This document shows, one piece after another, positions 1 to 64,000 of a DNA stretch of 64,000 bases. Source of the stretch: Betaproteobacteria bacterium. Its GTDB lineage: Bacteria > Pseudomonadota > Gammaproteobacteria > Burkholderiales > Usitatibacteraceae. The stretch is taken from the NCBI GenBank assembly GCA_016791265.1, contig JAEUMY010000023.1:62001-126000 (forward strand), in the 5' to 3' direction. The translations under genes and the position numbers were made by a program. The notes beneath the pieces were generated by a model. The model worked only from the letters and a program-made list of their open reading frames with translations. It did no database searches and was not told the DNA's origin. How positions within the stretch are numbered: the stretch's first letter is position 1; each line of letters starts with the position of its first letter.

Positions 1-411
1 ATCGTTGCCTGGCAGGTGTTCGGGCGCTACGTGCTGAACGACAGTCCGACCTGGACTGAGAACCTCGCGCTGGTGATCGTGTTGTACGTGACACTGATCG
101 GCGCCGCCGTTGGTGTCCGCGACGCGGGGCATATCGGGATGGATTCCCTGTTAACCCTGGTACCGGAAAGCCCGCGGCGCTACATCAGCATGGTCATTCA
201 GGTGCTGGTGGCCGCGTTTGGCGTTGGCATGGTCTGGAACGGCGCGATCCTTGGTGTCTCGGTCGCACCCTACAAGCTTGCCAATCTCGACCTCTCCGAA
301 GCGTCACGCTACGTTCCGCTGGTGATCTCCGGCGCGCTCATCGTCCTGTTTTCGATCGAGCACCTGATCGCGCTCATCAACCGCACCGAAGTGGAGCCGA
401 CATGGCGCTGA
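1..411 (+). CDS. TRAP transporter small permease (DctQ-like), 5' end outside window
   Basis: The frame is open from base 1, so the true start lies upstream. The visible 136 residues contain hydrophobic segments and the W-x-E region (P-T-W-T-E-N) found after the first helix of DctQ-family subunits. This is the four-helix membrane subunit of a tripartite ATP-independent periplasmic transporter, which bridges the binding protein and the large permease. It overlaps the large permease gene by 10 bases. The substrate-binding protein gene is not in the window, so the substrate cannot be inferred. Confidence 0.85.
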   Translation: MVAWQVFGRYVLNDSPTWTENLALVIVLYVTLIGAAVGVRDAGHIGMDSLLTLVPESPRRYISMVIQVLVAAFGVGMVWNGAILGVSVAPYKLANLDLSEASRYVPLVISGALIVLFSIEHLIALINRTEVEPTWR

Positions 412-1685
412 CCGTCCTCGCCTTGAGCTTCCTGTTCCTGCTCATCCTGGGTGTGCCGGTGGCGTTCGCCATCGGCATCTCCTCCATCTGCGCAATCCTC
501 GTCGAGGGTCTGCCCATCGCCGTGCTGTTCCAGCAGATGATGTCGGGGATGAACGTCTTCTCGTTCCTCGCCATTCCGTTCTTCATTTTCAGCGGCGAGC
601 TCATGCTCCACGGCGGGATCGCGGAACGAATCGTCGCGCTTGCCCGCTCGGTCGTTGGACACATACGTGGCGGGCTCGGCATGTCCAATGTCGTGGCCTG
701 CACGCTGTTCGGTGGCGTGTCCGGCTCGCCGATCGCGGATGTGTCGGCGATGGGTTCGGTGATGATCCCCATGATGAAGAAGGAGGGCTATCACACCGAC
801 TATGCCGTCAACGTGACGACCCATGCCTCGCTGGTGGGTGTTCTCATGCCGACCAGCCACAACATGATCATCTACTCGCTGGCGGCCGGTGGCACGGTTT
901 CCATCAGCGCTCTCATCGCTGCTGGCATCGTGCCCGCGCTGGTGTTGACGGCTTGCATGCTGGCGGCAGCCTATTTCGTCGCCGTGAAGCGTGGCTATCC
1001 CCCGGGCGTGTTTCCAGGCTGGAACGTGATCCTGATCACGCTCGTGGCTTCTCTGCCTGGCCTGCTCATCATCGCCATCATCCTGGTGGGCATACTGTCT
1101 GGCGTATTCACGGCCACCGAGTCGGCAGCTGTGGCGGTGGTGTACTCGATGCTGCTGACGCTGCTTGTGTATCGCAGCATGACCTGGGCCAAGTTTCGTC
1201 ACGCGGCTGCGAAGGCGGTCAAGACGACCGGCGTGGTGTTGCTCCTGATCGGTGTGTCGACCATGTTCCAGTACTTGCTGGCGCTTTACCAGGTCGCCGA
1301 GCTGGCCGGGCAGATGATGGCGTACATCTCGACCAATCCACTGGTCATTTTCCTGATGATCAACATCATCCTGTTCTTGTTGGGCACGTTCATGGACATG
1401 GCGGCGACCATCCTGATCTGCACGCCGATTTTCCTGCCCATCGCGGCGAATCACGGAATGGACCCGGTTCAGTTCGGCATCGTGATGCTGGTGAACTGCG
1501 CGCTGGGATTGAACACGCCGCCCGTTGGTACCACGCAATTTGTCGGGTGCGCCATCGGAGGGATTTCGGTGAGCGAAGTCATGCGTACCATCCTGCCGTT
1601 CTACATCGCGTTGCTAGCCACGCTGTTGGCCGTGACCTATGTGCCAGCCTTCTCGCTCTGGTTGCCAAAACTCTTGATGAGCTGA
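402..1685 (+). CDS. TRAP transporter large permease (DctM-like)
   Basis: A 427-residue, almost wholly hydrophobic protein of the usual DctM length. It begins M-A-L-T-V-L-A-L and has regularly spaced membrane segments to the C-terminus. Recognisable family stretches are G-V-S-G-S-P-I-A-D near residue 105 and L-G-T-F-M-D-M-A-A near residue 327. It forms the ion-coupled channel of a TRAP transporter for a carboxylate-type or related solute. It is translationally coupled to the small subunit and is the last gene of that operon, being followed by about 600 non-coding bases. Confidence 0.93.
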   Translation: MALTVLALSFLFLLILGVPVAFAIGISSICAILVEGLPIAVLFQQMMSGMNVFSFLAIPFFIFSGELMLHGGIAERIVALARSVVGHIRGGLGMSNVVACTLFGGVSGSPIADVSAMGSVMIPMMKKEGYHTDYAVNVTTHASLVGVLMPTSHNMIIYSLAAGGTVSISALIAAGIVPALVLTACMLAAAYFVAVKRGYPPGVFPGWNVILITLVASLPGLLIIAIILVGILSGVFTATESAAVAVVYSMLLTLLVYRSMTWAKFRHAAAKAVKTTGVVLLLIGVSTMFQYLLALYQVAELAGQMMAYISTNPLVIFLMINIILFLLGTFMDMAATILICTPIFLPIAANHGMDPVQFGIVMLVNCALGLNTPPVGTTQFVGCAIGGISVSEVMRTILPFYIALLATLLAVTYVPAFSLWLPKLLMS

Positions 1686-2281
1686 CCCCGGACAAGCATT
1701 TGGGCCAGCCAGGCGTAGCCGCGCTCTCCGTAGCTGTCTGTCGCAGTCTTTGCTCGCCCCGATGGCATGTCCACTTTTTTCCGGCGCGGCCGGTTGCATG
1801 GTCGCCCTATCCAGCGGTCCGGGGCGGCAAGGAGCGCACTCGCCAGGCGCTCTGCACTGCGGGCGAGCATGGCCTAGGCGGATGCATCCCGGCTCGGCAT
1901 GCGATGCAATGTCATTTGCGTTGCGGTTCTCGCTGGTCACGCGCAGGCGATGGATTGTGTCCCCAGTTGCCGGTGATGGCATTCACGCCATCCGCGGCTT
2001 CCGAAAGAGTGGAGCAAATGGCGTCATTAGCGACGCGCATCGGCCTCGCCAGCATGCGTTCCGGATACTGCACATCGGCTGATCGTTGAGGCACGATGAG
2101 TCGGCAATCTTGATGCGGCCGGTCTTGGGCTTCAGAGATTTGCCCGCATGGTAGGCAATCACGAAGCGTGCGCGTTTTGCACTGCACAACGCGCTAACTC
2201 ATTCTGTTAAAATGTAAAATTCTATTTTCAGGGTTCACTTTCGGGCTAGCGCCCCCGAGCCCGACTTCCAGGAGTTTCGTC
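1686..2281. other. Intergenic region after the TRAP operon
   Basis: No convincing gene. Short open frames on both strands lack recognisable domains and codon bias. The last 110 bases turn markedly AT-rich (TTAAAATGTAAAATTCTATTTT around 2206-2227) directly before the fmdB leader and probably hold the promoter of the fmdB-DUF502-aspS operon. Two TAAAAT hexamers (2208 and 2215) could be -10 elements, but no good -35 is spaced correctly. Confidence 0.5.
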
Positions 2282-2584
2282 ATGCCGATCTATGCCTACA
2301 AATGCGCGTCCTGCGGGCATACCGAGGACGTGATGCGCAAGATTTCCGATGCGCCGCTGACCACGTGCACTGCCTGCGGCAAGGACACGTTTGAAAAACA
2401 ACTCACTGCGCCAGGCTTCCAGTTGAAGGGCAGCGGCTGGTATGCCACGGACTTCAAGGGCGGCAACAAACCTGCGGAGACCAAGCCGGATACCAACACC
2501 GATACCAAGACTGACAAGCCCGCCGAGGTGGCCGCGACCGCGCCTGCGTGCGGTGCGGGCGCATGCCCAGCCTGCACTGACTGA
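2282..2584 (+). CDS. FmdB-family zinc ribbon protein
   Basis: A 100-residue protein with two Cys-x-x-Cys knuckles (C8/C11 and C29/C32), the signature of the FmdB/CxxC_CXXC_SSSS zinc ribbon. After the ribbon the chain turns Lys/Thr/Asp-rich and ends in an extra Cys-rich tail (C-G-A-G-A-C-P-A-C). The Shine-Dalgarno CAGGAG lies 8 bases before the ATG. These proteins are thought to be small regulators, but no molecular role is firmly established. It is the first gene of a run with DUF502 and aspS. Confidence 0.9.
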   Translation: MPIYAYKCASCGHTEDVMRKISDAPLTTCTACGKDTFEKQLTAPGFQLKGSGWYATDFKGGNKPAETKPDTNTDTKTDKPAEVAATAPACGAGACPACTD

Positions 2585-2600
2585 CCAGCCTCTCATTCCC

Positions 2601-3290
2601 ATGCTCAACCACTTCCAGCGTGGCTTCATGGCCAGCATGCGCCGCTACTTCGTGGCGGGCCTGCTGATCTGGATTCCGCTCGGCATCACCATCTGGGTGC
2701 TGTCTCTGCTCATCGGATTGATGGACCAGTCGCTGTTGCTGATTCCGGTGGCATGGCGGACGGAGTCCTGGGCCGGTGTTCACATTCCCGGCATGGGCGT
2801 CATCCTCACGGTCGTCACCATCCTCATCACGGGTGCGCTCGCCGCCAATTTCTTCGGCCGCAAGCTGCTTGCCGTCTGGGATGGCATCCTGCATCGCATT
2901 CCCATCGTGCGCTCCGTGTACGGCGGCGTGAAGCAGATCAGCGACACGCTGTTTTCGCCCGAGGGCAAAGCGTTCAGGAAAGCCGTCCTGGTGCGCTGGC
3001 CGCACCCTGGCAGCTGGACCGTGGCGCTGCTCACCGGCGAGCCGGAACATGAGGTCACCGACCACCTCGGCCACGACCAGGTCGCCGTCTTCGTCCCGAC
3101 CACGCCCAACATCACGGCGGGGTTTTTTCTCATCCTGCCGAAGAGCGAGGTCGTCGAACTCAAGATGACCGTGGACGAAGCGTTGAAGTACATCATCTCG
3201 ATGGGGGTGGCCGAGCCCCCCCGCCGCAAGGGAACCGAGCCAGCCGATTTCAAAGGCGCCGGTCCCGACCCCAATCCGAAGCCGTTGTGA
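2601..3290 (+). CDS. DUF502 family inner-membrane protein
   Basis: A 229-residue protein with two strong membrane segments at about residues 20-42 and 60-85, then a soluble domain. The [15 protein letters not shown] segment and [13 protein letters not shown] are typical of DUF502. The ATG at 2601 follows the fmdB stop by 16 bases; a second in-frame ATG at 2628 would also fit. DUF502 proteins sit next to aspS in many betaproteobacteria, but their function is unknown. Confidence 0.9.
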
Positions 3291-3334
3291 TCGTAGTCTG
3301 ATCGCAACGGCGACTTCGGAACACAACACCCCCT

Positions 3335-3346
3335 ACGAATATTCGC
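3335..3346. repeat. Interspersed palindrome, one mismatch (ACGAATATTCGC)
   Basis: Intergenic copy between DUF502 and aspS, 42 bases before the aspS ATG. The first base is A instead of G. Confidence 0.85.
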
Positions 3347-3387
3347 ATTGCGCCCCGGCGCGATGCATTGCATTGCAAGGACCCCTC

Positions 3388-5187
3388 ATGCGTACCAACT
3401 ACTGCGGCCTCATCGACACCCAATATCTCGGCCAGACCGTCACGGTCATGGGCTGGGCCCACCGACGACGTGACCACGGCGGCGTCATCTTCATCGACCT
3501 GCGTGACAGGGAAGGCCTGGTGCAGGTCGTGGCCGACACCGAGGCGACGCCATCACCCACGCCGACGGAAACATTCAAGAACGCCGACAGCGTGCGCAAC
3601 GAGTTCGTGCTGAGAGTCACCGGCCTGGTCCGTGCCCGACCCGAAGGCATGGTCAATCCCAATCTCAAGAGCGGCGGCATCGAAATCCTGGCGCAGGAAC
3701 TAGAAGTGCTGAACACCTGCGCCACGCCGCCATTCCTGATGGATGACGACAACATCTCCGAAACCGTGCGTCTGGAAAACCGCGTGCTCGATCTCCGCCG
3801 CCCGGCCATGCAGCACAACCTGCGCCTGCGCCATCGCGTGGCCAGCGCCACGCGCCGCTATCTCGACGCCAACGGCTTCGTCGACGTGGAAACACCGGTG
3901 CTGTACAAGTCCACGCCGGAAGGTGCGCGCGAGTTCCTCGTGCCGTCGCGCATCCACGATGGCCAGTTCTACGCGCTGCCGCAGAGCCCGCAGCTTTTCA
4001 AGCAGATGCTGATGATCGCGGGCTACGACCGCTATTACCAGATCACCAAGTGCTTCCGTGACGAGGACCTGCGCGCTGATCGCCAGCCGGAATTCACCCA
4101 GATCGACTGCGAGACCTCGTTCCTCAGCGAACAGGAAATCCGCGATGTCTTCGAGGGCCTCATCCGCACGGTGTTCAAGGACGTGCTGGACGTGGAGTTC
4201 CCCAAGCTGCCCGTTTACACCTACGCGGAAGTCATGCGTGACTACGGCGTGGACAAGCCCGACCTGCGCATTCCGCTCAAGTTCACCGAACTCACGGACC
4301 TCATGAAGACGGTCGACTTCAAAGTCTTCCGTGCAGCAGCGGATCTGCCGAACGGGCGCGTGGCCGCGCTCCGTATCCCGGGCGGCGCCGGCCTGCTTTC
4401 GCGCAAGGAGATCGATGACTACACGACGTTCGTCGGTATCTACGGCGCGAAGGGGCTTGCGTACATCAAGGTCAACGACGCCACCAAGTTCAACGAGGAA
4501 GGCCTGCAGAGCCCCATCGTGAAATTCCTGAAGCCCGATTCGCTGCAGGCCATCATCGAGCGCACGGGCGCGCAGACGGGTGATCTCATCTTCTTCGCCG
4601 CGGACAAGGAGAGCGTGGTCAATGACTCGCTGGGCGCATTGCGCGCCAAAGTGGGCCATGAGAAGGGCTTCGCCGAGAAGGGCTGGAAGCCCCTGTGGGT
4701 GGTCGACTTCCCCATGTTCGAATTCAACGAGGACACCAAGACCTGGGCCGCGCGTCACCATCCCTTCACCGCGCCCAAGGACGGACACGAGGAATATCTC
4801 GCCACTGATCCGGGACGCGCCATTGCCAAAGCCTACGACATGGTGCTGAACGGCTGGGAACTGGGCGGCGGCTCGGTGCGTATCCATCGCCAGGACGTGC
4901 AGGCCAAGGTGTTCGATGCACTCGGCATTTCGGCGGCAGATCAGGAACGCAAGTTCGGCTTCCTGCTGAAGCAGCTCAAGTTCGGCGCGCCACCGCACGG
5001 CGGCATCGCGTTCGGTCTGGATCGTCTGTCGGCCATGATGGCGGGCGTGGAGCAGATTCGCGATGTGATCGCCTTCCCCAAGACCCAGCGCGGCCAAGAT
5101 TTGCTGGTGGAGACGCCCACGCCGGTGACGGAGCAGCAATTGCGCGACTTGCACATCAAGTTGCGCAATCCGGTGAAGGTGGAGTGA
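3388..5187 (+). CDS. aspS: Aspartyl-tRNA synthetase
   Basis: A 599-residue class II aminoacyl-tRNA synthetase of the bacterial type: N-terminal OB-fold anticodon-binding domain, catalytic core, and an inserted GAD domain around residues 290-420. Motif 2 is visible in [18 protein letters not shown], and motif 3 ends in G-I-A-F-G-L-D-R-L. It charges tRNA-Asp in the cytosol. The ATG at 3388 is preferred over one at 3373 because it follows an AAGGA ribosome site and gives the conserved M-R-T-N-Y-C-G start. The next gene begins 4 bases after its stop. Confidence 0.98.
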
Positions 5188-5190
5188 TCC

Positions 5191-6120
5191 ATGACGATCG
5201 CACTGATCGTACACGGTGGCGCCGGAAAGTGGCGTCCGGGCTCAGATGATGAGGCCATCGCCGGCGTGAAAGCGGCGGTGGAAGTGGGCCGCGGAATTCT
5301 CGCTGATGGCGGTTCCGCGCTGGATGCGGCCTGTGCCGCCGCTGTCGTGCTGGAAGACAATCCGATTTTCAACGCCGGCACCGGCGGCACGCTCAACTTC
5401 GATGGCTTTGTCGAGCTGGATGCATGTCTGATGGAGGGCGAATATTCGCAAGTCGGCGCCGTCTCCGGATTGCAGCGCGTGAAGAATCCCATCCTGGTCG
5501 CCCGCAAGGTGATGGAGGAGACGGACCACTGCATGCTCACCGGCGAAGGCGCGCTCCGCTTCGCGCGCACGATGGGGTTTCCCGACCACGACCCCATCAC
5601 ACCCGAGCGCCGCCGCGATTGGGAGGACAAGAAAGCCAAGCTCGATGAAAACATGCAGGAGCGCGCGTTCAAGACGCGCCGCTTTCTGAAGCAGCATCCC
5701 GAGTACGCCGGCGGCACCATCGGCGTGGTGGCGCTGGATGAGAAGGGTGTGCTGGCCGCCGCCACCTCCACCGGCGGCTACACGCTGAAGCTCGCAGGCC
5801 GCGTCGGCGACTCGCCGATTCCGGGTGCCGGCAACTATGCGGACAAGGTGGTCGGTGCTTCCGCCACCGGCACGGGCGAATACGTGATGCGTACCCTTGC
5901 AACGCGCCAGATCGCCGACTACGTGCGCGGCGGCATGAAACTGGACGCGGCGATGTCGCGCATGCTTGATGAGCTGGGACGCGACTACAACGCGGATGTG
6001 GGCTTCATCGCGATTGACGCGATGGGCAACGTGGCGGCGCAGCATCGCACCGAGTCGATGCCGCATGCGTGGTTTGTCGGCGATGGCGGGATTGTCGCCC
6101 GTGCAAGAGTTCCGCAATGA
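5191..6120 (+). CDS. iaaA: Isoaspartyl peptidase / type 2 L-asparaginase (Ntn-hydrolase)
   Basis: A 309-residue plant-type asparaginase precursor. The Ntn nucleophile is Thr176 in G-G-T-I-G-V-V-A-L-D, where autocleavage creates alpha and beta subunits. The N-terminal H-G-G-A-G and the N-A-G-T-G-G-T-L-N stretch are family signatures. It removes isoaspartyl residues from peptides and hydrolyses asparagine. It is coupled to aspS (3-base gap) and overlaps the next gene by 4 bases (ATGA). The palindrome copy at 5438 encodes E-Y-S-Q in the variable loop between M-E-G and G-A-V-S-G. Confidence 0.95.
   Translation: MTIALIVHGGAGKWRPGSDDEAIAGVKAAVEVGRGILADGGSALDAACAAAVVLEDNPIFNAGTGGTLNFDGFVELDACLMEGEYSQVGAVSGLQRVKNPILVARKVMEETDHCMLTGEGALRFARTMGFPDHDPITPERRRDWEDKKAKLDENMQERAFKTRRFLKQHPEYAGGTIGVVALDEKGVLAAATSTGGYTLKLAGRVGDSPIPGAGNYADKVVGASATGTGEYVMRTLATRQIADYVRGGMKLDAAMSRMLDELGRDYNADVGFIAIDAMGNVAAQHRTESMPHAWFVGDGGIVARARVPQ
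5438..5449. repeat. Interspersed palindrome GCGAATATTCGC
   Basis: Inside iaaA, read as G-E-Y-S-Q; it falls in a loop that varies in the family. Confidence 0.95.
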
Positions 6121-6455
6121 ACCCGGATTCTCTTCTGGCCCCGGTTGAAGCCCAGCTCGCCGCCTACAACGCGCAGGATGTCGATGCCTTCGTTGCGTGC
6201 TTCGCCGAAGATGTCGTGATCGAAGATGGTGCAGGCACGATCATCTCCACCGGGCGGGCCGTCATGCGCGAGAACTATGCGCGCATGTTCGCGGCTCATC
6301 CGCTAAATCGCGCCGAGATTGTGCATCGCATCGTGCAAGGCCGGTACATCGTGGACCATGAGCGCATCACCGGGCGCACGCCCGAGCCTTACTTCGCCGT
6401 CGCGATCTATCGCGTGGAAGAGGGCCTGATCCACCACGTGCGCTTTCTGCGCTGA
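6117..6455 (+). CDS. NTF2-like / SnoaL-type small protein
   Basis: A 112-residue protein with the cone-like NTF2 pattern: an N-terminal helix (V-E-A-Q-L-A-A-Y-N-A-Q-D-V-D-A-F), then C-F-A-E-D-V-V-I-E-D-G, and a C-terminal sheet with a Tyr/His-rich end. The start ATG overlaps the iaaA stop as ATGA, so it is translated in that operon. NTF2-like folds serve as small enzymes or binding proteins; the ligand here cannot be predicted. Confidence 0.85.
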   Translation: MNPDSLLAPVEAQLAAYNAQDVDAFVACFAEDVVIEDGAGTIISTGRAVMRENYARMFAAHPLNRAEIVHRIVQGRYIVDHERITGRTPEPYFAVAIYRVEEGLIHHVRFLR

Positions 6456-6711
6456 GTTGGTGCATAGGGCGCGGCTTTCGCGCGGCATGCGGATTGCTTG
6501 GTCGGAGAGTATCAGGCTGCTGAGAACCGTCGCGAGCGGGTCGCGTCTCATACGACGAGTCTGCCCGGAGAGCCAACTGTGCTCGATGCGCAGATCGCAC
6601 CGCAGGACCAAATTAGGCCCGCACGGTAGGTTGGAAGCAGTCTGTGGAGGCTTGCTAGCCGGCTGTCAATAGAGTGAAATGACACTGTGACAGTCTGGCG
6701 GGAGAACATCC

Positions 6712-7626
6712 ATGCTCGTACTCTGTCGATTCACTTCGCCCCTGCAGTCCGGGGCCAGCCGCGCCGGCCAGCTTTGGCTGGCGCTGGCTGCACTGCTGGT
6801 CATCGGCTGGATCATCCACCGCTGGCCCGCTGCGACGCTGCCCGTTGCCAGTGAGGTGCGTCAAGCGCCACGCAGCACCGCACCGTCCATGCACAGGTCA
6901 AGCCAGTCGCTCCGCCACACGACGCCGATGCACGCCGATCTCGGCTCGCTCATCACCGCCGCGCGCGAAACCACCGCCGTCGGCAGCCACTACCGCGCGT
7001 TGCGTGCGCTGGACTTCTGCGCCCGGCAGGCGCGCCACATGCTGGATGATCGAAATCACGACGCGTTGGACACATCGGTGTTCGCCGATCCGCGTCAGGC
7101 GCTTGCGCTCATGCGGATTCGCAGTCTCTGCGCACGCGATGCCGGGACGGCGACGCTCGACTACTACGCGCTCGCGGAAGAAGGGCTGGAGCGTCCGGAC
7201 CCGGTGCTGTCTCTCGCACTGCGCTTGGAGCGCCTGTCGGCCGCGCCACATGAAAGCGCCGACTTGCAGGATGCCGCGACGCGCCGCGATCTCATCACGC
7301 GAATATTCGCAACCGACGAGCCCGCGCTGTTCGGCGATCTCGCCAACGAGCTGGCATTGCTGGCGCCGCGACTCAGCTTCACTGTGGCAGGCGTGGAAGT
7401 GGAGCAGGACGCGCACGAAGCACTCATCGCCGCGCTGCGCGATCTGGCCTGCGGCAACGCGGGCTGTTTCGACTCGCGCGAGCAGTTGCTGCGTTGCGCC
7501 GCCGCCGCGCAATGCGATCCAGCGACGGACGGCGCGCCCATGTCCTGGCAGCGCACGCGCTTTCTCGCCTTGTTGCAGTTCAGTGGCGGTCGCGTGCTCG
7601 ACTTCAGCTACCGTCCCGTTGCCTGA
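6712..7626 (+). CDS. Hypothetical single-pass membrane-anchored protein
   Basis: 304 residues with one hydrophobic segment near residues 20-35 (L-W-L-A-L-A-A-L-L-V-I-G-W-I-I), then a long, mostly helical, Ala/Arg/Leu-rich region containing several Cys. A GGGAGA ribosome site precedes the ATG. I do not recognise a domain. A 256-base gap separates it from the preceding operon, so it probably has its own promoter. Codon use looks native. Confidence 0.75.
   Translation: MLVLCRFTSPLQSGASRAGQLWLALAALLVIGWIIHRWPAATLPVASEVRQAPRSTAPSMHRSSQSLRHTTPMHADLGSLITAARETTAVGSHYRALRALDFCARQARHMLDDRNHDALDTSVFADPRQALALMRIRSLCARDAGTATLDYYALAEEGLERPDPVLSLALRLERLSAAPHESADLQDAATRRDLITRIFATDEPALFGDLANELALLAPRLSFTVAGVEVEQDAHEALIAALRDLACGNAGCFDSREQLLRCAAAAQCDPATDGAPMSWQRTRFLALLQFSGGRVLDFSYRPVA
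7299..7310. repeat. Interspersed palindrome GCGAATATTCGC
   Basis: Inside the hypothetical gene at 6712, read as T-R-I-F-A, using the CGA and ATA codons. Confidence 0.95.
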
Positions 7627-7689
7627 CACTGTCGCGCTGGTGACGCGCAATTGCCGTATGCTCACGGCGTCTCCCCTCGCCCCGCATCC

Positions 7690-8139
7690 GTGCGCCACAA
7701 GATTCCCGTCTCAACACTCGTCGTCATCCACACCCGCGATCTCGACGTGCTGCTCCTGGAGCGCGCGGATCGTCCCGGCTATTGGCAAAGCGTGACGGGC
7801 AGTCAGGACGAAGGCGAGACGCTCATCCAGACCGCCATTCGCGAAGTGAGCGAGGAGACCGGTCTGGATGCGAACAAGCATGATCTCGCGGACTGGAACA
7901 CGCGAAACGTCTATGAAATCTTTCCCATCTGGCGTCATCGCTATCCGCCCGGCGTCACCCACAACACCGAGCATGTGTTCGGGCTCACCGTGCCGCGCGA
8001 TGCGAATATTCGCATCGCCCCGGGCGAGCATCTCGGCTTCGTCTGGCTGCCGCACGAGGAAGCCGCCGCGAAGTGCTTCTCCTGGACCAATCGTGATGCC
8101 ATTCTGGCATTGCCCACCCGGCTGACAGGTGACCTGTGA
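7690..8139 (+). CDS. nudB: Dihydroneopterin triphosphate diphosphatase (NUDIX)
   Basis: About 149 residues. The Nudix box is complete: G-S-Q-D-E-G-E, then R-E-V-S-E-E-T-G-L. The segment P-G-Y-W-Q-S-V-T-G-S is characteristic of NudB, which removes pyrophosphate from dihydroneopterin triphosphate in folate synthesis. The GTG at 7690 gives the family-like start V-R-H-K-I-P-V-S; a TTG at 7651 would add 13 residues. nudB lies after aspS in many proteobacteria. The stop overlaps the next start as GTGA. Confidence 0.88.
   Translation: MRHKIPVSTLVVIHTRDLDVLLLERADRPGYWQSVTGSQDEGETLIQTAIREVSEETGLDANKHDLADWNTRNVYEIFPIWRHRYPPGVTHNTEHVFGLTVPRDANIRIAPGEHLGFVWLPHEEAAAKCFSWTNRDAILALPTRLTGDL
8002..8013. repeat. 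Interspersed palindrome GCGAATATTCGC
   Basis: Inside nudB, read as D-A-N-I-R-I. Confidence 0.95.
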
Positions 8140-8951
8140 CGGGGGGGGATCGCGAGCCTGGTGAAGCTACCGCTGGTGTCGATGACACCGCTCACCTGTC
8201 ACCCGTCACCCGCCCCCTGACCTTGGCCAGCCACAACATCCACAAGGGGCTGTCGCATTTCAACCGGCGCGTGATTCTGGACGAACTGAAGAGCGGCCTG
8301 CACTCGCTGAAACCCGACATCGTGTTTTTGCAAGAGGTGCAGGGCCAGCGCTCAGCACCGGTGCGCCGGCATCACGGGCCGCCGGTCGTGCAGCATGAAT
8401 TTCTGCGTGGCGATGTCTACTCCGACGTGGTCTACGGTCAGAACGCGACCTATGACAAGGGGCACCACGGCAACGCGGTGCTATCGCGCTTTCCGGTGCT
8501 GGACTGGGAGAACATCGACATCTCGCATCACCGCATGGAGTCACGCGGCCTCTTGCACACGCGGGTGCGGGTGCCGGGCTGGCCGCCGCTGCATGCGGTG
8601 TGCGTACACCTGGGTCTTTTCGCGAAGAGCCGCCGATTTCAGATGAACCTTATCGCCGAGCGTATCGATGAACACATTCCCGAGCGGGAGCCGCTCATCC
8701 TCGCGGGTGATTTCAACGACTGGCGCGGCGAGCTCTCGACGGTGCTGGAGCGTGAGCTGGGCATCCATGAGGCATTCGCCGCGCTGCATGGCAGCCATGC
8801 GCGCACCTTTCCAGCGCGCCTGCCCATGTTGCCGCTGGATCGCATCTACGTGCGTGGCCTCAAGGTGACGCGCGCGGAGGTGTTGGGCGATGCGCACTGG
8901 GCGAAGCTCTCCGATCATGCGGGGCTCTTCGCGGAGGTGGCGCTTGGCTGA
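8136..8951 (+). CDS. Endonuclease/exonuclease/phosphatase family protein
   Basis: 271 residues from a GTG that overlaps the nudB stop. The metal-dependent phosphoesterase motifs appear in order: S-H-N-I-H-K-G (about residue 31), L-Q-E-V-Q-G, G-D-F-N-D-W, D-R-I-Y-V-R-G and S-D-H-A-G-L near the C-terminus. The first 28 residues are not family-like, so a downstream non-ATG start is possible. Its place directly before clsB suggests a phospholipid-related or nuclease role, but the substrate is unknown. Confidence 0.88.
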   Translation: MTGGDREPGEATAGVDDTAHLSPVTRPLTLASHNIHKGLSHFNRRVILDELKSGLHSLKPDIVFLQEVQGQRSAPVRRHHGPPVVQHEFLRGDVYSDVVYGQNATYDKGHHGNAVLSRFPVLDWENIDISHHRMESRGLLHTRVRVPGWPPLHAVCVHLGLFAKSRRFQMNLIAERIDEHIPEREPLILAGDFNDWRGELSTVLERELGIHEAFAALHGSHARTFPARLPMLPLDRIYVRGLKVTRAEVLGDAHWAKLSDHAGLFAEVALG

Positions 8952-10107
8952 GTTCAAGACGGGCAACCGCATTCACCTGCTGGTGCGCGGCGCGGAGTTC
9001 TTTCCCGCGCTTGTGACCGCCATCGACCAGGCCAAACGCGATGTCAGTCTCGAGACCTACATCTACGCCGATGACGCGGCAGGCGAGTCGGTCACGGTGG
9101 CGCTGGAGCGCGCCGCGCTGCGCGGCGTGAGCGTGCGCCTTCTCATCGATGGCTTCGGCGCCAAGGACTTTCGTGAAGACTGGCGCGCGCGCCTGCAGGC
9201 GGCCAAGGCCAGCGTGCTGGCCTATCGCCCCGATATCGCGCCATGGACCTTCCGCACCGAGCGGCTGCGCCGCATGCACCGCAAGATCGCGGTCATCGAC
9301 GGCTGCATCGCCTTCGTCGGCGGCATCAATGTCATCGACGATCTCAATGGCGTGCCCCCGGATTGCCCGCGCTTCGACCTCTCGGTGCGCGTGGATGGCC
9401 CTGTTGTGGCGGACATCTACCTCGCGGTCGAAAAACTCTGGAGGCGTGTCGCCTGGCTCAGGTTGAAGCAGCGCTTCTCGCAGAAAATCCAGCTGGCGCC
9501 GTTCAGCATCGTCGCGGAGTCGCGCGGTGAACAAAAGGCGGCGTTCGTGCAGCGTGACAACCTGCGCTTTCGCCGCAGCATCGAAGAGGAGTATCTCGCC
9601 GCCATCATGCGGGCGCGGCGTGATGTCTACATCGCCTGCGCCTACTTTCTGCCCGGCACGCGCTTTCGCCGCGAACTCAAAGCCGCCGCCGAGCGCGGTG
9701 TGCGCGTGGTGCTGCTGTTGCAGGGGCACACCGACCATCGGCTTTTGCAGCTTGCCACCCGCGCGTTTTACGAGAGCATGCTCGATCGCGGCGTGGAGAT
9801 TTGCGAATATTCGCGTAGCGAGTTGCATGCCAAGGCGGCGGTCGTCGATGGCCGCTGGGCCACGGTGGGGTCGAGCAACCTGGACCCGCTCAGTCTGGTG
9901 CTGGCGCGTGAGGCGAACATGGTCGTCGAAGATGAGGCGTTCGCCGAGTCATTGCGCGACGCCATCGAAGCAGCCATCAAGGAAGGCGCCACGCCGGTGC
10001 GCCGCATGCTGTGGAAGCACCGTCCATGGTGGCAGCGCGTCAGCATCTGGTTTGGTTACGGCGTTGCGCGGTTCGCGATGGGGTTGCTGGGGATGCGCGG
10101 CTTCTGA
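8944..10107 (+). CDS. clsB: Cardiolipin synthase B-type phospholipase D family protein
   Basis: 387 residues from a TTG start that overlaps the preceding gene by 8 bases. The two phospholipase D HKD motifs are present: H-R-K-I-A-V-I-D-G near residue 112 and H-A-K-A-A-V-V-D-G near residue 295, the second followed by V-G-S-S-N-L-D. Enzymes of this class join phospholipids into cardiolipin at the inner membrane. The palindrome copy at 9803 supplies E-Y-S just before the second HKD, where relatives also carry E-Y. Confidence 0.93.
   Translation: MAEFKTGNRIHLLVRGAEFFPALVTAIDQAKRDVSLETYIYADDAAGESVTVALERAALRGVSVRLLIDGFGAKDFREDWRARLQAAKASVLAYRPDIAPWTFRTERLRRMHRKIAVIDGCIAFVGGINVIDDLNGVPPDCPRFDLSVRVDGPVVADIYLAVEKLWRRVAWLRLKQRFSQKIQLAPFSIVAESRGEQKAAFVQRDNLRFRRSIEEEYLAAIMRARRDVYIACAYFLPGTRFRRELKAAAERGVRVVLLLQGHTDHRLLQLATRAFYESMLDRGVEICEYSRSELHAKAAVVDGRWATVGSSNLDPLSLVLAREANMVVEDEAFAESLRDAIEAAIKEGATPVRRMLWKHRPWWQRVSIWFGYGVARFAMGLLGMRGF
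9803..9814. repeat. Interspersed palindrome GCGAATATTCGC
   Basis: Inside clsB, read as C-E-Y-S-R, 12 bases before the second HKD motif. Confidence 0.95.
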
Positions 10108-10128
10108 CCACGGTGCGCTGCGGTAGCT

Positions 10129-10140
10129 GCGAATATTCGC
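10129..10140. repeat. Interspersed palindrome GCGAATATTCGC
   Basis: In the 47-base gap between the convergent genes clsB and argB, extended to the 14-mer TGCGAATATTCGCA. Confidence 0.95.
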
Positions 10141-10154
10141 AACCAGTGAAAGGC

Positions 10155-11063
10155 TTACTTGCTCACCCGATTCGCCGCCGCGCCGCGGATCGCGGTGCCG
10201 CTGCCATCATTGGTCAGCACTTCCAGCAGTAGCGCATGCTCCACGCGACCGTCGATGATGTGCGCGGACTTCACGCCGCTCTTCACCGCCTCCAGCGCGA
10301 AGTCGATTTTCGGGATCATGCCGCCGGAAATGGTGCCGTCTTTCACCAGGTCCTGAATCTTGCTTGCGGTGATGTTGTGGATGACATTGCCTTGCTTGTC
10401 CAGCACGCCCTTGATGTTGGTGAGGAGGATGAGTTTCTCCGCTTGCAGCGTGATGGCGAGCTTGCCCGCGACCACGTCTGCGTTGATGTTGTAGGCCGTG
10501 CCGTCCTCATCCACGCCCAAGGGCGCGATGACGGGGATGAAGTCCTGCTGGTCCAGCAACTGGATCACGGTCGGGTCGATGCTGACCACCTCACCCACGA
10601 GACCCACGTCAATCTTCTTCCGCTTGTTGTCCTTGCTGGCGAGCTTGAGCCGACGCGCACGGATGAACTGGCCGTCCTTGCCGGTGAGACCCACGGCCTT
10701 GCCGCCAGCCTTGTTGATGAGCGTGACGATTTCCTGGTTGACGAGTCCACCCAGCACCATTTCGACCACATCAAGCGTCTCGTCGTCGGTGACGCGCATG
10801 CCCTGGATGAACTCGCCCTTCTTGCCGATCTTTTCCAGGAGCGCGTTGATCTGCGGGCCGCCGCCATGCACCACCACTGGGTTCATCCCGATCAGCTTCA
10901 GCAGCACGATGTCCTCGGCGAAATCCTCCTGCAGCGCGATGTCAGTCATGGCATTGCCGCCGTACTTCACGACGATGGTCTTGCCGTAGAAGCGCTTGAT
11001 GTAGGGCAGCGCTTCGATGAGGACTTCGGCTTTCTTCTTCGGGGAAATCTTGTCTTTGGACAT
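10155..11063 (-). CDS. argB: Acetylglutamate kinase
   Basis: 302 residues. The amino-acid kinase signature V-V-K-Y-G-G-N-A-M and the substrate loop V-V-H-G-G-G-P-Q-I are intact. It phosphorylates N-acetylglutamate in arginine biosynthesis. The start M-S-K-D-K-I-S-P-K is preferred because AGGAGCC precedes it; a longer frame upstream lacks family similarity. It lies 29 bases downstream of metF on the same strand and may be co-transcribed with it. Confidence 0.97.
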
Positions 11064-11092
11064 GGGCGTCAGGCTCCTGAGTTTCGCGGATT

Positions 11093-11935
11093 CTACAGTC
11101 CGAGGCGTTGCCAGATGGTCGAGCACAGTCCCGCTGAGTTGAGTGTGTAGAAGTGCATTCCCGGCGCGCCACCTTGCAGCAGGCGGTCGGCGAGGTCGGT
11201 CACCACATCGAGACCGAACGCGCGGATGGACGCGGTGTCGTCCCCAAAGCCTTCCATCTTGTTGCGGATCCAGCGCGGAATTTCCGCGCCGCAGGCATCG
11301 GAGAAGCGAGCCAACTGGGAGAAGCTGGCAATGGGCATGATGCCCGGCACGATGGGGATGTCCACACCCATGGCTGTGACCTGATCCACGAAATGGAAGT
11401 AGGCATCCGGGTTGTAGAAGTACTGGGTGATGGCGGCGTCGGCGCCTGCGTCCACCTTGAGCTTAAAGTGCTTCAGGTTCTCCAGCGCGCTTCGCGCCTG
11501 TGGGTGGTACTCGGGGTAGGCCGCCACTTCGATGGTGAAGTGATCGCCGGTTTCCTTGCGGATGAAGGCCACCAGATCGCTCGCGTAGCGAAACTCGCCC
11601 GCCACCGCCATGCCGGACGGCAGGTCGCCGCGCAATGCGACGATGTGGTCGATGCCGTTGCTTTGGTACTGGTTCAGCACATCGCGAATATTCGCAACGG
11701 TGCTGCCAATGCAGGAAATGTGCGGTGCAGCGTTGTGGCCCTCCGCCTTGATCTCAAGGACGGTGGCGAGTGTGCCTTCCTGCGTGGAGCCGCCGGCGCC
11801 GAACGTACATGAAAAGAAATGGGGATTGAACTGGGCAAGTTGCTTGCGTGTCGCACGCAGTTTCGCCTTGCCTTCCTCCGTTTTTGGTGGGAAAAATTCG
11901 AACGAAAATGTTCTGTCTTTGACTGCAGTCTGCAA
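11093..11935 (-). CDS. metF: 5,10-methylenetetrahydrofolate reductase
   Basis: 280 residues of the bacterial FAD-dependent MTHFR TIM barrel: [10 protein letters not shown] near the N-terminus, [10 protein letters not shown], and [10 protein letters not shown]. It makes 5-methyl-THF for methionine synthesis. The only family-consistent start is a TTG at 11935. It is downstream of ahcY on the same strand, a methyl-cycle pairing. The palindrome copy at 11684 encodes A-N-I-R-D in the helix before the N-G-I-D-H-I strand. Confidence 0.96.
11684..11695. repeat. Interspersed palindrome GCGAATATTCGC
   Basis: Inside metF, read on the minus strand as V-A-N-I-R-D. Confidence 0.95.
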
Positions 11936-11941
11936 TGTTCC

Positions 11942-11980
11942 CCCTCACCCCGGCCCTCTCCCACGAGAGGAGAGGGAGGG
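11942..11980. repeat. REP-like palindromic element
   Basis: Between ahcY and metF: perfect 8-base arms CCCTCTCC (11954-11961) and GGAGAGGG (11969-11976) around a 7-base loop, preceded by CCCTCACCCCGG. Hairpins of this composition recur between genes in many proteobacteria and can stop exonucleases or end transcripts. It touches the palindrome copy at 11984. Confidence 0.6.
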
Positions 11981-11983
11981 TTC

Positions 11984-11995
11984 GCGAATATTCGC
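11984..11995. repeat. Interspersed palindrome GCGAATATTCGC
   Basis: Abuts the ahcY stop codon exactly (stop at 11996-11998). Confidence 0.95.
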
Positions 11996-13420
<1,425 letters not shown>

Positions 13421-13458
13421 GGGGTGTCCTTTCACAACAGTCGCGTTTACGGCGGACG

Positions 13459-13492
13459 AAAAAAAACGCCCGCAATCGGATGATTGCGAGCG
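13459..13492 (-). terminator. Riboswitch-controlled intrinsic terminator of ahcY leader
   Basis: On the minus strand CGCTCGCAATC pairs with GATTGCGGGCG across a 4-base loop (11 pairs, one G-U), followed by eight T. The 5' arm shares the bases CGCTC with the 3' strand of riboswitch helix P1, so the two structures exclude each other. Confidence 0.85.
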
Positions 13493-13570
13493 CCGTTGTT
13501 CTGTGCCGAGCCTGGACTCCTTGCGAATATTCGCGATATTCGTGAGAGAGCTCGCAGCGCTCCTCGGCAG
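13488..13570 (-). ncRNA. SAH riboswitch aptamer
   Basis: The minus strand reads CCGAGGAGCGCTGCGAG, a variable hairpin, CCAGGCTCGG, then AACGGCGCTC, matching the conserved blocks of the SAH riboswitch class in the right order and in front of ahcY. P1 pairs GAGCGC with GCGCTC. The class activates ahcY when SAH accumulates. The variable arm contains an exact copy of the interspersed palindrome at 13523. Confidence 0.92.
13523..13534. repeat. Interspersed palindrome GCGAATATTCGC
   Basis: Inside the variable arm of the SAH riboswitch; a second half-similar string GCGATATTCG follows at once. Confidence 0.95.
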
Positions 13571-13577
13571 GAGGCGG

Positions 13578-13606
13578 ATTATACGCCTGCAAGCCTTCCC
13601 GGAAAA
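13578..13606 (-). promoter_or_regulatory. Probable sigma-70 promoter of ahcY
   Basis: On the minus strand a perfect TATAAT (13578-13583) lies 17 bases after a weak -35, TTTTCC (13601-13606). Transcription would begin about 7 bases on, at the first riboswitch bases, which fits a short leader. Confidence 0.7.
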
Positions 13607-13660
13607 CCCCATCCCGTTTGAGGCCCGGGAGGGGTATATTTGCCCAACTAGGAGGCGGTC

Positions 13661-13840
13661 ATGAACGAGTCAATCATCACAGCACTGCTTGTTGCCATCG
13701 TTGTTGGACTTGGCGTGGTCGCTTGGTGGGCGGTGACAAGGCGGAACACAGGATGCGCGACTGGCGGAAACGCGAGCGGCGACGCCCACGCGCTCAGCGC
13801 AGATTCAGCCACCGCGATCGTTGCACGGCAAATCAAGTAA
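13661..13840 (+). CDS. Small single-pass membrane protein (59 aa)
   Basis: ATG at 13661 to TAA at 13840. The start has a very strong ribosome site, AGGAGG, 6 bases before the ATG. The protein begins M-N-E-S-I-I, has one 19-residue hydrophobic helix ([18 protein letters not shown]), then T-R-R and a polar, small-residue tail. No family is recognised. It is divergent from ahcY. The signal site and helix make it more likely real than chance, but no homologue can be shown here. Confidence 0.6.
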
Positions 13841-13866
13841 CTCACTTCGCATTCGCCAACGCAATT

Positions 13867-13889
13867 GGCCATTCCTGTGAGGAATGGTC
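13867..13889 (+). terminator. Hairpin after the 59-aa gene
   Basis: GGCCATTCCT and AGGAATGGTC pair around GTG, 26 bases after the stop. There is no T tract, so it may be only an mRNA-end hairpin. Confidence 0.35.
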
Positions 13890-13948
13890 GCTTCCGACTG
13901 CTCCGGCCCGGCCTATGATGGCCGCACCTCAACCGGCCGGACAACACC

Positions 13949-14584
13949 ATGTTGAAAATCCGTCTTCTCGGCGCCCAGGGCTGCGGCTCCGCCATTGTCG
14001 AAGCCATGCTCGTCACCGCCAAAATTCCTTACACCTATGAGCAGGTCGATTGCGGCGCGGACAGCCCCACCCGCGCGCGCCTGCTGGAAGTGAACCCGCT
14101 GGGGCAGGTGCCCGCTGTGATCCTGCAGGACGGCACGGTGCTGACCGAGAGTGCGGCCATCGCGATGTACCTGAACGATCTCGCACCCGATGCCAAGCTC
14201 ATCCCGCCCACCGATCATCCGCAGCGCGCGCATTTCCTGCGCTGGTTCGTGTTCCTGGTCGCGGCGCTCTATCCCACGTGGACCTACGGCGACGACCCTG
14301 CGAAGTGGCTGGCCGGCGACGCCAAGGCTGGCAAGGCGCTGCGCGCGGCGACCGATGAACACCGCAAGATCATGCTGGGCTGGATCAATGCTGCCGCCGA
14401 CGAGAAAGGCCCGTGGTTCCTGGGCAAAACCTTCAGCGTGATCGATCTCTACTTCGCGTTCATGAGCTACTGGCGGCCGGGGCGATCCTGGTATGAGGCC
14501 AATGTGCCGAGGCTATTCGCGATTGCAGAGAAGGCGGCGGAGAATCCGAAGATCGGGAAATTGATTGAGGCGCATATGGGTTAG
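13949..14584 (+). CDS. Glutathione S-transferase family protein
   Basis: 211 residues: thioredoxin-like N-terminal domain with the glutathione-binding Q-V-P-A-V and T-E-S-A-A-I-A-M-Y-L, then a helical C-terminal domain ending W-Y-E-A-N-V-P-R-L-F-A-I-A. It likely conjugates glutathione to electrophiles. The final 189 bases, including the stop, recur downstream at 15152-15340 with 11 differences by my alignment, and a toxin-antitoxin pair lies between the copies. Confidence 0.9.
   Translation: MLKIRLLGAQGCGSAIVEAMLVTAKIPYTYEQVDCGADSPTRARLLEVNPLGQVPAVILQDGTVLTESAAIAMYLNDLAPDAKLIPPTDHPQRAHFLRWFVFLVAALYPTWTYGDDPAKWLAGDAKAGKALRAATDEHRKIMLGWINAAADEKGPWFLGKTFSVIDLYFAFMSYWRPGRSWYEANVPRLFAIAEKAAENPKIGKLIEAHMG
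14396..14584. repeat. Direct repeat, copy 1 (3' end of GST gene)
   Basis: 189 bases from the codon after the Asp-Glu-Lys region to the stop. It matches 15152-15340 without gaps and with 11 substitutions, about 94% identity by hand count. Confidence 0.95.
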
Positions 14585-14599
14585 GCGCTCTCAAGCAGA

Positions 14600-14869
14600 C
14601 TATCGATAGATATCTTTGCGGTTGCCGACCCTCACAACAAGGATGCGCAGCAGTTTGTCTTCGATGTTTGCAATGATCCGGTAGTCGCCAACGCGGTACT
14701 TCCAGAATTCACCAAGGGTGGAGCCTTTGAGGGCTTCGCCCAGGCTCCGTGGATCATCAGACGCGGCGAGGCGGTGATACAGAAACAGAAGAAGCCGCTT
14801 GGCAATTTGAGGGTCGAGTTTGTCGAGATCGCGCTCTGCGGCGCGATCAAACTCAACCTTCCAAGCCAT
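14600..14869 (-). CDS. RelE/ParE-family toxin
   Basis: 89 residues with the RelE fold pattern: M-A-W-K-V-E-F-D-R-A-A-E-R-D-L-D-K-L-D at the N-terminus, central W-K-Y-R-V-G-D-Y-R-I-I and C-terminal V-V-R-V-G-N-R-K-D-I-Y-R, with Arg and Tyr where RelE nucleases hold catalytic residues. Such toxins cut mRNA on the ribosome. The gene overlaps the antitoxin by 17 bases and is convergent with the GST gene, 15 bases away. Confidence 0.92.
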   Translation of the reverse strand: MAWKVEFDRAAERDLDKLDPQIAKRLLLFLYHRLAASDDPRSLGEALKGSTLGEFWKYRVGDYRIIANIEDKLLRILVVRVGNRKDIYR

Positions 14870-15080
14870 AGCGCTTCATCACGTCCTCAAGCGGAATCGA
14901 CTTGGATTTTCCCAAACGATTTTTCTCCAGCCGCTGCTCGGCCAGATATAAGTCTTCGAGATCGTCGATGTGCTCGCGCACGGCTTCGAGAATGTAATAG
15001 GTCTTGCTGCGCCCGGTCTGTTCGGCAAGCTGGGTCAGGCGATTGGACAGGTCTTCGGGGAGTCTCAGCGATACGGCCAT
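14853..15080 (-). CDS. RHH-type antitoxin of the RelE-like toxin
   Basis: 75 residues. The N-terminus M-A-V-S-L-R-L-P-E-D-L-S-N-R-L with R-S-K-T-Y-Y-I-L-E-A-V is a ribbon-helix-helix DNA-binding domain; the C-terminal half is the toxin-binding tail. AAGGAATCACC precedes the ATG at 15080. As in other type II pairs it is upstream of the toxin and should repress its own promoter. Confidence 0.9.
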   Translation of the reverse strand: MAVSLRLPEDLSNRLTQLAEQTGRSKTYYILEAVREHIDDLEDLYLAEQRLEKNRLGKSKSIPLEDVMKRYGLEG

Positions 15081-15151
15081 GGTGATTCCTTTCAGGATGC
15101 GATACAAGTATCGCGCCGTTGGCTTTCACATGCAAGCCATCTCATTTCGTG

Positions 15152-15340
15152 GCCGACGAGAAAGGCCCATGGTTTCCGGGCAAGACCTTCAGCGTGATCG
15201 ATCTTTACTTCGCGTTCATGAGCTACTGGCGGCCGGGGCGCTCGTGGTATGAGGCCAATGCGCCGAGGCTATTCGCGATTGCAGAGAAGGCGGCGGAGAA
15301 GCCGAAGATCGGGAAGTTGATTGAGGCGCATATGGGGTAG
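15152..15340 (+). pseudogene. Duplicated GST 3' end (direct repeat, copy 2)
   Basis: Encodes only the last 62 residues of a GST (from A-D-E-K-G-P-W-F-P-G-K) with its own TAG. There is no N-terminal domain and no plausible ribosome site. Differences from copy 1 change a few residues (Leu to Pro, Val to Ala, Asn to Lys), with others silent, so it is not a fresh duplication. It marks the distal boundary of the toxin-antitoxin insert. Confidence 0.9.
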
Positions 15341-15381
15341 AGCGGCCAAGCTTTGTTTGTGCGGCAAGTAAATGCGGCCAT

Positions 15382-16536
15382 CTAGTCGTTTCCGTTCCAG
15401 TTCCCGCCGTTGTCATAGTTGAAACACTTCTCATATCCAAAGGCGTTCCATAGCATGTCAAACGTAGGTTGAAAGATGGAATAGGGCGCCTCTGAAGGTG
15501 CGGGATCAATTGCTATTTCTGGTAGTACGATGCTGTCCCGATCTTGCAGAGTGTGGCCTGCGCGTCCGAAATTGTTCTCTCGGCCAAGTTCGTATCCACG
15601 GATTCGCACAAATGACAAGAAGACATAGTAAGGAGGGCCGATCTCTTCCTTAGCAAGCAGGTCCAGTACCTCTTTGGTTTGAAGTACAACATTTCGTTCC
15701 AGCCAACTCGCTGGCAAACAGAGCGTGCCGTCACTGCAGGGTTGGAATACCGCTACTGACTCGACAACTCCTGACCTGAAGGTCAGGTTGTATGTTGAGT
15801 TCTCCTGATTGTGAAGATTGAAAGTGGCGAGACCTTCAAGCGTGAACTTGCTATTCCAGCCCCGACTGTCAAAGGGGCCCAGTTGAGTGCTCTTCAGGTT
15901 TAGCGGTTTGCGAATGTCTGAGGAGAAGGCGGACACAGGAACGACATGAAGTGCCATGGAGCCATGCTTGTGAATCGGGACTGGAGTTTCCCCTGATCGG
16001 ATTGCAAGCAGACGTCCCGCAATGAAATTTCTGATTTTCTCGATAATGGTTTCGGATGCCCCAAACCCTTGCCGTATTTCAGCAATGTCTAGTTGGTAGG
16101 TCCCAGCACTGTTTCGGCCATAGAAATGGCCATCAGACTTGAGTCTGTGGGGAGAACCCCAGCTCTTTTCAACTCGAATTACCAAGACGCACTGGTTACT
16201 CGCCAAAGGGACCAGCTTCAATCCGAGTTGACCGAGTCGTGGCTCGATCCCATCTCGCACGGCGTTTTCTAGGCGCAGTCGAATTTCGTCTTCACTAGAC
16301 ACTTCGATTCCTGGAACAGCCTTTGCAATTCCGTCTACTGCCTCAATGCCGTAGACCAGGTCTCCCCCCGATGTGTTTGCCAATGCACAAATTGTGCGAA
16401 GCAGCTTCTTTTTGTCTTCGGGAGCGGGGCCGGGGAAGTCCCGCTTGTACTCAAGTGTTTTGCTCTCGGTGACTTCTTCGTCAATCAGAGCTTGTATTGT
16501 AGGGCGGTCAATTTGGTCGAGAGGTTTGCCGATCAT
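15382..16536 (-). CDS. AlbA/Schlafen-type putative DNA-binding (AlbA_2) protein
   Basis: About 384 residues from ATG 16536. The N-terminal region E-S-K-T-L-E-Y-K-R-D-F-P, then L-R-T-I-C-A-L-A-N-T-S-G-G-D-L-V-Y-G-I-E is the AlbA_2 signature. The remaining 250 residues show no familiar domain. The gene is visibly more AT-rich than its neighbours, lacks the interspersed palindrome and sits between the GST scar and metK, all consistent with acquired DNA. AlbA_2 proteins occur in regulators and phage-defence loci. Confidence 0.8.
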   Translation of the reverse strand: MIGKPLDQIDRPTIQALIDEEVTESKTLEYKRDFPGPAPEDKKKLLRTICALANTSGGDLVYGIEAVDGIAKAVPGIEVSSEDEIRLRLENAVRDGIEPRLGQLGLKLVPLASNQCVLVIRVEKSWGSPHRLKSDGHFYGRNSAGTYQLDIAEIRQGFGASETIIEKIRNFIAGRLLAIRSGETPVPIHKHGSMALHVVPVSAFSSDIRKPLNLKSTQLGPFDSRGWNSKFTLEGLATFNLHNQENSTYNLTFRSGVVESVAVFQPCSDGTLCLPASWLERNVVLQTKEVLDLLAKEEIGPPYYVFLSFVRIRGYELGRENNFGRAGHTLQDRDSIVLPEIAIDPAPSEAPYSIFQPTFDMLWNAFGYEKCFNYDNGGNWNGND

Positions 16537-16845
16537 GCCGAGTGACCTCAAGTCTTTGTGTTCTCGCTGGAACTTTGAACCCCATCTTCCCCTGAGCAAT
16601 CACTAGAGGCATGCACTGCAACCGGATGCACGATTCCAGCCTTCATCTCTTGAATTGACTGAATCAGCTCCGCCGCTAAGTCGCGCTTCGCCTCGAAGGC
16701 GGCGAGACTAGTTTTGTTTGAAGTGCATCGTGCAGTACGCATTGAGGCTCGTTTCTTGCCAATCCTGAATGAAACTTTAGAGCATGGTAAATGCAAACGA
16801 GCAGCCAAAGCTGCCCGTTTTGCTTGAATCAACTCACCAATAACC
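16537..16845. other. AT-rich gap between AlbA gene and metK
   Basis: A frame open on the minus strand here runs antisense into the metK 3' end, has no ribosome site and contains a hairpin GCAGC-CAAA-GCTGC at 16802-16815, so I do not call a gene. That hairpin lies 31 bases past the metK stop and may end the metK transcript, although its following T-run is weak. Confidence 0.45.
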
Positions 16846-18051
16846 TCAAGCCGGCTCGGCCACCTTCGCCTCACCCTTCAACCCCGCCGCCTCACGCAGC
16901 AGTTGAGCCTTGTCGGTACGCTCCCACGTGAACTCGGGCTCGTCACGGCCGAAGTGGCCGTACGCGGCGGTCTTCCCATAGATCGGACGCAGCAGGTCCA
17001 GCATCTGGATGATGCCTTTCGGACGCAGGTCGAAATGGGCGTTGATCAGCTCGGCAATCTTCTCGTCGGGAATGACGCCGGTCCCTTCGGTGTAGACGGT
17101 GACGTTCATCGGCTTAGCCACACCGATGGCATACGCCACCTGGATCTGGCACTGGCGCGCGAGGCCGGCGGCCACGATGTTCTTGGCCACGTAGCGCGCA
17201 GCGTAGGCGGCGGAACGGTCGACCTTGGTCGGGTCCTTGCCGCTGAACGCGCCACCACCGTGCGGGCAAGCGCCGCCGTAGGTGTCGACGATGATCTTGC
17301 GGCCGGTGAGGCCGCAGTCACCCTGTGGGCCGCCGATGACGAAACGGCCGGTCGGGTTGACCAGATACCGCGTATTGGCCAGCCACTCCTTCGGCAGCAC
17401 AGGGCGGATGATGTTCTCGATGACGGCGTCCACGAATTCCTTTTTCATGGTCTTGCCGTCGCTCATCTCCGGGCTGTGCTGGGTGGAGAGCACGACAGTG
17501 TCAATGCTATGCGGCTTGCCGTCCACATACTTCATGGTCACCTGGCTCTTCGCGTCGGGGCGGAGGCTCGGCATGCGGCCATCGCGGCGCAGCTGGGCCT
17601 GGCGCTCGACGAGGCGGTGCGCGTAGTAGATCGGGGCGGGCATCAGCGCCGGCGTTTCGTCGCAGGCGTAGCCGAACATGAGGCCCTGGTCGCCGGCGCC
17701 GGTGTTGAGGTAGTCGTCGCTCGCCTGGTCCACGCCCTGGGCGATGTCGTTCGACTGCTTGTCGTACGCCACGAGCACGGCGCAACCCTTGTAGTCGATG
17801 CCGTATTCGGTGTTGTCGTAGCCGATCTTCTTGATGGTGTCGCGCGCGACCTGGATGTAGTCCACGTGGGCGTTGGTGGTAATTTCGCCCGCCAGCACGA
17901 CGAGGCCGGTGTTGCACAGCGTCTCGGCGGCGACTCGGGAGCGCGAGTCCTGCGCTAGAATCGCGTCAAGAATCGCGTCGGAAATCTGGTCGGACACCTT
18001 GTCCGGGTGGCCTTCGGAAACGGATTCCGAGGTGAAAAGAAAACTGCTCAT
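16846..18051 (-). CDS. metK: S-adenosylmethionine synthetase
   Basis: 401 residues. Signature sequences are [12 protein letters not shown] near the N-terminus, [12 protein letters not shown], and [13 protein letters not shown]. It makes SAM from methionine and ATP. The ATG at 18051 follows GGAGACCC. With ahcY and metF, three activated-methyl-cycle genes lie within 7 kb. It is divergent from the lpxL-type gene. Confidence 0.98.
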
Positions 18052-18117
18052 CGGGTCTCCCCAAGTCTTGAGTGAAAAAGCGACCGAACCCTCGGGACGG
18101 CCTTGCGCGAACCGCGC

Positions 18118-18123
18118 ATTATA
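18118..18123 (-). promoter_or_regulatory. Probable -10 element of metK
   Basis: Minus-strand TATAAT 67 bases before the metK ATG, in the divergent gap. No convincing -35 is seen at 16-18 bases. Confidence 0.5.
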
Positions 18124-18169
18124 GCCAATCTCTTCCCCCTTCCTGACCCGCCACTTAGACCTGTTCGTG

Positions 18170-19048
18170 ATGAAGATTCTGGTCGCGTTATTTGCCCGCC
18201 TGCCCTTGCCGGTCAATCACCGGATCGGCGCGCTGCTGGGACGATTGGCGTGGCGGGTGTCGCCGCGGTTCAAGCGCATGCTGGCTGCGAATATTCGCGT
18301 GTACGCCAAGGCGCGCGGGCTGGATGCCAAGGCCGTGCGCAAGCTGGAGGGCCAGGCCAAGCGCGAAAGCGGCAAGGGCATGACCGAGCTGGCGGTGGTC
18401 TGGACGGCCCCGGTGGAGCGCCTGTACGCCATGGTCAAGTCGTGCGACGGCTGGGAGCATGTCGATGCCGCAACCGCCGCGGGCCGGGGCATCATTTTCG
18501 TCACGCCGCATCTGGGCTGCTATGACATCGCCGGCCGCTATCTGGAAAGCCGCCTGCCCGTCATGGCGCTGTTTCGTCCGCCGAAGCTGAAGTGGCTGGA
18601 GCCCATCATGCAAGCCGGCCGCGAGCGCGGCGAGGGCAAGACCGCCGAAGCCAATGCCGGCGGCGTGCGCGCGCTGCTGCGCACCTTGAAGTCCGGCGGC
18701 AACATCATCATTCTGCCCGACCAGGTGCCGGCGGCGGAGCAGGGCGGGGAAGGTGTCTGGGCATCGTTTTTCGGCGAGCCCGCGTACACCATGACGCTGC
18801 TGCCGCGTCTTGCGCGGTCCACGGGTGCGGCGGCGCTCTTCTTTTTCGCCGAGCGGCTCGCGGATGGCGCGGGCTATCACGTCCACATCCGGCCTGCCGA
18901 GCCGGTGTTTCCGGACGACAAATCCGCGGCCGCGACCCAAGCCAACCGCGCGGTCGAAGCGCTGATCGACATGGCGCCGGCGCAGTACCTCTGGTCCTAC
19001 AACCGCTACAAGCATCCTGCCGGCGCGCCGCTGCCGCCTCGGGACTAA
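18170..19048 (+). CDS. Lipid A biosynthesis acyltransferase (LpxL/HtrB-like), paralogue 1
   Basis: 292 residues with the acyltransferase H-x4-D motif in [10 protein letters not shown] and a downstream L-P-D-Q-V-P motif. The N-terminus is a membrane anchor. Family enzymes add secondary acyl chains to Kdo-lipid A at the inner membrane. The ATG at 18170 follows a GTG in frame. The position beside metK and upstream of dapF is common in betaproteobacteria. Confidence 0.92.
18287..18298. repeat. Interspersed palindrome GCGAATATTCGC
   Basis: Inside the first lpxL-like gene, read as A-A-N-I-R-V. Confidence 0.95.
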
Positions 19049-19051
19049 CGG

Positions 19052-20332
19052 ATGCGCGTCCTGCTCACCGGCGCCAACGGCTTCATCGGCCGTCATCTCC
19101 TGGCCGGGCTTAAGGCGGCCGGGCATGACGTCACCGCCGCCGTGCGCGACCCAGACGCACTGCGGCGGCCTGATCTCACGACGATGCAGGTGGATTTCAA
19201 TCGCGATACCGATGCGGTTGTCTGGACGCGACGCCTCGCGGGATTCGATGCCGTCATCAACTGCGCGGGCGTGCTGCAGTCCGCTCGTGGACAGTCGGCG
19301 CAGGCCATTCACGCGGCCGCGCCCATCGCGCTGTTCGAGGGCGCCAAGCTCGCTGGTGTTCGCCGTGTCATCCAGATTTCCGCCATCAGCGCCGAGCCGG
19401 GTGCGGGTACCGAATACGCCGACACCAAGTTGGCAGCGGATGAGCACCTCAAACGCATGGACCTCGATTGGGTCATCGTGCGGCCATCGCTGGTGGTCGC
19501 GTCAGGCGCGTTCGGCGGCACAGCGTTGTTGCGTGCGCTGGCCGCGTCTCCATTTCGCATTCCGCTGGTGGGCGCGGGGGAACAGCGCTTTCAGCCGATT
19601 CAGATGAGCGATGTGGTGGCTTGTGTCGTGAATCTCTTGGCGAATATTCGCATCAACAAGCAAGTGCTCGATCCCGTCGGCCCGGATGTCGTGACTCTCC
19701 GCCAACTGCTGGTCGACTACCGCGCGTGGCTCGGGTTTGCACCGGTGCCCTGTGTGCGGATCCCCATGCTGTTTGTCCGCTCGGCGGCACGCATCGGCGA
19801 CGTGTTGGGCGGCCCGCTCAGCACGACGGCGCTGAAGCAGATGGCGTTTGGCAACGTCGGCGACCATGCGCGCTATGTCGACGCCACCGGTTTGCACCCG
19901 ATATCGTGGAAACACGGGCTCAATCAGCATCCCGCGCAATGGCAGGATCGTTGGCATGCGCGTTTGTACTTTCTCAGGCCCGCATTGCGGCTCGCGCTGG
20001 CGCTGATGTGGCTCATCTCCGGATTGGTCGGCTTCGGGTATTCGCCGGACCTGCTTTCGCGCATGGCGGCCAGCACCGGTTGGGCGACGGAGGCGTTGCG
20101 AATATTCGCGATAGCCGGTTGCATCGCCGATCTTCTGTTGGGCGTGCTGATTCTTGCGCGTTGGCGGCCACCGTTGCTGGCGGGCATCCAGATCGCGCTC
20201 ATCGCGGGTTACACGGCGTTTCTCACCTGGGCATTGCCAGGCTTGTGGATGGATCCATTCGGTCCGCTCCTGAAAAACCTGCCGATCATGGCCGCCATCG
20301 CGATCTGGGCGGCGCTGGAGCAGGACCGCTGA
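19052..20332 (+). CDS. SDR-family epimerase fused to a DoxX-like membrane domain
   Basis: 426 residues. Residues 1-290 are an atypical short-chain dehydrogenase: T-G-A-N-G-F-I-G Rossmann loop, then N-C-A-G-V and Y-A-D-T-K. Residues 305-426 form about four membrane helices like DoxX proteins. Such fusions may couple a redox or isomerase step to the membrane. The gene starts 3 bases after the acyltransferase and overlaps the next by one base. It carries two copies of the palindrome, one per domain. Confidence 0.88.
   Translation: MRVLLTGANGFIGRHLLAGLKAAGHDVTAAVRDPDALRRPDLTTMQVDFNRDTDAVVWTRRLAGFDAVINCAGVLQSARGQSAQAIHAAAPIALFEGAKLAGVRRVIQISAISAEPGAGTEYADTKLAADEHLKRMDLDWVIVRPSLVVASGAFGGTALLRALAASPFRIPLVGAGEQRFQPIQMSDVVACVVNLLANIRINKQVLDPVGPDVVTLRQLLVDYRAWLGFAPVPCVRIPMLFVRSAARIGDVLGGPLSTTALKQMAFGNVGDHARYVDATGLHPISWKHGLNQHPAQWQDRWHARLYFLRPALRLALALMWLISGLVGFGYSPDLLSRMAASTGWATEALRIFAIAGCIADLLLGVLILARWRPPLLAGIQIALIAGYTAFLTWALPGLWMDPFGPLLKNLPIMAAIAIWAALEQDR
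19640..19651. repeat. Interspersed palindrome GCGAATATTCGC
   Basis: Inside the SDR domain of the gene at 19052, read as L-A-N-I-R-I. Confidence 0.95.
20098..20109. repeat. Interspersed palindrome GCGAATATTCGC
   Basis: Inside the DoxX-like domain of the gene at 19052, read as L-R-I-F-A-I. Confidence 0.95.
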
Positions 20333-20805
20333 TGGACTATCTGCTGCTGAAGGCCATCCACATCATCAGTTCGACGGTGCTGTTCGGCACCGGCATCGGC
20401 ACGGCCTTTCAGATGTGGCGGGCGCATCGCGATGGCGATGTGCATGCCATCGCGGCGGTCAATCGCAACGTGGTCATCGCCGATTGGCTGTTCACGACAC
20501 CGGCTGTCATCGTGCAACCACTGACCGGCTGGCTGCTCATTCGCGCGGCGGGCTTTGATTCGATGGCGCCCTGGCTGATCGTGACTTACCTGCTGTACCT
20601 GCTGGCGGGCGCCTGCTGGATTCCTGTGGTCTTCATTCAACTGAAGTTGCGCGATCTCGCGGCGGTTGCCGCCCGCGAGGGCAGGGCGCTCGATGCGCGG
20701 TACTGGCGGCTCTATCGCGCCTGGTTCTGGCTGGGTTGGCCCGCCTTCGGCGGGCTGGTCATCGTGTTCTGGTTGATGGTGGCGAAACCCTCGCTTTGGC
20801 TATGA
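20332..20805 (+). CDS. DUF2269 family integral membrane protein
   Basis: 157 residues, four predicted helices. The start D-Y-L-L-L-K-A-I-H-I-I-S-S-T-V-L-F-G-T-G and the Trp-rich C-terminus match DUF2269. Conserved His residues early in such proteins suggest heme or metal binding, but this is not established. It overlaps the SDR-DoxX stop (TGATGG) and lies 13 bases before the second acyltransferase, so all four genes look like one operon. Confidence 0.88.
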   Translation: MDYLLLKAIHIISSTVLFGTGIGTAFQMWRAHRDGDVHAIAAVNRNVVIADWLFTTPAVIVQPLTGWLLIRAAGFDSMAPWLIVTYLLYLLAGACWIPVVFIQLKLRDLAAVAAREGRALDARYWRLYRAWFWLGWPAFGGLVIVFWLMVAKPSLWL

Positions 20806-20818
20806 TGGCGGCCCGAAC

Positions 20819-21679
20819 ATGAGACTCGTCCTCGCCTTCCTCTGGTGTCTGCGTTGGCTGCCGCCCGCCTGGGTGCGTGCGCTCTCGCGCGTCATGGGCA
20901 GCCTGTTGTATCGCTTCGGCCGGCGCCGCATCACGCTCGTCAATTTGCGGCTGTGCTTTCCGGAGAAAACGGAGGAGGAGCGCATCGCCATCGGTCGCCG
21001 CGTGTTCCAGAATCTCGCGCGCGCCACGCTGGAGCTGGGCCGTCTTTGGTATGCGCCGGTGGACGCGGCGCTCGCGAATATTCGCATGGTGGATCGGCAC
21101 CACATCGACGAGCTGCGTGGCAAGCAGCCGATCATCATTCTCGCGCCTCATTTTGTCGGGTTGGACATCGGCGGCGCGAAGGTGTCGTTCGAGTATCCCG
21201 AAACCTTCAGCATGTATTCGACGCAGAAGAACAAGGTGTTTGACGCGGCGCTGCGGCGCGCGCGCGAACGCTTCGGCGCTCCACTTTTGGTGACGCGCCA
21301 GCAGGGCTTGCGCCCGGTGTTGAAGGCGCTCAAGCAGTTGAAACCCTTCTACTATCTTCCCGACATGGATTTCGGCGCGCGCGATGCCGCGTTCGTGCCG
21401 TTCTTCGGTGTTCCGGCGGCAACCGTCACCGCCATGTCGCGGCTGTCCGAAATCACCGGCGCCAAGGTCGTGCCCTGCATCACCCGCCAATGCGAGGCGG
21501 ACTATGAGGTTCGCTTCTACCCCGCCTGGGACGATTTTCCTTCCGGCGATCTGGAGGCGGATGCCCGCCGCATGAACGCCTTCATCGAAGACCGCATCCG
21601 GGAAATGCCGGATCAGTATTTCTGGGTTCACAAGCGCTTCAAGACGCGGCCGCCGGGCGAGCCCTCGCTCTATCGCTGA
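20819..21679 (+). CDS. Lipid A biosynthesis acyltransferase (LpxL-like), paralogue 2
   Basis: 286 residues with H-x4-D in A-P-H-F-V-G-L-D-I-G and the later Y-L-P-D-M-D-F-G motif. The N-terminal hydrophobic anchor is R-L-V-L-A-F-L-W-C-L. It is similar in design to the gene at 18170 but clearly diverged, as expected if the two add different secondary acyl chains. Confidence 0.93.
   Translation: MRLVLAFLWCLRWLPPAWVRALSRVMGSLLYRFGRRRITLVNLRLCFPEKTEEERIAIGRRVFQNLARATLELGRLWYAPVDAALANIRMVDRHHIDELRGKQPIIILAPHFVGLDIGGAKVSFEYPETFSMYSTQKNKVFDAALRRARERFGAPLLVTRQQGLRPVLKALKQLKPFYYLPDMDFGARDAAFVPFFGVPAATVTAMSRLSEITGAKVVPCITRQCEADYEVRFYPAWDDFPSGDLEADARRMNAFIEDRIREMPDQYFWVHKRFKTRPPGEPSLYR
21074..21085. repeat. 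Interspersed palindrome GCGAATATTCGC
   Basis: Inside the second lpxL-like gene, read as L-A-N-I-R-M. Confidence 0.95.
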
Positions 21680-21744
21680 AGCGGCTCCGCAGATCACCCG
21701 AAGACGGTAGACAAACCCCCGAACCTATCGGTTAGAATCCCGCC

Positions 21745-22038
21745 ATGGCCTGGTTTCAAGTCGTTCTCCGCGGTGAACACTTCCTGATCCACAAGGACGG
21801 GAAGGATGCGTGGATGGGCTTCATCAAGAACTTCTATGTCGAGGCTGAGGCCGCCGACGCCGCCGAGCAGATCGCGGTGCGGCGGATGAGCACCGACCCC
21901 GACTTCCGCATGGCGGTGAAAAACCCGGCCGACAAGCCGCCCGAGTTGAATATCGAGGAAGTCACCCAGGTCGAGGCCGACCCGTCCTTGAAAGACAGTG
22001 ACTTCCTGTACTACCCGGACGAGTCGCCGCCCGCCTAG
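21745..22038 (+). CDS. Conserved-looking hypothetical protein (97 aa)
   Basis: 97 residues, soluble and acidic. It begins M-A-W-F-Q-V-V-L-R-G-E-H-F and has aromatic-rich W-M-G-F-I-K-N-F-Y-V followed by an Ala/Glu-rich helix. Codon use is native and the frame is well filled. No domain is recognised. The stop codon is the edge of a long palindromic element. Confidence 0.75.
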   Translation: MAWFQVVLRGEHFLIHKDGKDAWMGFIKNFYVEAEAADAAEQIAVRRMSTDPDFRMAVKNPADKPPELNIEEVTQVEADPSLKDSDFLYYPDESPPA

Positions 22039-22159
22039 CAGTGTGTTGCAAAACGACTGCGCGGCCCGCTTTCGCGTCTCCGGTGCTCGCCGTACTAGAA
22101 GTACGGGTCCGCTCCTCAACACAAAGTCGGACCGCTCGCGACGTTTTCCAACACACTGC
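22038..22159. repeat. 122-base palindromic repeat element
   Basis: Terminal 18-base arms (22038-22055 and 22142-22159) are inverted repeats with one mismatch (GCAGTGTGTTG / CAACACACTGC outer parts). The centre CGTAC-TAGAA-GTACG (22091-22105) forms its own hairpin. No coding capacity is seen. It resembles non-autonomous palindromic elements that recur between proteobacterial genes. Confidence 0.75.
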
Positions 22160-22269
22160 GCGTCACAATGACTTCCTTTCGCGCCGACCCGATGTCTGAA
22201 TCCGCTGTCGCCGCCGCACTCCCCCCGTCTGTTTCGCCTCAGCCCAACGTCACCGCACGTCCTTCCCGC

Positions 22270-23112
22270 ATGAAACTACGCTTCACCAAGATGCATGGGC
22301 AGGGCAATGACTTCGTGATGCTGAACGCCGTCAGCCGGCCGCTGCCCGAAGGCTGGCTCACGCCGGCGCGTATTCAGCGTCTGGCGGATCGGCATTTCGG
22401 CGTCGGTTGCGACCAGTTGCTGGTGGTCGAACCGAGCCAGCGCGCCGGCATCGATTTCCGCTATCGCATCTACAACGCCGATGGCGGCGAGGTCGAGCAA
22501 TGCGGCAATGGCTCGCGCTGTTTCGCCCGCTTCGTGCTGGACGAGGGCTTGACCACCAAGACGGAGATCCGGGTGGAGACCGTGTCCGGCGTCATCGAGC
22601 CGCGCCTCGAAGCGAATGGCGAAGTGACCGTGAACATGGGTGCGCCGCGCTTTGTGCCGGCGGACATTCCGTTTCAGGCAGATATGCACGATCGTGAGTA
22701 TTCGCTCGAGCTGAAGGGTGGTCCGCGCATCATCGGTGCCGTCTCGATGGGCAATCCGCACGCGGTGCAGGTGGTTGCTGACGTGGACGCCGCGCCCGTG
22801 CATGAAGAAGGCCGCGAGATCGAGCTGCATCCGCGCTTCCCGCGCCGGGTCAATGCCGGATTCATGCAAGTCGTTGATCGCCATCACATCCGCCTGCGGG
22901 TCTGGGAACGTGGGGCGGGCGAAACGCTGGCCTGTGGCACGGGCGCTTCCGCCGCCGTCGTCACTGGCATCCAGTGGGGGCTGCTCGACTCACCCGTGAC
23001 TGTCACCACCCGCGGCGGCGACCTCAGCATCGCCTGGGCCGGCGAAGGATCGCCTGTGCTCATGTCCGGCGCCGCCACCACCGTCTACCACGGCGAAATC
23101 GAGATCGACTGA
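22270..23112 (+). CDS. dapF: Diaminopimelate epimerase
   Basis: 280 residues. Both catalytic Cys are present, in E-Q-C-G-N-G-S-R-C and L-A-C-G-T-G-A-S-A, and the N-terminus [10 protein letters not shown] is diagnostic. It converts LL- to meso-diaminopimelate for lysine and peptidoglycan. The ATG at 22270 is chosen because it gives the family N-terminus; in-frame starts at 22168 and 22192 would add a low-complexity leader. Confidence 0.97.
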
Positions 23113-23148
23113 TTTCGTCCTCATGAATCCGAACAAGGAGCCCTTAAC

Positions 23149-23820
23149 TTGCTGACCTCCGACCAAGTCGCCGAATTCCTGCGCGCCAATCCGTCCTTCT
23201 TCGAGCACCAGCCGGATATCCTGCTCAATCTCCAGGTGCCGCATCCGCACGGTGGGCGCACCGTGTCCATCAGCGAGCGCCAGCTCGTCGCCACGCGCGA
23301 AAAGGTGAAGTTCCTCGAGAGCAAGCTGGCCGAGCTGATCCAGTACGGCGAGGAGAACGACCAGTTGTCCGAAAAGGTGCACTGGCTGGCGTTGCGGCTC
23401 ATCGCCTGCGACAGCCTGGAGACGCTCATCGACACGCTGTATCTGGAGCTGCTCGACCACTTCAACGTGCCGCATGTCGCGGTGCGATTCTGGGGTGTCG
23501 AGCGCCCCGCACACGCCGGGCCGGAGTTCACCGAGCTGGGGCCTGAATTGCGCCAGTTCGTCGAAGCCATGTCCACGCCGTACTGCGGACATCATCCCGT
23601 GTATGAAACCCAGCACTGGTTCGGCGAGCATGCGCCGCATCTCAAGTCCTACGCCATGGTGCCGCTGAAGTGGCAGCAGTCGTTTGGCGTCCTGTTGATG
23701 GCGTCGGAGAATGGCGAGCGCTTCTATCCTGAAATGGGCACGCTGTACCTGAAGCGCATCAGCGATCTCTTCTCCGCCTGTCTCGCGCGGCACCTCACGC
23801 TGATCGAAGCCGAGGGCTGA
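23149..23820 (+). CDS. DUF484 family protein
   Basis: 223 residues: N-terminal F-L-R-A-N-P-S-F-F-E followed by a coiled stretch and a GAF-like C-terminal half. The start is a TTG with AAGGAG 8 bases upstream; the only nearby ATG reads into a stop. The dapF-DUF484-xerC order is conserved in proteobacteria, although the biochemical role is unknown. Confidence 0.92.
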   Translation: MLTSDQVAEFLRANPSFFEHQPDILLNLQVPHPHGGRTVSISERQLVATREKVKFLESKLAELIQYGEENDQLSEKVHWLALRLIACDSLETLIDTLYLELLDHFNVPHVAVRFWGVERPAHAGPEFTELGPELRQFVEAMSTPYCGHHPVYETQHWFGEHAPHLKSYAMVPLKWQQSFGVLLMASENGERFYPEMGTLYLKRISDLFSACLARHLTLIEAEG

Positions 23821-23834
23821 GCCCGGGAACGCCC

Positions 23835-24719
23835 ATGCTGGGCAAATTCGCCGAGGACTACCTCAACCACCTCGCCTACGAGCGTCGACTGGCGGCGCAC
23901 ACGTTGGCCAACTATCAGCGCGACCTCGACGTGCTGAACGACCTGGCGGGCGACCGCGCGGTGTCGGCGCTGGCGCAGACCGACATCCGCCGCTTCATCG
24001 CGCAACTGCACGGCCGTGGGTTGTCGCCCAAGTCGCTCGCGCGCGTGCTGTCTGGCTGGCGCGGCTTCTTTGAACACTTGCGCCGCGAGGGTCTGATCCG
24101 CGCCAATCCCGCCGATGGTGTCAAGGCGCCGAAGGCGGAGAAGCGCCTGCCGGCGACACTGTCGCCTGACGAAGCCTCACGCCTTGTCGCCATCGAGGAT
24201 TCATCGCCTGCGGGTTTGCGTGACCACGCGCTGTTCGAGCTGGCCTACTCCTGCGGCCTGCGCGTATCCGAGTTGGTCTCGCTCGACTTGACCAGCATCG
24301 ATCTCGCCAGCGCCGAAGTGCGCGTGATCGGCAAGGGGAGCAAGACGCGCATCGTGCCCGTGGGCAAGCCGGCGTTGGCGGCGGTGAAGGCGTGGCTGGC
24401 GGCTCGTTCAACTCGCAAAGGCGCCGAGTCCGCGGCGCTGTTTCTGGGCGAGCGCGGCGGCCGGCTTTCGCCCCGTGTGGTGCAGGCGCGCATCAAGCAA
24501 TGGGCCATCAAGCAGGGCATCAGTGCCGACGTGCATCCACACATGCTGCGGCATTCGTTCGCGTCGCATGTGCTGCAGAGTTCCGGCGATCTTCGCGCAG
24601 TGCAAGAGATGCTTGGCCACGCCAGCATCGCGTCCACGCAGGTGTACACGCATCTGGACTTCCAGCATCTCGCCAAGGTGTATGACGCCGCGCATCCGCG
24701 GGCGAAGAAGAAGGTCTGA
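23835..24719 (+). CDS. xerC: Tyrosine recombinase XerC
   Basis: 294 residues. The N-terminal core-binding domain is followed by a catalytic domain with the Arg in C-G-L-R-V-S-E-L, the H-x-x-R in H-M-L-R-H-S-F, and the active Tyr in S-T-Q-V-Y-T-H. With XerD it resolves chromosome dimers at dif. It begins 14 bases after DUF484. Confidence 0.97.
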   Translation: MLGKFAEDYLNHLAYERRLAAHTLANYQRDLDVLNDLAGDRAVSALAQTDIRRFIAQLHGRGLSPKSLARVLSGWRGFFEHLRREGLIRANPADGVKAPKAEKRLPATLSPDEASRLVAIEDSSPAGLRDHALFELAYSCGLRVSELVSLDLTSIDLASAEVRVIGKGSKTRIVPVGKPALAAVKAWLAARSTRKGAESAALFLGERGGRLSPRVVQARIKQWAIKQGISADVHPHMLRHSFASHVLQSSGDLRAVQEMLGHASIASTQVYTHLDFQHLAKVYDAAHPRAKKKV

Positions 24720-24794
24720 CTGCCTTCGAATGTGGTTTCTCCTTCGCTGAGGGCGAAGGCGAAATCCCTTCGGGACCGCCTTCGGTGTCCAGCC

Positions 24795-24816
24795 GAAGCC
24801 CACCGGGCTTCTTCCT
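24795..24816 (+). terminator. Probable terminator of the dapF-xerC run
   Basis: GAAGCCC-ACC-GGGCTTC is a perfect 7-base stem followed by TTCCTGTC, 75 bases after the xerC stop. The T-run is poor. Confidence 0.4.
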
Positions 24817-24834
24817 GTCGCCCGGCTTCCTGCA

Positions 24835-24850
24835 ACTCATTTGCATGAGT
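24835..24850. promoter_or_regulatory. Candidate operator of the Fur-family regulator
   Basis: Inverted repeat ACTCAT-TTGC-ATGAGT 26 bases before the regulator ATG. The position suits an autoregulatory site, but the sequence does not match a Zur box I can quote. Confidence 0.35.
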
Positions 24851-24875
24851 GTGGTCGAACCGCGACAATACCGCC

Positions 24876-25334
24876 ATGCCTGCCAAGTCTCTTCCTTCCA
24901 TCGCCGCCCGCAAAGCCACGGCCGACGGCCTCATCCGTGATGCCGGCGCTCGCCTGACCAGCCCGCGCTCGGCGGTGCTCACACTGCTGCTGGCGGCTGA
25001 TCATGCCTTGACCCATCAGGAGATCACGGACACGCTTTCAGTCGATCTCGCGGTGGATCGTGTCACGGTCTACCGCGTGCTGGAGTGGTTGGTCGAGCAG
25101 GGTCTCGCGCACCGGATCGCGGGCGAGGACCGGGTGTGGCGCTTCAGCGTGAGCCGGGGAAAGGGCGCTGGCGCGAGACACGACCATCGTCACGCCCATT
25201 TCGCCTGTACCCAGTGCGGCCAGACGTTTTGCCTGGGCGACATGCCGGCGGATGTGAAGATGAAGCTGCCCGCGGGCTTTCGCACCGAGACGGTCGAATT
25301 GACGCTGCGCGGCGTGTGCAGCCACTGCCGTTGA
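24876..25334 (+). CDS. zur: Fur-family metalloregulator, probably Zur
   Basis: 152 residues: winged-helix N-terminal domain with D-R-V-T-V-Y-R-V-L-E-W-L recognition helix, then H-D-H-R-H-A-H-F and two Cys pairs, C-T-Q-C and C-S-H-C, forming the structural zinc site of Fur-like proteins. The next genes are zinc-type CobW GTPases and a His-rich ABC exporter, so zinc rather than iron is the likely signal. The ATG at 24876 is preferred over an upstream start. Confidence 0.85.
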   Translation: MPAKSLPSIAARKATADGLIRDAGARLTSPRSAVLTLLLAADHALTHQEITDTLSVDLAVDRVTVYRVLEWLVEQGLAHRIAGEDRVWRFSVSRGKGAGARHDHRHAHFACTQCGQTFCLGDMPADVKMKLPAGFRTETVELTLRGVCSHCR

Positions 25335-25344
25335 CGAGCCGCCC

Positions 25345-26394
25345 ATGCTGACCCCCGTCACCGTTCTCACCGGCTTCCTCGGCAGCGGCAAGACGACGCT
25401 GCTGAACAGCATGCTGAAGTCGCCCGCGCTCGCCGACACGGCGGTGCTCATCAATGAATTCGGCAGCGTGCCCATCGACCATCTCCTGGTGCGTTCGTCC
25501 ACCGAGCAGGTGATGGTGCTGGACTCCGGCTGCATCTGCTGCAATGTGCAAGGCGATCTGGTGCAGGCTTTGCGCGACCTGCACTTCAAGCGCGCCAAGG
25601 GCGAGGTTCCAACCTTCCGCCGGGTCATCATCGAGACCACGGGACTCGCGGATCCCGCGCCCATCCTGCACACGCTGATCCAGATGCCGGTGCTGTCGGC
25701 GCGCTATAGCCTGTCCGGTGTGGTGACGACCGTGGATGCGGTGCATGGCGAGGCGCAGCTAAGTCGCCAGTTCGAGTCGGTCAAGCAGGCGGCCGTGGCC
25801 GATCGCATCGTCATGACCAAGATCGACCAGGCGGATGCGGCGACCGCCGCGCGGCTCAAAGCCAGGCTGGAACGCCTGAACCCCACTGCGCGAATATTCG
25901 CAGCCGTGAACGGCGACATTGATCCCGACGGTTTGCTCGATACCGCGCTTTATCAGACCGACGGCCGCAGTCCTGATGTGGCGCGCTGGCTGGGCATGGC
26001 GAAGTTTCGTCCGGTCGCGCCAGCGCGGATCGGTTCGGGCGCCCCTGTTGCCACAGCGCCGTCGCACGACAGCGACATCCGCACCTATGCGCTGTCCTTC
26101 GATGCGCCGGTCGACTTCGACGGCCTCATCGACGGGCTGCAGATGATCATGACGCTCCGCGGCGACCAGTTGCTGCGCATGAAGGGCATCGTGAACGCCC
26201 GGGGCGGCGAGCGCCCGAAGGTGCTGCATGCCGTGCAGCACACGTTGTACCCGGATGCGACCCTGCCGGCCTGGCCGGACGCGGATCGTCGCACCCGGCT
26301 GGTTTTCATCGTGCGCGGCCTTGAAGAACAGTTCATCGCCACCACCCTGCAACACTTTGCAGCTTCGGCCCCCGAAGCGGCGCCCGCAACCTGA
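25345..26394 (+). CDS. CobW-family GTP-binding protein 1 (putative zinc chaperone)
   Basis: 349 residues of the COG0523 G3E GTPase family. The P-loop G-F-L-G-S-G-K-T-T is at residues 10-18, the metal-binding C-x-C-C motif is C63-I-C65-C66, and a CobW C-terminal domain follows. It starts 10 bases after the regulator. Relatives deliver zinc to client enzymes under starvation. Confidence 0.93.
   Translation: MLTPVTVLTGFLGSGKTTLLNSMLKSPALADTAVLINEFGSVPIDHLLVRSSTEQVMVLDSGCICCNVQGDLVQALRDLHFKRAKGEVPTFRRVIIETTGLADPAPILHTLIQMPVLSARYSLSGVVTTVDAVHGEAQLSRQFESVKQAAVADRIVMTKIDQADAATAARLKARLERLNPTARIFAAVNGDIDPDGLLDTALYQTDGRSPDVARWLGMAKFRPVAPARIGSGAPVATAPSHDSDIRTYALSFDAPVDFDGLIDGLQMIMTLRGDQLLRMKGIVNARGGERPKVLHAVQHTLYPDATLPAWPDADRRTRLVFIVRGLEEQFIATTLQHFAASAPEAAPAT
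25890..25901. repeat. Interspersed palindrome GCGAATATTCGC
   Basis: Inside the first cobW gene, read as A-R-I-F-A-A. Confidence 0.95.
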
Positions 26395-26412
26395 CATCAA
26401 GCTGGAACACCC

Positions 26413-27417
26413 ATGGCCACCACCGAGCAAAACCTCATTCCCGTCACCATCCTCACCGGCTTTTTGGGTGCGGGCAAAACCACGTTGTTGAACCGCATCC
26501 TCACCGAGCAGCATGGCGAAAAGATCGCTGTCATCGAAAACGAGTTCGGTGAAACCGGCGTGGACAACGACATCCTCCTGCAAGATCGCGACGAGCAGAT
26601 CGTGGAGATGAACAACGGCTGCATCTGCTGCACCGTGCGGGGCGACCTGGTGCGAATTCTTGGCGAGCTCGCGGCGAAAAAGAAGAAGGGCGAACTCAAG
26701 TTCGACCGCGTGCTTATCGAAACCACGGGCCTCGCCAACACCGGTCCGGTGGCGCAGACCTTTTTCATGGACGAGGACATTCACAATCAATATCTTCTCG
26801 ACGCCGTGGTGACGGTGGTGGACGCCAAGCACGCGCAGCAGCAGCTCGATATTCACGAGGAAGCGCAGACGCAAGTGGGTTTCGCCGACCGCCTGCTGCT
26901 GTCCAAGACCGACCTGGTGCAAGACGACGAGGTGAGCGCGCTGCAGGATCGCTTGAAGAGCATGAACCCGCGCGCGGTGCAAAAGCGCGTGCATTTCGGC
27001 AAGACCGACATCAAGGACATCCTGGACATCAAGGGCTTCAATCTCAACTCCGTCCTTGAAGTGTCGCCGGATTTTTTGAAGGACGATCACCATCATCACG
27101 ATGACGACGTGAAGTCGTTCGTGTGGAGGGATGAGCGCCCGCTGTCGATGGAAAAGATGGAGATGTTCCTGTCGCTCCTGGTCGAGACCTATGGCAAGGA
27201 CATGCTGCGTTACAAGGGTGTCTTGAACATCGCCAACGAGCCGCGCCGCATGATTTTCCAGGGTGTGCACATGCTCATGGGCGGCAGCCCCGGCAAGCCG
27301 TGGGCGGAAGGCGAGACGCGCGAAAGCGTGATGGTGTTCATCGGCCGCAACCTGCCGCAGCGAATATTCGTGGAAGGGCTGAACTATTGCGTCGATGGCG
27401 TGGAAGTGCCCGCCTGA
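26413..27417 (+). CDS. CobW-family GTP-binding protein 2
   Basis: 334 residues. P-loop G-F-L-G-A-G-K-T-T, metal motif C70-I-C72-C73, and a His/Asp run D-D-H-H-H-H-D-D-D near residue 222 absent from paralogue 1. The C-terminal CobW domain contains Y-K-G-V-L-N. The two genes are clearly diverged, which points to different clients or zinc affinities. Confidence 0.93.
   Translation: MATTEQNLIPVTILTGFLGAGKTTLLNRILTEQHGEKIAVIENEFGETGVDNDILLQDRDEQIVEMNNGCICCTVRGDLVRILGELAAKKKKGELKFDRVLIETTGLANTGPVAQTFFMDEDIHNQYLLDAVVTVVDAKHAQQQLDIHEEAQTQVGFADRLLLSKTDLVQDDEVSALQDRLKSMNPRAVQKRVHFGKTDIKDILDIKGFNLNSVLEVSPDFLKDDHHHHDDDVKSFVWRDERPLSMEKMEMFLSLLVETYGKDMLRYKGVLNIANEPRRMIFQGVHMLMGGSPGKPWAEGETRESVMVFIGRNLPQRIFVEGLNYCVDGVEVPA
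27360..27371. repeat. Interspersed palindrome, one mismatch (GCGAATATTCGT)
   Basis: Near the end of the second cobW gene, read as Q-R-I-F-V. Confidence 0.85.
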
Positions 27418-27424
27418 CGTGCCC

Positions 27425-28078
27425 ATGACGACCGCGCCGCTCATCTCCGCCGAAGCCCTGACGCACCGCTACGCGGATCGCGTCGTGTTGGAACTGCCGC
27501 GCTGGCAGGTCGATACGGGCGGGCACACATTGGTTCTCGGCCCGTCAGGTTCGGGCAAGAGCACGTTGTTGTCGATACTGGCCGGGCTGCTTTCGCCCAC
27601 GTCAGGCAAGGTGCTGGTTGACGGTTTTGACATCACGGGAGCGAGCCAGCGTGAGCGCGACGCATGGCGTGCGCGCAAGGTGGGCTTCGTGATGCAGCGC
27701 CTGCATCTCATCAGCGCGTTGACGGTGGAACAGAATCTCGCGTTGGCTCAGACACTCGCTGGGGTGGAGCGAGACACCGCGCGCATCCGCGACACGTTGG
27801 CGAAACTCGGCGTCGCCGGCAAGGCCGGTCAGCGACCGCACGAACTTTCCGTTGGCGAAGCGCAGCGTGTCGCCATCGCGCGCGCCGTGCTGCATCGCCC
27901 GGCGCTACTCCTGGCTGATGAGCCGACTTCGGCGCTGGATGACGCATCCTGCGACGCCGCGTTGGCGCTTCTGGAAGCCGCCGCCGCCGAGTCGGGGGCG
28001 ACGCTGATCGTGGCGACCCACGATCAACGCATCAAGTCGCGCTTCGGCGAACCGCTTCTGCTGGGGGGCGCGGCATGA
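27425..28078 (+). CDS. ABC transporter ATP-binding protein (LolD/MacB type)
   Basis: 217 residues: Walker A G-P-S-G-S-G-K-S-T, signature L-S-V-G-E-A-Q-R, Walker B L-L-L-A-D-E-P-T-S. It pairs with the permease that follows (ATGA overlap). The start is 7 bases after the second cobW gene. The ABC, permease and DUF3299 set resembles a zinc-responsive set described in Pseudomonas. Confidence 0.93.
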   Translation: MTTAPLISAEALTHRYADRVVLELPRWQVDTGGHTLVLGPSGSGKSTLLSILAGLLSPTSGKVLVDGFDITGASQRERDAWRARKVGFVMQRLHLISALTVEQNLALAQTLAGVERDTARIRDTLAKLGVAGKAGQRPHELSVGEAQRVAIARAVLHRPALLLADEPTSALDDASCDAALALLEAAAAESGATLIVATHDQRIKSRFGEPLLLGGAA

Positions 28079-29394
28079 ACATCCTGCAACTTGTCTTTGC
28101 CTATCTCAAGCACCGCCCATGGTTGACCCTGTTGAATGTGTTGCTGCTGGCACTCGGCATCGCGACCCTGACCGTGATGTTGCTCTTCGCGCATCAGGCC
28201 GAGGATCGCTTGCGCCGCGACTCGAAGGGCGTGGACCTCGTCATCGGCGCCAAGGGCAGCCCGCTGCAGCTCATCCTGTCCACGGTCTATCACATCGATG
28301 TGCCCAACGGAAACATCAAGCTGGCCGACGCCGAGACCGTGCTGGCCGACCCGATGGTGAAGCGCGCCATTCCGCTCGCGCTGGGGGACAGTTTCCAAAG
28401 TTTTCGCATCGTCGGCACCGGGACCGCGTTTCTGGAATTGCAAAACGCGAAGCTGGCCGAGGGCGTGGTTTGGAAACAGCCGCTTGAGGCGGTGCTGGGT
28501 GCCGAGGCGGCGAAAAAGACCGGCCTCAAGATCGGCGCACGGTTCATCGGCTCGCATGGCTTGGGCGGTGGCGGCGAAGGACACGTGCATGCACCTTACA
28601 CGGTCACCGGCATTCTCGCGCCGACAGGCAGTGTGATGGACCGCCTGATTCTCACCAGCGTCGAAAGTGTCTGGAAGGCGCATGAGTATGAGACGCCCAA
28701 GCCCGCGCTGGCCGACCTCTTGAAGGGGGTGCTGGCGCGCGACCCGAACGTGGCGCCGAAGCAGGAATCGCCCCCGGCGCAAGCGAAGAAGGACGATCAC
28801 GACCACCATGATCATGATGGCCATGATCATTCCGCGCACAGCGAACCGGGCAAGGAGGTGACTGCCTTCCTCGTGCAGTATGCCTCCCCGCTGGCCGTCG
28901 CGGTCTTCCCGCGCATGGTGCAGAACACGGGTGCGTTGCAGGCGGCGCAGCCGGCTTACGAGACCGCGCGGCTCTTGTCGATGATGGGCTTTGCGCTGGA
29001 TGCGTTGCGAATATTCGCAGGTGTGCTGATCCTCGCATCAGCCCTCGGACTCTTCATCGCGCTCATCAATGCGTTGAACGAGCGGGAGACCGACCTTGCC
29101 CTGATGCGCCTGCTCGGCGCCAGCCCGGCCCGGCTCGCCGCCCAGGCCTTGGCCGAAAGCATGACGCTCACTCTGGCGGGCGCTATACTGGGCCTCGTTT
29201 TGGGGCATGCTGCCACGCATCTCCTTGGACAGTGGCTGGAAGCCACGCGCCAGGTGCAGATGACGGGCATGTTGTGGCTCCCCGAAGAGTGGGCGCTCAT
29301 CGGTGGCGCGCTGGTGCTGGGTTTTCTGGCCGCGCTGTGGCCGGCCTGGCGCATCAGCCGTCAGGATGTCGCGCCGGTTTTGGCGAGAAGGTAA
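28075..29394 (+). CDS. FtsX-like ABC permease with His-rich periplasmic loop
   Basis: 439 residues: one N-terminal helix (about 12-35), a large periplasmic domain, and three C-terminal helices, the MacB/LolC layout. A metal-binding-like loop near residues 240-258 reads D-D-H-D-H-H-D-H-D-G-H-D-H-S-A-H. The loop suggests it senses or handles zinc rather than moving lipoproteins, but the cargo is unknown. Confidence 0.9.
   Translation: MNILQLVFAYLKHRPWLTLLNVLLLALGIATLTVMLLFAHQAEDRLRRDSKGVDLVIGAKGSPLQLILSTVYHIDVPNGNIKLADAETVLADPMVKRAIPLALGDSFQSFRIVGTGTAFLELQNAKLAEGVVWKQPLEAVLGAEAAKKTGLKIGARFIGSHGLGGGGEGHVHAPYTVTGILAPTGSVMDRLILTSVESVWKAHEYETPKPALADLLKGVLARDPNVAPKQESPPAQAKKDDHDHHDHDGHDHSAHSEPGKEVTAFLVQYASPLAVAVFPRMVQNTGALQAAQPAYETARLLSMMGFALDALRIFAGVLILASALGLFIALINALNERETDLALMRLLGASPARLAAQALAESMTLTLAGAILGLVLGHAATHLLGQWLEATRQVQMTGMLWLPEEWALIGGALVLGFLAALWPAWRISRQDVAPVLARR
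29007..29018. repeat. Interspersed palindrome GCGAATATTCGC
   Basis: Inside the permease at its second membrane helix, read as L-R-I-F-A-G. Confidence 0.95.
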
Positions 29395-29397
29395 TTC

Positions 29398-29883
29398 ATG
29401 CACATGAAGTCATTCACGATTCGATCATTCTCTTTCACGCTGGCGTTGACGTTCGCGGCGAGCGCGTTCGCGCAGTTGCCGCCACCACCCAAGCAGAGCG
29501 GGCCGGTGGTGGTCGATCCCGCGCCCGCAGGCACCATTCCCTGGCCACTCTTGCAGCAGGCCAAGACGATTCAATTGCCGAACAAGAAATTCGGCCCCCA
29601 GTTCACCAAAGAGATCAAGGAGCTGGACAAGCAGGAGGTGAAGCTCTACGGCTTCATGATGCCGCTGGATCAATCCGAAAAGCAGAAGCGCTTCCTGCTC
29701 GCCGCCTGGCCACCGCACTGCAACTTCTGCATGCCTGGCGGGCCGGAGTCCATCATCGAGGTGTTGGCGTCCGAGCCGATCAAGTTCTCGTATGAACCCA
29801 TCGTGCTGGCTGGCAAGATGCATGTGCTGGAAAACGACATCGTGTACTACCGCCTGACCGACGCCAAGTCGGTGAAGTTCTAG
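29398..29883 (+). CDS. DUF3299 secreted protein
   Basis: 161 residues with a signal peptide (S-F-T-L-A-L-T-F-A-A-S-A-F-A, cleavage after A-F-A). The mature part has L-Y-G-F-M-M-P-L-D and P-H-C-N-F-C-M-P-G, a C-x-x-C that could bind metal. It is 3 bases after the permease. DUF3299 proteins often accompany this type of ABC exporter; function is unproven. Confidence 0.9.
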   Translation: MHMKSFTIRSFSFTLALTFAASAFAQLPPPPKQSGPVVVDPAPAGTIPWPLLQQAKTIQLPNKKFGPQFTKEIKELDKQEVKLYGFMMPLDQSEKQKRFLLAAWPPHCNFCMPGGPESIIEVLASEPIKFSYEPIVLAGKMHVLENDIVYYRLTDAKSVKF

Positions 29884-29884
29884 C

Positions 29885-31021
29885 GTGGCGACGCCACCGT
29901 CCAGAACCGCCCCGCCGCCGCGACCCGCCGCGCCCGCAGGCACCCGGCCCGCGCCGGCGCCCGCGCCCGGTTTCTCGCCGAACGCGTCCGGCCAGTTCAA
30001 CGCGGCCGAGCTTGCCGATGGCGTGCTCTCGCCGCTGCATGAGGCGGCGGTGCTGTACGCGGCGGACTACTACGACGCAACCGCCGATGTGCTGAAGGAG
30101 CATCTGCGCGATATCGCCGGCAAGAACAACATCCGCGCGTGGCTGATGATGTTCGATTTCTACCAGATCACCCATAACCGCAAGGAGTTCGATGCGCTGT
30201 CGATCCTCTTCACGGTGAAGTGGGAGCGCTCGCCCCCCATCTGGGTGGAGAGCGAGGCCGGCGATCCGCGCCGCAAGGAAAAGCGCGAACACAAGGATTT
30301 CTTCCCCATTAAGCCCGGGGCGGACGGCGCGCTTTTGCCCGAGATCGACCGCTTCGAGGTGTTCGTGAAGGAGATGGGCAGCGCCCGCATCGACTTCGGC
30401 AAAGTGAAAGCCATCCTCGCCGAAGAGGCGGAGTTGTTCAGCCTCGTGCTGCAACGGGTGCGCAAGGCCAAGATGTTCTTGTGGTTCAACGGCTTCAATG
30501 ACTTCACGGCCCTGCTGAAGAAGTGCATCAACGACACGCCCGGCCCCCGATCGCGCGGCTACTGGAACCTCCTGTTCGAGTTGTACATCCTCGACGGCAA
30601 GCTGAACGAGTATGAGGACCTGGGCCTTGAGTACGCGGTCGCGTTCGAGGCATCGCCGCCGGCATGGGAAGCGGTGAACCGACCGACCGGCACGCCCGTG
30701 GCCGATGCGGCGGCCGACACCGGCAAGTTCGCGCCGGCCGCGGTGGGTTTTCCGCTGAAGGGCGTCATCAGCGCCGCCAGCAAGGATGCGTTGAACCAGC
30801 TTGCCGTGTACGCCAACACCCACGATGAAGTGGTCATCGACACCAGCGCGCTGTTGCGCATCGACTTCGCCTTCGCCGGCCAGTTTTTCGAAGCCATCCG
30901 CGCGATTCATCTTTCCGGCAAGCGCGTCATCCTGTCCAACCTCAACGAGTTGGTGGCGGGTTTGCTCGAAGTTTTTGGCATGAGCAAACATGCCATCTTG
31001 ATGCGAAAGAAGTCGACCTAG
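29885..31021 (+). CDS. STAS-domain protein
   Basis: 378 residues from a GTG. A Pro/Ala-rich, disordered N-terminus (about 1-45) precedes a helical middle region and a C-terminal STAS-like domain: V-V-I-D-T-S-A-L-L-R-I-D-F, then R-V-I-L-S-N-L-N-E-L-V. STAS domains act in anti-sigma or transporter control. Proteins of this type lie upstream of hslV in betaproteobacteria. Confidence 0.8.
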   Translation: MATPPSRTAPPPRPAAPAGTRPAPAPAPGFSPNASGQFNAAELADGVLSPLHEAAVLYAADYYDATADVLKEHLRDIAGKNNIRAWLMMFDFYQITHNRKEFDALSILFTVKWERSPPIWVESEAGDPRRKEKREHKDFFPIKPGADGALLPEIDRFEVFVKEMGSARIDFGKVKAILAEEAELFSLVLQRVRKAKMFLWFNGFNDFTALLKKCINDTPGPRSRGYWNLLFELYILDGKLNEYEDLGLEYAVAFEASPPAWEAVNRPTGTPVADAAADTGKFAPAAVGFPLKGVISAASKDALNQLAVYANTHDEVVIDTSALLRIDFAFAGQFFEAIRAIHLSGKRVILSNLNELVAGLLEVFGMSKHAILMRKKST

Positions 31022-31056
31022 GGAATCGGGGATCGGGAATGGTCGATAGCGGGGTT

Positions 31057-31068
31057 GCGAATATTCGC
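31057..31068. repeat. Interspersed palindrome GCGAATATTCGC
   Basis: Intergenic, between the STAS gene and hslV. Confidence 0.95.
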
Positions 31069-31150
31069 CATACCCTCTTGATTTCCAGCGTCCCATCTCG
31101 ACATCAGCTTTGCGCGTGTTGACCAATGCAAGCGGTCCTCCCCGCTATTC

Positions 31151-31199
31151 CCTATCTCCTATCTCCTATCTCCTATCTCCTATCTCCTATCACCTATCC
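31151..31199. repeat. Tandem heptamer repeat upstream of hslV
   Basis: Seven consecutive 7-base units: five perfect CCTATCT, then CCTATCA and CCTATCC. The array ends 21 bases before the hslV ATG, so copy-number change would alter leader length. Confidence 0.95.
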
Positions 31200-31220
31200 C
31201 CCAGCCGTTCCCCTGAACAA

Positions 31221-31766
31221 ATGTCCGATCCCCAGCAGTTTCACGGCACCACCATCGTCTCCGCGCGACGCGGCGCGTCCGTCGCCATGGGTGGCGATGG
31301 CCAGGTCACGCTCGGCAGCATTGTCATCAAGGCCAGCGCCCGCAAGGTGCGGCGCATCCACAACGACAAGATTCTCGCCGGTTTCGCCGGCGCCACGGCC
31401 GACGCGTTCACGCTCTTCGAGCGCTTCGAGGCCAAGCTGGACAAACACCAGGGCAACCTCATGCGTTCCGCCATCGAGCTCGCCAAGGACTGGCGTACCG
31501 ACCGCATCCTGCGCCGCCTGGAGGCGATGTTGGCTGTCGCGGATCGCGAGGCGTCTCTCATCATCACCGGCACGGGTGATGTGCTGGAACCGGAGAAGGG
31601 CCTGATCGCCATCGGTTCCGGTGGCGCCTATGCGCAATCCGCCGCCATCGCGCTGCTGGAGAACACCGATTTGCCGCCCGCCGACATCGTCAAGAAGTCA
31701 CTCGTCATCGCCGGCGATCTTTGCATTTACACCAATCAGAATCACGTGATCGAAGTGCTTGAGTGA
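31221..31766 (+). CDS. hslV: ATP-dependent protease subunit HslV
   Basis: 181 residues. The catalytic Thr follows a 9-residue propeptide: H-G then T-T-I-V-S-A-R-R. It is the peptidase ring of the HslUV proteasome-like complex. It precedes hslU by 76 bases. The leader contains the heptamer array. Confidence 0.97.
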
Positions 31767-31833
31767 GGCGGTAGGCGGAAGGCGCGAGGCGGACTGCCTC
31801 CAGCCCCCGCCTGCCTCCTCCCGCCTTCCGCCT
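31766..31833. repeat. Long imperfect inverted repeat between hslV and hslU
   Basis: GGCGGAAGGCG (31774-31784) pairs with CGCCTTCCGCC (31822-31832), and the stem continues through GAGGCGG / CTGCCTC. It may stabilise the hslV transcript or set the hslV:hslU ratio. Confidence 0.6.
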
Positions 31834-31842
31834 CCCCAAACC

Positions 31843-33183
31843 ATGTCCTCCATGACCCCGCAGGAAATCGTCTCCGAACTCGACAAGCACATCGTCGGCC
31901 AGCACGCGGCCAAGCGCGCGGTGGCCATCGCCTTGCGCAATCGCTGGCGGCGCTCGCAGGTGCCGGAGCCGCTTCGCAATGAAATCACGCCCAAGAACAT
32001 CCTCATGATCGGGCCGACGGGCGTGGGCAAGACCGAGATCGCGCGACGGCTCGCCAAGCTTGCCAACGCGCCCTTCATCAAGGTCGAGGCCACCAAGTTC
32101 ACCGAAGTGGGTTATGTCGGTCGCGATGTCGATTCCATCATTCGCGACCTCGCGGAGATTTCCGTGAAGCAGGCGCGCGAGCAGGCCACGCTTCGTGTGC
32201 GGCACCGCGCCGAGGACAATGCGGAAGAACGCATTCTCGATGCACTCCTGCCCGGCCCGCGCGGCAGCTTCGACTTCTATGCTGAACAGAAGGAAGCGCC
32301 TCCTGATGAAGCCAACGCCACGCGTCAGAAATTCCGCAAGATGCTGCGCGAGGGCAAGCTGGATGATCGCGAAATCGAGATCGAGGTTTCCGCCTCGCCC
32401 GGCCAGATGGAAATCTTCGGCCCGCCCGGCATGGAAGAACTCACCCAGCAGATTCAGGGCATGTTCCAGAATCTGGGTCAGGGCCGCCGCCGCACGCGCA
32501 AGATGAAAGTGGCCGATGCGTTCAAGCTCATCACCGACGAAGAAGCGCTGAAGCTCGTCAACGACGACGAATTGAAGCTTGAAGCTGTGCGCAACGTCGA
32601 ACAAAACGGCATCGTGTTCATCGACGAGATCGACAAAATCGCGAGCCGCAGCGAGATGCAAGGCGCCGACGTGTCGCGCCAGGGCGTGCAGCGCGACCTG
32701 CTACCGCTGGTGGAGGGCACGACCATCTCCACCAAGTATGGCATGGTGAAGACCGATCACATTCTCTTCATCGCGTCGGGCGCCTTTCATCTCGCCAAGC
32801 CGTCCGACCTCATCCCCGAGTTGCAGGGGCGGCTCCCCATTCGGGTGGAGCTGACTTCTCTGTCGGTCGATGACTTCCAGAAAATCCTCACCACCACCGA
32901 CGCCTGTCTCACGCGCCAGTACGAGGCGCTGCTGGAAACCGAGACGGTCAATCTCGAGTTCACCGAGGACGCCGTGAAGCGCCTCGCCGAGATCGCGTTT
33001 TCCGTGAACGAGAAGACCGAGAACATCGGCGCGCGCCGGCTCTACACGGTGATGGAGAAGTTGTTGGAGGAAATCTCGTTCGACGCCGGCAAGCAGAGTC
33101 ACGTCAAGGTCGACGCCGCGTATGTCGACGAGCGCCTGGCGGGGCTCGCCCAGAGCGAGGATTTGGCGCGGTACATTCTTTGA
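31843..33183 (+). CDS. hslU: ATPase HslU
   Basis: 446 residues (or 443 from ATG 31852). Walker [10 protein letters not shown], Walker [10 protein letters not shown], and the N-terminal [15 protein letters not shown]. The C-terminal sequence L-A-R-Y-I-L docks into HslV. It unfolds substrates for HslV. Confidence 0.97.
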
Positions 33184-33190
33184 GGCCGAC

Positions 33191-35689
33191 ATGAGTGCGG
33201 GTGATGCGCAATCGCTGATCGAGCAGGCGCTGCGCCTGCATCGGCAAGGCGCACGCGCCGAAGCGCGCAAGCTGTACCAGGCCGCGATAGCCATGTCGCC
33301 CGACGATGCCGCGTGCAACTACTACCTCGGCATTCTGCTCCACGAAATCGCTGATCCTGTCACCGCCATCCGGCATCTCAGCCGCGCGACGCGGCTTCGT
33401 CCTGATCAGGCCGCATGGGTGTCGGACCTGGGCGCGGTGTGCGTGGCAGCCGGCGATGCGCGCGGTGCGATCGACGCCTTCTCCAAGCTCGTTCAACTCG
33501 CACCGGACAGGTCTGATGTCTGGGGCCAACTGGGTGATCTGCATCGGGCAGCCGGAGACGCGGACCGGGCTCGCGAATGCTATTCAAGGGCGCTCGCGCT
33601 GGCGCCTGCGATGAGCGCTGCGAGCCACAATCTCGCCTTGCTGTTGGCTGACGGGCGCGAACTCGACGCCGCCCTGGCCGTGGTGGAGGCGGCGTTGGGC
33701 CGTGCGCCCGACCATGGCCCGCTCCATGTTGTCCGCGGCATTGTCCTCGCGAGACGGAATGAGCCGCACCAGGCGCGTGAAAGCTTTCAGCGCGCGCTCG
33801 AACTCGATGGCACGCTGGATGAAGCCCGGTTGCACCTCGGACTGACGTTGATCGAGCTCGGTGAGTCGCATGCCGCGCAGGCAGCGCTCGCGGCCATCGC
33901 GGCTGATTCGCCGTTTCAGCCGTTGGCGCTGGCCGGGCTTGCGGATATCGCCTCCGCGCGCGGCAAGCACAAGGCGGCCATCGGCTTGTACGAAGCATCG
34001 CTTGACCGCCGGCCGGATCAACCCTCGGTGCTGAACAACCTGGGCATGGCGCTGACTCGCATCGGCGAGTCCGCGCATGCGGTGACCGTTCTGAGTCGTT
34101 CGTTGGCGCTGGCGCCCGACGCGGCCGACGTGCTGTCCAATCTGGGCAATGCGCAGCTGGCGCTCGGCGATACGGCGGCGGCGGAAGCCGCCTTGCGCCA
34201 AGCCATTGCGCTTGCGCCGGAGGACGCGCGTTATGCGGCCAACCTGGGCAATGCCCTCTGGGTGGCTGGCCGTCTCGCGGAGGCCGAAGCGGCGTGCCGG
34301 CGCGCGATCGAACTGGACCCCCTGCAGGGCGTCGGCTGGGGAAATCTCGGCACGGTTTTGCGCGACCAAGCGCGGTTCGAGGAGGCGGTCGCCAGTTATC
34401 GCAGGGCCGTCGAGCTGGAGCCGGCGTCTCCGGCGCATCTCAGCAACTTGCTCTACGCGCTCTGCTATGTGAGTGACATCACGCCGGAACAATTGCTCGC
34501 GGAGCATCGAGAATATTCGCGTCGCTTCGAGGCGCCGCTGAAAGCCGGCATCCCGCCGCACGCCAACAGCAAGATGGCCGACCGGAAACTGAGGATCGGA
34601 TATGTGTCGGCGGACTTCAAGAATCACCCTGTCGCGCACTTTCTGCTCCCGCTGCTGCAAGAACACGACAAGGCGGAATTTGAGATTCATGCGTACTCAT
34701 CCACGCCGGTCAACGATGCGATCACCGCGCAATGCCGTGCGCAGGTGGACCGTTGGGTGGAGTGCTCCGGGCTGGACGATGACGAATTGGCAGCCAGAAT
34801 CCGCCGAGACGACATTGATGTATTGATTGATCTGTCCGGACACACGGCGGGCAATCGCCTGCCTGCGTTGTGTCGCAAACCCGCGCCCGTTCAGATGACC
34901 TATCTCGGCTATCCGGCCACAACGGGGCTGGACGCGATTGACTATCGCATCACGAGCCGCGTGAATGAGGGCCCGAGCGCGGAAAAGGGCTACGCCGAGC
35001 GCCTCGTGTGCCTGACCCACGGGCACTACGCGATGAAGCCTGCTTCCGATTGGCCGCGCGCGCGCCCGGCGCCCTGCGTCACGAAGGGCCATGTCACCTT
35101 CGGCTCATTCAACAACGCCAACAAGCTCGGCGACGAGTGCCTTGGCGTCTGGCAGCGGATCATGGCGCGGGTGCCGAGCTCACGGCTCGTCTTGTTGGCT
35201 GTCCCGGATGAAACGGCCCGTCAAAGGATTCTTCGTGTTCTCAATCAGGCGGGCATCGGGGCGGAGAGAGTGCGCTTCGAAGGTCGGCTGCCGCGACGGA
35301 AGTTCATGGACGCCATGCTGGACGTGGACATTTCGCTGGATTCGTTTCCCATGAACGGCGGAACGACGACCATCGAGGCGATCTGCATGGGCATACCCGT
35401 GGTCGCGATGTTGGGTCGGCGCTATGTGTCGCGTGCCAGTGCGGGCATTCTCGCGAGCGGTGGACTGGACCGTTTCATAGCCGCGGACAAAGAGGCGTAT
35501 GTCGAACTCGCCGCCAATCTGGCCGCCGACCCGGCGGGGATTGCGCGCTTGCGCGAGGAATTGCGAGGCGTGGCCATGACCTCGCCGGTGACCGATGTAC
35601 AAGGCCTCGCCCGACGAATCGAGGCGGCGTATCGCGAGGCTTGGAAAGCGTGGTGCGCGGGAGGAGCGGTGGTCGCGCCGGGCGACTGA
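33191..35689 (+). CDS. TPR protein with GT41 (OGT-like) glycosyltransferase domain
   Basis: 832 residues. Residues 1-430 are about twelve tetratricopeptide repeats; residues 460-830 form an O-GlcNAc transferase (SPINDLY-type) domain, with L-R-I-G-Y-V-S-A-D-F, D-L-S-G-H-T-A-G-N-R and S-F-P-M-N-G-G-T-T-T. The start is 7 bases after hslU, so it may share that transcript. Likely substrates are proteins or surface glycans. Confidence 0.92.
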   Translation: MSAGDAQSLIEQALRLHRQGARAEARKLYQAAIAMSPDDAACNYYLGILLHEIADPVTAIRHLSRATRLRPDQAAWVSDLGAVCVAAGDARGAIDAFSKLVQLAPDRSDVWGQLGDLHRAAGDADRARECYSRALALAPAMSAASHNLALLLADGRELDAALAVVEAALGRAPDHGPLHVVRGIVLARRNEPHQARESFQRALELDGTLDEARLHLGLTLIELGESHAAQAALAAIAADSPFQPLALAGLADIASARGKHKAAIGLYEASLDRRPDQPSVLNNLGMALTRIGESAHAVTVLSRSLALAPDAADVLSNLGNAQLALGDTAAAEAALRQAIALAPEDARYAANLGNALWVAGRLAEAEAACRRAIELDPLQGVGWGNLGTVLRDQARFEEAVASYRRAVELEPASPAHLSNLLYALCYVSDITPEQLLAEHREYSRRFEAPLKAGIPPHANSKMADRKLRIGYVSADFKNHPVAHFLLPLLQEHDKAEFEIHAYSSTPVNDAITAQCRAQVDRWVECSGLDDDELAARIRRDDIDVLIDLSGHTAGNRLPALCRKPAPVQMTYLGYPATTGLDAIDYRITSRVNEGPSAEKGYAERLVCLTHGHYAMKPASDWPRARPAPCVTKGHVTFGSFNNANKLGDECLGVWQRIMARVPSSRLVLLAVPDETARQRILRVLNQAGIGAERVRFEGRLPRRKFMDAMLDVDISLDSFPMNGGTTTIEAICMGIPVVAMLGRRYVSRASAGILASGGLDRFIAADKEAYVELAANLAADPAGIARLREELRGVAMTSPVTDVQGLARRIEAAYREAWKAWCAGGAVVAPGD
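34509..34520. repeat. Interspersed palindrome, one mismatch (GAGAATATTCGC)
   Basis: Inside the TPR-GT41 gene between its two domains, read as R-E-Y-S-R. Confidence 0.85.
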
Positions 35690-35753
35690 GTTCCATCCAA
35701 ACCGGAATTGTTCTCGCGTTGTGCCATGCTCGCCCTCAGGAAGTGAAAACCTC

Positions 35754-36854
35754 ATGGCACTCGACAAACGCCTTGCCGGCAACGCGCCCTTGAAGGGCCG
35801 CGGCGCGGTCGGCAACCCCCAACATCGCTTTGATGCGCTCACGCGAGAGGCATTCGATGACGGCTGGTCATTGGATACTGACGCCGGCGAAGCGACCGCG
35901 GCATTGCGTACCCAGATCACCGAGGAACTGGCGAAGAGCATCCTCACCCGCAATCAGTCCCCCGACCTTCCTTTCGGCCTGTCGCTGAACCCTTACCGCG
36001 GGTGCGAGCATGGCTGCACCTACTGCTATGCGCGGCCGACCCACAGCTATCTCAACCTCTCGCCGGGGTTGGATTTCGAGGCGCGAATATTCGCCAAGGT
36101 GAACGCGCCTGAACTGCTGTCAAAGGCATTGTCGCGCCCAGACTATCGCTGCGAGCCCATCGCTTTCGGCGTCAACACCGATGCCTATCAGCCCGTGGAG
36201 CGGCGCTACCGCATCACCCGTCGTTTGCTGGAGGTCTGCGAGGCGTTTGGCCAACCCGTAGGGCTCATCACCAAGTCGGCGCGGATCGAGAATGACCTCG
36301 ACATCCTGGTCCGGATGGCGTCGCGGCGCTTGGTCCACGTCACGATGTCCATCACCACGCTGGACTCGTCGGTCTCACGCTCCATGGAGCCGCGCACCTC
36401 AGCGCCTGCGCGCCGCGTGGAGACCGTGCGGCGTCTCGCCGCCGCCGGCATTCCCGTGAGTGTGAACGTGGCGCCCATCGTGCCGTTTCTCACGGATCAC
36501 GAGTTGGAGCGCATCCTGGAGACCGTCGCCGAAGTCGGTGCAGAAGGCGCCAGCTACATCGTGCTGCGTCTCCCCTGGGAGGTGCTGGGAATTTTCGGTG
36601 ACTGGCTCGAGGCGCATTTCCCGCTGAAAGCCGCGCACGTCATGAGTCGCGTCAAGGCCCTGCGCGATGGCAAGGCCAACGACCCGCGCTTCGGCTCGCG
36701 CATGACCGGGGAGGGTGTTTACGCCGATCTGTTGCGCCAGCGGTTTGAGACCACCTGTCGCCGCCTTGGGCTTGACCGTGGGGGGCGGCAACGCATGCGC
36801 ACACTGGATGTGACGCGGTTCAAGGCGCCGTCCGGGCAGCAGGATCTCTTCTGA
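35754..36854 (+). CDS. PA0069-family radical SAM protein
   Basis: 366 residues. The [4Fe-4S] motif is C-E-H-G-C-T-Y-C in Y-R-G-C-E-H-G-C-T-Y-C-Y-A-R, as in SplB-like repair enzymes. N-terminal L-K-G-R-G-A and the L-S-P-G-L-D-F-E stretch are family features. The start follows AGGAAG. The chemistry in this family is unknown. Confidence 0.92.
   Translation: MALDKRLAGNAPLKGRGAVGNPQHRFDALTREAFDDGWSLDTDAGEATAALRTQITEELAKSILTRNQSPDLPFGLSLNPYRGCEHGCTYCYARPTHSYLNLSPGLDFEARIFAKVNAPELLSKALSRPDYRCEPIAFGVNTDAYQPVERRYRITRRLLEVCEAFGQPVGLITKSARIENDLDILVRMASRRLVHVTMSITTLDSSVSRSMEPRTSAPARRVETVRRLAAAGIPVSVNVAPIVPFLTDHELERILETVAEVGAEGASYIVLRLPWEVLGIFGDWLEAHFPLKAAHVMSRVKALRDGKANDPRFGSRMTGEGVYADLLRQRFETTCRRLGLDRGGRQRMRTLDVTRFKAPSGQQDLF
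36083..36094. repeat. Interspersed palindrome GCGAATATTCGC
   Basis: Inside the radical SAM gene, read as A-R-I-F-A-K just after the L-S-P-G-L-D-F-E segment. Confidence 0.95.
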
Positions 36855-36878
36855 GCGCGTGGCGCGGCCAGCACGGCG

Positions 36879-37802
36879 TCACATTCGATCGAAGTAAGGA
36901 AAACTCCACCCCACCGCGTGATACAGGTCGATCTTCGGGCTGAACGGCAGGTACATGGCCAGCGGTTTCGGTTGGAACACCAGCGCGGACGACAGCGCGC
37001 GATGCAGCGACGAGTCGCGGCGCGCGTTGACGCGAATATTCGCAGTACCCGCTGCGCTTGCCTGGCGGGCAACGTCATGTGTGAGGCCGCGCAACGCACT
37101 GGGGTCGCCGCAGCCTTCCAGCACGGTGATCCAGTCGCGCTGATGACCCAGCAGCAGGTAGGCGGTGGGGTTTGATCGCGACCCCGCCAGTGAAATGCTG
37201 ATGCGATCAAACGGCAAGGGAATGCGGCGGAGGGTGCGCTGGGCGAACGGTGTGCCGCCACGCGCATCGGCATCGGCCAGCCGTTGCAGCCGGTTGAGGT
37301 CTGATGCGGCGAGATCACTCATCGCCAGATCGGCACGACGTGCCGCGGCCAGGGACGGTCTCCCACTCGCCCAATTTGCATTCGTGATGGCCGACTCCGC
37401 GAGCACCCCTGCGTCGGCCACCCGATAGCCCTGGGCCCGGTAGTAGCCGTGCTGATGCGCCCACAGCAACATGAAGTCCTTGCCCTCGTCCGCCATGCGC
37501 CGGGCCACGGCGGTGAGCAGGGCGCTGGCCAGCCCCTGACCTTGCTTTGAGCGTACCGTATGCACCCAGCCCACGGCTGCGCCGGTCCAAGCCTCGTCGC
37601 CTGATGTGAACCGTAGCGCTCGGGTCACCAGCATGCTGACGGGCGCGTCGTCCTGCGTCAGCCAGTGGAAGTCGGCGCAACCGTTCGCGCCGAAGAGGTC
37701 CGGGTAGCGCGCGGCAAGCGAGGCGCCGCGACCGCGCAGGGTGACGAACTCCTCATCAAGGAGCGCGAGAAGTTGTTTGCGGACATGTGCGGGTGCGCCC
37801 AC
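36879..37802 (-). CDS. GNAT-family N-acetyltransferase
   Basis: 307 residues from a GTG one base after the preceding stop; an upstream ATG at 37853 would add 17 residues and overlap that gene. The acetyl-CoA loop lies in V-R-S-K-Q-G-Q-G-L-A-S-A-L-L, followed by G-Y-Y-R-A-Q-G-Y. A second, less similar half follows. As the last gene of the sugar cassette it may acetylate an amino sugar made by the upstream aminotransferases. Confidence 0.85.
   Translation of the reverse strand: MGAPAHVRKQLLALLDEEFVTLRGRGASLAARYPDLFGANGCADFHWLTQDDAPVSMLVTRALRFTSGDEAWTGAAVGWVHTVRSKQGQGLASALLTAVARRMADEGKDFMLLWAHQHGYYRAQGYRVADAGVLAESAITNANWASGRPSLAAARRADLAMSDLAASDLNRLQRLADADARGGTPFAQRTLRRIPLPFDRISISLAGSRSNPTAYLLLGHQRDWITVLEGCGDPSALRGLTHDVARQASAAGTANIRVNARRDSSLHRALSSALVFQPKPLAMYLPFSPKIDLYHAVGWSFPYFDRM
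37032..37043. repeat. Interspersed palindrome GCGAATATTCGC
   Basis: Inside the GNAT gene, read on the minus strand as A-N-I-R-V. Confidence 0.95.
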
Positions 37803-37803
37803 T

Positions 37804-38925
37804 TCACCATCCTGATTTGATGACCGCTGCGATCCGCTCACGCGCCGCATCATCCACCCACCAGCCGCAGGGGATGCTCAGGTTCTCGCGGTCGAAGATG
37901 TCCACGCCGGGCAGGTCGGCTTCTTCGCCACCGAAGCAGCTAAAGCGGTCAGCGCGCAGGTGCAGCCGCTGCGCCCCGATGCCGGCGTCGTGCAACTTGC
38001 GGATGAGGTCGTCACGCCGCTCGGCGCGCAAGGAATAAGTCCAGTGCGCGGGGCGTGAGCGCAAGTTGCGCCGCAACAGCCCGAGGCCTTGCACAGACAT
38101 CAGCGCGTGGTCGAACCAGGCGGCGTTGTCACGGTGGCGCGCGATGCAGGCTTCCACGTGCGGCAGTGAAGCGAGGCCGAGCGCGGCGGCGAGATCGGTG
38201 AGCGTTGCGTTCCACCCTGGCTCGGGGATGTCCAGCGTGGCGGCGAGGTCGCCGGTCACCGTGCGCTGGGCGGTGCGGTCAATGCCGAAGCGGCGCAGGC
38301 GCCGCGCGCGCGCCGCGATGTCCGCATCGGCCACCGCCAAGGCGCCACCCTCGGCGGTGCTGAGCGGTTTGTTGGCATAGAAGGAATATGCGGTGAAGTC
38401 GGCATCATCCAGCCAGCGGCGTCCATCCCGCTCCGCACCGAACGCCTCGGTGGCATCCACGATGCAGGCCATTTCCACTTCGTGCGCCGCGGCGGCAAGC
38501 GCCTGCACATCGCCGCAGTCGCCCGACCACTGCACGTGCAGGAGGGCGCGGGCGCGCTCGCCCGCATGTGCCCGGATCGCGGATGCCGTGGTCATGCCGG
38601 TGTCCGGGTCGATGTCGAGCCACCGCGGCGCTGCGCGAATATTCGCGATGGGCATGAGGCTCGCGACGCAGGCGATGGGCGAGACCAAAACCGTGTCATG
38701 AGCCTCGACGCCAGCCAGTGTCAGCGCCAGTGTGATCGCGGCCGAGCCATCGGACACGGCGACCACTTGCGGGGCGCCCAGCCAGCTTGAAAGGGCGGAC
38801 TCGAGCGTCCGCACCTGCTGGCCGCCGGCCAGCTGACCACTCGCAAGTACCGGCGCCAGCTGCGCCGCCGCGTCATTCGGCGTGAACACTTTGAATAGCG
38901 GGATGGATGCTTGCGCCACGGTCAC
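37804..38925 (-). CDS. DegT/DnrJ-family aminotransferase-like protein 2
   Basis: 373 residues from a GTG that overlaps the preceding stop (GTGA). The fold follows fold-type I PLP sugar aminotransferases. The PLP Lys is probably in S-F-Y-A-N-K-P-L-S-T and the aspartate in V-D-A-T-E-A-F. It is diverged from the next gene. Members make 3- or 4-amino sugars from nucleotide keto-sugars. Confidence 0.88.
   Translation of the reverse strand: MTVAQASIPLFKVFTPNDAAAQLAPVLASGQLAGGQQVRTLESALSSWLGAPQVVAVSDGSAAITLALTLAGVEAHDTVLVSPIACVASLMPIANIRAAPRWLDIDPDTGMTTASAIRAHAGERARALLHVQWSGDCGDVQALAAAAHEVEMACIVDATEAFGAERDGRRWLDDADFTAYSFYANKPLSTAEGGALAVADADIAARARRLRRFGIDRTAQRTVTGDLAATLDIPEPGWNATLTDLAAALGLASLPHVEACIARHRDNAAWFDHALMSVQGLGLLRRNLRSRPAHWTYSLRAERRDDLIRKLHDAGIGAQRLHLRADRFSCFGGEEADLPGVDIFDRENLSIPCGWWVDDAARERIAAVIKSGW
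38635..38646. repeat. Interspersed palindrome GCGAATATTCGC
   Basis: Inside aminotransferase 2, read as I-A-N-I-R-A. Confidence 0.95.
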
Positions 38926-40064
38926 CAACCCATGCGCAGCACATCTGCGATGCGCGCTCGGTCGACATCCGACACCCACCAGCCGCAGGGAATGTGCAGC
39001 ATGCGCGAGTAAAAGGCGTCAACGCCGGGCAGCTCGCGGCGGCTCGCGGCGAACACGCCATGCTGGTCGTTGCGCCGGTGCGCCTGCGAGGAATCGACGC
39101 CGTGCGCATCGAGGTGGCGTTGCAGGCCGGCACGATCCTCGGCGAGCACGGTGTAGAACCAGTAGGACGGCTCGGCGCCATCAGGAATGGTGCAGACCTT
39201 GAGCCCGGCAATGCCTTGCAAGGCCTCGTCGAACCAGCGTCCGTTGGCAACGTGGCGTGCGATGAGTCCATCGATCGTCCGCAATTGCGTCAAGCCGATG
39301 GTCGCCGTCACGTTGTTCATGTGGTACTTCCAACCCACTTCGCGCACGTCGACTTCCGTGCGCGGCTGGTCGCGATCGATGCCGAACCAGCGGAAGCGGC
39401 GACCCTCGGCCAATTTCTCTTCCATCGCTGGTTGATGACTCAATGCCAGCATGCCGCCGTCCACGGTTGTCATGTGCTTGATGGCCTGCAGCGAGAACAT
39501 CACGAATTCGCTGTCCTGGCCCAGCATGCGGCCCTGCCAACGGGCACCCAGCGCGTGCGCCGCATCCTCGATCACGGGAATGCCGTGGGCCGTCGCCACC
39601 TTGCGAATATTCGCAAGGTCCGCCGGCATGCCGCCGTAATGCACGACCTGGATCGCTCTTGTGCGTGGGGTGATTCGTTGCGCCAGATCGTCCGCCGAAA
39701 GATTGCCGGTCATCGGGTCCACATCGGCCCAGACAATGCGGCCGCCCGCATGCAGGATGGCGAGGTTGCTGGGCTCGGCGGTCATCGGCGTGGTGATGAC
39801 CTCGTCGCCCGGGCGCACGCCCGCGAGATGAAGCGCCGTGTGCAGCGCCGCCGTGCCGGAATTGAAAGAGAGGATGTCGGGATTGCCCAGCCACCGGCCG
39901 AACGCGGCTTCGAAGTCGCGCACGGCTTGGCCCTCGCCGATCTGCCCGCTGTACAGCACGGCCTCCAGCGCCGGCATCAGCACGTCGCGGGGCGGCATGC
40001 CCACCTTGAAGAGCGGGATGCGCGGCAGGGCCGCGCCTGTGTCAGAAGTTGGCGTACTCGCCAC
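38922..40064 (-). CDS. DegT/DnrJ-family aminotransferase 1
   Basis: 380 residues: P-L-F-K-V-G N-terminus, S-G-T-A-A-L-H-T-A-L, the Asp in I-E-D-A-A-H-A-L-G, and the PLP Lys in S-L-Q-A-I-K-H-M-T-T. It overlaps the dehydratase gene upstream by 23 bases. It should aminate the keto-sugar produced by that enzyme. Confidence 0.93.
   Translation of the reverse strand: MASTPTSDTGAALPRIPLFKVGMPPRDVLMPALEAVLYSGQIGEGQAVRDFEAAFGRWLGNPDILSFNSGTAALHTALHLAGVRPGDEVITTPMTAEPSNLAILHAGGRIVWADVDPMTGNLSADDLAQRITPRTRAIQVVHYGGMPADLANIRKVATAHGIPVIEDAAHALGARWQGRMLGQDSEFVMFSLQAIKHMTTVDGGMLALSHQPAMEEKLAEGRRFRWFGIDRDQPRTEVDVREVGWKYHMNNVTATIGLTQLRTIDGLIARHVANGRWFDEALQGIAGLKVCTIPDGAEPSYWFYTVLAEDRAGLQRHLDAHGVDSSQAHRRNDQHGVFAASRRELPGVDAFYSRMLHIPCGWWVSDVDRARIADVLRMGW
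39603..39614. repeat. Interspersed palindrome GCGAATATTCGC
   Basis: Inside aminotransferase 1, read as L-A-N-I-R-K. Confidence 0.95.
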
Positions 40065-41049
40065 CGGACATTTCCAGTTGCGTGAATTCCCGGTCGGCGC
40101 GGGCGATCAGGGCGCGGATCGCCTCTCGATCCACCAGCGCGTCCACGGAACTGTACTCGCTGACCAGATCGCCGAACCTGACCTTGCTCCACCAGGGGTG
40201 GACCTTGTAGTACCCGCCCACGTCCTCGGCGCGGACGAGTTCCTCTTCGGAGAGCATGATCTCGTTGAGTTTCTCGCCGGGGAGCAAACCGATCACGTCG
40301 TACTCGAAAGGCTTGCCCGACTCCTCGCACAGGATGCGAGCCATGTCGATGATGCGCGCGGCGGGCGCCTTGCAGACGAAGATTTCGCCACCGCTGGCGT
40401 TCTCCGCGGCATACATCACCAGATCGATCGCGTCGTTCAGCGTGAGCAGGAAGCGCGTCATGCCTTCATGGGTGATGGTGATTTTCTGGCCCGAAGCGAG
40501 CAGTCGGCGGAAAAGAGGAATCACCGAGCCGCGCGAGCGCAGCACATTGCCGTAGCGCACGCATGCGAAGCGGGTGCCTTGGTTGCGCCGTGCGAGGTTG
40601 CCCTTCAGCACGATGCGCTCCTGCAGGGCTTTGGTGAGGCCCATCACGTTCACCGGCTTCACCGCCTTGTCGGTGCTGATCATGACCACCGTCTCGGGCT
40701 TGTGGTGCAGCGCCGCGTCGACCACGTTCTGCGCCCCGGTGACGTTGGTCAGAATGGCCTCGTCCGGGAAGTTCTCGCAGGCCGGCACCTGCTTCAGCGC
40801 GGCGGCGTGAAAGACGATGTTGATGCCCGCCATCGCCTCATCCAGGCTGTCGCGGTCGCGCACATCGCCCAGGAAAAAGGAAAGATCCTTGCGGCCCCGG
40901 TAGAACACCCGCATGTCGTGCTGCTTCTTCTCGTCGCGGCTGAATACGCGCACCTCGGCAGCGCCCAGATCAAGGAAGCGGCGCACGATGAAGTTGCCGA
41001 AGGAACCGGTGCCGCCGGTGACGAGGATTTTTTTGTTCGCGTAGTGCAT
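40042..41049 (-). CDS. UDP-sugar 4,6-dehydratase/epimerase (CapE/WbjB/FnlA-like)
   Basis: 335 residues of the extended SDR class: T-G-G-T-G-S-F-G-N-F Rossmann loop, I-S-T-D-K-A-V-K-P-V-N-V-M-G-L-T-K. Met stands where classical SDRs have the catalytic Tyr, as in the inverting CapE/WbjB/FnlA group acting on UDP-GlcNAc. It is the first gene of a four-gene minus-strand cassette. Confidence 0.9.
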   Translation of the reverse strand: MHYANKKILVTGGTGSFGNFIVRRFLDLGAAEVRVFSRDEKKQHDMRVFYRGRKDLSFFLGDVRDRDSLDEAMAGINIVFHAAALKQVPACENFPDEAILTNVTGAQNVVDAALHHKPETVVMISTDKAVKPVNVMGLTKALQERIVLKGNLARRNQGTRFACVRYGNVLRSRGSVIPLFRRLLASGQKITITHEGMTRFLLTLNDAIDLVMYAAENASGGEIFVCKAPAARIIDMARILCEESGKPFEYDVIGLLPGEKLNEIMLSEEELVRAEDVGGYYKVHPWWSKVRFGDLVSEYSSVDALVDREAIRALIARADREFTQLEMSGGEYANF

Positions 41050-41220
41050 GAAGGGCTGAAGCGTGTGGGCAATCCCGCATTCTACGAGAGGCAGGGAGGG
41101 GCTGCTCGCAGCGGCGCTTTGTCGCCTGCACGCCTGCCCGCTTGCGGATTGGCGGCTCCGGCGGCGGTATCATGGCGACCCGCCGAATCATCGTCTGCCG
41201 CGCCGCGCGGCCGGCCCGAC

Positions 41221-41970
41221 ATGGACACCCCTACGCTCAACATCGCCGCCTACAAGTTCGTCACGCTCACCGACCTGCCAACCTTGCGAAGCGAGCTGCT
41301 CTCGCTCAGTCAGGCGCATGCGCTGAAGGGCACGATTCTCCTGGCCCATGAAGGCATCAATCTCTTCATGGCGGGAAGCGAATCGGCGGTGCGCGCTTTC
41401 CTTGCGAATATTCGCGAGCGCGCGCCCTTCGCCGATCTCACCGTGAAGGAGAGTTGGTCTGACGAGCAGCCGTTCGGCAAGCTCCTTGTGAAACTGAAGA
41501 AGGAGATCATTCCCCTGGGCCGCCCGGACATCGACCCGGCGCGCGATCCGGCGCCGCGCGTGGCGCCGCAGGATTTGAAGCGCTGGCTGGATCAGGGTCA
41601 TGACGACAATGGGCGCCAGGTGGTGTTGCTGGACACGCGCAACACCTACGAGGTGGAGCACGGCACGTTCGCCGGTGCGGTCGACATGAACCTGGATGTC
41701 TTCCGCAACTTCGGCAATCGTCTCCCCGCCGTCGCGGACGCCCTTCAGAACAAGACCATCGTCAGCTTTTGCACCGGCGGCATCCGCTGCGAAAAGGCGG
41801 CTCCGCTGATGTTGAAGGAGGGATTTCGCGATGTGTATCAGCTTGACGGCGGCATCCTCAAGTACTTTGAAGAATGCGGATCGGCACATTTTGTGGGCGA
41901 CTGTTACGTCTTCGACGAGCGCGCCGCGCTAGACTCGGACCTGGTCGCCACCCATGAGCGAAAGGTCTGA
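41221..41970 (+). CDS. trhO: tRNA uridine(34) hydroxylase, rhodanese family
   Basis: 249 residues: N-terminal acylphosphatase-like domain with L-L-A-H-E-G-I-N, then a rhodanese domain with D-T-R-N-T-Y-E, the active-site C-T-G-G-I-R-C and L-D-G-G-I. This YceA/TrhO family makes 5-hydroxyuridine in tRNA wobble positions. It is divergent from the sugar cassette. Confidence 0.94.
   Translation: MDTPTLNIAAYKFVTLTDLPTLRSELLSLSQAHALKGTILLAHEGINLFMAGSESAVRAFLANIRERAPFADLTVKESWSDEQPFGKLLVKLKKEIIPLGRPDIDPARDPAPRVAPQDLKRWLDQGHDDNGRQVVLLDTRNTYEVEHGTFAGAVDMNLDVFRNFGNRLPAVADALQNKTIVSFCTGGIRCEKAAPLMLKEGFRDVYQLDGGILKYFEECGSAHFVGDCYVFDERAALDSDLVATHERKV
41404..41415. repeat. Interspersed palindrome GCGAATATTCGC
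   Basis: Inside trhO, read as L-A-N-I-R-E. Confidence 0.95.
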
Positions 41971-41971
41971 C

Positions 41972-42811
41972 ATGCGATCCGTCCCTGCAATGCTCGCTGC
42001 CACGCTGACCACAACCGTTCTGGCCCAGGAGCCGCCCGTGGCATCCCTCGCTGCCGCCGAGTTCGCCTTCTCCGCCCACTCCGTCGCGACCGACATGAAG
42101 CAGGCGTTTCTCGCCGTCATGACCAACGACGCCGTTCTCTTTCGCCCCGGCCCGGTCAATGGCCGGGAGTTGATGGCCGCTCGGCCCGCGCCGCCCATCG
42201 AGCTGAACTGGCGGCCCGCATTTGTTCACGTCGCCGCGTCAGGCGACTTCGGGGTCAGCACCGGGCCCGCGCGCATTCTTTTCAAAGCCGATCCCAAGCG
42301 CGCGCCGGTCTTCACCCACTTTCTTTCGATCTGGGAGAAGGTCGGTGGCGTGTGGAAGCTCACGGTCGATGTCGGCATCGATCACCCCGAGCCGCATTTC
42401 GCCGATGGCTGGCTTGAGCTCTCGCAGTCCAGCGACAAAGGTCCGGGGCGCGAGGCGATGCTTGCCGCCGAACGCGCGTTCAATGCCAAGGCGGCCGCGG
42501 GCGGCTACGCTGCCGCGCTGCAAACGCACGCCGATGCGAATATTCGCGTCTACCGCACACCGCGAAAGCCGATGATCGGCAAGACGGCGCTGGTCGGCCA
42601 GTCCTTCCATTCGGCCGGCGTTCAAGGAGAAGTGCTGTCGCACGGCATCGCGCCGAGCGGCGACCTGGGCTTCGCGGTGGTGAAACTCTTTGTCGCGGAC
42701 AAGCCCGAGGCGCCGGTCGCCCACGCGCTGCGGGTGTGGCGCGCGGGCGGAGAGAAAGGGGAGACGTTCCTGCTGCTCGCGGATCTGGTGGTGGAGATGC
42801 CGGCGAAGTGA
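41972..42811 (+). CDS. Secreted protein with two NTF2/SnoaL-like domains
   Basis: 279 residues. A short signal-like N-terminus (M-R-S-V-P-A-M-L-A-A-T-L-T-T-T-V-L-A) is followed by two related halves that both begin with an A-A-E-x-A-F helix, at about residues 28 and 155. This suggests an internal duplication of one NTF2 fold. AAAGG precedes the ATG at 41972, directly after trhO. The ligand is unknown. Confidence 0.8.
   Translation: MRSVPAMLAATLTTTVLAQEPPVASLAAAEFAFSAHSVATDMKQAFLAVMTNDAVLFRPGPVNGRELMAARPAPPIELNWRPAFVHVAASGDFGVSTGPARILFKADPKRAPVFTHFLSIWEKVGGVWKLTVDVGIDHPEPHFADGWLELSQSSDKGPGREAMLAAERAFNAKAAAGGYAAALQTHADANIRVYRTPRKPMIGKTALVGQSFHSAGVQGEVLSHGIAPSGDLGFAVVKLFVADKPEAPVAHALRVWRAGGEKGETFLLLADLVVEMPAK
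42536..42547. repeat. Interspersed palindrome GCGAATATTCGC
   Basis: Inside the double NTF2-like gene, read as D-A-N-I-R-V. Confidence 0.95.
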
Positions 42812-42854
42812 AGTGTCAGGCGAAGTCAACCAAGTGACACGGGGTGACGGGCTT

Positions 42855-42866
42855 GCGAATATTCGC
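42855..42866. repeat. Interspersed palindrome GCGAATATTCGC
   Basis: In the 119-base convergent gap; nested inside a larger inverted repeat, GGTGACGGG (42843-42851) and CCCGTCACC (42874-42882). Confidence 0.95.
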
Positions 42867-42930
42867 ATCACTTCCCGTCACCGCCCTGCGCGGTTCATCC
42901 TTCACGCGTCACTCATCAGCGCTTCAACGA

Positions 42931-43788
42931 TCAGTTCTTCAACGCCTCGTACAGCTTGGTCACCCGCTCCATCACGTCGAGGATGTTGTCGCACGCCTTG
43001 GTGACGTACTCCAACCGCTCCTTTGACGTCGGATTGCGGTTCAGATCGTCGGCGGCGATCTTGAGAAAGCCCAATTGGGTATCGGCAAGATCGAGCTCTT
43101 GCTTGATCTGCTCGGTGTTCTCCTTGGCCTTGGAGAGCTTTTCGATGTCGACGCGCAACTGATCGTTGGCGGCCTTGAGGTCGTTTTCGATCACGTTGTT
43201 GCGGATGCCCGCCGCGCGAAAGAGATAGAGCTTGGCGATGCGCTGGGTCAACACGCGCGCGTCACCGGCGATCGCGATGAGGTTGCTGCGCTGCGACCGG
43301 GTGAACTCCACCATCAGCTGCGCGCCCTTGGTCGCGATCCACACCACCTCCTCGTTCTGCTCGGCCAGCTTTTTGGTTGACTCGGGGGTGGCGGGCGCGT
43401 TGGTCAGCTCGCGAAACTCGCCCCACAGCTGTTCGAGCAGATTGTAGTTGTCCTGGATCTGCCCGGTCGGCGGCGCGGCCTGCAGGGTGCGGAGCGTCCG
43501 CTCGAACTCCCGGATGGCGTCTTGCATCTGGCGCTTGGCCCGGTTCTCCAGCGCCCCCTGCTGCAGCAAGGTGTAGGACTTGGTCACGCGCTCGACCAGC
43601 ATTGGCAGCCGCACGGCCATGTTGACGAAGGTCGCCGCGTCGAACTTGGGCCGGTTGATCTTGCTGGCCTGGGCCGATGCCGTGACCGGCATCAGTGCGA
43701 CCGACACGGCAAGGGTCGCGGAGAGAGCCGCCGTGAGGCCGCGTTTCACGGCCCGGAGGCAGGGTGAAGCGAGGGCTTGAAGTTCCAT
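42931..43788 (-). CDS. Secreted PilJ-N/NarX-like sensor-domain protein
   Basis: 285 residues with a signal peptide ending V-T-A-S-A-Q-A. The rest is helical and includes A-I-A-G-D-A-R-V-L-T-Q-R-I-A-K, the signature of the type IV pili methyl-accepting transducer N-terminal domain. There is no HAMP or kinase domain. It lies 50 bases after bufC on the same strand and may be in that operon. Confidence 0.82.
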   Translation of the reverse strand: MELQALASPCLRAVKRGLTAALSATLAVSVALMPVTASAQASKINRPKFDAATFVNMAVRLPMLVERVTKSYTLLQQGALENRAKRQMQDAIREFERTLRTLQAAPPTGQIQDNYNLLEQLWGEFRELTNAPATPESTKKLAEQNEEVVWIATKGAQLMVEFTRSQRSNLIAIAGDARVLTQRIAKLYLFRAAGIRNNVIENDLKAANDQLRVDIEKLSKAKENTEQIKQELDLADTQLGFLKIAADDLNRNPTSKERLEYVTKACDNILDVMERVTKLYEALKN

Positions 43789-43838
43789 TGATTCTCCCGG
43801 TGAATATCGTTGTGTTTGTTCGGAGTGTCCCGCAGCCG

Positions 43839-44630
43839 CTATTCGACCACATCCCGAAGCCGCGTGCCGGCCATCATGCCGGCCCCGATGACCCCACCCA
43901 TCGCCGTCATCAGGAGGCCCCCTGGGTCGGGCGTACTCGCGAATGCGGGGGCATCCAGGGCCGAAGCCAGCGGTCGGCCCGCGAGCGACACGGACAGGAG
44001 GGCGGCGCGGGCCGGATCCAGCGCCTCGGCCACGCATTCGAAGCCCTCCCGATAGACTGCCACGGTTTCTCCGCCCTGGTCCAGACTGAAGTCATCGGGT
44101 AGCGCGCCGCCGGGCTGATGCGCCCGCCAGAGCGCGAGGATCGGCCACGGGGATTCAATCAGCGCGCAACCGGGCGCCGGGACCAGCACCAGCCGGTCCA
44201 GCGCGTCGGCGGGCACGTCGGCCAGCGCAGCCACGGTGATCGGAGTGCCATCGGCCGCATGGAACGCCCGATCAAGCGCCCACTCCAGCAGCGCCAGATC
44301 GCCAAGATAAGGGAGTGCTGCCGCCGGCGAATATTCGCCGAGGAACCCGGGCAACGCGGCACCCAGATCATGCAGGTCGCCCGAGGTGGACGGGTGCCTG
44401 GCGAGGCATTGGTCGGCCGCTTCGTTGAAGAACGCGGTCCCCACCAACTGCTCGACCACCGGAAAGGCGGCGGCCAGTGCGCCGCGCTGATTGGCCCGCA
44501 CCGCATTTCGATAGATGGCGACGCGGATCGCGGCGGCCGGTGGCCGGCCGGTGTCTCGCACCCGCGCTTCGATGCCGCCGCCGCCTTGCATGGCGGCGAG
44601 GAATTCACGCTGCAACGCGGCGAGCGGCAT
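43839..44630 (-). CDS. bufC: BufC-type protein (DUF2063, HvfC/BufC N-terminal domain)
   Basis: 263 residues. The N-terminal L-Q-R-E-F-L-A-A-M and Y-R-N-A-V-R-A-N-Q-R-G-A-L motif with F-P-V-V-E-Q-L-V-G is DUF2063. It is the usual RiPP-recognition partner of DUF692 enzymes and overlaps bufB by 26 bases. The C-terminal half holds the more variable domain. Confidence 0.9.
   Translation of the reverse strand: MPLAALQREFLAAMQGGGGIEARVRDTGRPPAAAIRVAIYRNAVRANQRGALAAAFPVVEQLVGTAFFNEAADQCLARHPSTSGDLHDLGAALPGFLGEYSPAAALPYLGDLALLEWALDRAFHAADGTPITVAALADVPADALDRLVLVPAPGCALIESPWPILALWRAHQPGGALPDDFSLDQGGETVAVYREGFECVAEALDPARAALLSVSLAGRPLASALDAPAFASTPDPGGLLMTAMGGVIGAGMMAGTRLRDVVE
44327..44338. repeat. Interspersed palindrome GCGAATATTCGC
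   Basis: Inside bufC, read on the minus strand as G-E-Y-S-P; the only copy in the whole bufferin operon. Confidence 0.95.
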
Positions 44631-45483
44631 GGCGTTCCAGGTGACGGGTCGCGGTGGCGGCTTCGGCGAGCAGCACCGGCAGCGCGGGAATGTCCGTGTC
44701 CCACTCGATCAGCGTCGGCACCGGGCCGAAGCGCGCGAGCGCTTCGGCATAGAGCGCCCACACGTCGTCAGCCACCGGGGCGCCGTGGGTGTCGATGAGC
44801 AGCGGCGCGGCATTGGTCTCCGTGTTCGAGTATTCACTGAATCCCGCGAGGTGGATTTCCAGCACCGCCTCCGTCGGCAGCGCGGCAAGGAACGCGCGGG
44901 CATCCAGGCCGTGATTGACCGCGTTGACGTGAATGTTGTTCACATCGACCAGGAGCCCGCAGCCCGTGCGCCGCGCCACTTCCGCGACAAACTCGGCCTC
45001 GGCCATGCTGCTTTCTTGCCAGGCGAGATAGGACGACACGTTTTCAACCAGAAAGCGGCGCTTCAAGCGCGTTTGCACCAGGTCGACGTGGCGGCAGACC
45101 ACGGCCAGCGCCTCGTCGGTGAACGGCAGCGGGAGGAGATCGTTGAGATGGGTGCCGGCGATGCGGCCCCAGCACAGGTGATCGGACACCAGCGCCGGCT
45201 CGATGCGTCGCACCAGCCGCTCGAGTTTATCGAGGTGGCGCGGATCCAGCCCATCGGCCGACCCCAGACTCAGTCCGACGCCGTGCAGCGAGACTGCATG
45301 GTCCAAGCGGAACCGGATGAGCCACGCCAGCGGCTGGCCGCCGTCGCCGAAATAGTTCTCGCTATGGACTTCGATGAAGCCGACCGCGGGCTGCATCTCG
45401 GCGAAGGCGCGATAGTGATCGCTCCGAAGGCCGATGCCGGCGACGGCGGGGTCGGGCAGGTGGTTCGAAAAAGAGGTGTCCAC
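44605..45483 (-). CDS. bufB: BufB-type multinuclear iron enzyme (DUF692)
   Basis: 292 residues, TIM-barrel DUF692. Metal-ligand-like motifs run in order: S-L-H-G-V-G-L-S, D-H-L-C-W, V-E-N-V-S-S-Y, V-D-V-N-N-I-H-V-N, I-H-L-A-G-F, D-T-H-G and E-W-D-T-D. Relatives such as MbnB modify cysteines in peptide precursors, and BufB-type enzymes convert Cys in bufferins to thiooxazoles. The gene is separated from the precursors by an intrinsic terminator. Confidence 0.93.
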   Translation of the reverse strand: MDTSFSNHLPDPAVAGIGLRSDHYRAFAEMQPAVGFIEVHSENYFGDGGQPLAWLIRFRLDHAVSLHGVGLSLGSADGLDPRHLDKLERLVRRIEPALVSDHLCWGRIAGTHLNDLLPLPFTDEALAVVCRHVDLVQTRLKRRFLVENVSSYLAWQESSMAEAEFVAEVARRTGCGLLVDVNNIHVNAVNHGLDARAFLAALPTEAVLEIHLAGFSEYSNTETNAAPLLIDTHGAPVADDVWALYAEALARFGPVPTLIEWDTDIPALPVLLAEAATATRHLERHAARRVAA

Positions 45484-45497
45484 GGCGCGCAGTGTGG

Positions 45498-45534
45498 CAA
45501 AAACGAAAAAGCCGTGCGCTGCACGGCTTTTCGT
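45498..45534 (-). terminator. Intrinsic terminator between precursor and enzyme genes of buf operon
   Basis: Minus strand: GAAAAGCCGTGC and GCACGGCTTTTTC form a 12-13 base stem around a 3-base loop, followed by GTTTTTGCC. It sits between bufA2 and bufB, so it should reduce read-through from precursors into the enzymes. Confidence 0.85.
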
Positions 45535-45561
45535 GTCGAGGTGATGGCGAAGATGCCCCGA

Positions 45562-45864
45562 TCAGTACTTCATCGTCGGCTTGTCGTCGGCCTTCGCTTT
45601 ATCGCCGGCGGGCTTGGTCAGCTTGCCGCCCGACTTCTCGCAGGTGCCCTTCGGCACGAACTTCCACTCCTCGGGATCGTTGTCCGTCGTGGCTTTGCCG
45701 GCGCAGGAGTGCTTGGAGGTGCCGCAGTCGTTTTGCGCCTTCTTCACGTTGCCGTAGCACTTCTCTTTCGGCGCGGGTTTGTCCTGGGCGGCGACGGCGC
45801 CGGAAATGCCGACGGCGAGCAGGCCGGCGATGGCTGAGGAGAGCAGGGTCTTGTTGCTTTGCAT
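45562..45864 (-). CDS. bufA2: BufA-type precursor (DUF2282), copy 2
   Basis: 100 residues. The signal peptide M-Q-S-N-K-T-L-L-S-S-A-I-A-G-L-L-A-V-G ends A-V-A-A-Q. Four core Cys lie in E-K-C-Y-G, N-D-C-G-T, H-S-C-A-G and K-G-T-C-E-K. The tail is Lys/Asp-rich. AAAGGA lies upstream. DUF2282 precursors are exported, Cys-modified, and bind copper in the described bufferins. Confidence 0.92.
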   Translation of the reverse strand: MQSNKTLLSSAIAGLLAVGISGAVAAQDKPAPKEKCYGNVKKAQNDCGTSKHSCAGKATTDNDPEEWKFVPKGTCEKSGGKLTKPAGDKAKADDKPTMKY

Positions 45865-45898
45865 GGTGAGTCCTTTCGGTGGGGGCAGGTGGGCTGAA

Positions 45899-46195
45899 CT
45901 ACTTCGAGTCGGTCGGCTTGCCCGGGGTGAGCTTGCCGCCCTTTTTTTCGCAGGTGCCCTTGGGCACGTATTTCCATTCGTCCGGCTCGTTGTCCTTTTT
46001 CGCCTTGCCGGCGCAGGTGTGGCGGGCGGTGCCGCAATCGTTCTGGCCTTTCTTGGCGATGCCGTAGCACTTCTCCCGTTCGGACTTCTTTTCCTGCGCC
46101 TTGGCATCACCGGCCTGGGCGAGCGCGATGAGGCCGGCGACGGCGGCGGCGAGGAGCGGATTCGGGGTTTGGACGGCGGTCGAGCGGGCGGTCAT
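45899..46195 (-). CDS. bufA1: BufA-type precursor (DUF2282), copy 1
   Basis: 98 residues, paralogous to copy 2. Its signal-like leader ends G-D-A-K-A-Q; the four core Cys are in E-K-C-Y-G, N-D-C-G-T, H-T-C-A-G and K-G-T-C-E-K. The spacing of the Cys matches copy 2, while the tail is shorter. It lies 34 bases before copy 2. Confidence 0.92.
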
Positions 46196-46311
46196 GGGGG
46201 TCTCAGGTGCGTGCGGAGGTGGCCAATATCTTAACGGCGGCTGCGCCGAACCCGTGCACACTTACGCGGCACGACGCGCGGCGGATGCGCGCCGGATGGG
46301 CGCGGGCTGCA

Positions 46312-46506
46312 TCAGGTCGGCGGACCCACTTTGCCGTAACGGTCGAGTGCCCGCTTCAGAAAGCTGAACTGCGCCTTCATGTTCTGGCAGCAGAGGCACT
46401 CGGCCAAGTGGTAATCCAGTTGGTCCAGCTCGGCCACGGAAAGTTCTCGGTCTTCCGCTTCGAGGAGGAGCCGCGTGGCCTTCTTGCAATTCATGTCGTC
46501 TGTCAT
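46312..46506 (-). CDS. Zinc-finger anti-sigma factor
   Basis: 64 residues from an ATG that overlaps the sigma-factor stop (ATGA). The ZAS/zf-HC2 motif is H-L-A-E-C-L-C-C (H-x3-C-x2-C). There is no membrane segment, so it is a soluble anti-sigma, possibly redox- or metal-releasing. Confidence 0.88.
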   Translation of the reverse strand: MTDDMNCKKATRLLLEAEDRELSVAELDQLDYHLAECLCCQNMKAQFSFLKRALDRYGKVGPPT

Positions 46507-47117
46507 CCGCGTTCTCCGCCGAACCAGGTCTGGTTGAGGCACTCGCGCAATCCCAGCCTGGCGCGATGCAGCATGACCCAGCAGTTGGACGCGGTGATGT
46601 TCTCTTCCTTACAGATGGTGTCGGTGTCGTGGCCCAGCACGTCGCGTTTGAAGAACACTCGGCCAGTGGTGGCTGGCAGGCGGTCCATGCAGCGCTCCAG
46701 TGCCGCGAAGAACGCCTTTTCCTCCAACGCCTTGTCCGGTTGCTGCCACGCCTCGGTAGGCGTGACCCGGTGGCCGTCCACGCTGAAGAGATCGTCGAAA
46801 AACGCCTCGGCCGACTCGATCTCGTCCTTGGGCGCCAGCCGCTGGGCGCGCTCGGCGGTGAGCTCGCGTTGCAGATCAATGATCTTGAATCGGAGGATGG
46901 CGGTGAGCCAGGTGCGGAGCGCCGACTTTCCGCTGAAGCCGGCCAGACCCTCCAGCGCGGCCAGGAGCGCCTCTTGCACGACCTCTTCGGCCTGGGCCGC
47001 GTCGCGCAACTGCGCGCGTGCATAGCGAATGAGGTAGTCGCGATGCGACTCGACGTCGGCGAAGGTGGGCGGCGTGGGGGATGCGGCGGCAGAAGCTGGT
47101 TTGGCGCGATCATTCAT
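46503..47117 (-). CDS. ECF-type RNA polymerase sigma factor
   Basis: 204 residues: sigma region 2 (Y-L-I-R-Y-A-R-A-Q-L-R-D-A-A-Q-A-E-E-V-V-Q-E) and region 4 (M-D-R-L-P-A-T-T-G-R-V-F-F, then D-T-I-C-K-E-E-N-I). It leads the operon and probably drives its own promoter and the buf genes. Many bufferin operons carry such a sigma and anti-sigma pair. Confidence 0.92.
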   Translation of the reverse strand: MNDRAKPASAAASPTPPTFADVESHRDYLIRYARAQLRDAAQAEEVVQEALLAALEGLAGFSGKSALRTWLTAILRFKIIDLQRELTAERAQRLAPKDEIESAEAFFDDLFSVDGHRVTPTEAWQQPDKALEEKAFFAALERCMDRLPATTGRVFFKRDVLGHDTDTICKEENITASNCWVMLHRARLGLRECLNQTWFGGERG

Positions 47118-47171
47118 GCCGCGACTGTAGCGCGCCACGGGACGCGCCGCAAATTGCGAGATCAGCGGGGG

Positions 47172-47199
47172 CTTGAAACCATCAGGACCGACCCAAAAT
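47172..47199 (+). promoter_or_regulatory. Sigma-32-like heat-shock promoter of hsp20
   Basis: CTTGAAA (47172-47178), 13 bases, then CCCAAAAT (47192-47199), close to the sigma-32 consensus. It is about 70 bases before the hsp20 ATG. Confidence 0.6.
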
Positions 47200-47268
47200 T
47201 CGGATCGTGAGGCGCTTGCAAACCGCGCCGATACGCCCCAGCCACACCCGCCTAAACAGGAGACCATC

Positions 47269-47700
47269 ATGAATACTCTGGTTCGCTTCGACCCCGCCGC
47301 CGACCGTCTCGATGACTTCTTCGCCGGTTTTTTCCGCCCCGTGTTCAATGCCGAGCGCGGCACCGTGGGCAACACGTCTGAGATTCGTATCGATGTCCGC
47401 GAGGATGAAAAGTCCTATGCGGTCGACGCCGCCATTCCCGGCGTGAAGAAGGAGGACATTCATGTCGCCATCGACGGCAACGAGGTCAGCATCACCGCGG
47501 AAGTCAAGAACGAGAAAGAAGTGAAGGAAGGCGAGCGGGTGCTGCGCACCGAGCGCTTCTACGGCAAGACCACCCGCCGCTTCGCGCTGGCGCAAGAGAT
47601 TGACGAGTCGGGTGCCGCCGCCAAGTACGAGGACGGCGTGCTCAGACTGACGCTGCCCAAGAAGGCCGCCACCTCGGCGAAAAAGCTCGCTATCCAGTAA
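47269..47700 (+). CDS. Hsp20/alpha-crystallin small heat shock protein
   Basis: 143 residues. The alpha-crystallin domain is at about 35-130, with A-A-I-P-G-V-K-K-E-D-I and the G-V-L-R-L-T-L-P-K-K end motif. It is an ATP-independent chaperone. AGGAGA precedes the ATG. A heat-shock-type promoter and a strong terminator bracket it as a single-gene unit. Confidence 0.95.
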   Translation: MNTLVRFDPAADRLDDFFAGFFRPVFNAERGTVGNTSEIRIDVREDEKSYAVDAAIPGVKKEDIHVAIDGNEVSITAEVKNEKEVKEGERVLRTERFYGKTTRRFALAQEIDESGAAAKYEDGVLRLTLPKKAATSAKKLAIQ

Positions 47701-47720
47701 GCGCCTTCCGCGTATCGATC

Positions 47721-47786
47721 GCGCAGGGCCGCGCTGTGCCGCTCGGGGTTTCCCTGGGGCGGCATCGGGGCGGCCCTGCGCTTTTT
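47721..47786 (+). terminator. Intrinsic terminator of hsp20
   Basis: GCGCAGGGCCGC (47721-47732) and GCGGCCCTGCGC (47770-47781) pair perfectly over 12 bases, followed by five T. A nested GCCGC/GCGGC hairpin lies inside. Confidence 0.85.
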
Positions 47787-47881
47787 CATGGGAACAGGCT
47801 GGAGCGCGACGGGCGCTCCGGTGCATAATGCCTGCTCGATTCATCATGAGGAGTCGCCGGCATCGGTCGGCGGGCATACGC

Positions 47882-48469
47882 ATGAAATACTCGTATTCCT
47901 TGAAGCGCCCTGTTGACCGTTTCCTGGGCGTTGTTGCCGGCCCTGTCGCTGGCCTCGTGCTGACAGCGCTTCTGGCGCCGGCGGCTTGGGCGCAGGCGGT
48001 CGGCGCCACCAATCGCGCGACGGAATTGAAGTCCGATCCTCGCGCCGATTCCCCCACGGTCGCCAGTCTGCCGCGCGAGACACCCATCGTCGACCTCGGC
48101 CGTTCCAGCGGCTGGATCCGGGTGCAGACCGGCGACAAGAAGACCGGTTGGGTGCGGTCCTTTCATGTGAGCATGAAGGGCAACATTTCCGAGTCCTCGT
48201 CTGGAGGCGGATTCCTGAGCGGAATCACCGGCCTCTTCGCCCCGGTGCGCCGAGAGCAGCCCAAGACCATTTCCACCGTCGGCATTCGCGGCCTGTCGGA
48301 GGAGGAAATGAAAAACGCCAAACCGAATCCGGCGGAATTCAACAAGATGAAGTCCTATGCCGTGAGCAAGGCCGATGCGCAAGCCGCCGCCCAGCGCGCA
48401 CGGCTCAATCCCCAGACCGTCGCTTATGTCGATGCGAATGGCAACCCGGTTCAGGGAGGTGGGAAATGA
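47882..48469 (+). CDS. Secreted SH3b-domain protein
   Basis: 195 residues. The signal peptide ends A-A-W-A-Q-A. An SH3b-like domain follows: A-T-E-L-K-S-D-P-R-A-D-S, S-L-P-R-E-T-P-I-V-D-L and G-W-I-R-V-Q-T-G-D-K-K-T-G-W-V. A flexible region continues to the C-terminus. It overlaps the M48 protease by 4 bases, so the two probably act together in the periplasm. Confidence 0.88.
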   Translation: MKYSYSLKRPVDRFLGVVAGPVAGLVLTALLAPAAWAQAVGATNRATELKSDPRADSPTVASLPRETPIVDLGRSSGWIRVQTGDKKTGWVRSFHVSMKGNISESSSGGGFLSGITGLFAPVRREQPKTISTVGIRGLSEEEMKNAKPNPAEFNKMKSYAVSKADAQAAAQRARLNPQTVAYVDANGNPVQGGGK

Positions 48470-49506
48470 ACGCACGGACACTAGGAAAACTGAGTATTTG
48501 CGCGCTTGCCCTCCTGCTGTTTGCGGGCTGCGCGAACATGCCAAATGTGCCCGGTGGGATTGCGATTCCTCTGCCGGGTGGAGCCAGCATCAGTGCGTCC
48601 CAGGCGTCACAGCTTGTGTCTGCGGCGCAAACAGCGACCAAGGTGTACACGGAGCCTGAAGAAATCGAGCTGGGCGAGAGTATCGCCTCGGGCATGTTGG
48701 GCGCCGCACCGCTACTCCCCAACCCCGGTGTGCAGCGCTACGTGAATCAGGTTGGTCGCTGGCTGGCTGCCCAGTCTGAACGCCCCAATCTGCCGTGGCG
48801 TTTTGGCGTTCTGGACAACGAGCATGTCAACGCGTTCGCAGCGCCGGGTGGGCAGATTCTGATGACCAGCGGTCTCTTGCAACGGCTCAACAGCGAGGCG
48901 GAACTCGCAGGCGTACTTGCACATGAAATCGCTCACGTGGTGCAGAAGCATCAATTGGATGCGATCCAAAAAAGCGGATGGACTCAGGGGTTGCAGGTTG
49001 CTGGTGGTGCGATGATCGACAACAAGCTCGCCAAGGGTGGGGCGTTGAGCCAGGCAGCCAGAGCGTCCGGATTGGGTCAGGCCGGGGCGGACTTGCTGGT
49101 GGACGGTTTCTTTGCTCGCCCACTCGACCGCGGCCTTGAGTACGAAGCCGACCGCATGGGTGTCATCATCGCCGCGCGCGCTGGCTACGACCCCTACGGC
49201 TTCATCAGCGTGTTGCAGATGATGGAGTCGCTGGCCAAGGACAGTCCGTTCTTCGCGCTCATCACGAAGACGCATCCGTCGCCCACGGATCGCATCACCG
49301 AACTGGAAAAAATCGCCGCAACGCTAGACCGCTATCAGGGCGGTGATCAAGGCGCGGCGCGATTCGCCGCCGCATTGGGCCGCGCAGCACCACAAGCTAC
49401 TCCGGCTGCTCGGCCTGCCACGCCGGCGCAGCGTCCCGCGGCAAGCCCCGCCAAAGCGCCCGCCAAAACCCCCGCCCCGGCGCCCAAGGCGGCACCCGGC
49501 AAATAA
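48466..49506 (+). CDS. M48-family metalloprotease lipoprotein
   Basis: 346 residues. Lipobox L-F-A-G-C at the end of the signal, zinc motif H-E-I-A-H at about residue 155, and third ligand in E-Y-E-A-D-R-M. The C-terminal 50 residues are a Pro/Ala/Lys-rich linker-like tail. It resembles BepA/LoiP-type periplasmic quality-control proteases. Confidence 0.93.
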   Translation: MNARTLGKLSICALALLLFAGCANMPNVPGGIAIPLPGGASISASQASQLVSAAQTATKVYTEPEEIELGESIASGMLGAAPLLPNPGVQRYVNQVGRWLAAQSERPNLPWRFGVLDNEHVNAFAAPGGQILMTSGLLQRLNSEAELAGVLAHEIAHVVQKHQLDAIQKSGWTQGLQVAGGAMIDNKLAKGGALSQAARASGLGQAGADLLVDGFFARPLDRGLEYEADRMGVIIAARAGYDPYGFISVLQMMESLAKDSPFFALITKTHPSPTDRITELEKIAATLDRYQGGDQGAARFAAALGRAAPQATPAARPATPAQRPAASPAKAPAKTPAPAPKAAPGK

Positions 49507-49518
49507 GCGCCGCGCGTT

Positions 49519-49530
49519 GCGAATATTCGC
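49519..49530. repeat. Interspersed palindrome GCGAATATTCGC
   Basis: Intergenic, 12 bases after the M48 stop and 25 bases before the next start. Confidence 0.95.
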
Positions 49531-49555
49531 ATTGCAATCTCCCGGCCGGGCCAGC

Positions 49556-50842
49556 ATGACGCTGCGCCCGGCCTTCTTCATTCTGGCGCTGGCGTTTGGC
49601 CCGCCGAGCGCCGCCCAATCGCTTGACGATGTCGCGGCGTCGCGCAAAGTCTTCGCCGAGGCTGCCGCCGCGCGCGAGCGCAATGACGCGGAAGAGTATG
49701 TGCGCCTCATGCGCGAGGTGGTGAGGCTGCGTCCTGACCAGCCGGGCGCACAGTTCCGTCTGGCCGGGGCGCTGGCGCGCAAGGGCGAGGCGGATGCGGC
49801 GTTCGCCATTCTGAGACGCATCGCCGCGCAAGGCCTTTTCTTCCGGCCGGAGAACGATGCTGACTTTGCGAATATTCGCGATGCGGCGGGCTGGACCGGC
49901 GCCCTCGCCGCGTTTGCGGAGAACCTGAAGCCGACCATCGCGAGCGACGTCGCGTTCCGCCTTGCCGAGCGCGACCTCTTGCCCGAAGGCTTGGCGCATG
50001 ACCCAAAGACCAATACACATTACGTCGCGAGCGTGCGTCAGCGAAAGATCGTCGCGCGCAGCGCCAGCGGCAAGGAGTCGGCGTTCGGCAAGGGGCGCGA
50101 GGACGGGCTGTGGAGCGTGCTGGCGCTGAAAGTGGATGCCGAGCGCCGCCACCTCTGGGCCACGACGGCGGCCATCGAACAAACCACGGAGCTTGATTCC
50201 GCCGATCTCGGGCGCACCGCGCTCATCCAGTTCGATCTGGATACCGGAGAGGTGTTGAAACGCTTCGAGCCGCCCCGCGAGCCGGGCAAAGCGCGCGTGT
50301 TCGGCGATCTCGTGGTGAGTTCCTCAGGCCGCGTCATCGTGTCCGAGGCGGAGCAGGGTGGCCTGTGGCGGGTGAGTGGTGGTGTGCTCGAACTCATGAT
50401 TCCGCCGGGCAGGTTCGCCTCGCCGCAGGGCATGGCGTTTCCCAATCAGGGCAACTGGTTGTATGTGGCGGACTATTCGCTGGGCTTGATGCGTGTGGAT
50501 ATCGCGACGCGCAAGGTGGAGCGCGTGAAAGTCCCCGGCGAATATTCGCTATTGGGGTTGGACGGCATGGTGCGCTTCGGCAACGACCTCATCGCCACAC
50601 AGAACGGCATTCGCCCGCATCGTGTGCTCAAGATCCGGCTGGATGGGGCAGGCCAGGTGGCGGGCGTCGAGGTGCTGGAAGCCAACCACCCGGATCATGC
50701 CGAGCCGACGCTGGGTGTCTTGGTGGGCGACCACTTTCACTACATCGCCAATGCCCAGTGGGACCGGTTTCCCAAGGGCCAGCCGGCGGCCGACGTGGTG
50801 GCACCGGTCATCCTGAAGCTCCCGCTCGCTGCGAAACGATAG
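49556..50842 (+). CDS. Secreted TPR-like/beta-propeller (SMP-30-like) protein
   Basis: 428 residues. The signal peptide ends S-A-A-Q-S. The first 110 residues are helical and repeat-like. From about residue 140 there is a six-blade-like propeller: L-P-E-G-L-A-H-D-P, D-G-L-W-S-V-L, L-Y-V-A-D-Y-S-L-G. The function is not recognised. It carries two palindrome copies. Confidence 0.8.
   Translation: MTLRPAFFILALAFGPPSAAQSLDDVAASRKVFAEAAAARERNDAEEYVRLMREVVRLRPDQPGAQFRLAGALARKGEADAAFAILRRIAAQGLFFRPENDADFANIRDAAGWTGALAAFAENLKPTIASDVAFRLAERDLLPEGLAHDPKTNTHYVASVRQRKIVARSASGKESAFGKGREDGLWSVLALKVDAERRHLWATTAAIEQTTELDSADLGRTALIQFDLDTGEVLKRFEPPREPGKARVFGDLVVSSSGRVIVSEAEQGGLWRVSGGVLELMIPPGRFASPQGMAFPNQGNWLYVADYSLGLMRVDIATRKVERVKVPGEYSLLGLDGMVRFGNDLIATQNGIRPHRVLKIRLDGAGQVAGVEVLEANHPDHAEPTLGVLVGDHFHYIANAQWDRFPKGQPAADVVAPVILKLPLAAKR
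49868..49879. repeat. Interspersed palindrome GCGAATATTCGC
   Basis: Inside the propeller-protein gene, read as F-A-N-I-R-D. Confidence 0.95.
50538..50549. repeat. Interspersed palindrome GCGAATATTCGC
   Basis: Inside the propeller-protein gene, read as G-E-Y-S-L. Confidence 0.95.
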
Positions 50843-50913
50843 TGCGCCTGCAAATCCGGATCGCCGGTTCAGCGCGTCCAATGCCGGCAAGCCATCAACA
50901 AGGGAGCATCACC

Positions 50914-51300
50914 ATGTCAGGAACCCGCAAAATCGCCATCGCCGCCGGCCTCATTCTGCTGGCCGCAGCCCTCGTATTCGCCCTGGGTGTCATCCACTCG
51001 CCGTTTGATCCCATCATCTTTCTCGACGACGACCTGCACCACGGTGGCTTTTTCGGCGGCCTGCTCGCCGCCATCATCGTTGGCGTGGTGATGCTGATCG
51101 TGGGCCTGGTCCTGGCCGTCGTGTTCACGGGCGTAAGTCTTTTGCTGTTGGTCGTCGGCCTGTTCGTCGCGACGCTGATGCTGGCGCTGGCCGTGCCTGT
51201 GCTGCTGCCCGTGCTGGCGATACTCGCCGTGCCGTTCATGGTGATCTATGGACTGTTCCGGCTCGCGACAAAGTCGCAGCGCATCCAGCCGGCCGCCTGA
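50914..51300 (+). CDS. Hypothetical integral membrane protein (128 aa)
   Basis: 128 residues, four hydrophobic segments making up most of the chain, with an acidic D-D-D-L-H-H-G-G-F-F between the first two. AGGGAGC precedes the ATG. No family recognised. It is convergent with ttcA, 6 bases apart. Confidence 0.75.
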   Translation: MSGTRKIAIAAGLILLAAALVFALGVIHSPFDPIIFLDDDLHHGGFFGGLLAAIIVGVVMLIVGLVLAVVFTGVSLLLLVVGLFVATLMLALAVPVLLPVLAILAVPFMVIYGLFRLATKSQRIQPAA

Positions 51301-51306
51301 ACAGCC

Positions 51307-52233
51307 TTACTCCGCTGGCGCGGGCCGCGTCAGCTTGATGACTTGCGCCGCCGGTTCGCCCGAGCCGGCCGGCGCGCAGCTTTCCTCTTCATCGAACGCG
51401 ATGTCGCCATTGGCGTCCGGCGCGCCGGTGGCGGTCACGCCTTTGAAGTCGAAGAGGCCGCCGTCCATGAGGTGCGAGGGCACCACGTTTTGCAACGCGC
51501 GGAACAGGGACTCGATGCGGCCGGGGAATTTCTTCTCCCATTCGCGCAGCATCTGCTTCACCTGTTGACGTTGCAGGTTGTCCTGCGAGCCGCAAAGATC
51601 GCAGGGGATGATGGGGAAGTCGCGAATATTCGCAAGCGCTTCCAGGTCTCGCTCCTCGGCATAGGCCAGCGGGCGGATCACGATGTGCCGGCCATCGTCC
51701 GACATGAGCTTGGGCGGCATGCCCTTCAGCTTGCCGCCGTAGAACATGTTCAGGAACAGCGTTTGCAACATGTCGTCGCGGTGGTGGCCCAGCGCGATCT
51801 TGGTCGCCCCCATTTCCGCCGCCACGCGATAAATGATGCCGCGCCGCAAGCGCGAGCACAGCGAACACATCGTCTTGCCTTCCGGAATCACCCGTTTGAC
51901 CACCGAATAGGTGTCCTGCGTCTCGATGTGGAACGGAATGCCGAGGCGCGTCAGGTAGTCCGGCAGGATGTGGTCCGGAAAGCCGGGATGCTTCTGGTCC
52001 AGGTTGAAGGCGACGATGTCAAAGCTGATCGGCGCGCTTTCGCGGAGCGCCAGCAGGATGTCCAGGAGCGCGTAACTGTCCTTCCCGCCGGAGAGGCAGA
52101 CCATGACCTTGTCGCCCGCCTCGATCATGTTGAAGTCGGCGATGGCCTGCCCCACCTGGCGGCGCAGGCGCTTCACCAGTTTGTTGGCTTCGTATTGCTG
52201 CTTCTGCGTAAGGGCGGGGGCGGTGGTGTTCAT
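51307..52233 (-). CDS. ttcA: tRNA 2-thiocytidine biosynthesis protein TtcA
   Basis: 308 residues. The PP-loop S-G-G-K-D-S-Y and two C-x-x-C motifs (C-S-L-C and C-D-L-C) that bind the Fe-S cluster are intact. It thiolates C32 in tRNAs. The C-terminal about 40 residues are a non-conserved acidic tail. The palindrome encodes A-N-I-R-D in the helix before F-P-I-I-P-C. Confidence 0.96.
51622..51633. repeat. Interspersed palindrome GCGAATATTCGC
   Basis: Inside ttcA, read on the minus strand as L-A-N-I-R-D. Confidence 0.95.
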
Positions 52234-52550
52234 GGTTGGCTGGGGGCGCGTTCCCGGTTCGCGAAGTGCTTCACCAGCAAGATCCCGCAAAGAAACGCCG
52301 CGAACACGCCCAGGATGGAAGCTGCCGAGACCACCACGGCGAAGACGCCCGAATCCGTTGTGCCGGACTGCCGCCACGCGAACGCACTCACGACAACAAG
52401 AACCAGCAATGGCAGCGGAGCAGTCGCGAGCTTGCGCTGCCAGCCCGCGAGATGCTTCAGGCAATAGCGCAGCAAGATGAGGTAGGGCGCGAATGCGCCG
52501 AAGGCCATCATCAGAAGTGTGGCTTGTTCAAAGCTGAATCCCGTGTTCAC
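52230..52550 (-). CDS. Small membrane protein between folM and ttcA
   Basis: 106 residues from a GTG that overlaps the folM stop (GTGA), ending in an overlap with ttcA. Three hydrophobic helices. The family is unknown to me. The tight coupling on both sides argues that it is real. Confidence 0.75.
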
Positions 52551-53287
52551 AGCGCGATCTCCCTGCCGCCGTCCACCGCGAGAATCTGCCCGGTGACATA
52601 GGGTGCGTCGAGCAGCAGATACTTCACCGCGCCGGCGATGTCCTCGGCGCCACCCACCCGCTTCAGCGGCACCTGGTTCACGATGCGCGCGCGCTCCGCT
52701 TCCGGATAGTCGCTGCCCGCATCCGGCCAAAGGATGGCGCCGGGTGACACGCCGTTGACGCGAATAGTCGGACCGAGTTCCAGTGCGAGCGAGCGGGTCA
52801 GCCCTGCCAATCCCGCCTTGGTCATGTTGTAGACCGCGTAATCCTTCAACGGCCGCTCGGCGTGGATGTCCACGATGTTGACGATCGCGCCCTGCGTCTT
52901 GGTGAGATAGGGTACGGCGGCCTGCGAAAGAAACAGCGGCGCCAGGAGGTTGGTGCCCATGAGGTCGATCCAGTGGTCCTCGTTGATAGTGCCCATCGGG
53001 GTCGCGTAGAAGACCGAGGCGTTGTTCACCAGCCCGTCGAGCTGACCGAAGAGGGATGCGGCTTGGTCGACGAGGCCCTTCAGCGCGTTGCTGGCGGCGA
53101 GGTTTCCCTGCAGCACGGCGGCGGATTTGGCGCGCGCGGCATTCAATTCATGAGCCAGTCTGTCGGCGTCGGCGCGCGAGTTGTTGCAGTGGATGACGAC
53201 GTTGGCGCCGGCTGCATGCAGCACGCGGCTGATGGTGGCGCCGATGCGCTTCGCGCCGCCGGTGATGAGGATGGCCTTTGGGGTCAT
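52547..53287 (-). CDS. folM: Pteridine reductase / dihydromonapterin reductase-like SDR
   Basis: 246 residues: T-G-G-A-K-R-I-G Rossmann loop, N-N-A-S-V-F-Y, and Y-N-M-T-K catalytic region with G-R-E-I-A-L at the C-terminus. The T-G-x3-R-I-G motif is typical of pteridine reductases. A 10-of-12 relic of the interspersed palindrome lies at 52750-52761. Confidence 0.88.
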   Translation of the reverse strand: MTPKAILITGGAKRIGATISRVLHAAGANVVIHCNNSRADADRLAHELNAARAKSAAVLQGNLAASNALKGLVDQAASLFGQLDGLVNNASVFYATPMGTINEDHWIDLMGTNLLAPLFLSQAAVPYLTKTQGAIVNIVDIHAERPLKDYAVYNMTKAGLAGLTRSLALELGPTIRVNGVSPGAILWPDAGSDYPEAERARIVNQVPLKRVGGAEDIAGAVKYLLLDAPYVTGQILAVDGGREIAL

Positions 53288-53383
53288 GGGATAATTTGCC
53301 GAGCTGGAAAATCAGGTTGCCTGTTCATCGCACCACCCCGGCCCATCTGAGACCGGCTTCCGTGCCGTCGAGGCGGAAGCGCT

Positions 53384-54646
53384 GTGGGGTGCGAATGTCA
53401 GACACGATTTTACTCTCGCACACCCATTCCCATTACTTCGGCTCCCGGAACTCCGCTTTTGAAGTCACCTCTCCCCCGCGATCAACGCCACCAGCTTCCC
53501 CGGCCGGATGCCGATGCGCTCGCCCACAGCGAGCGGCTGGTTGCGAATATTCGCAACGCCATCGACGCGGCAGGTGGCTGGATTGGTTTCGACCGTTTCA
53601 TGGACATGGCGCTCTACGCGCCGGGTCTGGGCTACTACACGGCAGGCGCGCGCAAGTTCGGCCCTGCGGGCGATTTCGTCACCGCGCCTGAAATCTCTCC
53701 GCTCTTCGGCCGCTGCCTCGCGCGACAGATCGCGGAGGTGCTGCGCGAAACCGGTGGCAGCGTGCTCGAACTGGGGCCAGGCTCGGGCAAACTGGCCGAG
53801 GACATCATGGCGGAGCTGGCGGCGCTGCGAACGCCACCGGAAAAGTACTTGCTGCTGGAAGTCAGCGCCGACCTGCGCGAGCGGCAGCGAGAGCGGCTTT
53901 CCACACACAGCGAATATTCGCGCATGCACTGGCTCGATGAATTGCCGCGCGACTTCACCGGCGTCATCGTCGCCAACGAGGTGCTGGACGTACTGCCCGT
54001 GCATCTGGTCACTTACCAGCAAGACTGGGCCTTCGAGCGCGGTGTCGCGCTGGATGCGACGGGCGCGTTCATGTGGAAGGACAAGCTCATCGAGTCCGGC
54101 CCGCTGGTCTCGCTTGCGCCGGGCATCGCAAGCAGGCATTTCGCCGGGCAGCCGCCGCAAGGCTACCTCACGGAGATCAGCCCGCAGTGCGCGGCGTGGA
54201 CGCGAACGCTGACGCGGTCACTCAAACGCGGCGCCATCCTGCTCATCGACTACGGCTTTCGCGCCGCCGAGTACTATCACCCTTCACGCGCCGGCGGCAC
54301 GTTGATGTGCCACTACCGCCATCACGCGCATCCTGATCCGTTCCACCTGCCCGGCTTGCAAGACATCACGGCGCATGTCGACTTCACCGCGGTCGCCGAG
54401 GCGGCCGCGGCGGAGGGTGCTGAGGTGCTGGGCTACACCACGCAGGCCGCGTTCCTGCTCGCCGGCGGCTTGGCGGCGTTGATGCAGGAAGTGGATGCGT
54501 CGGACCCGGCCCGTTATCTGCCGATCACCACGCAGGCGCAACGTCTCATCAGCCCGGCCGAGATGGGCGAGTTCTTCAAGGTGATTGGCCTGGGCAAGGG
54601 CGTTGTCACCCCATCGGGATTCGGCGGCCGGCCGCTGCCGCTTTGA
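53384..54646 (+). CDS. SAM-dependent methyltransferase, MidA/NDUFAF7 (DUF185) family
   Basis: 420 residues from a GTG, or about 395 from a TTG at 53459; neither has a decisive ribosome site. The conserved core begins F-D-R-F-M-D-M-A-L-Y-A-P-G-L-G-Y-Y, with the SAM loop L-E-L-G-P-G-S-G-K-L. The mitochondrial homologue methylates complex I. Two copies of the palindrome are present. Confidence 0.88.
   Translation: MGCECQTRFYSRTPIPITSAPGTPLLKSPLPRDQRHQLPRPDADALAHSERLVANIRNAIDAAGGWIGFDRFMDMALYAPGLGYYTAGARKFGPAGDFVTAPEISPLFGRCLARQIAEVLRETGGSVLELGPGSGKLAEDIMAELAALRTPPEKYLLLEVSADLRERQRERLSTHSEYSRMHWLDELPRDFTGVIVANEVLDVLPVHLVTYQQDWAFERGVALDATGAFMWKDKLIESGPLVSLAPGIASRHFAGQPPQGYLTEISPQCAAWTRTLTRSLKRGAILLIDYGFRAAEYYHPSRAGGTLMCHYRHHAHPDPFHLPGLQDITAHVDFTAVAEAAAAEGAEVLGYTTQAAFLLAGGLAALMQEVDASDPARYLPITTQAQRLISPAEMGEFFKVIGLGKGVVTPSGFGGRPLPL
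53543..53554. repeat. Interspersed palindrome GCGAATATTCGC
   Basis: Near the start of the MidA-type gene, read as V-A-N-I-R-N. Confidence 0.95.
53910..53921. repeat. Interspersed palindrome GCGAATATTCGC
   Basis: Inside the MidA-type gene, read as S-E-Y-S-R. Confidence 0.95.
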
Positions 54647-54693
54647 TCCAGCCGTTTTTTGTGAAGCGGCCACAAGGCAGGTAAACTCGCCTC

Positions 54694-54705
54694 GCGAATA
54701 TTCGC
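54694..54705. repeat. Interspersed palindrome GCGAATATTCGC
   Basis: Intergenic, 20 bases before the pntA ATG; overlaps the region where its mRNA leader would lie. Confidence 0.95.
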
Positions 54706-54725
54706 AACAACAACAGGGAGCGGGC

Positions 54726-55859
54726 ATGGCCGTCACAATCGCCGTGCCGAAGGAATCCACACCCGGCGAAATGCGGGTGGCGATGATTCCGGAGGTCGTC
54801 AAAAAATTCAAGGCGCTGGGTGCCGAGTTTCTGATCGAAGCTGGCGCCGGGAGCGCGAGTTCGATGAAGGATGAGGACTTCGCGGCACTCGGTGCCGGCA
54901 TCGCGACTGGCGCCGGGTTGTACGCCGCCGGCGCCGCCAGTCTCGTCTTCAAGGTGCAGACACCGAGCCTGGACGAGATCAAGGCCATGCCTGACGGCGC
55001 AACACTGATCGGCTTCCTCCAGCCGTATTCCAGCAAGGAGCGCATCGCCGCGCTCAACGCGAAGAACATCACCAGCTTCGCGGTTGAACTGATTCCGCGC
55101 ATCTCGCGCGCGCAAAGCATGGACGGTCTCTCCAGTCAGGCCGCGTGCTCGGGCTATCAATGCGTGCTCATCGCCGCGTCGCAGTGCCCCAAGTTCTTCC
55201 CCATGCTCACCTACGCCGCCGGCACCATCCGCCCGGCGCGCGTGCTGGTCATCGGCGCGGGGGTGGCAGGACTACAGGCCATCGCCACGGCCAAGCGCTT
55301 GGGCGCCATCGTCGAAGGCTATGACGTCCGGCCGGAGACACGCGAACAGATCGAGTCGTTGGGCGCCAAGTTCGTCGACACCGGCGTGTCCGCAGCGGGC
55401 GCAGGCGGATACGCTCGCGAACTGACCGAAGATGAAAAGAAGCAGCAGGCCGAGAAGTTGGCGAAAGCTGTCGCCAATGTGGACGTGCTCATCACCACTG
55501 CCGCCATTCCCGGCAAGAAGAGTCCGGTGATCATCACCGCCGACATGGTGGCCGGCATGAAGAACGGCGCAGTGGTCGTCGACATGGCGGCGGAAGGCGG
55601 CGGCAACGTGGCCGGCACGCAGGCCGGCCAGACAGTGAGGGTCGGTCCCGCGACCATCGTTGGCCCGCTCAACTTGCCGTCGAACATGCCGGTGCATGCT
55701 TCCGAGATGTACGCCAAGAATCTCTACAACTTCTTCTCACCCTTCATCAAGGACGGCCAGTTGAATCTGGACTGGAATGACGAGGTCATCAAGGGCGCTT
55801 GCCTTACCAAGGGCGGGGCGCTGGTGCATGAGGGCGTGCAGAAAGTATTGGGGAACTGA
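54726..55859 (+). CDS. pntA: NAD(P) transhydrogenase alpha subunit, part 1
   Basis: 377 residues of the NAD-binding domain I: R-V-L-V-I-G-A-G-V-A-G-L-Q-A-I nucleotide site, P-G-K-K-S-P-V-I-I and M-A-A-E-G-G-G-N. The membrane part is encoded separately, as in many non-enteric bacteria. Hydride transfer between NADH and NADP is coupled to proton movement. Confidence 0.96.
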   Translation: MAVTIAVPKESTPGEMRVAMIPEVVKKFKALGAEFLIEAGAGSASSMKDEDFAALGAGIATGAGLYAAGAASLVFKVQTPSLDEIKAMPDGATLIGFLQPYSSKERIAALNAKNITSFAVELIPRISRAQSMDGLSSQAACSGYQCVLIAASQCPKFFPMLTYAAGTIRPARVLVIGAGVAGLQAIATAKRLGAIVEGYDVRPETREQIESLGAKFVDTGVSAAGAGGYARELTEDEKKQQAEKLAKAVANVDVLITTAAIPGKKSPVIITADMVAGMKNGAVVVDMAAEGGGNVAGTQAGQTVRVGPATIVGPLNLPSNMPVHASEMYAKNLYNFFSPFIKDGQLNLDWNDEVIKGACLTKGGALVHEGVQKVLGN

Positions 55860-55861
55860 CC

Positions 55862-56176
55862 ATGGGTGATTTCATCTGGCTGTACATCTTCATGCTCGCG
55901 GCCTTCACCGGCTACGAGGTCATTTCGCGGGTGCCGGTCATCCTGCATACACCACTCATGTCCGGCTCCAACTTCGTCCACGGCGTGGTGCTGGTGGGTG
56001 CCATGGTGGCGCTGGGCAAGGCCAATCCGGAAGATCCGGTGCAACTCGCCATCGGTTTCTTCGCGGTGTTCCTGGGGGCGGCCAACGCGGCCGGCGGCTA
56101 CATCGTGACCGAACGCATGCTGGCGATGTTCAAGACCGACAAAAAGAAAAACGCAGAGAAAAAGGACGGCGCATGA
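55862..56176 (+). CDS. pntAB: NAD(P) transhydrogenase alpha subunit, part 2
   Basis: 104 residues with three membrane helices and the H-T-P-L-M-S-G-S-N typical segment. It starts 2 bases after pntA and overlaps pntB by 4 bases. Confidence 0.95.
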   Translation: MGDFIWLYIFMLAAFTGYEVISRVPVILHTPLMSGSNFVHGVVLVGAMVALGKANPEDPVQLAIGFFAVFLGAANAAGGYIVTERMLAMFKTDKKKNAEKKDGA

Positions 56177-57546
56177 ACATCGATCTCATCATCAACGCGT
56201 CGTACTTTGTCGTCGCGGTCCTGTTCATTCTCGGCCTGAAAGCCATGTCCTCGCCGGTGACGGCGAAGCAGGGCATCGTGTGGGCCGGTGTGGGCATGAT
56301 CCTCGCAACACTGGTCACCTTCGCCACGCCGGGCATGAAGAACTACGTGCTCATGATCGTCGCCATCGTGCTGGGCGGCGGCATTGCCTGGTGGGCGGGC
56401 AAGGTGGTCAAGATGACCGACATGCCGCAGATGGTCGCCATCTACAACGGCATGGGCGGCGGCGCGGCGGCGGCCATCGCGGCGCTGGAATTCGCGCGCG
56501 GCGAGTCCCACGGCGTTGCGGTCACGGCGCTGGCGGTGTTGGGTGCGCTCATCGGCTCAGTGGCCTTCTCGGGGTCGTGCGTCGCGTTCGCCAAGCTGCA
56601 GGGCATCATGAACAAGACCTGGCGCCTGCCCGCGCAGAACGCGGTCAACATCGTGCTGGCGCTGGTGGCCGTGGGCATGGGCATCGCCATCATCCGTGAT
56701 CCGGCCAACACGCAATTGCTGATCGCCTTCTTCGTGTTGTCGCTGGTGCTGGGCGTGATTCTCACGACACCCATCGGTGGCGCCGACATGCCGGTGGTGA
56801 TTTCATTGCTCAACGCGTTCACCGGTCTGGCCGTGGGCTTCGAGGGCTACGTGCTGGGCAATCCGGCGCTGGTCATCGCGGGCATCGTGGTCGGCGCGTC
56901 CGGGACTTTGCTCACGCAGTTGATGGCCAAGGCCATGAACCGGCCGATCTCCAACGTGCTCTTCACGCCCATCACCGGCGAGGCGCAAGGCGGCACCGCC
57001 ATCACCGGCACCATGAAGGAAGCGTCGCCCAACGACAGCGCAGCCATGATGCGCTTTGCCCAGAAGGTCATCATCGTTCCCGGCTACGGCATGGCGGTGG
57101 CGGGCGCGCAGCACAAGGTGTGGGAGATGGGCAAGCTGCTCATCGAGGCGGGCGTGGAAGTGAAGTTCGCCATCCACCCGGTGGCGGGCCGCATGCCGGG
57201 CCACATGAACGTGCTGCTGGCCGAAGCTGGCGTTCCCTACGACATCATTTTCGACCTGGAAGAGATCAACGGCGAATTCGCGCAAGCCGATGTGGCGCTG
57301 GTGATCGGCGCCAACGACGTGGTGAACCCGGTCGCGCGCACCGACAAATCCTCGCCCATTTACGGCATGCCCATCCTCAATGCCGACATGGCGCAGAACG
57401 TGATCGTGAACAAGCGCGGCAAGGGCGCGGGCTACTCGGGCATCGAGAACGCGCTCTTCTACGGCGAGAACACCCGCATGCTGTACGGCAGCGCGCAGCA
57501 GGCCATTGCTGATGTCATCGCCAACATGAAGACCATGGAGGGGTGA
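56173..57546 (+). CDS. pntB: NAD(P) transhydrogenase beta subunit
   Basis: 457 residues: N-terminal membrane domain of about nine helices, then the NADP-binding domain III with V-P-G-Y-G-M-A-V-A-G-A-Q-H, H-P-V-A-G-R-M-P-G-H-M-N-V and I-G-A-N-D-V-V-N-P. ATGA overlap with pntAB. Confidence 0.97.
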   Translation: MNIDLIINASYFVVAVLFILGLKAMSSPVTAKQGIVWAGVGMILATLVTFATPGMKNYVLMIVAIVLGGGIAWWAGKVVKMTDMPQMVAIYNGMGGGAAAAIAALEFARGESHGVAVTALAVLGALIGSVAFSGSCVAFAKLQGIMNKTWRLPAQNAVNIVLALVAVGMGIAIIRDPANTQLLIAFFVLSLVLGVILTTPIGGADMPVVISLLNAFTGLAVGFEGYVLGNPALVIAGIVVGASGTLLTQLMAKAMNRPISNVLFTPITGEAQGGTAITGTMKEASPNDSAAMMRFAQKVIIVPGYGMAVAGAQHKVWEMGKLLIEAGVEVKFAIHPVAGRMPGHMNVLLAEAGVPYDIIFDLEEINGEFAQADVALVIGANDVVNPVARTDKSSPIYGMPILNADMAQNVIVNKRGKGAGYSGIENALFYGENTRMLYGSAQQAIADVIANMKTMEG

Positions 57547-57549
57547 GCG

Positions 57550-57584
57550 GCTGCAAGTATTCGCAGCTCTCGTGTAGGGTTTTT
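57550..57584 (+). terminator. Weak terminator with degenerate palindrome after pntB
   Basis: GCTGC and GCAGC pair across AAGTATTC, and a run of five T comes 12 bases later. The loop-stem string GCAAGTATTCGC matches the interspersed palindrome at 10 of 12 bases. Confidence 0.35.
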
Positions 57585-57632
57585 CTTTTGATCTCAACAG
57601 GAATACATTTGTACTCATTTTGAGATCAAAAG
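57585..57632. promoter_or_regulatory. 13-base perfect inverted repeat before the MNT gene
   Basis: CTTTTGATCTCAA (57585-57597) and TTGAGATCAAAAG (57620-57632) are exact inverted repeats around 22 bases. It is AT-rich amid GC-rich DNA and overlaps the likely start region, so it is a candidate operator for the winged-helix MNT protein. Confidence 0.6.
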
Positions 57633-57640
57633 AAGTCATT

Positions 57641-58259
57641 TTGAATACAGACAGCACGGTGCCTAATGCGGGCAACCCGGTTCGCTTGCTGCTCGGCGCT
57701 GTACACCTGAAGCTATTGTCTCTCTTGCTGTTACGGCCAAGTGAGGACTTTCATTTGCGCCAGATTGAGCGCATTACTGCGGTTTCCGCAGGCACGGCGC
57801 GGCGGGAGTTGCAGCGGTTTGAGCAGGCCGGGCTGGTGACCGTGCGCCGCGTGGGTAACCAGGTCCGTTATCAAGCCGATTCGCGTTGCATCGTCTTTGC
57901 AGAGTTGGCCGCCATGCTGCGCAAAACAACGGGTCTCGCGGATGTGCTGCGCGAGGCACTGCAGCCTTTGACGGCAAAGATCGACGCCGCATTCATTTTC
58001 GGTTCAGCCGCGGAGGGCCGAGAGGGGCCGTTCAGCGACATTGATCTCATGATTGTCGGCACACCGGGATTCGACGAAGTTGTTGCCGCCATTCGCGCGC
58101 CGGAGGAAAAAGTTGGGGCGGCCCATCAATGCTGTTATTTTGCGTCCTGCCGAGTTGCAGCAGCGGTTGAAGGAAGATGGCGGCTTTCACTCACGCGTGC
58201 TGTCCGGGCCGCGCATCATGCTGATGGGTACGCTGGATGAGCCTCGAGAATCTGCATAG
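57641..58259 (+). pseudogene. HTH-MNT nucleotidyltransferase, frameshifted
   Basis: Residues of a winged-helix N-terminus (H-L-R-Q-I-E-R-I-T-A-V-S-A-G-T-A-R-R-E-L) are followed by the MNT motif G-S-A-A-E-G-R-E-G-P-F-S-D-I-D-L-M. After about 58105 the reading frame must change to continue as K-L-G-R-P-I-N-A-V-I-L-R-P-A-E-L. A run of five A at 58108-58112 has one A too many for a continuous frame. The intact relatives are MNT antitoxins; start is a TTG at 57641 or 57620. Confidence 0.82.
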
Positions 58260-58501
58260 GACCGGGCAACTCAAGCCATATGCGCCAGGCAGTGGCGAGC
58301 TTGCGTAGCCAATGCCTGCCGCTCACGCTGGACCCGGATGGTGAACGGACCTGCAAGCTGGACAAAATGCGCGAAAAGCGCAATCTTGCCGACTACACCG
58401 GCGCACTGGTCGATGAAAGCGTTGTGGAAGCATGCATCGCGGAGGCGCGGCGACTTTCGCTGCAAGTCCGCGAGCGCTGCGCTGATCGAGGTCGGCGATG
58501 A
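58237..58501 (+). pseudogene. HEPN-domain toxin remnant
   Basis: The frame opening M-S-L-E-N-L-H-R-T-G-Q-L-K-P-Y is typical of a HEPN N-terminus but stops at a TAG after 23 residues. Another frame from 58280 carries the HEPN C-terminal part, L-D-K-M-R-E-K-R-N-L-A-D-Y-T-G. The central helices of intact HEPN proteins (about 140 aa) are missing, so it has an internal deletion. Confidence 0.75.
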
Positions 58502-58557
58502 TTCGCCGTTGAGGACAGGACCAGAACCATTGCTGCGCTTCAATTGGAGGAGGGAGC

Positions 58558-59031
58558 ATGAAAGCGAATCGTTGGCTGATCGCTTCAGTATTTCTGCTAT
58601 CCGGTTGTGCTGCGAATATTCGCAATGACGCGACACCCGCCGACGTCACCGCGGCGCTGGGCAGTCCGAAGGAAATCTTCAAGCTGAAAGACGGCAGCAG
58701 TAGCTGGGAGTATCCGACCTCTCCGTTGGGTCTCACCACCACGCTGGCGCGCTTCGACGCCGAGGGCAAGCTGCTCTTTGTTTCGCAGGTGCTGACGGAT
58801 GAGAATTTTCACCGCATCCAGAACGGCATGAGCGAAGAGGCGGTGCGCGCCACCGTCGGCCCGCCTTGGCGCAAGGTGCCGTTCGAGCGCCTGCAGCAAA
58901 CCGCATGGGACTACTTGTATCGCGACACTTGGGGTTACCGTGTGGAGTTCTCCGTGCTGTTCAATCCATCAGGCGAGGTGGTGGGCAAGACCTCGCGCAG
59001 ACTGGATGACTCGCGCAACGATTCGCGCTGA
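58558..59031 (+). CDS. BamE-like (SmpA/OmlA) lipoprotein
   Basis: 157 residues: signal peptide with lipobox L-L-S-G-C, then two repeated small domains, each with an A-x-x-G-x-P turn (A-L-G-S-P-K-E and T-V-G-P-P-W-R). It is an outer-membrane assembly-like lipoprotein. GGAGGAGGG precedes the ATG. The palindrome codes for residues 2-5 after the lipid-bearing Cys. Confidence 0.85.
   Translation: MKANRWLIASVFLLSGCAANIRNDATPADVTAALGSPKEIFKLKDGSSSWEYPTSPLGLTTTLARFDAEGKLLFVSQVLTDENFHRIQNGMSEEAVRATVGPPWRKVPFERLQQTAWDYLYRDTWGYRVEFSVLFNPSGEVVGKTSRRLDDSRNDSR
58612..58623. repeat. Interspersed palindrome GCGAATATTCGC
   Basis: In the BamE-like gene directly after the lipobox Cys, read as A-N-I-R-N. Confidence 0.95.
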
Positions 59032-59042
59032 GCGAGGCTGCC

Positions 59043-59054
59043 GCGAATATTCGC
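59043..59054. repeat. Interspersed palindrome GCGAATATTCGC
   Basis: In the 34-base gap between the convergent BamE-like and quinone oxidoreductase genes; flanked by GAGGCTG and CAGCTC half-arms. Confidence 0.95.
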
Positions 59055-59065
59055 AATCAGCTCGG

Positions 59066-60037
59066 TCAAACCGTGAACACGGTCGACCCCGTCGTCTTCC
59101 TGTTTTCAAGGTCCGCATGCGCCTCGGCCGCGTCCTTCAGCGCATAGGTCTGATTCACCTTGATCTTCACGACACCGCGGCTCACCACGTCGAAGAGATC
59201 GTTGGCACTCGCCACCAGATCGTCGCGTGAGGCGGTGTAGGTGAAGAGGGTCGGCCGGGTGACGTAGAGCGAGCCCTTGCCAGCGAGAATGCCCGTGTCC
59301 AGCGCGTCGGGCTTGCCGGACGCGGCGCCGTACAGCGCGCAAAGGCCGAAGGGTTGCAAGCAGTCCAGCGACTTCAGAAACGTGTCCTTGCCCACGCCGT
59401 CGTAGACCACGCGGCACTTCTTGCCGCCAGTGATGTCCGCCACCTTCGCCACCCAGTCCTCCTTGCGGTAGAGGATGGTGTGGTGTGCGCCATGCGCCCG
59501 GGCCAATTCCGCCTTGGTCTCGTCGCCCACGGTGCCGATGACGGTCGCGCCGAGATGGCGTCCCCACTGACAAAGAATGAGGCCCACGCCGCCCGCGGCC
59601 GCATGCACGAGGATGGTGTCGCCGGCCTGCACGGCATAGGTGCGCCGCAACAGGTATTGCGCGGTCATGCCCTTCAGCATCATCGATGCGGCTTGCTGGT
59701 CGGTGACGCCGGCGGGAATTTTCACCGCGCGCTCGGCAGGCATCAGACGCACTTCGCAGTACGACCCGATGGGATTGGCATAGGCCACGCGGTCACCGAC
59801 GGAGAAGCCGCTGACATTCGCGCCGATGGCCTCGACCACGCCGGCCCCTTCCATGCCCAGCGTGAAGGGCAGGGGAATGGGATAGGCGCCGGTGCGGTGG
59901 TAAGTGTCGATGTAGTTGAGGCCGACGGCGGTGTGCTTCACGCGCAGCTCGCCCGGGCCGGGCGCGCCAACTTCGACCGGCTCCCACTTCATGACTTCGG
60001 GGCCGCCGACGGAATGGATGCGGATGGCGTGGGGCAT
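59066..60037 (-). CDS. NADPH:quinone oxidoreductase (zeta-crystallin family)
   Basis: 323 residues of the zinc-free MDR family: G-L-N-Y-I-D-T-Y-H-R, G-M-E-G-A-G-V-V, and the nucleotide loop A-A-A-G-G-V-G. The ATG at 60037 has AGGAGAA at proper spacing; a GTG at 60043 is too close. The start overlaps the end of cca. Confidence 0.95.
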   Translation of the reverse strand: MPHAIRIHSVGGPEVMKWEPVEVGAPGPGELRVKHTAVGLNYIDTYHRTGAYPIPLPFTLGMEGAGVVEAIGANVSGFSVGDRVAYANPIGSYCEVRLMPAERAVKIPAGVTDQQAASMMLKGMTAQYLLRRTYAVQAGDTILVHAAAGGVGLILCQWGRHLGATVIGTVGDETKAELARAHGAHHTILYRKEDWVAKVADITGGKKCRVVYDGVGKDTFLKSLDCLQPFGLCALYGAASGKPDALDTGILAGKGSLYVTRPTLFTYTASRDDLVASANDLFDVVSRGVVKIKVNQTYALKDAAEAHADLENRKTTGSTVFTV

Positions 60038-60039
60038 GC

Positions 60040-61161
60040 TCACTTCTCCTCAAGAAATTGTTCAAGCGCGGCCAGCTTGGCTTTGCGAATATTCGCCGGC
60101 ACATCGCCGCCTCGGGCTGCGATGACACCGAAATCGATGGACTGCAAACGATACAACGCCTGCATGAGCCATTCCTGCGTGGTCCATGCCGCGCTTTTTC
60201 CATGCAGTACAAGATGGTCGGCATGGGCCACGTTGAGCAGTTCCATGAAGCGTGGTGTGCGGCGCAGGGCGTCGGTGCCATCGAAGGTTGCGAGCAGACC
60301 GACTGTGTCTTCACTCCGTGCCTGACGGATGGTGTCGAGCCAGTCGGAAGTGAGCCGTGCAAGGTCCGCACAGTCTGAAGGCGCTTTGAGACGTTTGTTG
60401 GCCTGTCGAGGGTCCAGGACTGAATATTCCGGCGAATTGCCTGCGACTAGTGAGGCGTATCTAACCGCAAGCGAATATTCGCAATCAGCCGAGGTATCGG
60501 CGCACCTCAGCCCATGTGCATTCCCGCGCACCTCGGGCAGCAGTTTCTCCAGCGCCCCGCATTCGTCCAGCGCTTCGAACATGCGTGAAGGCCTCTTCTC
60601 CATCAATCCGCGCGCGATTTCCTGCCACACCCGTTCCGCCACCAGCGCATCGACTTCACCCGCAGCCACCATGTCGCGCATGAGCGCCACGGTTTCCGGC
60701 GCCACGGTGAAGCCTTGCGCGGCAAAGCGCGCGGCGAAGCGCGCGATGCGGAGTATGCGCACCGGGTCTTCGCGGAACGCGTCGCTCACGTGGCGCAGCA
60801 CTTTGGCCTGCAGGTCGCGCTGGCCGCCGTACGGGTCTATGAGTGCGCCGGTGGCGTCATCACGCGCCATGGCGTTGATGGTGAGATCGCGGCGGCGGAG
60901 ATCCTCCTCCAGCGTCACGTCCGGTGAAGTGTGAAAGACGAAGCCCTTGTACCCCGGCGCGGTCTTGCGCTCGGTACGGGCCAGCGCATATTCCTCGTGC
61001 GTCTCCGGATGCAGGAACACCGGAAAGTCCGCACCCACCGGCCGGAAGCCCGCGCGCACCATGTCCTCAGGTGTGGCGCCGACCACGACATGGTCGCGGT
61101 CGGACACCGGCAGATTCAGGAGCGCATCGCGGACCGCGCCGCCGACGACGTAGGTTTTCAT
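60040..61161 (-). CDS. cca: CCA-adding tRNA nucleotidyltransferase
   Basis: 373 residues: G-G-A-V-R-D-A-L-L, D-R-D metal motif, R-R-D-L-T-I-N-A-M-A and E-D-P-V-R-I-L-R-I-A-R-F. A C-terminal HD phosphohydrolase domain is not evident, and the length is below that of the larger Cca enzymes. Residues 215-275 look variable. Two exact palindrome copies lie in it, and a third degenerate string (TGAATATTCCGG) at 60421. Confidence 0.95.
   Translation of the reverse strand: MKTYVVGGAVRDALLNLPVSDRDHVVVGATPEDMVRAGFRPVGADFPVFLHPETHEEYALARTERKTAPGYKGFVFHTSPDVTLEEDLRRRDLTINAMARDDATGALIDPYGGQRDLQAKVLRHVSDAFREDPVRILRIARFAARFAAQGFTVAPETVALMRDMVAAGEVDALVAERVWQEIARGLMEKRPSRMFEALDECGALEKLLPEVRGNAHGLRCADTSADCEYSLAVRYASLVAGNSPEYSVLDPRQANKRLKAPSDCADLARLTSDWLDTIRQARSEDTVGLLATFDGTDALRRTPRFMELLNVAHADHLVLHGKSAAWTTQEWLMQALYRLQSIDFGVIAARGGDVPANIRKAKLAALEQFLEEK
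60085..60096. repeat. Interspersed palindrome GCGAATATTCGC
   Basis: Near the 3' end of cca, read on the minus strand as A-N-I-R-K. Confidence 0.95.
60471..60482. repeat. Interspersed palindrome GCGAATATTCGC
   Basis: Inside the variable part of cca, read on the minus strand as C-E-Y-S-L. Confidence 0.95.
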
Positions 61162-61206
61162 GCCCGGATGATAACCGGGGCGCCTCATCCGCTCCGCAAA
61201 CTCTGT

Positions 61207-63996
61207 TCAGAACGGGCCTTGTACTGACCCTGTTGAGTCCCGCGTCCAGAATCGGCCATTGTCGACATAGACGATTCCCAGCCCGATCATGATCGCGCGC
61301 GCGGTCAGGCCGTAGGACTCGATAGGTCGGCTGGTGCCTGTGGTCAGACTGTGGGTCACCAGCGTTTCTTCCTGTTCGAGCCTCACATCAGCCGCGGAGT
61401 TGCCGCTCAGCTTGAATCGCAGCAGGCCCGTGTGGCTCCAGGGATAGGTCATGTTGACGTTTGAAGTCCAGGAGAGGTTGGGCCCGCTGTTGTGCAGGAC
61501 AGCGGGAATTCCGATGGAGAGGCTGCCGTCGGCATTGCGCAAGCTCGTGAACGCGAGGTGGCTGCTTGAGAGGGCAGACGTGCTCCCGCGATTGCCGATG
61601 AGAATTCGCTTCAATTCGCGCGGCTTGAATTTGTCGCTGGTATCGAAGAGCGAAAATTGCAGACCCTGGAACCAGGCAAACGGGCCATCCGCGGGTGTCT
61701 GAGCGGGCAGCGCATCGCGGCCGAAGCCGAGCAGCAGGCCGCCCGGCAGCGGATGCAGATATTCCGAGTAGCCCAGCACTTCCAGCTCGCCAGTGATGGC
61801 AGGGTCGGCCGGATTTTCGAGGTCTACCACGTACAGCGGGTCGACCCGGCGAAAGGTCACGGCATACAGACGGTCTTCATGGAATCGGGTGCCGTACAGG
61901 AGCTCGCCAGGCTTGCCGAGTGGTGCGGGTCGCGCATCGTTCGGCAGATATGACACTGTCTTGAGCAGGCCGGGGCTGATGGTGGACGGCTCCAGAATCG
62001 TCAGGCGATTGCGATTGCCGCCGCCCCACATGTTGCTGCTGGAGGTGACAATCCGCAGGCGGCCGTTTTGCTCGCTGAGCCGAAAAGGGGCGTTTTCACC
62101 TCGGTTGTCAATGAATCCCTCCACGGTCGCCGAGCCTGACACTTTCAGCGCGGCGCCGTCGATGCGAATCTGATGCAGGTCGGTGAAGTACGCTGAAGGC
62201 TCGGGCAGCGGCAGCGTGGCGGTGATGTTGCCGAAGAACGGGCTGCGCGAACCCGTCAGAACCAGATGCGTGGGGGAGGCGTAGAGCGTGTCCAGCGTGC
62301 CGAGGACTGCCAGAGACTCCTGGATCGCTGGCGTGGCAAGGTTGATCACGGTGACGACCACCATGTCCGCCATGAACTTCCGTGCGCCCTGCGGTGGCGC
62401 CCAGACCTGCTGCGCTTTCAGCAAGGGTTCGGCCGGCTGATCATTGACCTTGATGTACGGCAACAGCTGATTCAAGGGTGTCGCCGCGAGCAGCGCACGG
62501 TTGGATGCAATCGTGGTTTCTGCGTAGGCGCCGTACTGGAAGCCGGCGATGCTCGGCACATGCCGCGTGACCACGATCAGCCGGTTGCCCACCCGCCGGC
62601 TGGCGACGAGATGACCCTCGATGTCCGCCTTCCAAAGTTGTCGGGGCGACTCGCCCGTCGAGTCGAAGACTTCGACATGCGTTTCACCCTGACGCCACAC
62701 ATTGGGCGTGATCCAGGGCGCGATGACGCCAGTGTTCGCAAACTTGATTCCGGAGACCGAGATGAGCCGGCCTTCGGCAAGGTAGAGCCCGGCCTGAGCC
62801 ATGTTGTTGATGTGAGTGGCCAGCGGAATCTCGCTGGCCACATTGATGCCCTTGGCATCCACGCGTGCCCGGCGGATGGCTGGCTGGCGCTTGCCGTTCG
62901 CGTCGTACTTGTAGGTGTAGATCGTGGTGCCGTCAAACTTGAGCCAGTCCGCTTCGTCAACACCGGCTTCCTGCACGTTGGTCGTGGAGAAGGACGGGGT
63001 GGTGGCTGAACTAGCACCGACAGGCGGCACCGAAAACGTGATGCCAATCACGCTTGCGGCCATGGTCGTGGGCGCGATGTTCAGCATTCCCGCATCCAGT
63101 TGCTGCTTCAGCAATGCTTCAGTCGGGTACGCCGCGAGTTGTCGATCCGCGAGACGCGCCGAGGCGGGTCGACTGATTTGCCGCAAGCTTGCCGAGTTCA
63201 AGGTGATGAGTGGCGACATTCCGGCGACTTCGCTGGTGACCAGGGTGAGCGCCGCCTCGCTCTGATAGTTGAAGTTCAGCCGACCAGCCGTCACGCTCTG
63301 TGACGGGCGCATGACGCAGTCGGGGCAACTGCCCGTGTACTGGCGCAGATCGATCGCCGGGCGATTGTGGGCGCTGCCCGAAAACCAGGTCGGTGCGCCT
63401 TCACGGTCGTAGGTGTAGAGGGCGCCCGCCGTGACGTTTCCCTGCTCGATCAGGCTGATGCCCCAGCCGGGCTGGTCCGGATTGAACCAGGCGCCGCTGC
63501 GATCCACTTCATTGATGATTCCAGACAGCCCGAGGGGCTGGATGGGCCACTTCCCTGTGGCTTGCCCCAGTCGCCACTCGACTTCGGCAGCTTCCGGGTT
63601 TTGCACCGAGAGTCGCAACGTCCCTTCCTGAGTGGGCGAGCTCTGCCTGCCTCCGTCCCAACGATAGGACACGAGCGGCCACGCGGAGCCCAGTGTTGAA
63701 GCGGAGCCTTGCGCCAGGTACCAGGTCGGCTTGCCGCTGGTGGTGAAGGTGTACCAGAGCACAGCCACGCTCTCCCCAACCGTGAAAATCTCGAAGCCGG
63801 AGCCGGATCGCGCCGGATACCACCAGGCCCCCTGGCTGAGAGGGCTGCGCTGATCCACAGTTGGGGTGGCGCTGAATGCCGCCGTGGACCAGAACAACGC
63901 GGCTGCGATGGTCGCAGCCAAACGGATCATTGCGGAAAGTGGCGACAGCTGCTGGGCGTGAACCCGCCTGGTGAAGTTGCGTGTCTTGTTGTCCAT
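61207..63996 (-). CDS. Large secreted beta-propeller-domain protein
   Basis: 929 residues from ATG 63996. A signal-like helix (M-I-R-L-A-A-T-I-A-A-A-L-F-W) begins at residue 23, so ATG 63932 may be the true start. Two copies of an aromatic G-A-W-x3 module (G-A-W-W-Y-P-A-R-S-G-S-G and G-A-W-F-N-P-D-Q-P-G-W-G) occupy about 50-220. From about 350 the beta-propeller signature V-Q-E-A-G-V-D-E-A-D-W-L-K appears. Function unknown, likely extracytoplasmic. Confidence 0.82.
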   Translation of the reverse strand: MDNKTRNFTRRVHAQQLSPLSAMIRLAATIAAALFWSTAAFSATPTVDQRSPLSQGAWWYPARSGSGFEIFTVGESVAVLWYTFTTSGKPTWYLAQGSASTLGSAWPLVSYRWDGGRQSSPTQEGTLRLSVQNPEAAEVEWRLGQATGKWPIQPLGLSGIINEVDRSGAWFNPDQPGWGISLIEQGNVTAGALYTYDREGAPTWFSGSAHNRPAIDLRQYTGSCPDCVMRPSQSVTAGRLNFNYQSEAALTLVTSEVAGMSPLITLNSASLRQISRPASARLADRQLAAYPTEALLKQQLDAGMLNIAPTTMAASVIGITFSVPPVGASSATTPSFSTTNVQEAGVDEADWLKFDGTTIYTYKYDANGKRQPAIRRARVDAKGINVASEIPLATHINNMAQAGLYLAEGRLISVSGIKFANTGVIAPWITPNVWRQGETHVEVFDSTGESPRQLWKADIEGHLVASRRVGNRLIVVTRHVPSIAGFQYGAYAETTIASNRALLAATPLNQLLPYIKVNDQPAEPLLKAQQVWAPPQGARKFMADMVVVTVINLATPAIQESLAVLGTLDTLYASPTHLVLTGSRSPFFGNITATLPLPEPSAYFTDLHQIRIDGAALKVSGSATVEGFIDNRGENAPFRLSEQNGRLRIVTSSSNMWGGGNRNRLTILEPSTISPGLLKTVSYLPNDARPAPLGKPGELLYGTRFHEDRLYAVTFRRVDPLYVVDLENPADPAITGELEVLGYSEYLHPLPGGLLLGFGRDALPAQTPADGPFAWFQGLQFSLFDTSDKFKPRELKRILIGNRGSTSALSSSHLAFTSLRNADGSLSIGIPAVLHNSGPNLSWTSNVNMTYPWSHTGLLRFKLSGNSAADVRLEQEETLVTHSLTTGTSRPIESYGLTARAIMIGLGIVYVDNGRFWTRDSTGSVQGPF

Positions 63997-64000
63997 GTGC

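Follow-up and report, generated by a model that had tools for sequence, protein, structure and literature searches.

A Buf1-type bufferin operon with tandem precursors and probably tiered expression in a Burkholderiales genome

Bufferins are needed in bulk while a single maturase acts on them catalytically, so how the ratio of substrate to enzyme is set matters. Buf1 precursors carry thiooxazoles on their central cysteines and bind copper (PMC12452194); the main text of that study does not describe control of the substrate/maturase ratio and leaves terminators, PilJ and zinc unmentioned. Here we ask how one such locus, with two precursors and one maturase, is arranged for expression. It lies in a 64,000-nucleotide stretch of DNA (the window) from a metagenome-assembled genome of the order Burkholderiales (3.94 Mb in 24 contigs, 90% complete). 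We favour, at a probability of about 0.75, reading it as a Buf1-type bufferin operon whose genes are expressed in tiers.

Gene content of the operon and its last gene

Between 47117 and 43839 on its minus strand, the window encodes first an ECF sigma factor and a 64-aa zinc-finger protein, then two DUF2282 precursors, and last an MNIO protein and a DUF2063 (PME1) partner, the bufferin genes running in the order A-A-B-C (Table 1). Every named gene product except the anti-sigma exceeds its curated Pfam or NCBIfam cut-off. The sigma factor scores 205 bits against TIGR02943 (cut-off 162), the precursors 84 and 77 bits against DUF2282 (Pfam cut-off 22.4) and the maturase 359 bits against the Pfam DUF692/MNIO model and 378.6 bits against NCBIfam MNIO_BufB (cut-off 310), with a match to 3BWW over 261 residues. 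The DUF2063 protein has no sequence match among solved structures, and its gene overlaps that of the maturase by 26 nt. These family scores and the gene order conserved across related genomes exclude chance, bearing out the genes, strand and coordinates of a preliminary description of this DNA as well as its assignment to the bufferin (Buf1) operons. Judged by its sequence, the locus is an ordinary representative of a known family of gene sets. DoxX is a common component of bufferin operons; none is present in this set, and DoxX is found elsewhere in the genome.

Table 1. Features of the locus, with positions in the window
Feature	Position	Strand	Basis
HSP20 gene, divergent neighbour of operon	47269..47700	+	conserved beside operon
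ECF sigma factor, 204 aa, TIGR02943 family	46503..47117	-	Sigma70_r2 and Sigma70_r4 over cut-off
Cytosolic zinc-finger anti-sigma (ZAS), 64 aa	46312..46506	-	ZAS motif; sub-threshold NCBIfam match
Candidate ECF promoter CATCCG-N15-CGTA, 5' of precursor 1	46263..46287	-	motif count in related loci
Bufferin precursor 1, 98 aa, Cys 43, 54, 61, 82	45899..46195	-	DUF2282 over cut-off
Bufferin precursor 2, 100 aa, Cys 36, 47, 54, 75, longer tail ending in Tyr	45562..45864	-	
Intrinsic-terminator-like hairpin and T tract, precursor 2/maturase gap	45506..45532	-	
MNIO maturase (BufB, DUF692), GTG start	44605..45483	-	Pfam and NCBIfam over cut-off
DUF2063 partner protein (BufC)	43839..44630	-	PF09836, 71 bits (cut-off 27)
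Exported protein, two PilJ/NIT-like four-helix bundles, last gene of set	42931..43788	-	Pfam PilJ

Both precursors begin with a hydrophobic, Sec-type N terminus ending in AxA (judged by eye) and share the cysteine spacing C-X10-C-X6-C-X20-C. Their cores, described earlier as identical, are so in this spacing but match at only 29 of 40 residues (72.5%). Nor does a distinct timing of their expression fit the gene arrangement: the two genes lie 34 nt apart with neither a terminator nor a promoter-like motif between them, and one candidate promoter stands 5' of both. Differences in the tails hint weakly at distinct roles. The longer tail belongs to the second-position precursor in 8 of 9 tandem pairs, and a tail Tyr occurs in the second precursor of 8 pairs and the first precursor of one, counts that overstate the evidence since the pairs come from related loci. 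In a precursor tree, first-position precursors of genus g2 group apart from second-position ones (83/92) and those of genus g4 likewise separate by position, while the two precursors of the window pair together weakly (81/79); a duplication specific to the window is no more than a possibility. A search of the genome (3.94 Mb, 90% complete) turned up no further DUF2282 or MNIO gene, and because the maturase is the only MNIO found, it probably serves both precursors. Elsewhere, genomes of genus g3 carry a second, divergent DUF2282 locus (CAAGPGTSCAG type) that includes MNIO and DUF2063 genes of its own (L034, L037, L041, L048, L056, L058 and L060), and two relatives from the order possess four DUF2282 genes apiece, several of which have no MNIO gene beside them (L068-L070 in G043; L073-L075 in G049).

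We compared the locus with about 120 annotated loci, drawn from 47 more stretches that surround DUF2282 sites in the family and order, and from 80 named MNIO loci. Within the window's family, loci of genera g1, g2 and g4 share one gene order: a divergent HSP20 gene, the sigma-ZAS pair, one or two precursors, then MNIO, DUF2063 and PilJ genes, although not every locus holds every part and contig ends cut some. Genus g3 is represented by single-precursor loci that lack both this sigma factor and PilJ. The pairing of sigma-ZAS genes with one or more precursors is not unique to the family, since L092, L114 and L167 have it too.

The set, first described as ending at 43839, continues past that point. 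The next gene, at 42931-43788, encodes an exported PilJ-domain protein (hydrophobic N terminus; PF13675, 51 bits against a cut-off of 26.6) and is conserved with the set. Strong relatives occur in 13 genomes of the family and adjoin the operon in 11, spanning three genera; of the other two genomes, one has its bufferin locus and its PilJ gene at contig ends and one has no DUF2282 gene that we could find. In g4 the PilJ gene overlaps the DUF2063 gene by 4 nt or abuts it. Relatives exist outside the family, none of them at bufferin loci. A model predicted from a two-sequence alignment (pLDDT 82) has a disordered N terminus and eight helices in two bundles. Its best structural match is the nitrate-sensing NasR (4akk; Z 18.9, r.m.s.d. 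3.2 over 231 residues), which spans both bundles, followed among others by McpN (6gcv; Z 16.2) and PilJ (7zjr; Z 15.5), scores to be read in the light of how easily helical bundles reach high values. The protein may be a periplasmic accessory, perhaps one that binds a small ligand, and it is a new candidate partner for bufferins. We rejected a role as a copper binder: its alignment has no conserved His/Met cluster and one conserved Cys.

The anti-sigma factor and a candidate promoter

The sigma factor, 52-57% identical to its orthologues in family relatives, is followed by the anti-sigma gene in an ATGA overlap. Instead of a membrane anti-sigma of the NrsF kind, the window encodes a 64-aa ZAS protein that has no Pfam match and reaches 43 against the NCBIfam antisigmaE cut-off of 50. 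Its residues C7-X25-H33-X3-C37-X2-C40 fit the motif C/H-X23-26-H-X3-C-X2-C and are kept in relatives, the motif being present in 8 of the 9 ZAS proteins compared. In one locus (L063:6889-7452) the regulator is placed differently, its sigma gene coming after DUF2063 rather than ahead of the precursor.

On the other side of the sigma gene, the HSP20 gene is divergent, both in the window and in relatives from g2 and g4. Between the two genes a CTTGAAA box suggests a sigma-32 promoter, and HSP20 is probably under heat-shock control. A shared TTTCAAG box 5' of the sigma gene was considered as the promoter of the operon and rejected; it reads as the sigma-32-type -35 box of the divergent HSP20.

An unbiased count of spaced words 5' of the first precursor gave ATCCG-N15-CGTA as the commonest dyad, present in 5 of 13 regions; in 100 shuffled sets the commonest dyad never exceeded three regions. 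In the relaxed form [AC]ATC[CT]G-N15-CGTA it occurs in eight family loci and in L125, and in none of the remaining loci (about 110). Seven of the nine family loci with a sigma gene have it (L036 and L045 lack it); L046 and L125 carry it in stretches that contain no sigma gene. Both boxes are fixed, partly because of how the sites were chosen, and the 15 bases between them are nearly random. We take the motif as the candidate promoter of the operon's sigma factor. It is not specific by itself, since most of its 18 matches in the genome fall inside genes; in this search for further regulon members, only the bufferin site is convincing. A co-regulated msrA was likewise rejected: neither copy has the motif close 5', and the one distant match has a mismatch.

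Small ZAS proteins control MNIO operons of another precursor type (PMC7907618, PMC3240639). Anti-sigmas of the HrsE/MseR type are thought to sense oxidants. Because the ZAS here is cytosolic and such an anti-sigma answers oxidants in Haemophilus (PMC7907618), the inducer may be copper or oxidative thiol stress. The peptides themselves might act against oxidative or thiol stress and not against copper, with the ZAS sensing oxidants, a reading compatible with tiered expression. The motif of the window's ZAS fits that given for relatives of HrsE, MseR and RsrA; in Haemophilus, such a pair, with a sigma gene that HOCl and H2O2 induce, drives an MNIO-DUF2063-DoxX operon (PMC7907618), and Neisseria sigma-E acts on its own operon and on msrAB (PMC3240639). 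Against this, the Buf1 bufferins characterized to date confer protection from copper (PMC12452194), and the msrA copies of this genome lack a nearby motif. We regard an oxidant function as possible but the less probable one; copper buffering, plausible from family membership, is our best guess.

A terminator-like hairpin ahead of the maturase

Between precursor 2 and the maturase lies a hairpin, AAAAGCCGTGC-AGC-GCACGGCTTTT, followed by a T tract, with a fold of -19.5 kcal/mol (z -3.9). In a 41-locus set such hairpins occur in the precursor/maturase gap of 10 loci, against 0.07 expected from shuffles. All but one of these 10 have gaps of at least 40 nt, and 15 loci have gaps of that length. The remaining gaps of the set hold one hairpin in all, those between MNIO and DUF2063, between the two precursors and between DUF2063 and PilJ holding none. 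Hairpin sequences differ between species (for example AATGCCCTCG..., GCCCCCGC... and AAAAGCCGTGC...), so it is the structure that is kept and not the sequence; the hairpin of L115, from a Burkholderiales metagenome-assembled genome, is identical to that of the g2 contig G027:C99. Among 73 loci from elsewhere, five score for a hairpin, most of them weakly, and one of the five is of the same lineage; in g3 and g4 the gap has no hairpin. The feature appears to be mainly one of the window's lineage.

The start codon of the maturase follows about 15 nt past the T tract, which leaves little room for a maturase promoter after the hairpin, and a scan of the gap for sigma-70-type promoters found none. 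We infer from these two facts that termination is partial, with a minority of transcripts reading through into the maturase gene, and that the hairpin probably keeps the maturase scarcer than the precursor peptides.

These features qualify the earlier description of the locus as a single unit, which holds for the strand and is doubtful given a candidate ECF promoter between the ZAS gene and precursor 1 and a strong hairpin after precursor 2. One plain polycistron, running from a sigma promoter to the end past an inert or weak palindrome and a motif that is no promoter, would suit genes that all share a strand and lie close together elsewhere, and in g4 relatives the hairpin is missing and genes overlap. 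We think it improbable, as a hairpin with a T tract stands in most of the longer gaps in differing sequence (z -3.9 in the window) and the motif is retained while its spacer varies. Equally doubtful is a separately regulated maturase-DUF2063-PilJ unit behind a fully insulating terminator, which the strength of the hairpin and the 154 nt between precursor and maturase in the family relative L054, room enough for a promoter, would allow, but which the maturase start so soon after the T tract and the empty promoter scan of the window speak against.

Together, the hairpin, the spaced motif and the PilJ extension of the set make the sigma-ZAS genes, the precursors and the maturase-DUF2063-PilJ genes look like three expression tiers. 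In the tiered expression that we favour, the sigma factor would be held by its cytosolic zinc-finger partner, as the ZAS motif and the relatives suggest, until metal or oxidant stress frees it. The freed sigma factor would transcribe the precursors from the putative dedicated promoter just 5' of precursor 1, most transcripts stopping at the hairpin and a minority reading into the maturase, DUF2063 and PilJ genes, a ratio by which substrate would outnumber enzyme. By analogy with the family, the single MNIO with DUF2063 is expected to turn the central two cysteines of both precursors into thiooxazoles; once exported, the modified peptides would bind surplus copper in the periplasm, where the PilJ/NIT-fold protein may act as an accessory. 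More tentatively, this could be a lineage-specific system whose terminator sets the substrate/enzyme ratio, with thiol or metal stress read by the sigma factor that the ZAS holds, and with the tandem NIT-fold periplasmic protein either supplying a second input or handling loaded peptide. Control of the ratio is directly testable, given the recurrent terminator at the precursor/maturase gap and a sigma promoter that can be defined.

Comparison with known systems

The Buf1 operons of Caulobacter vibrioides and Cupriavidus metallidurans (gigPABT) resemble the set described here in the four-Cys DUF2282 precursor, the MNIO and DUF2063 proteins, the order bufABC and an adjoining sigma/anti-sigma pair; tandem precursors and a sigma factor with NrsF have already been published for Buf1 (PMC12452194). 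The present set differs from them in having a cytosolic ZAS where they have membrane NrsF, in lacking DoxX, and in its precursor/maturase terminator and terminal PilJ/NIT protein. In this lineage the set carries two precursors served probably by one maturase, a built-in terminator and an extra exported sensor-like protein.

In regulation, the nearer parallels are RpoE2-HrsE with its MNIO (oxazolin) operon in Haemophilus influenzae and sigma-E/MseR in Neisseria, where an ECF sigma factor and a small cytosolic ZAS likewise stand over MNIO-DUF2063 genes (PMC7907618, PMC3240639), a likeness at the level of the system. Those systems have EGKCG/COG3767-type precursors with DoxX, whereas the present set has the DUF2282 type without it. 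The product of the last gene shares its predicted fold with the NIT/PilJ sensor domains of NasR, McpN and PilJ, but unlike these sensors it is free-standing, exported and without a signalling domain.
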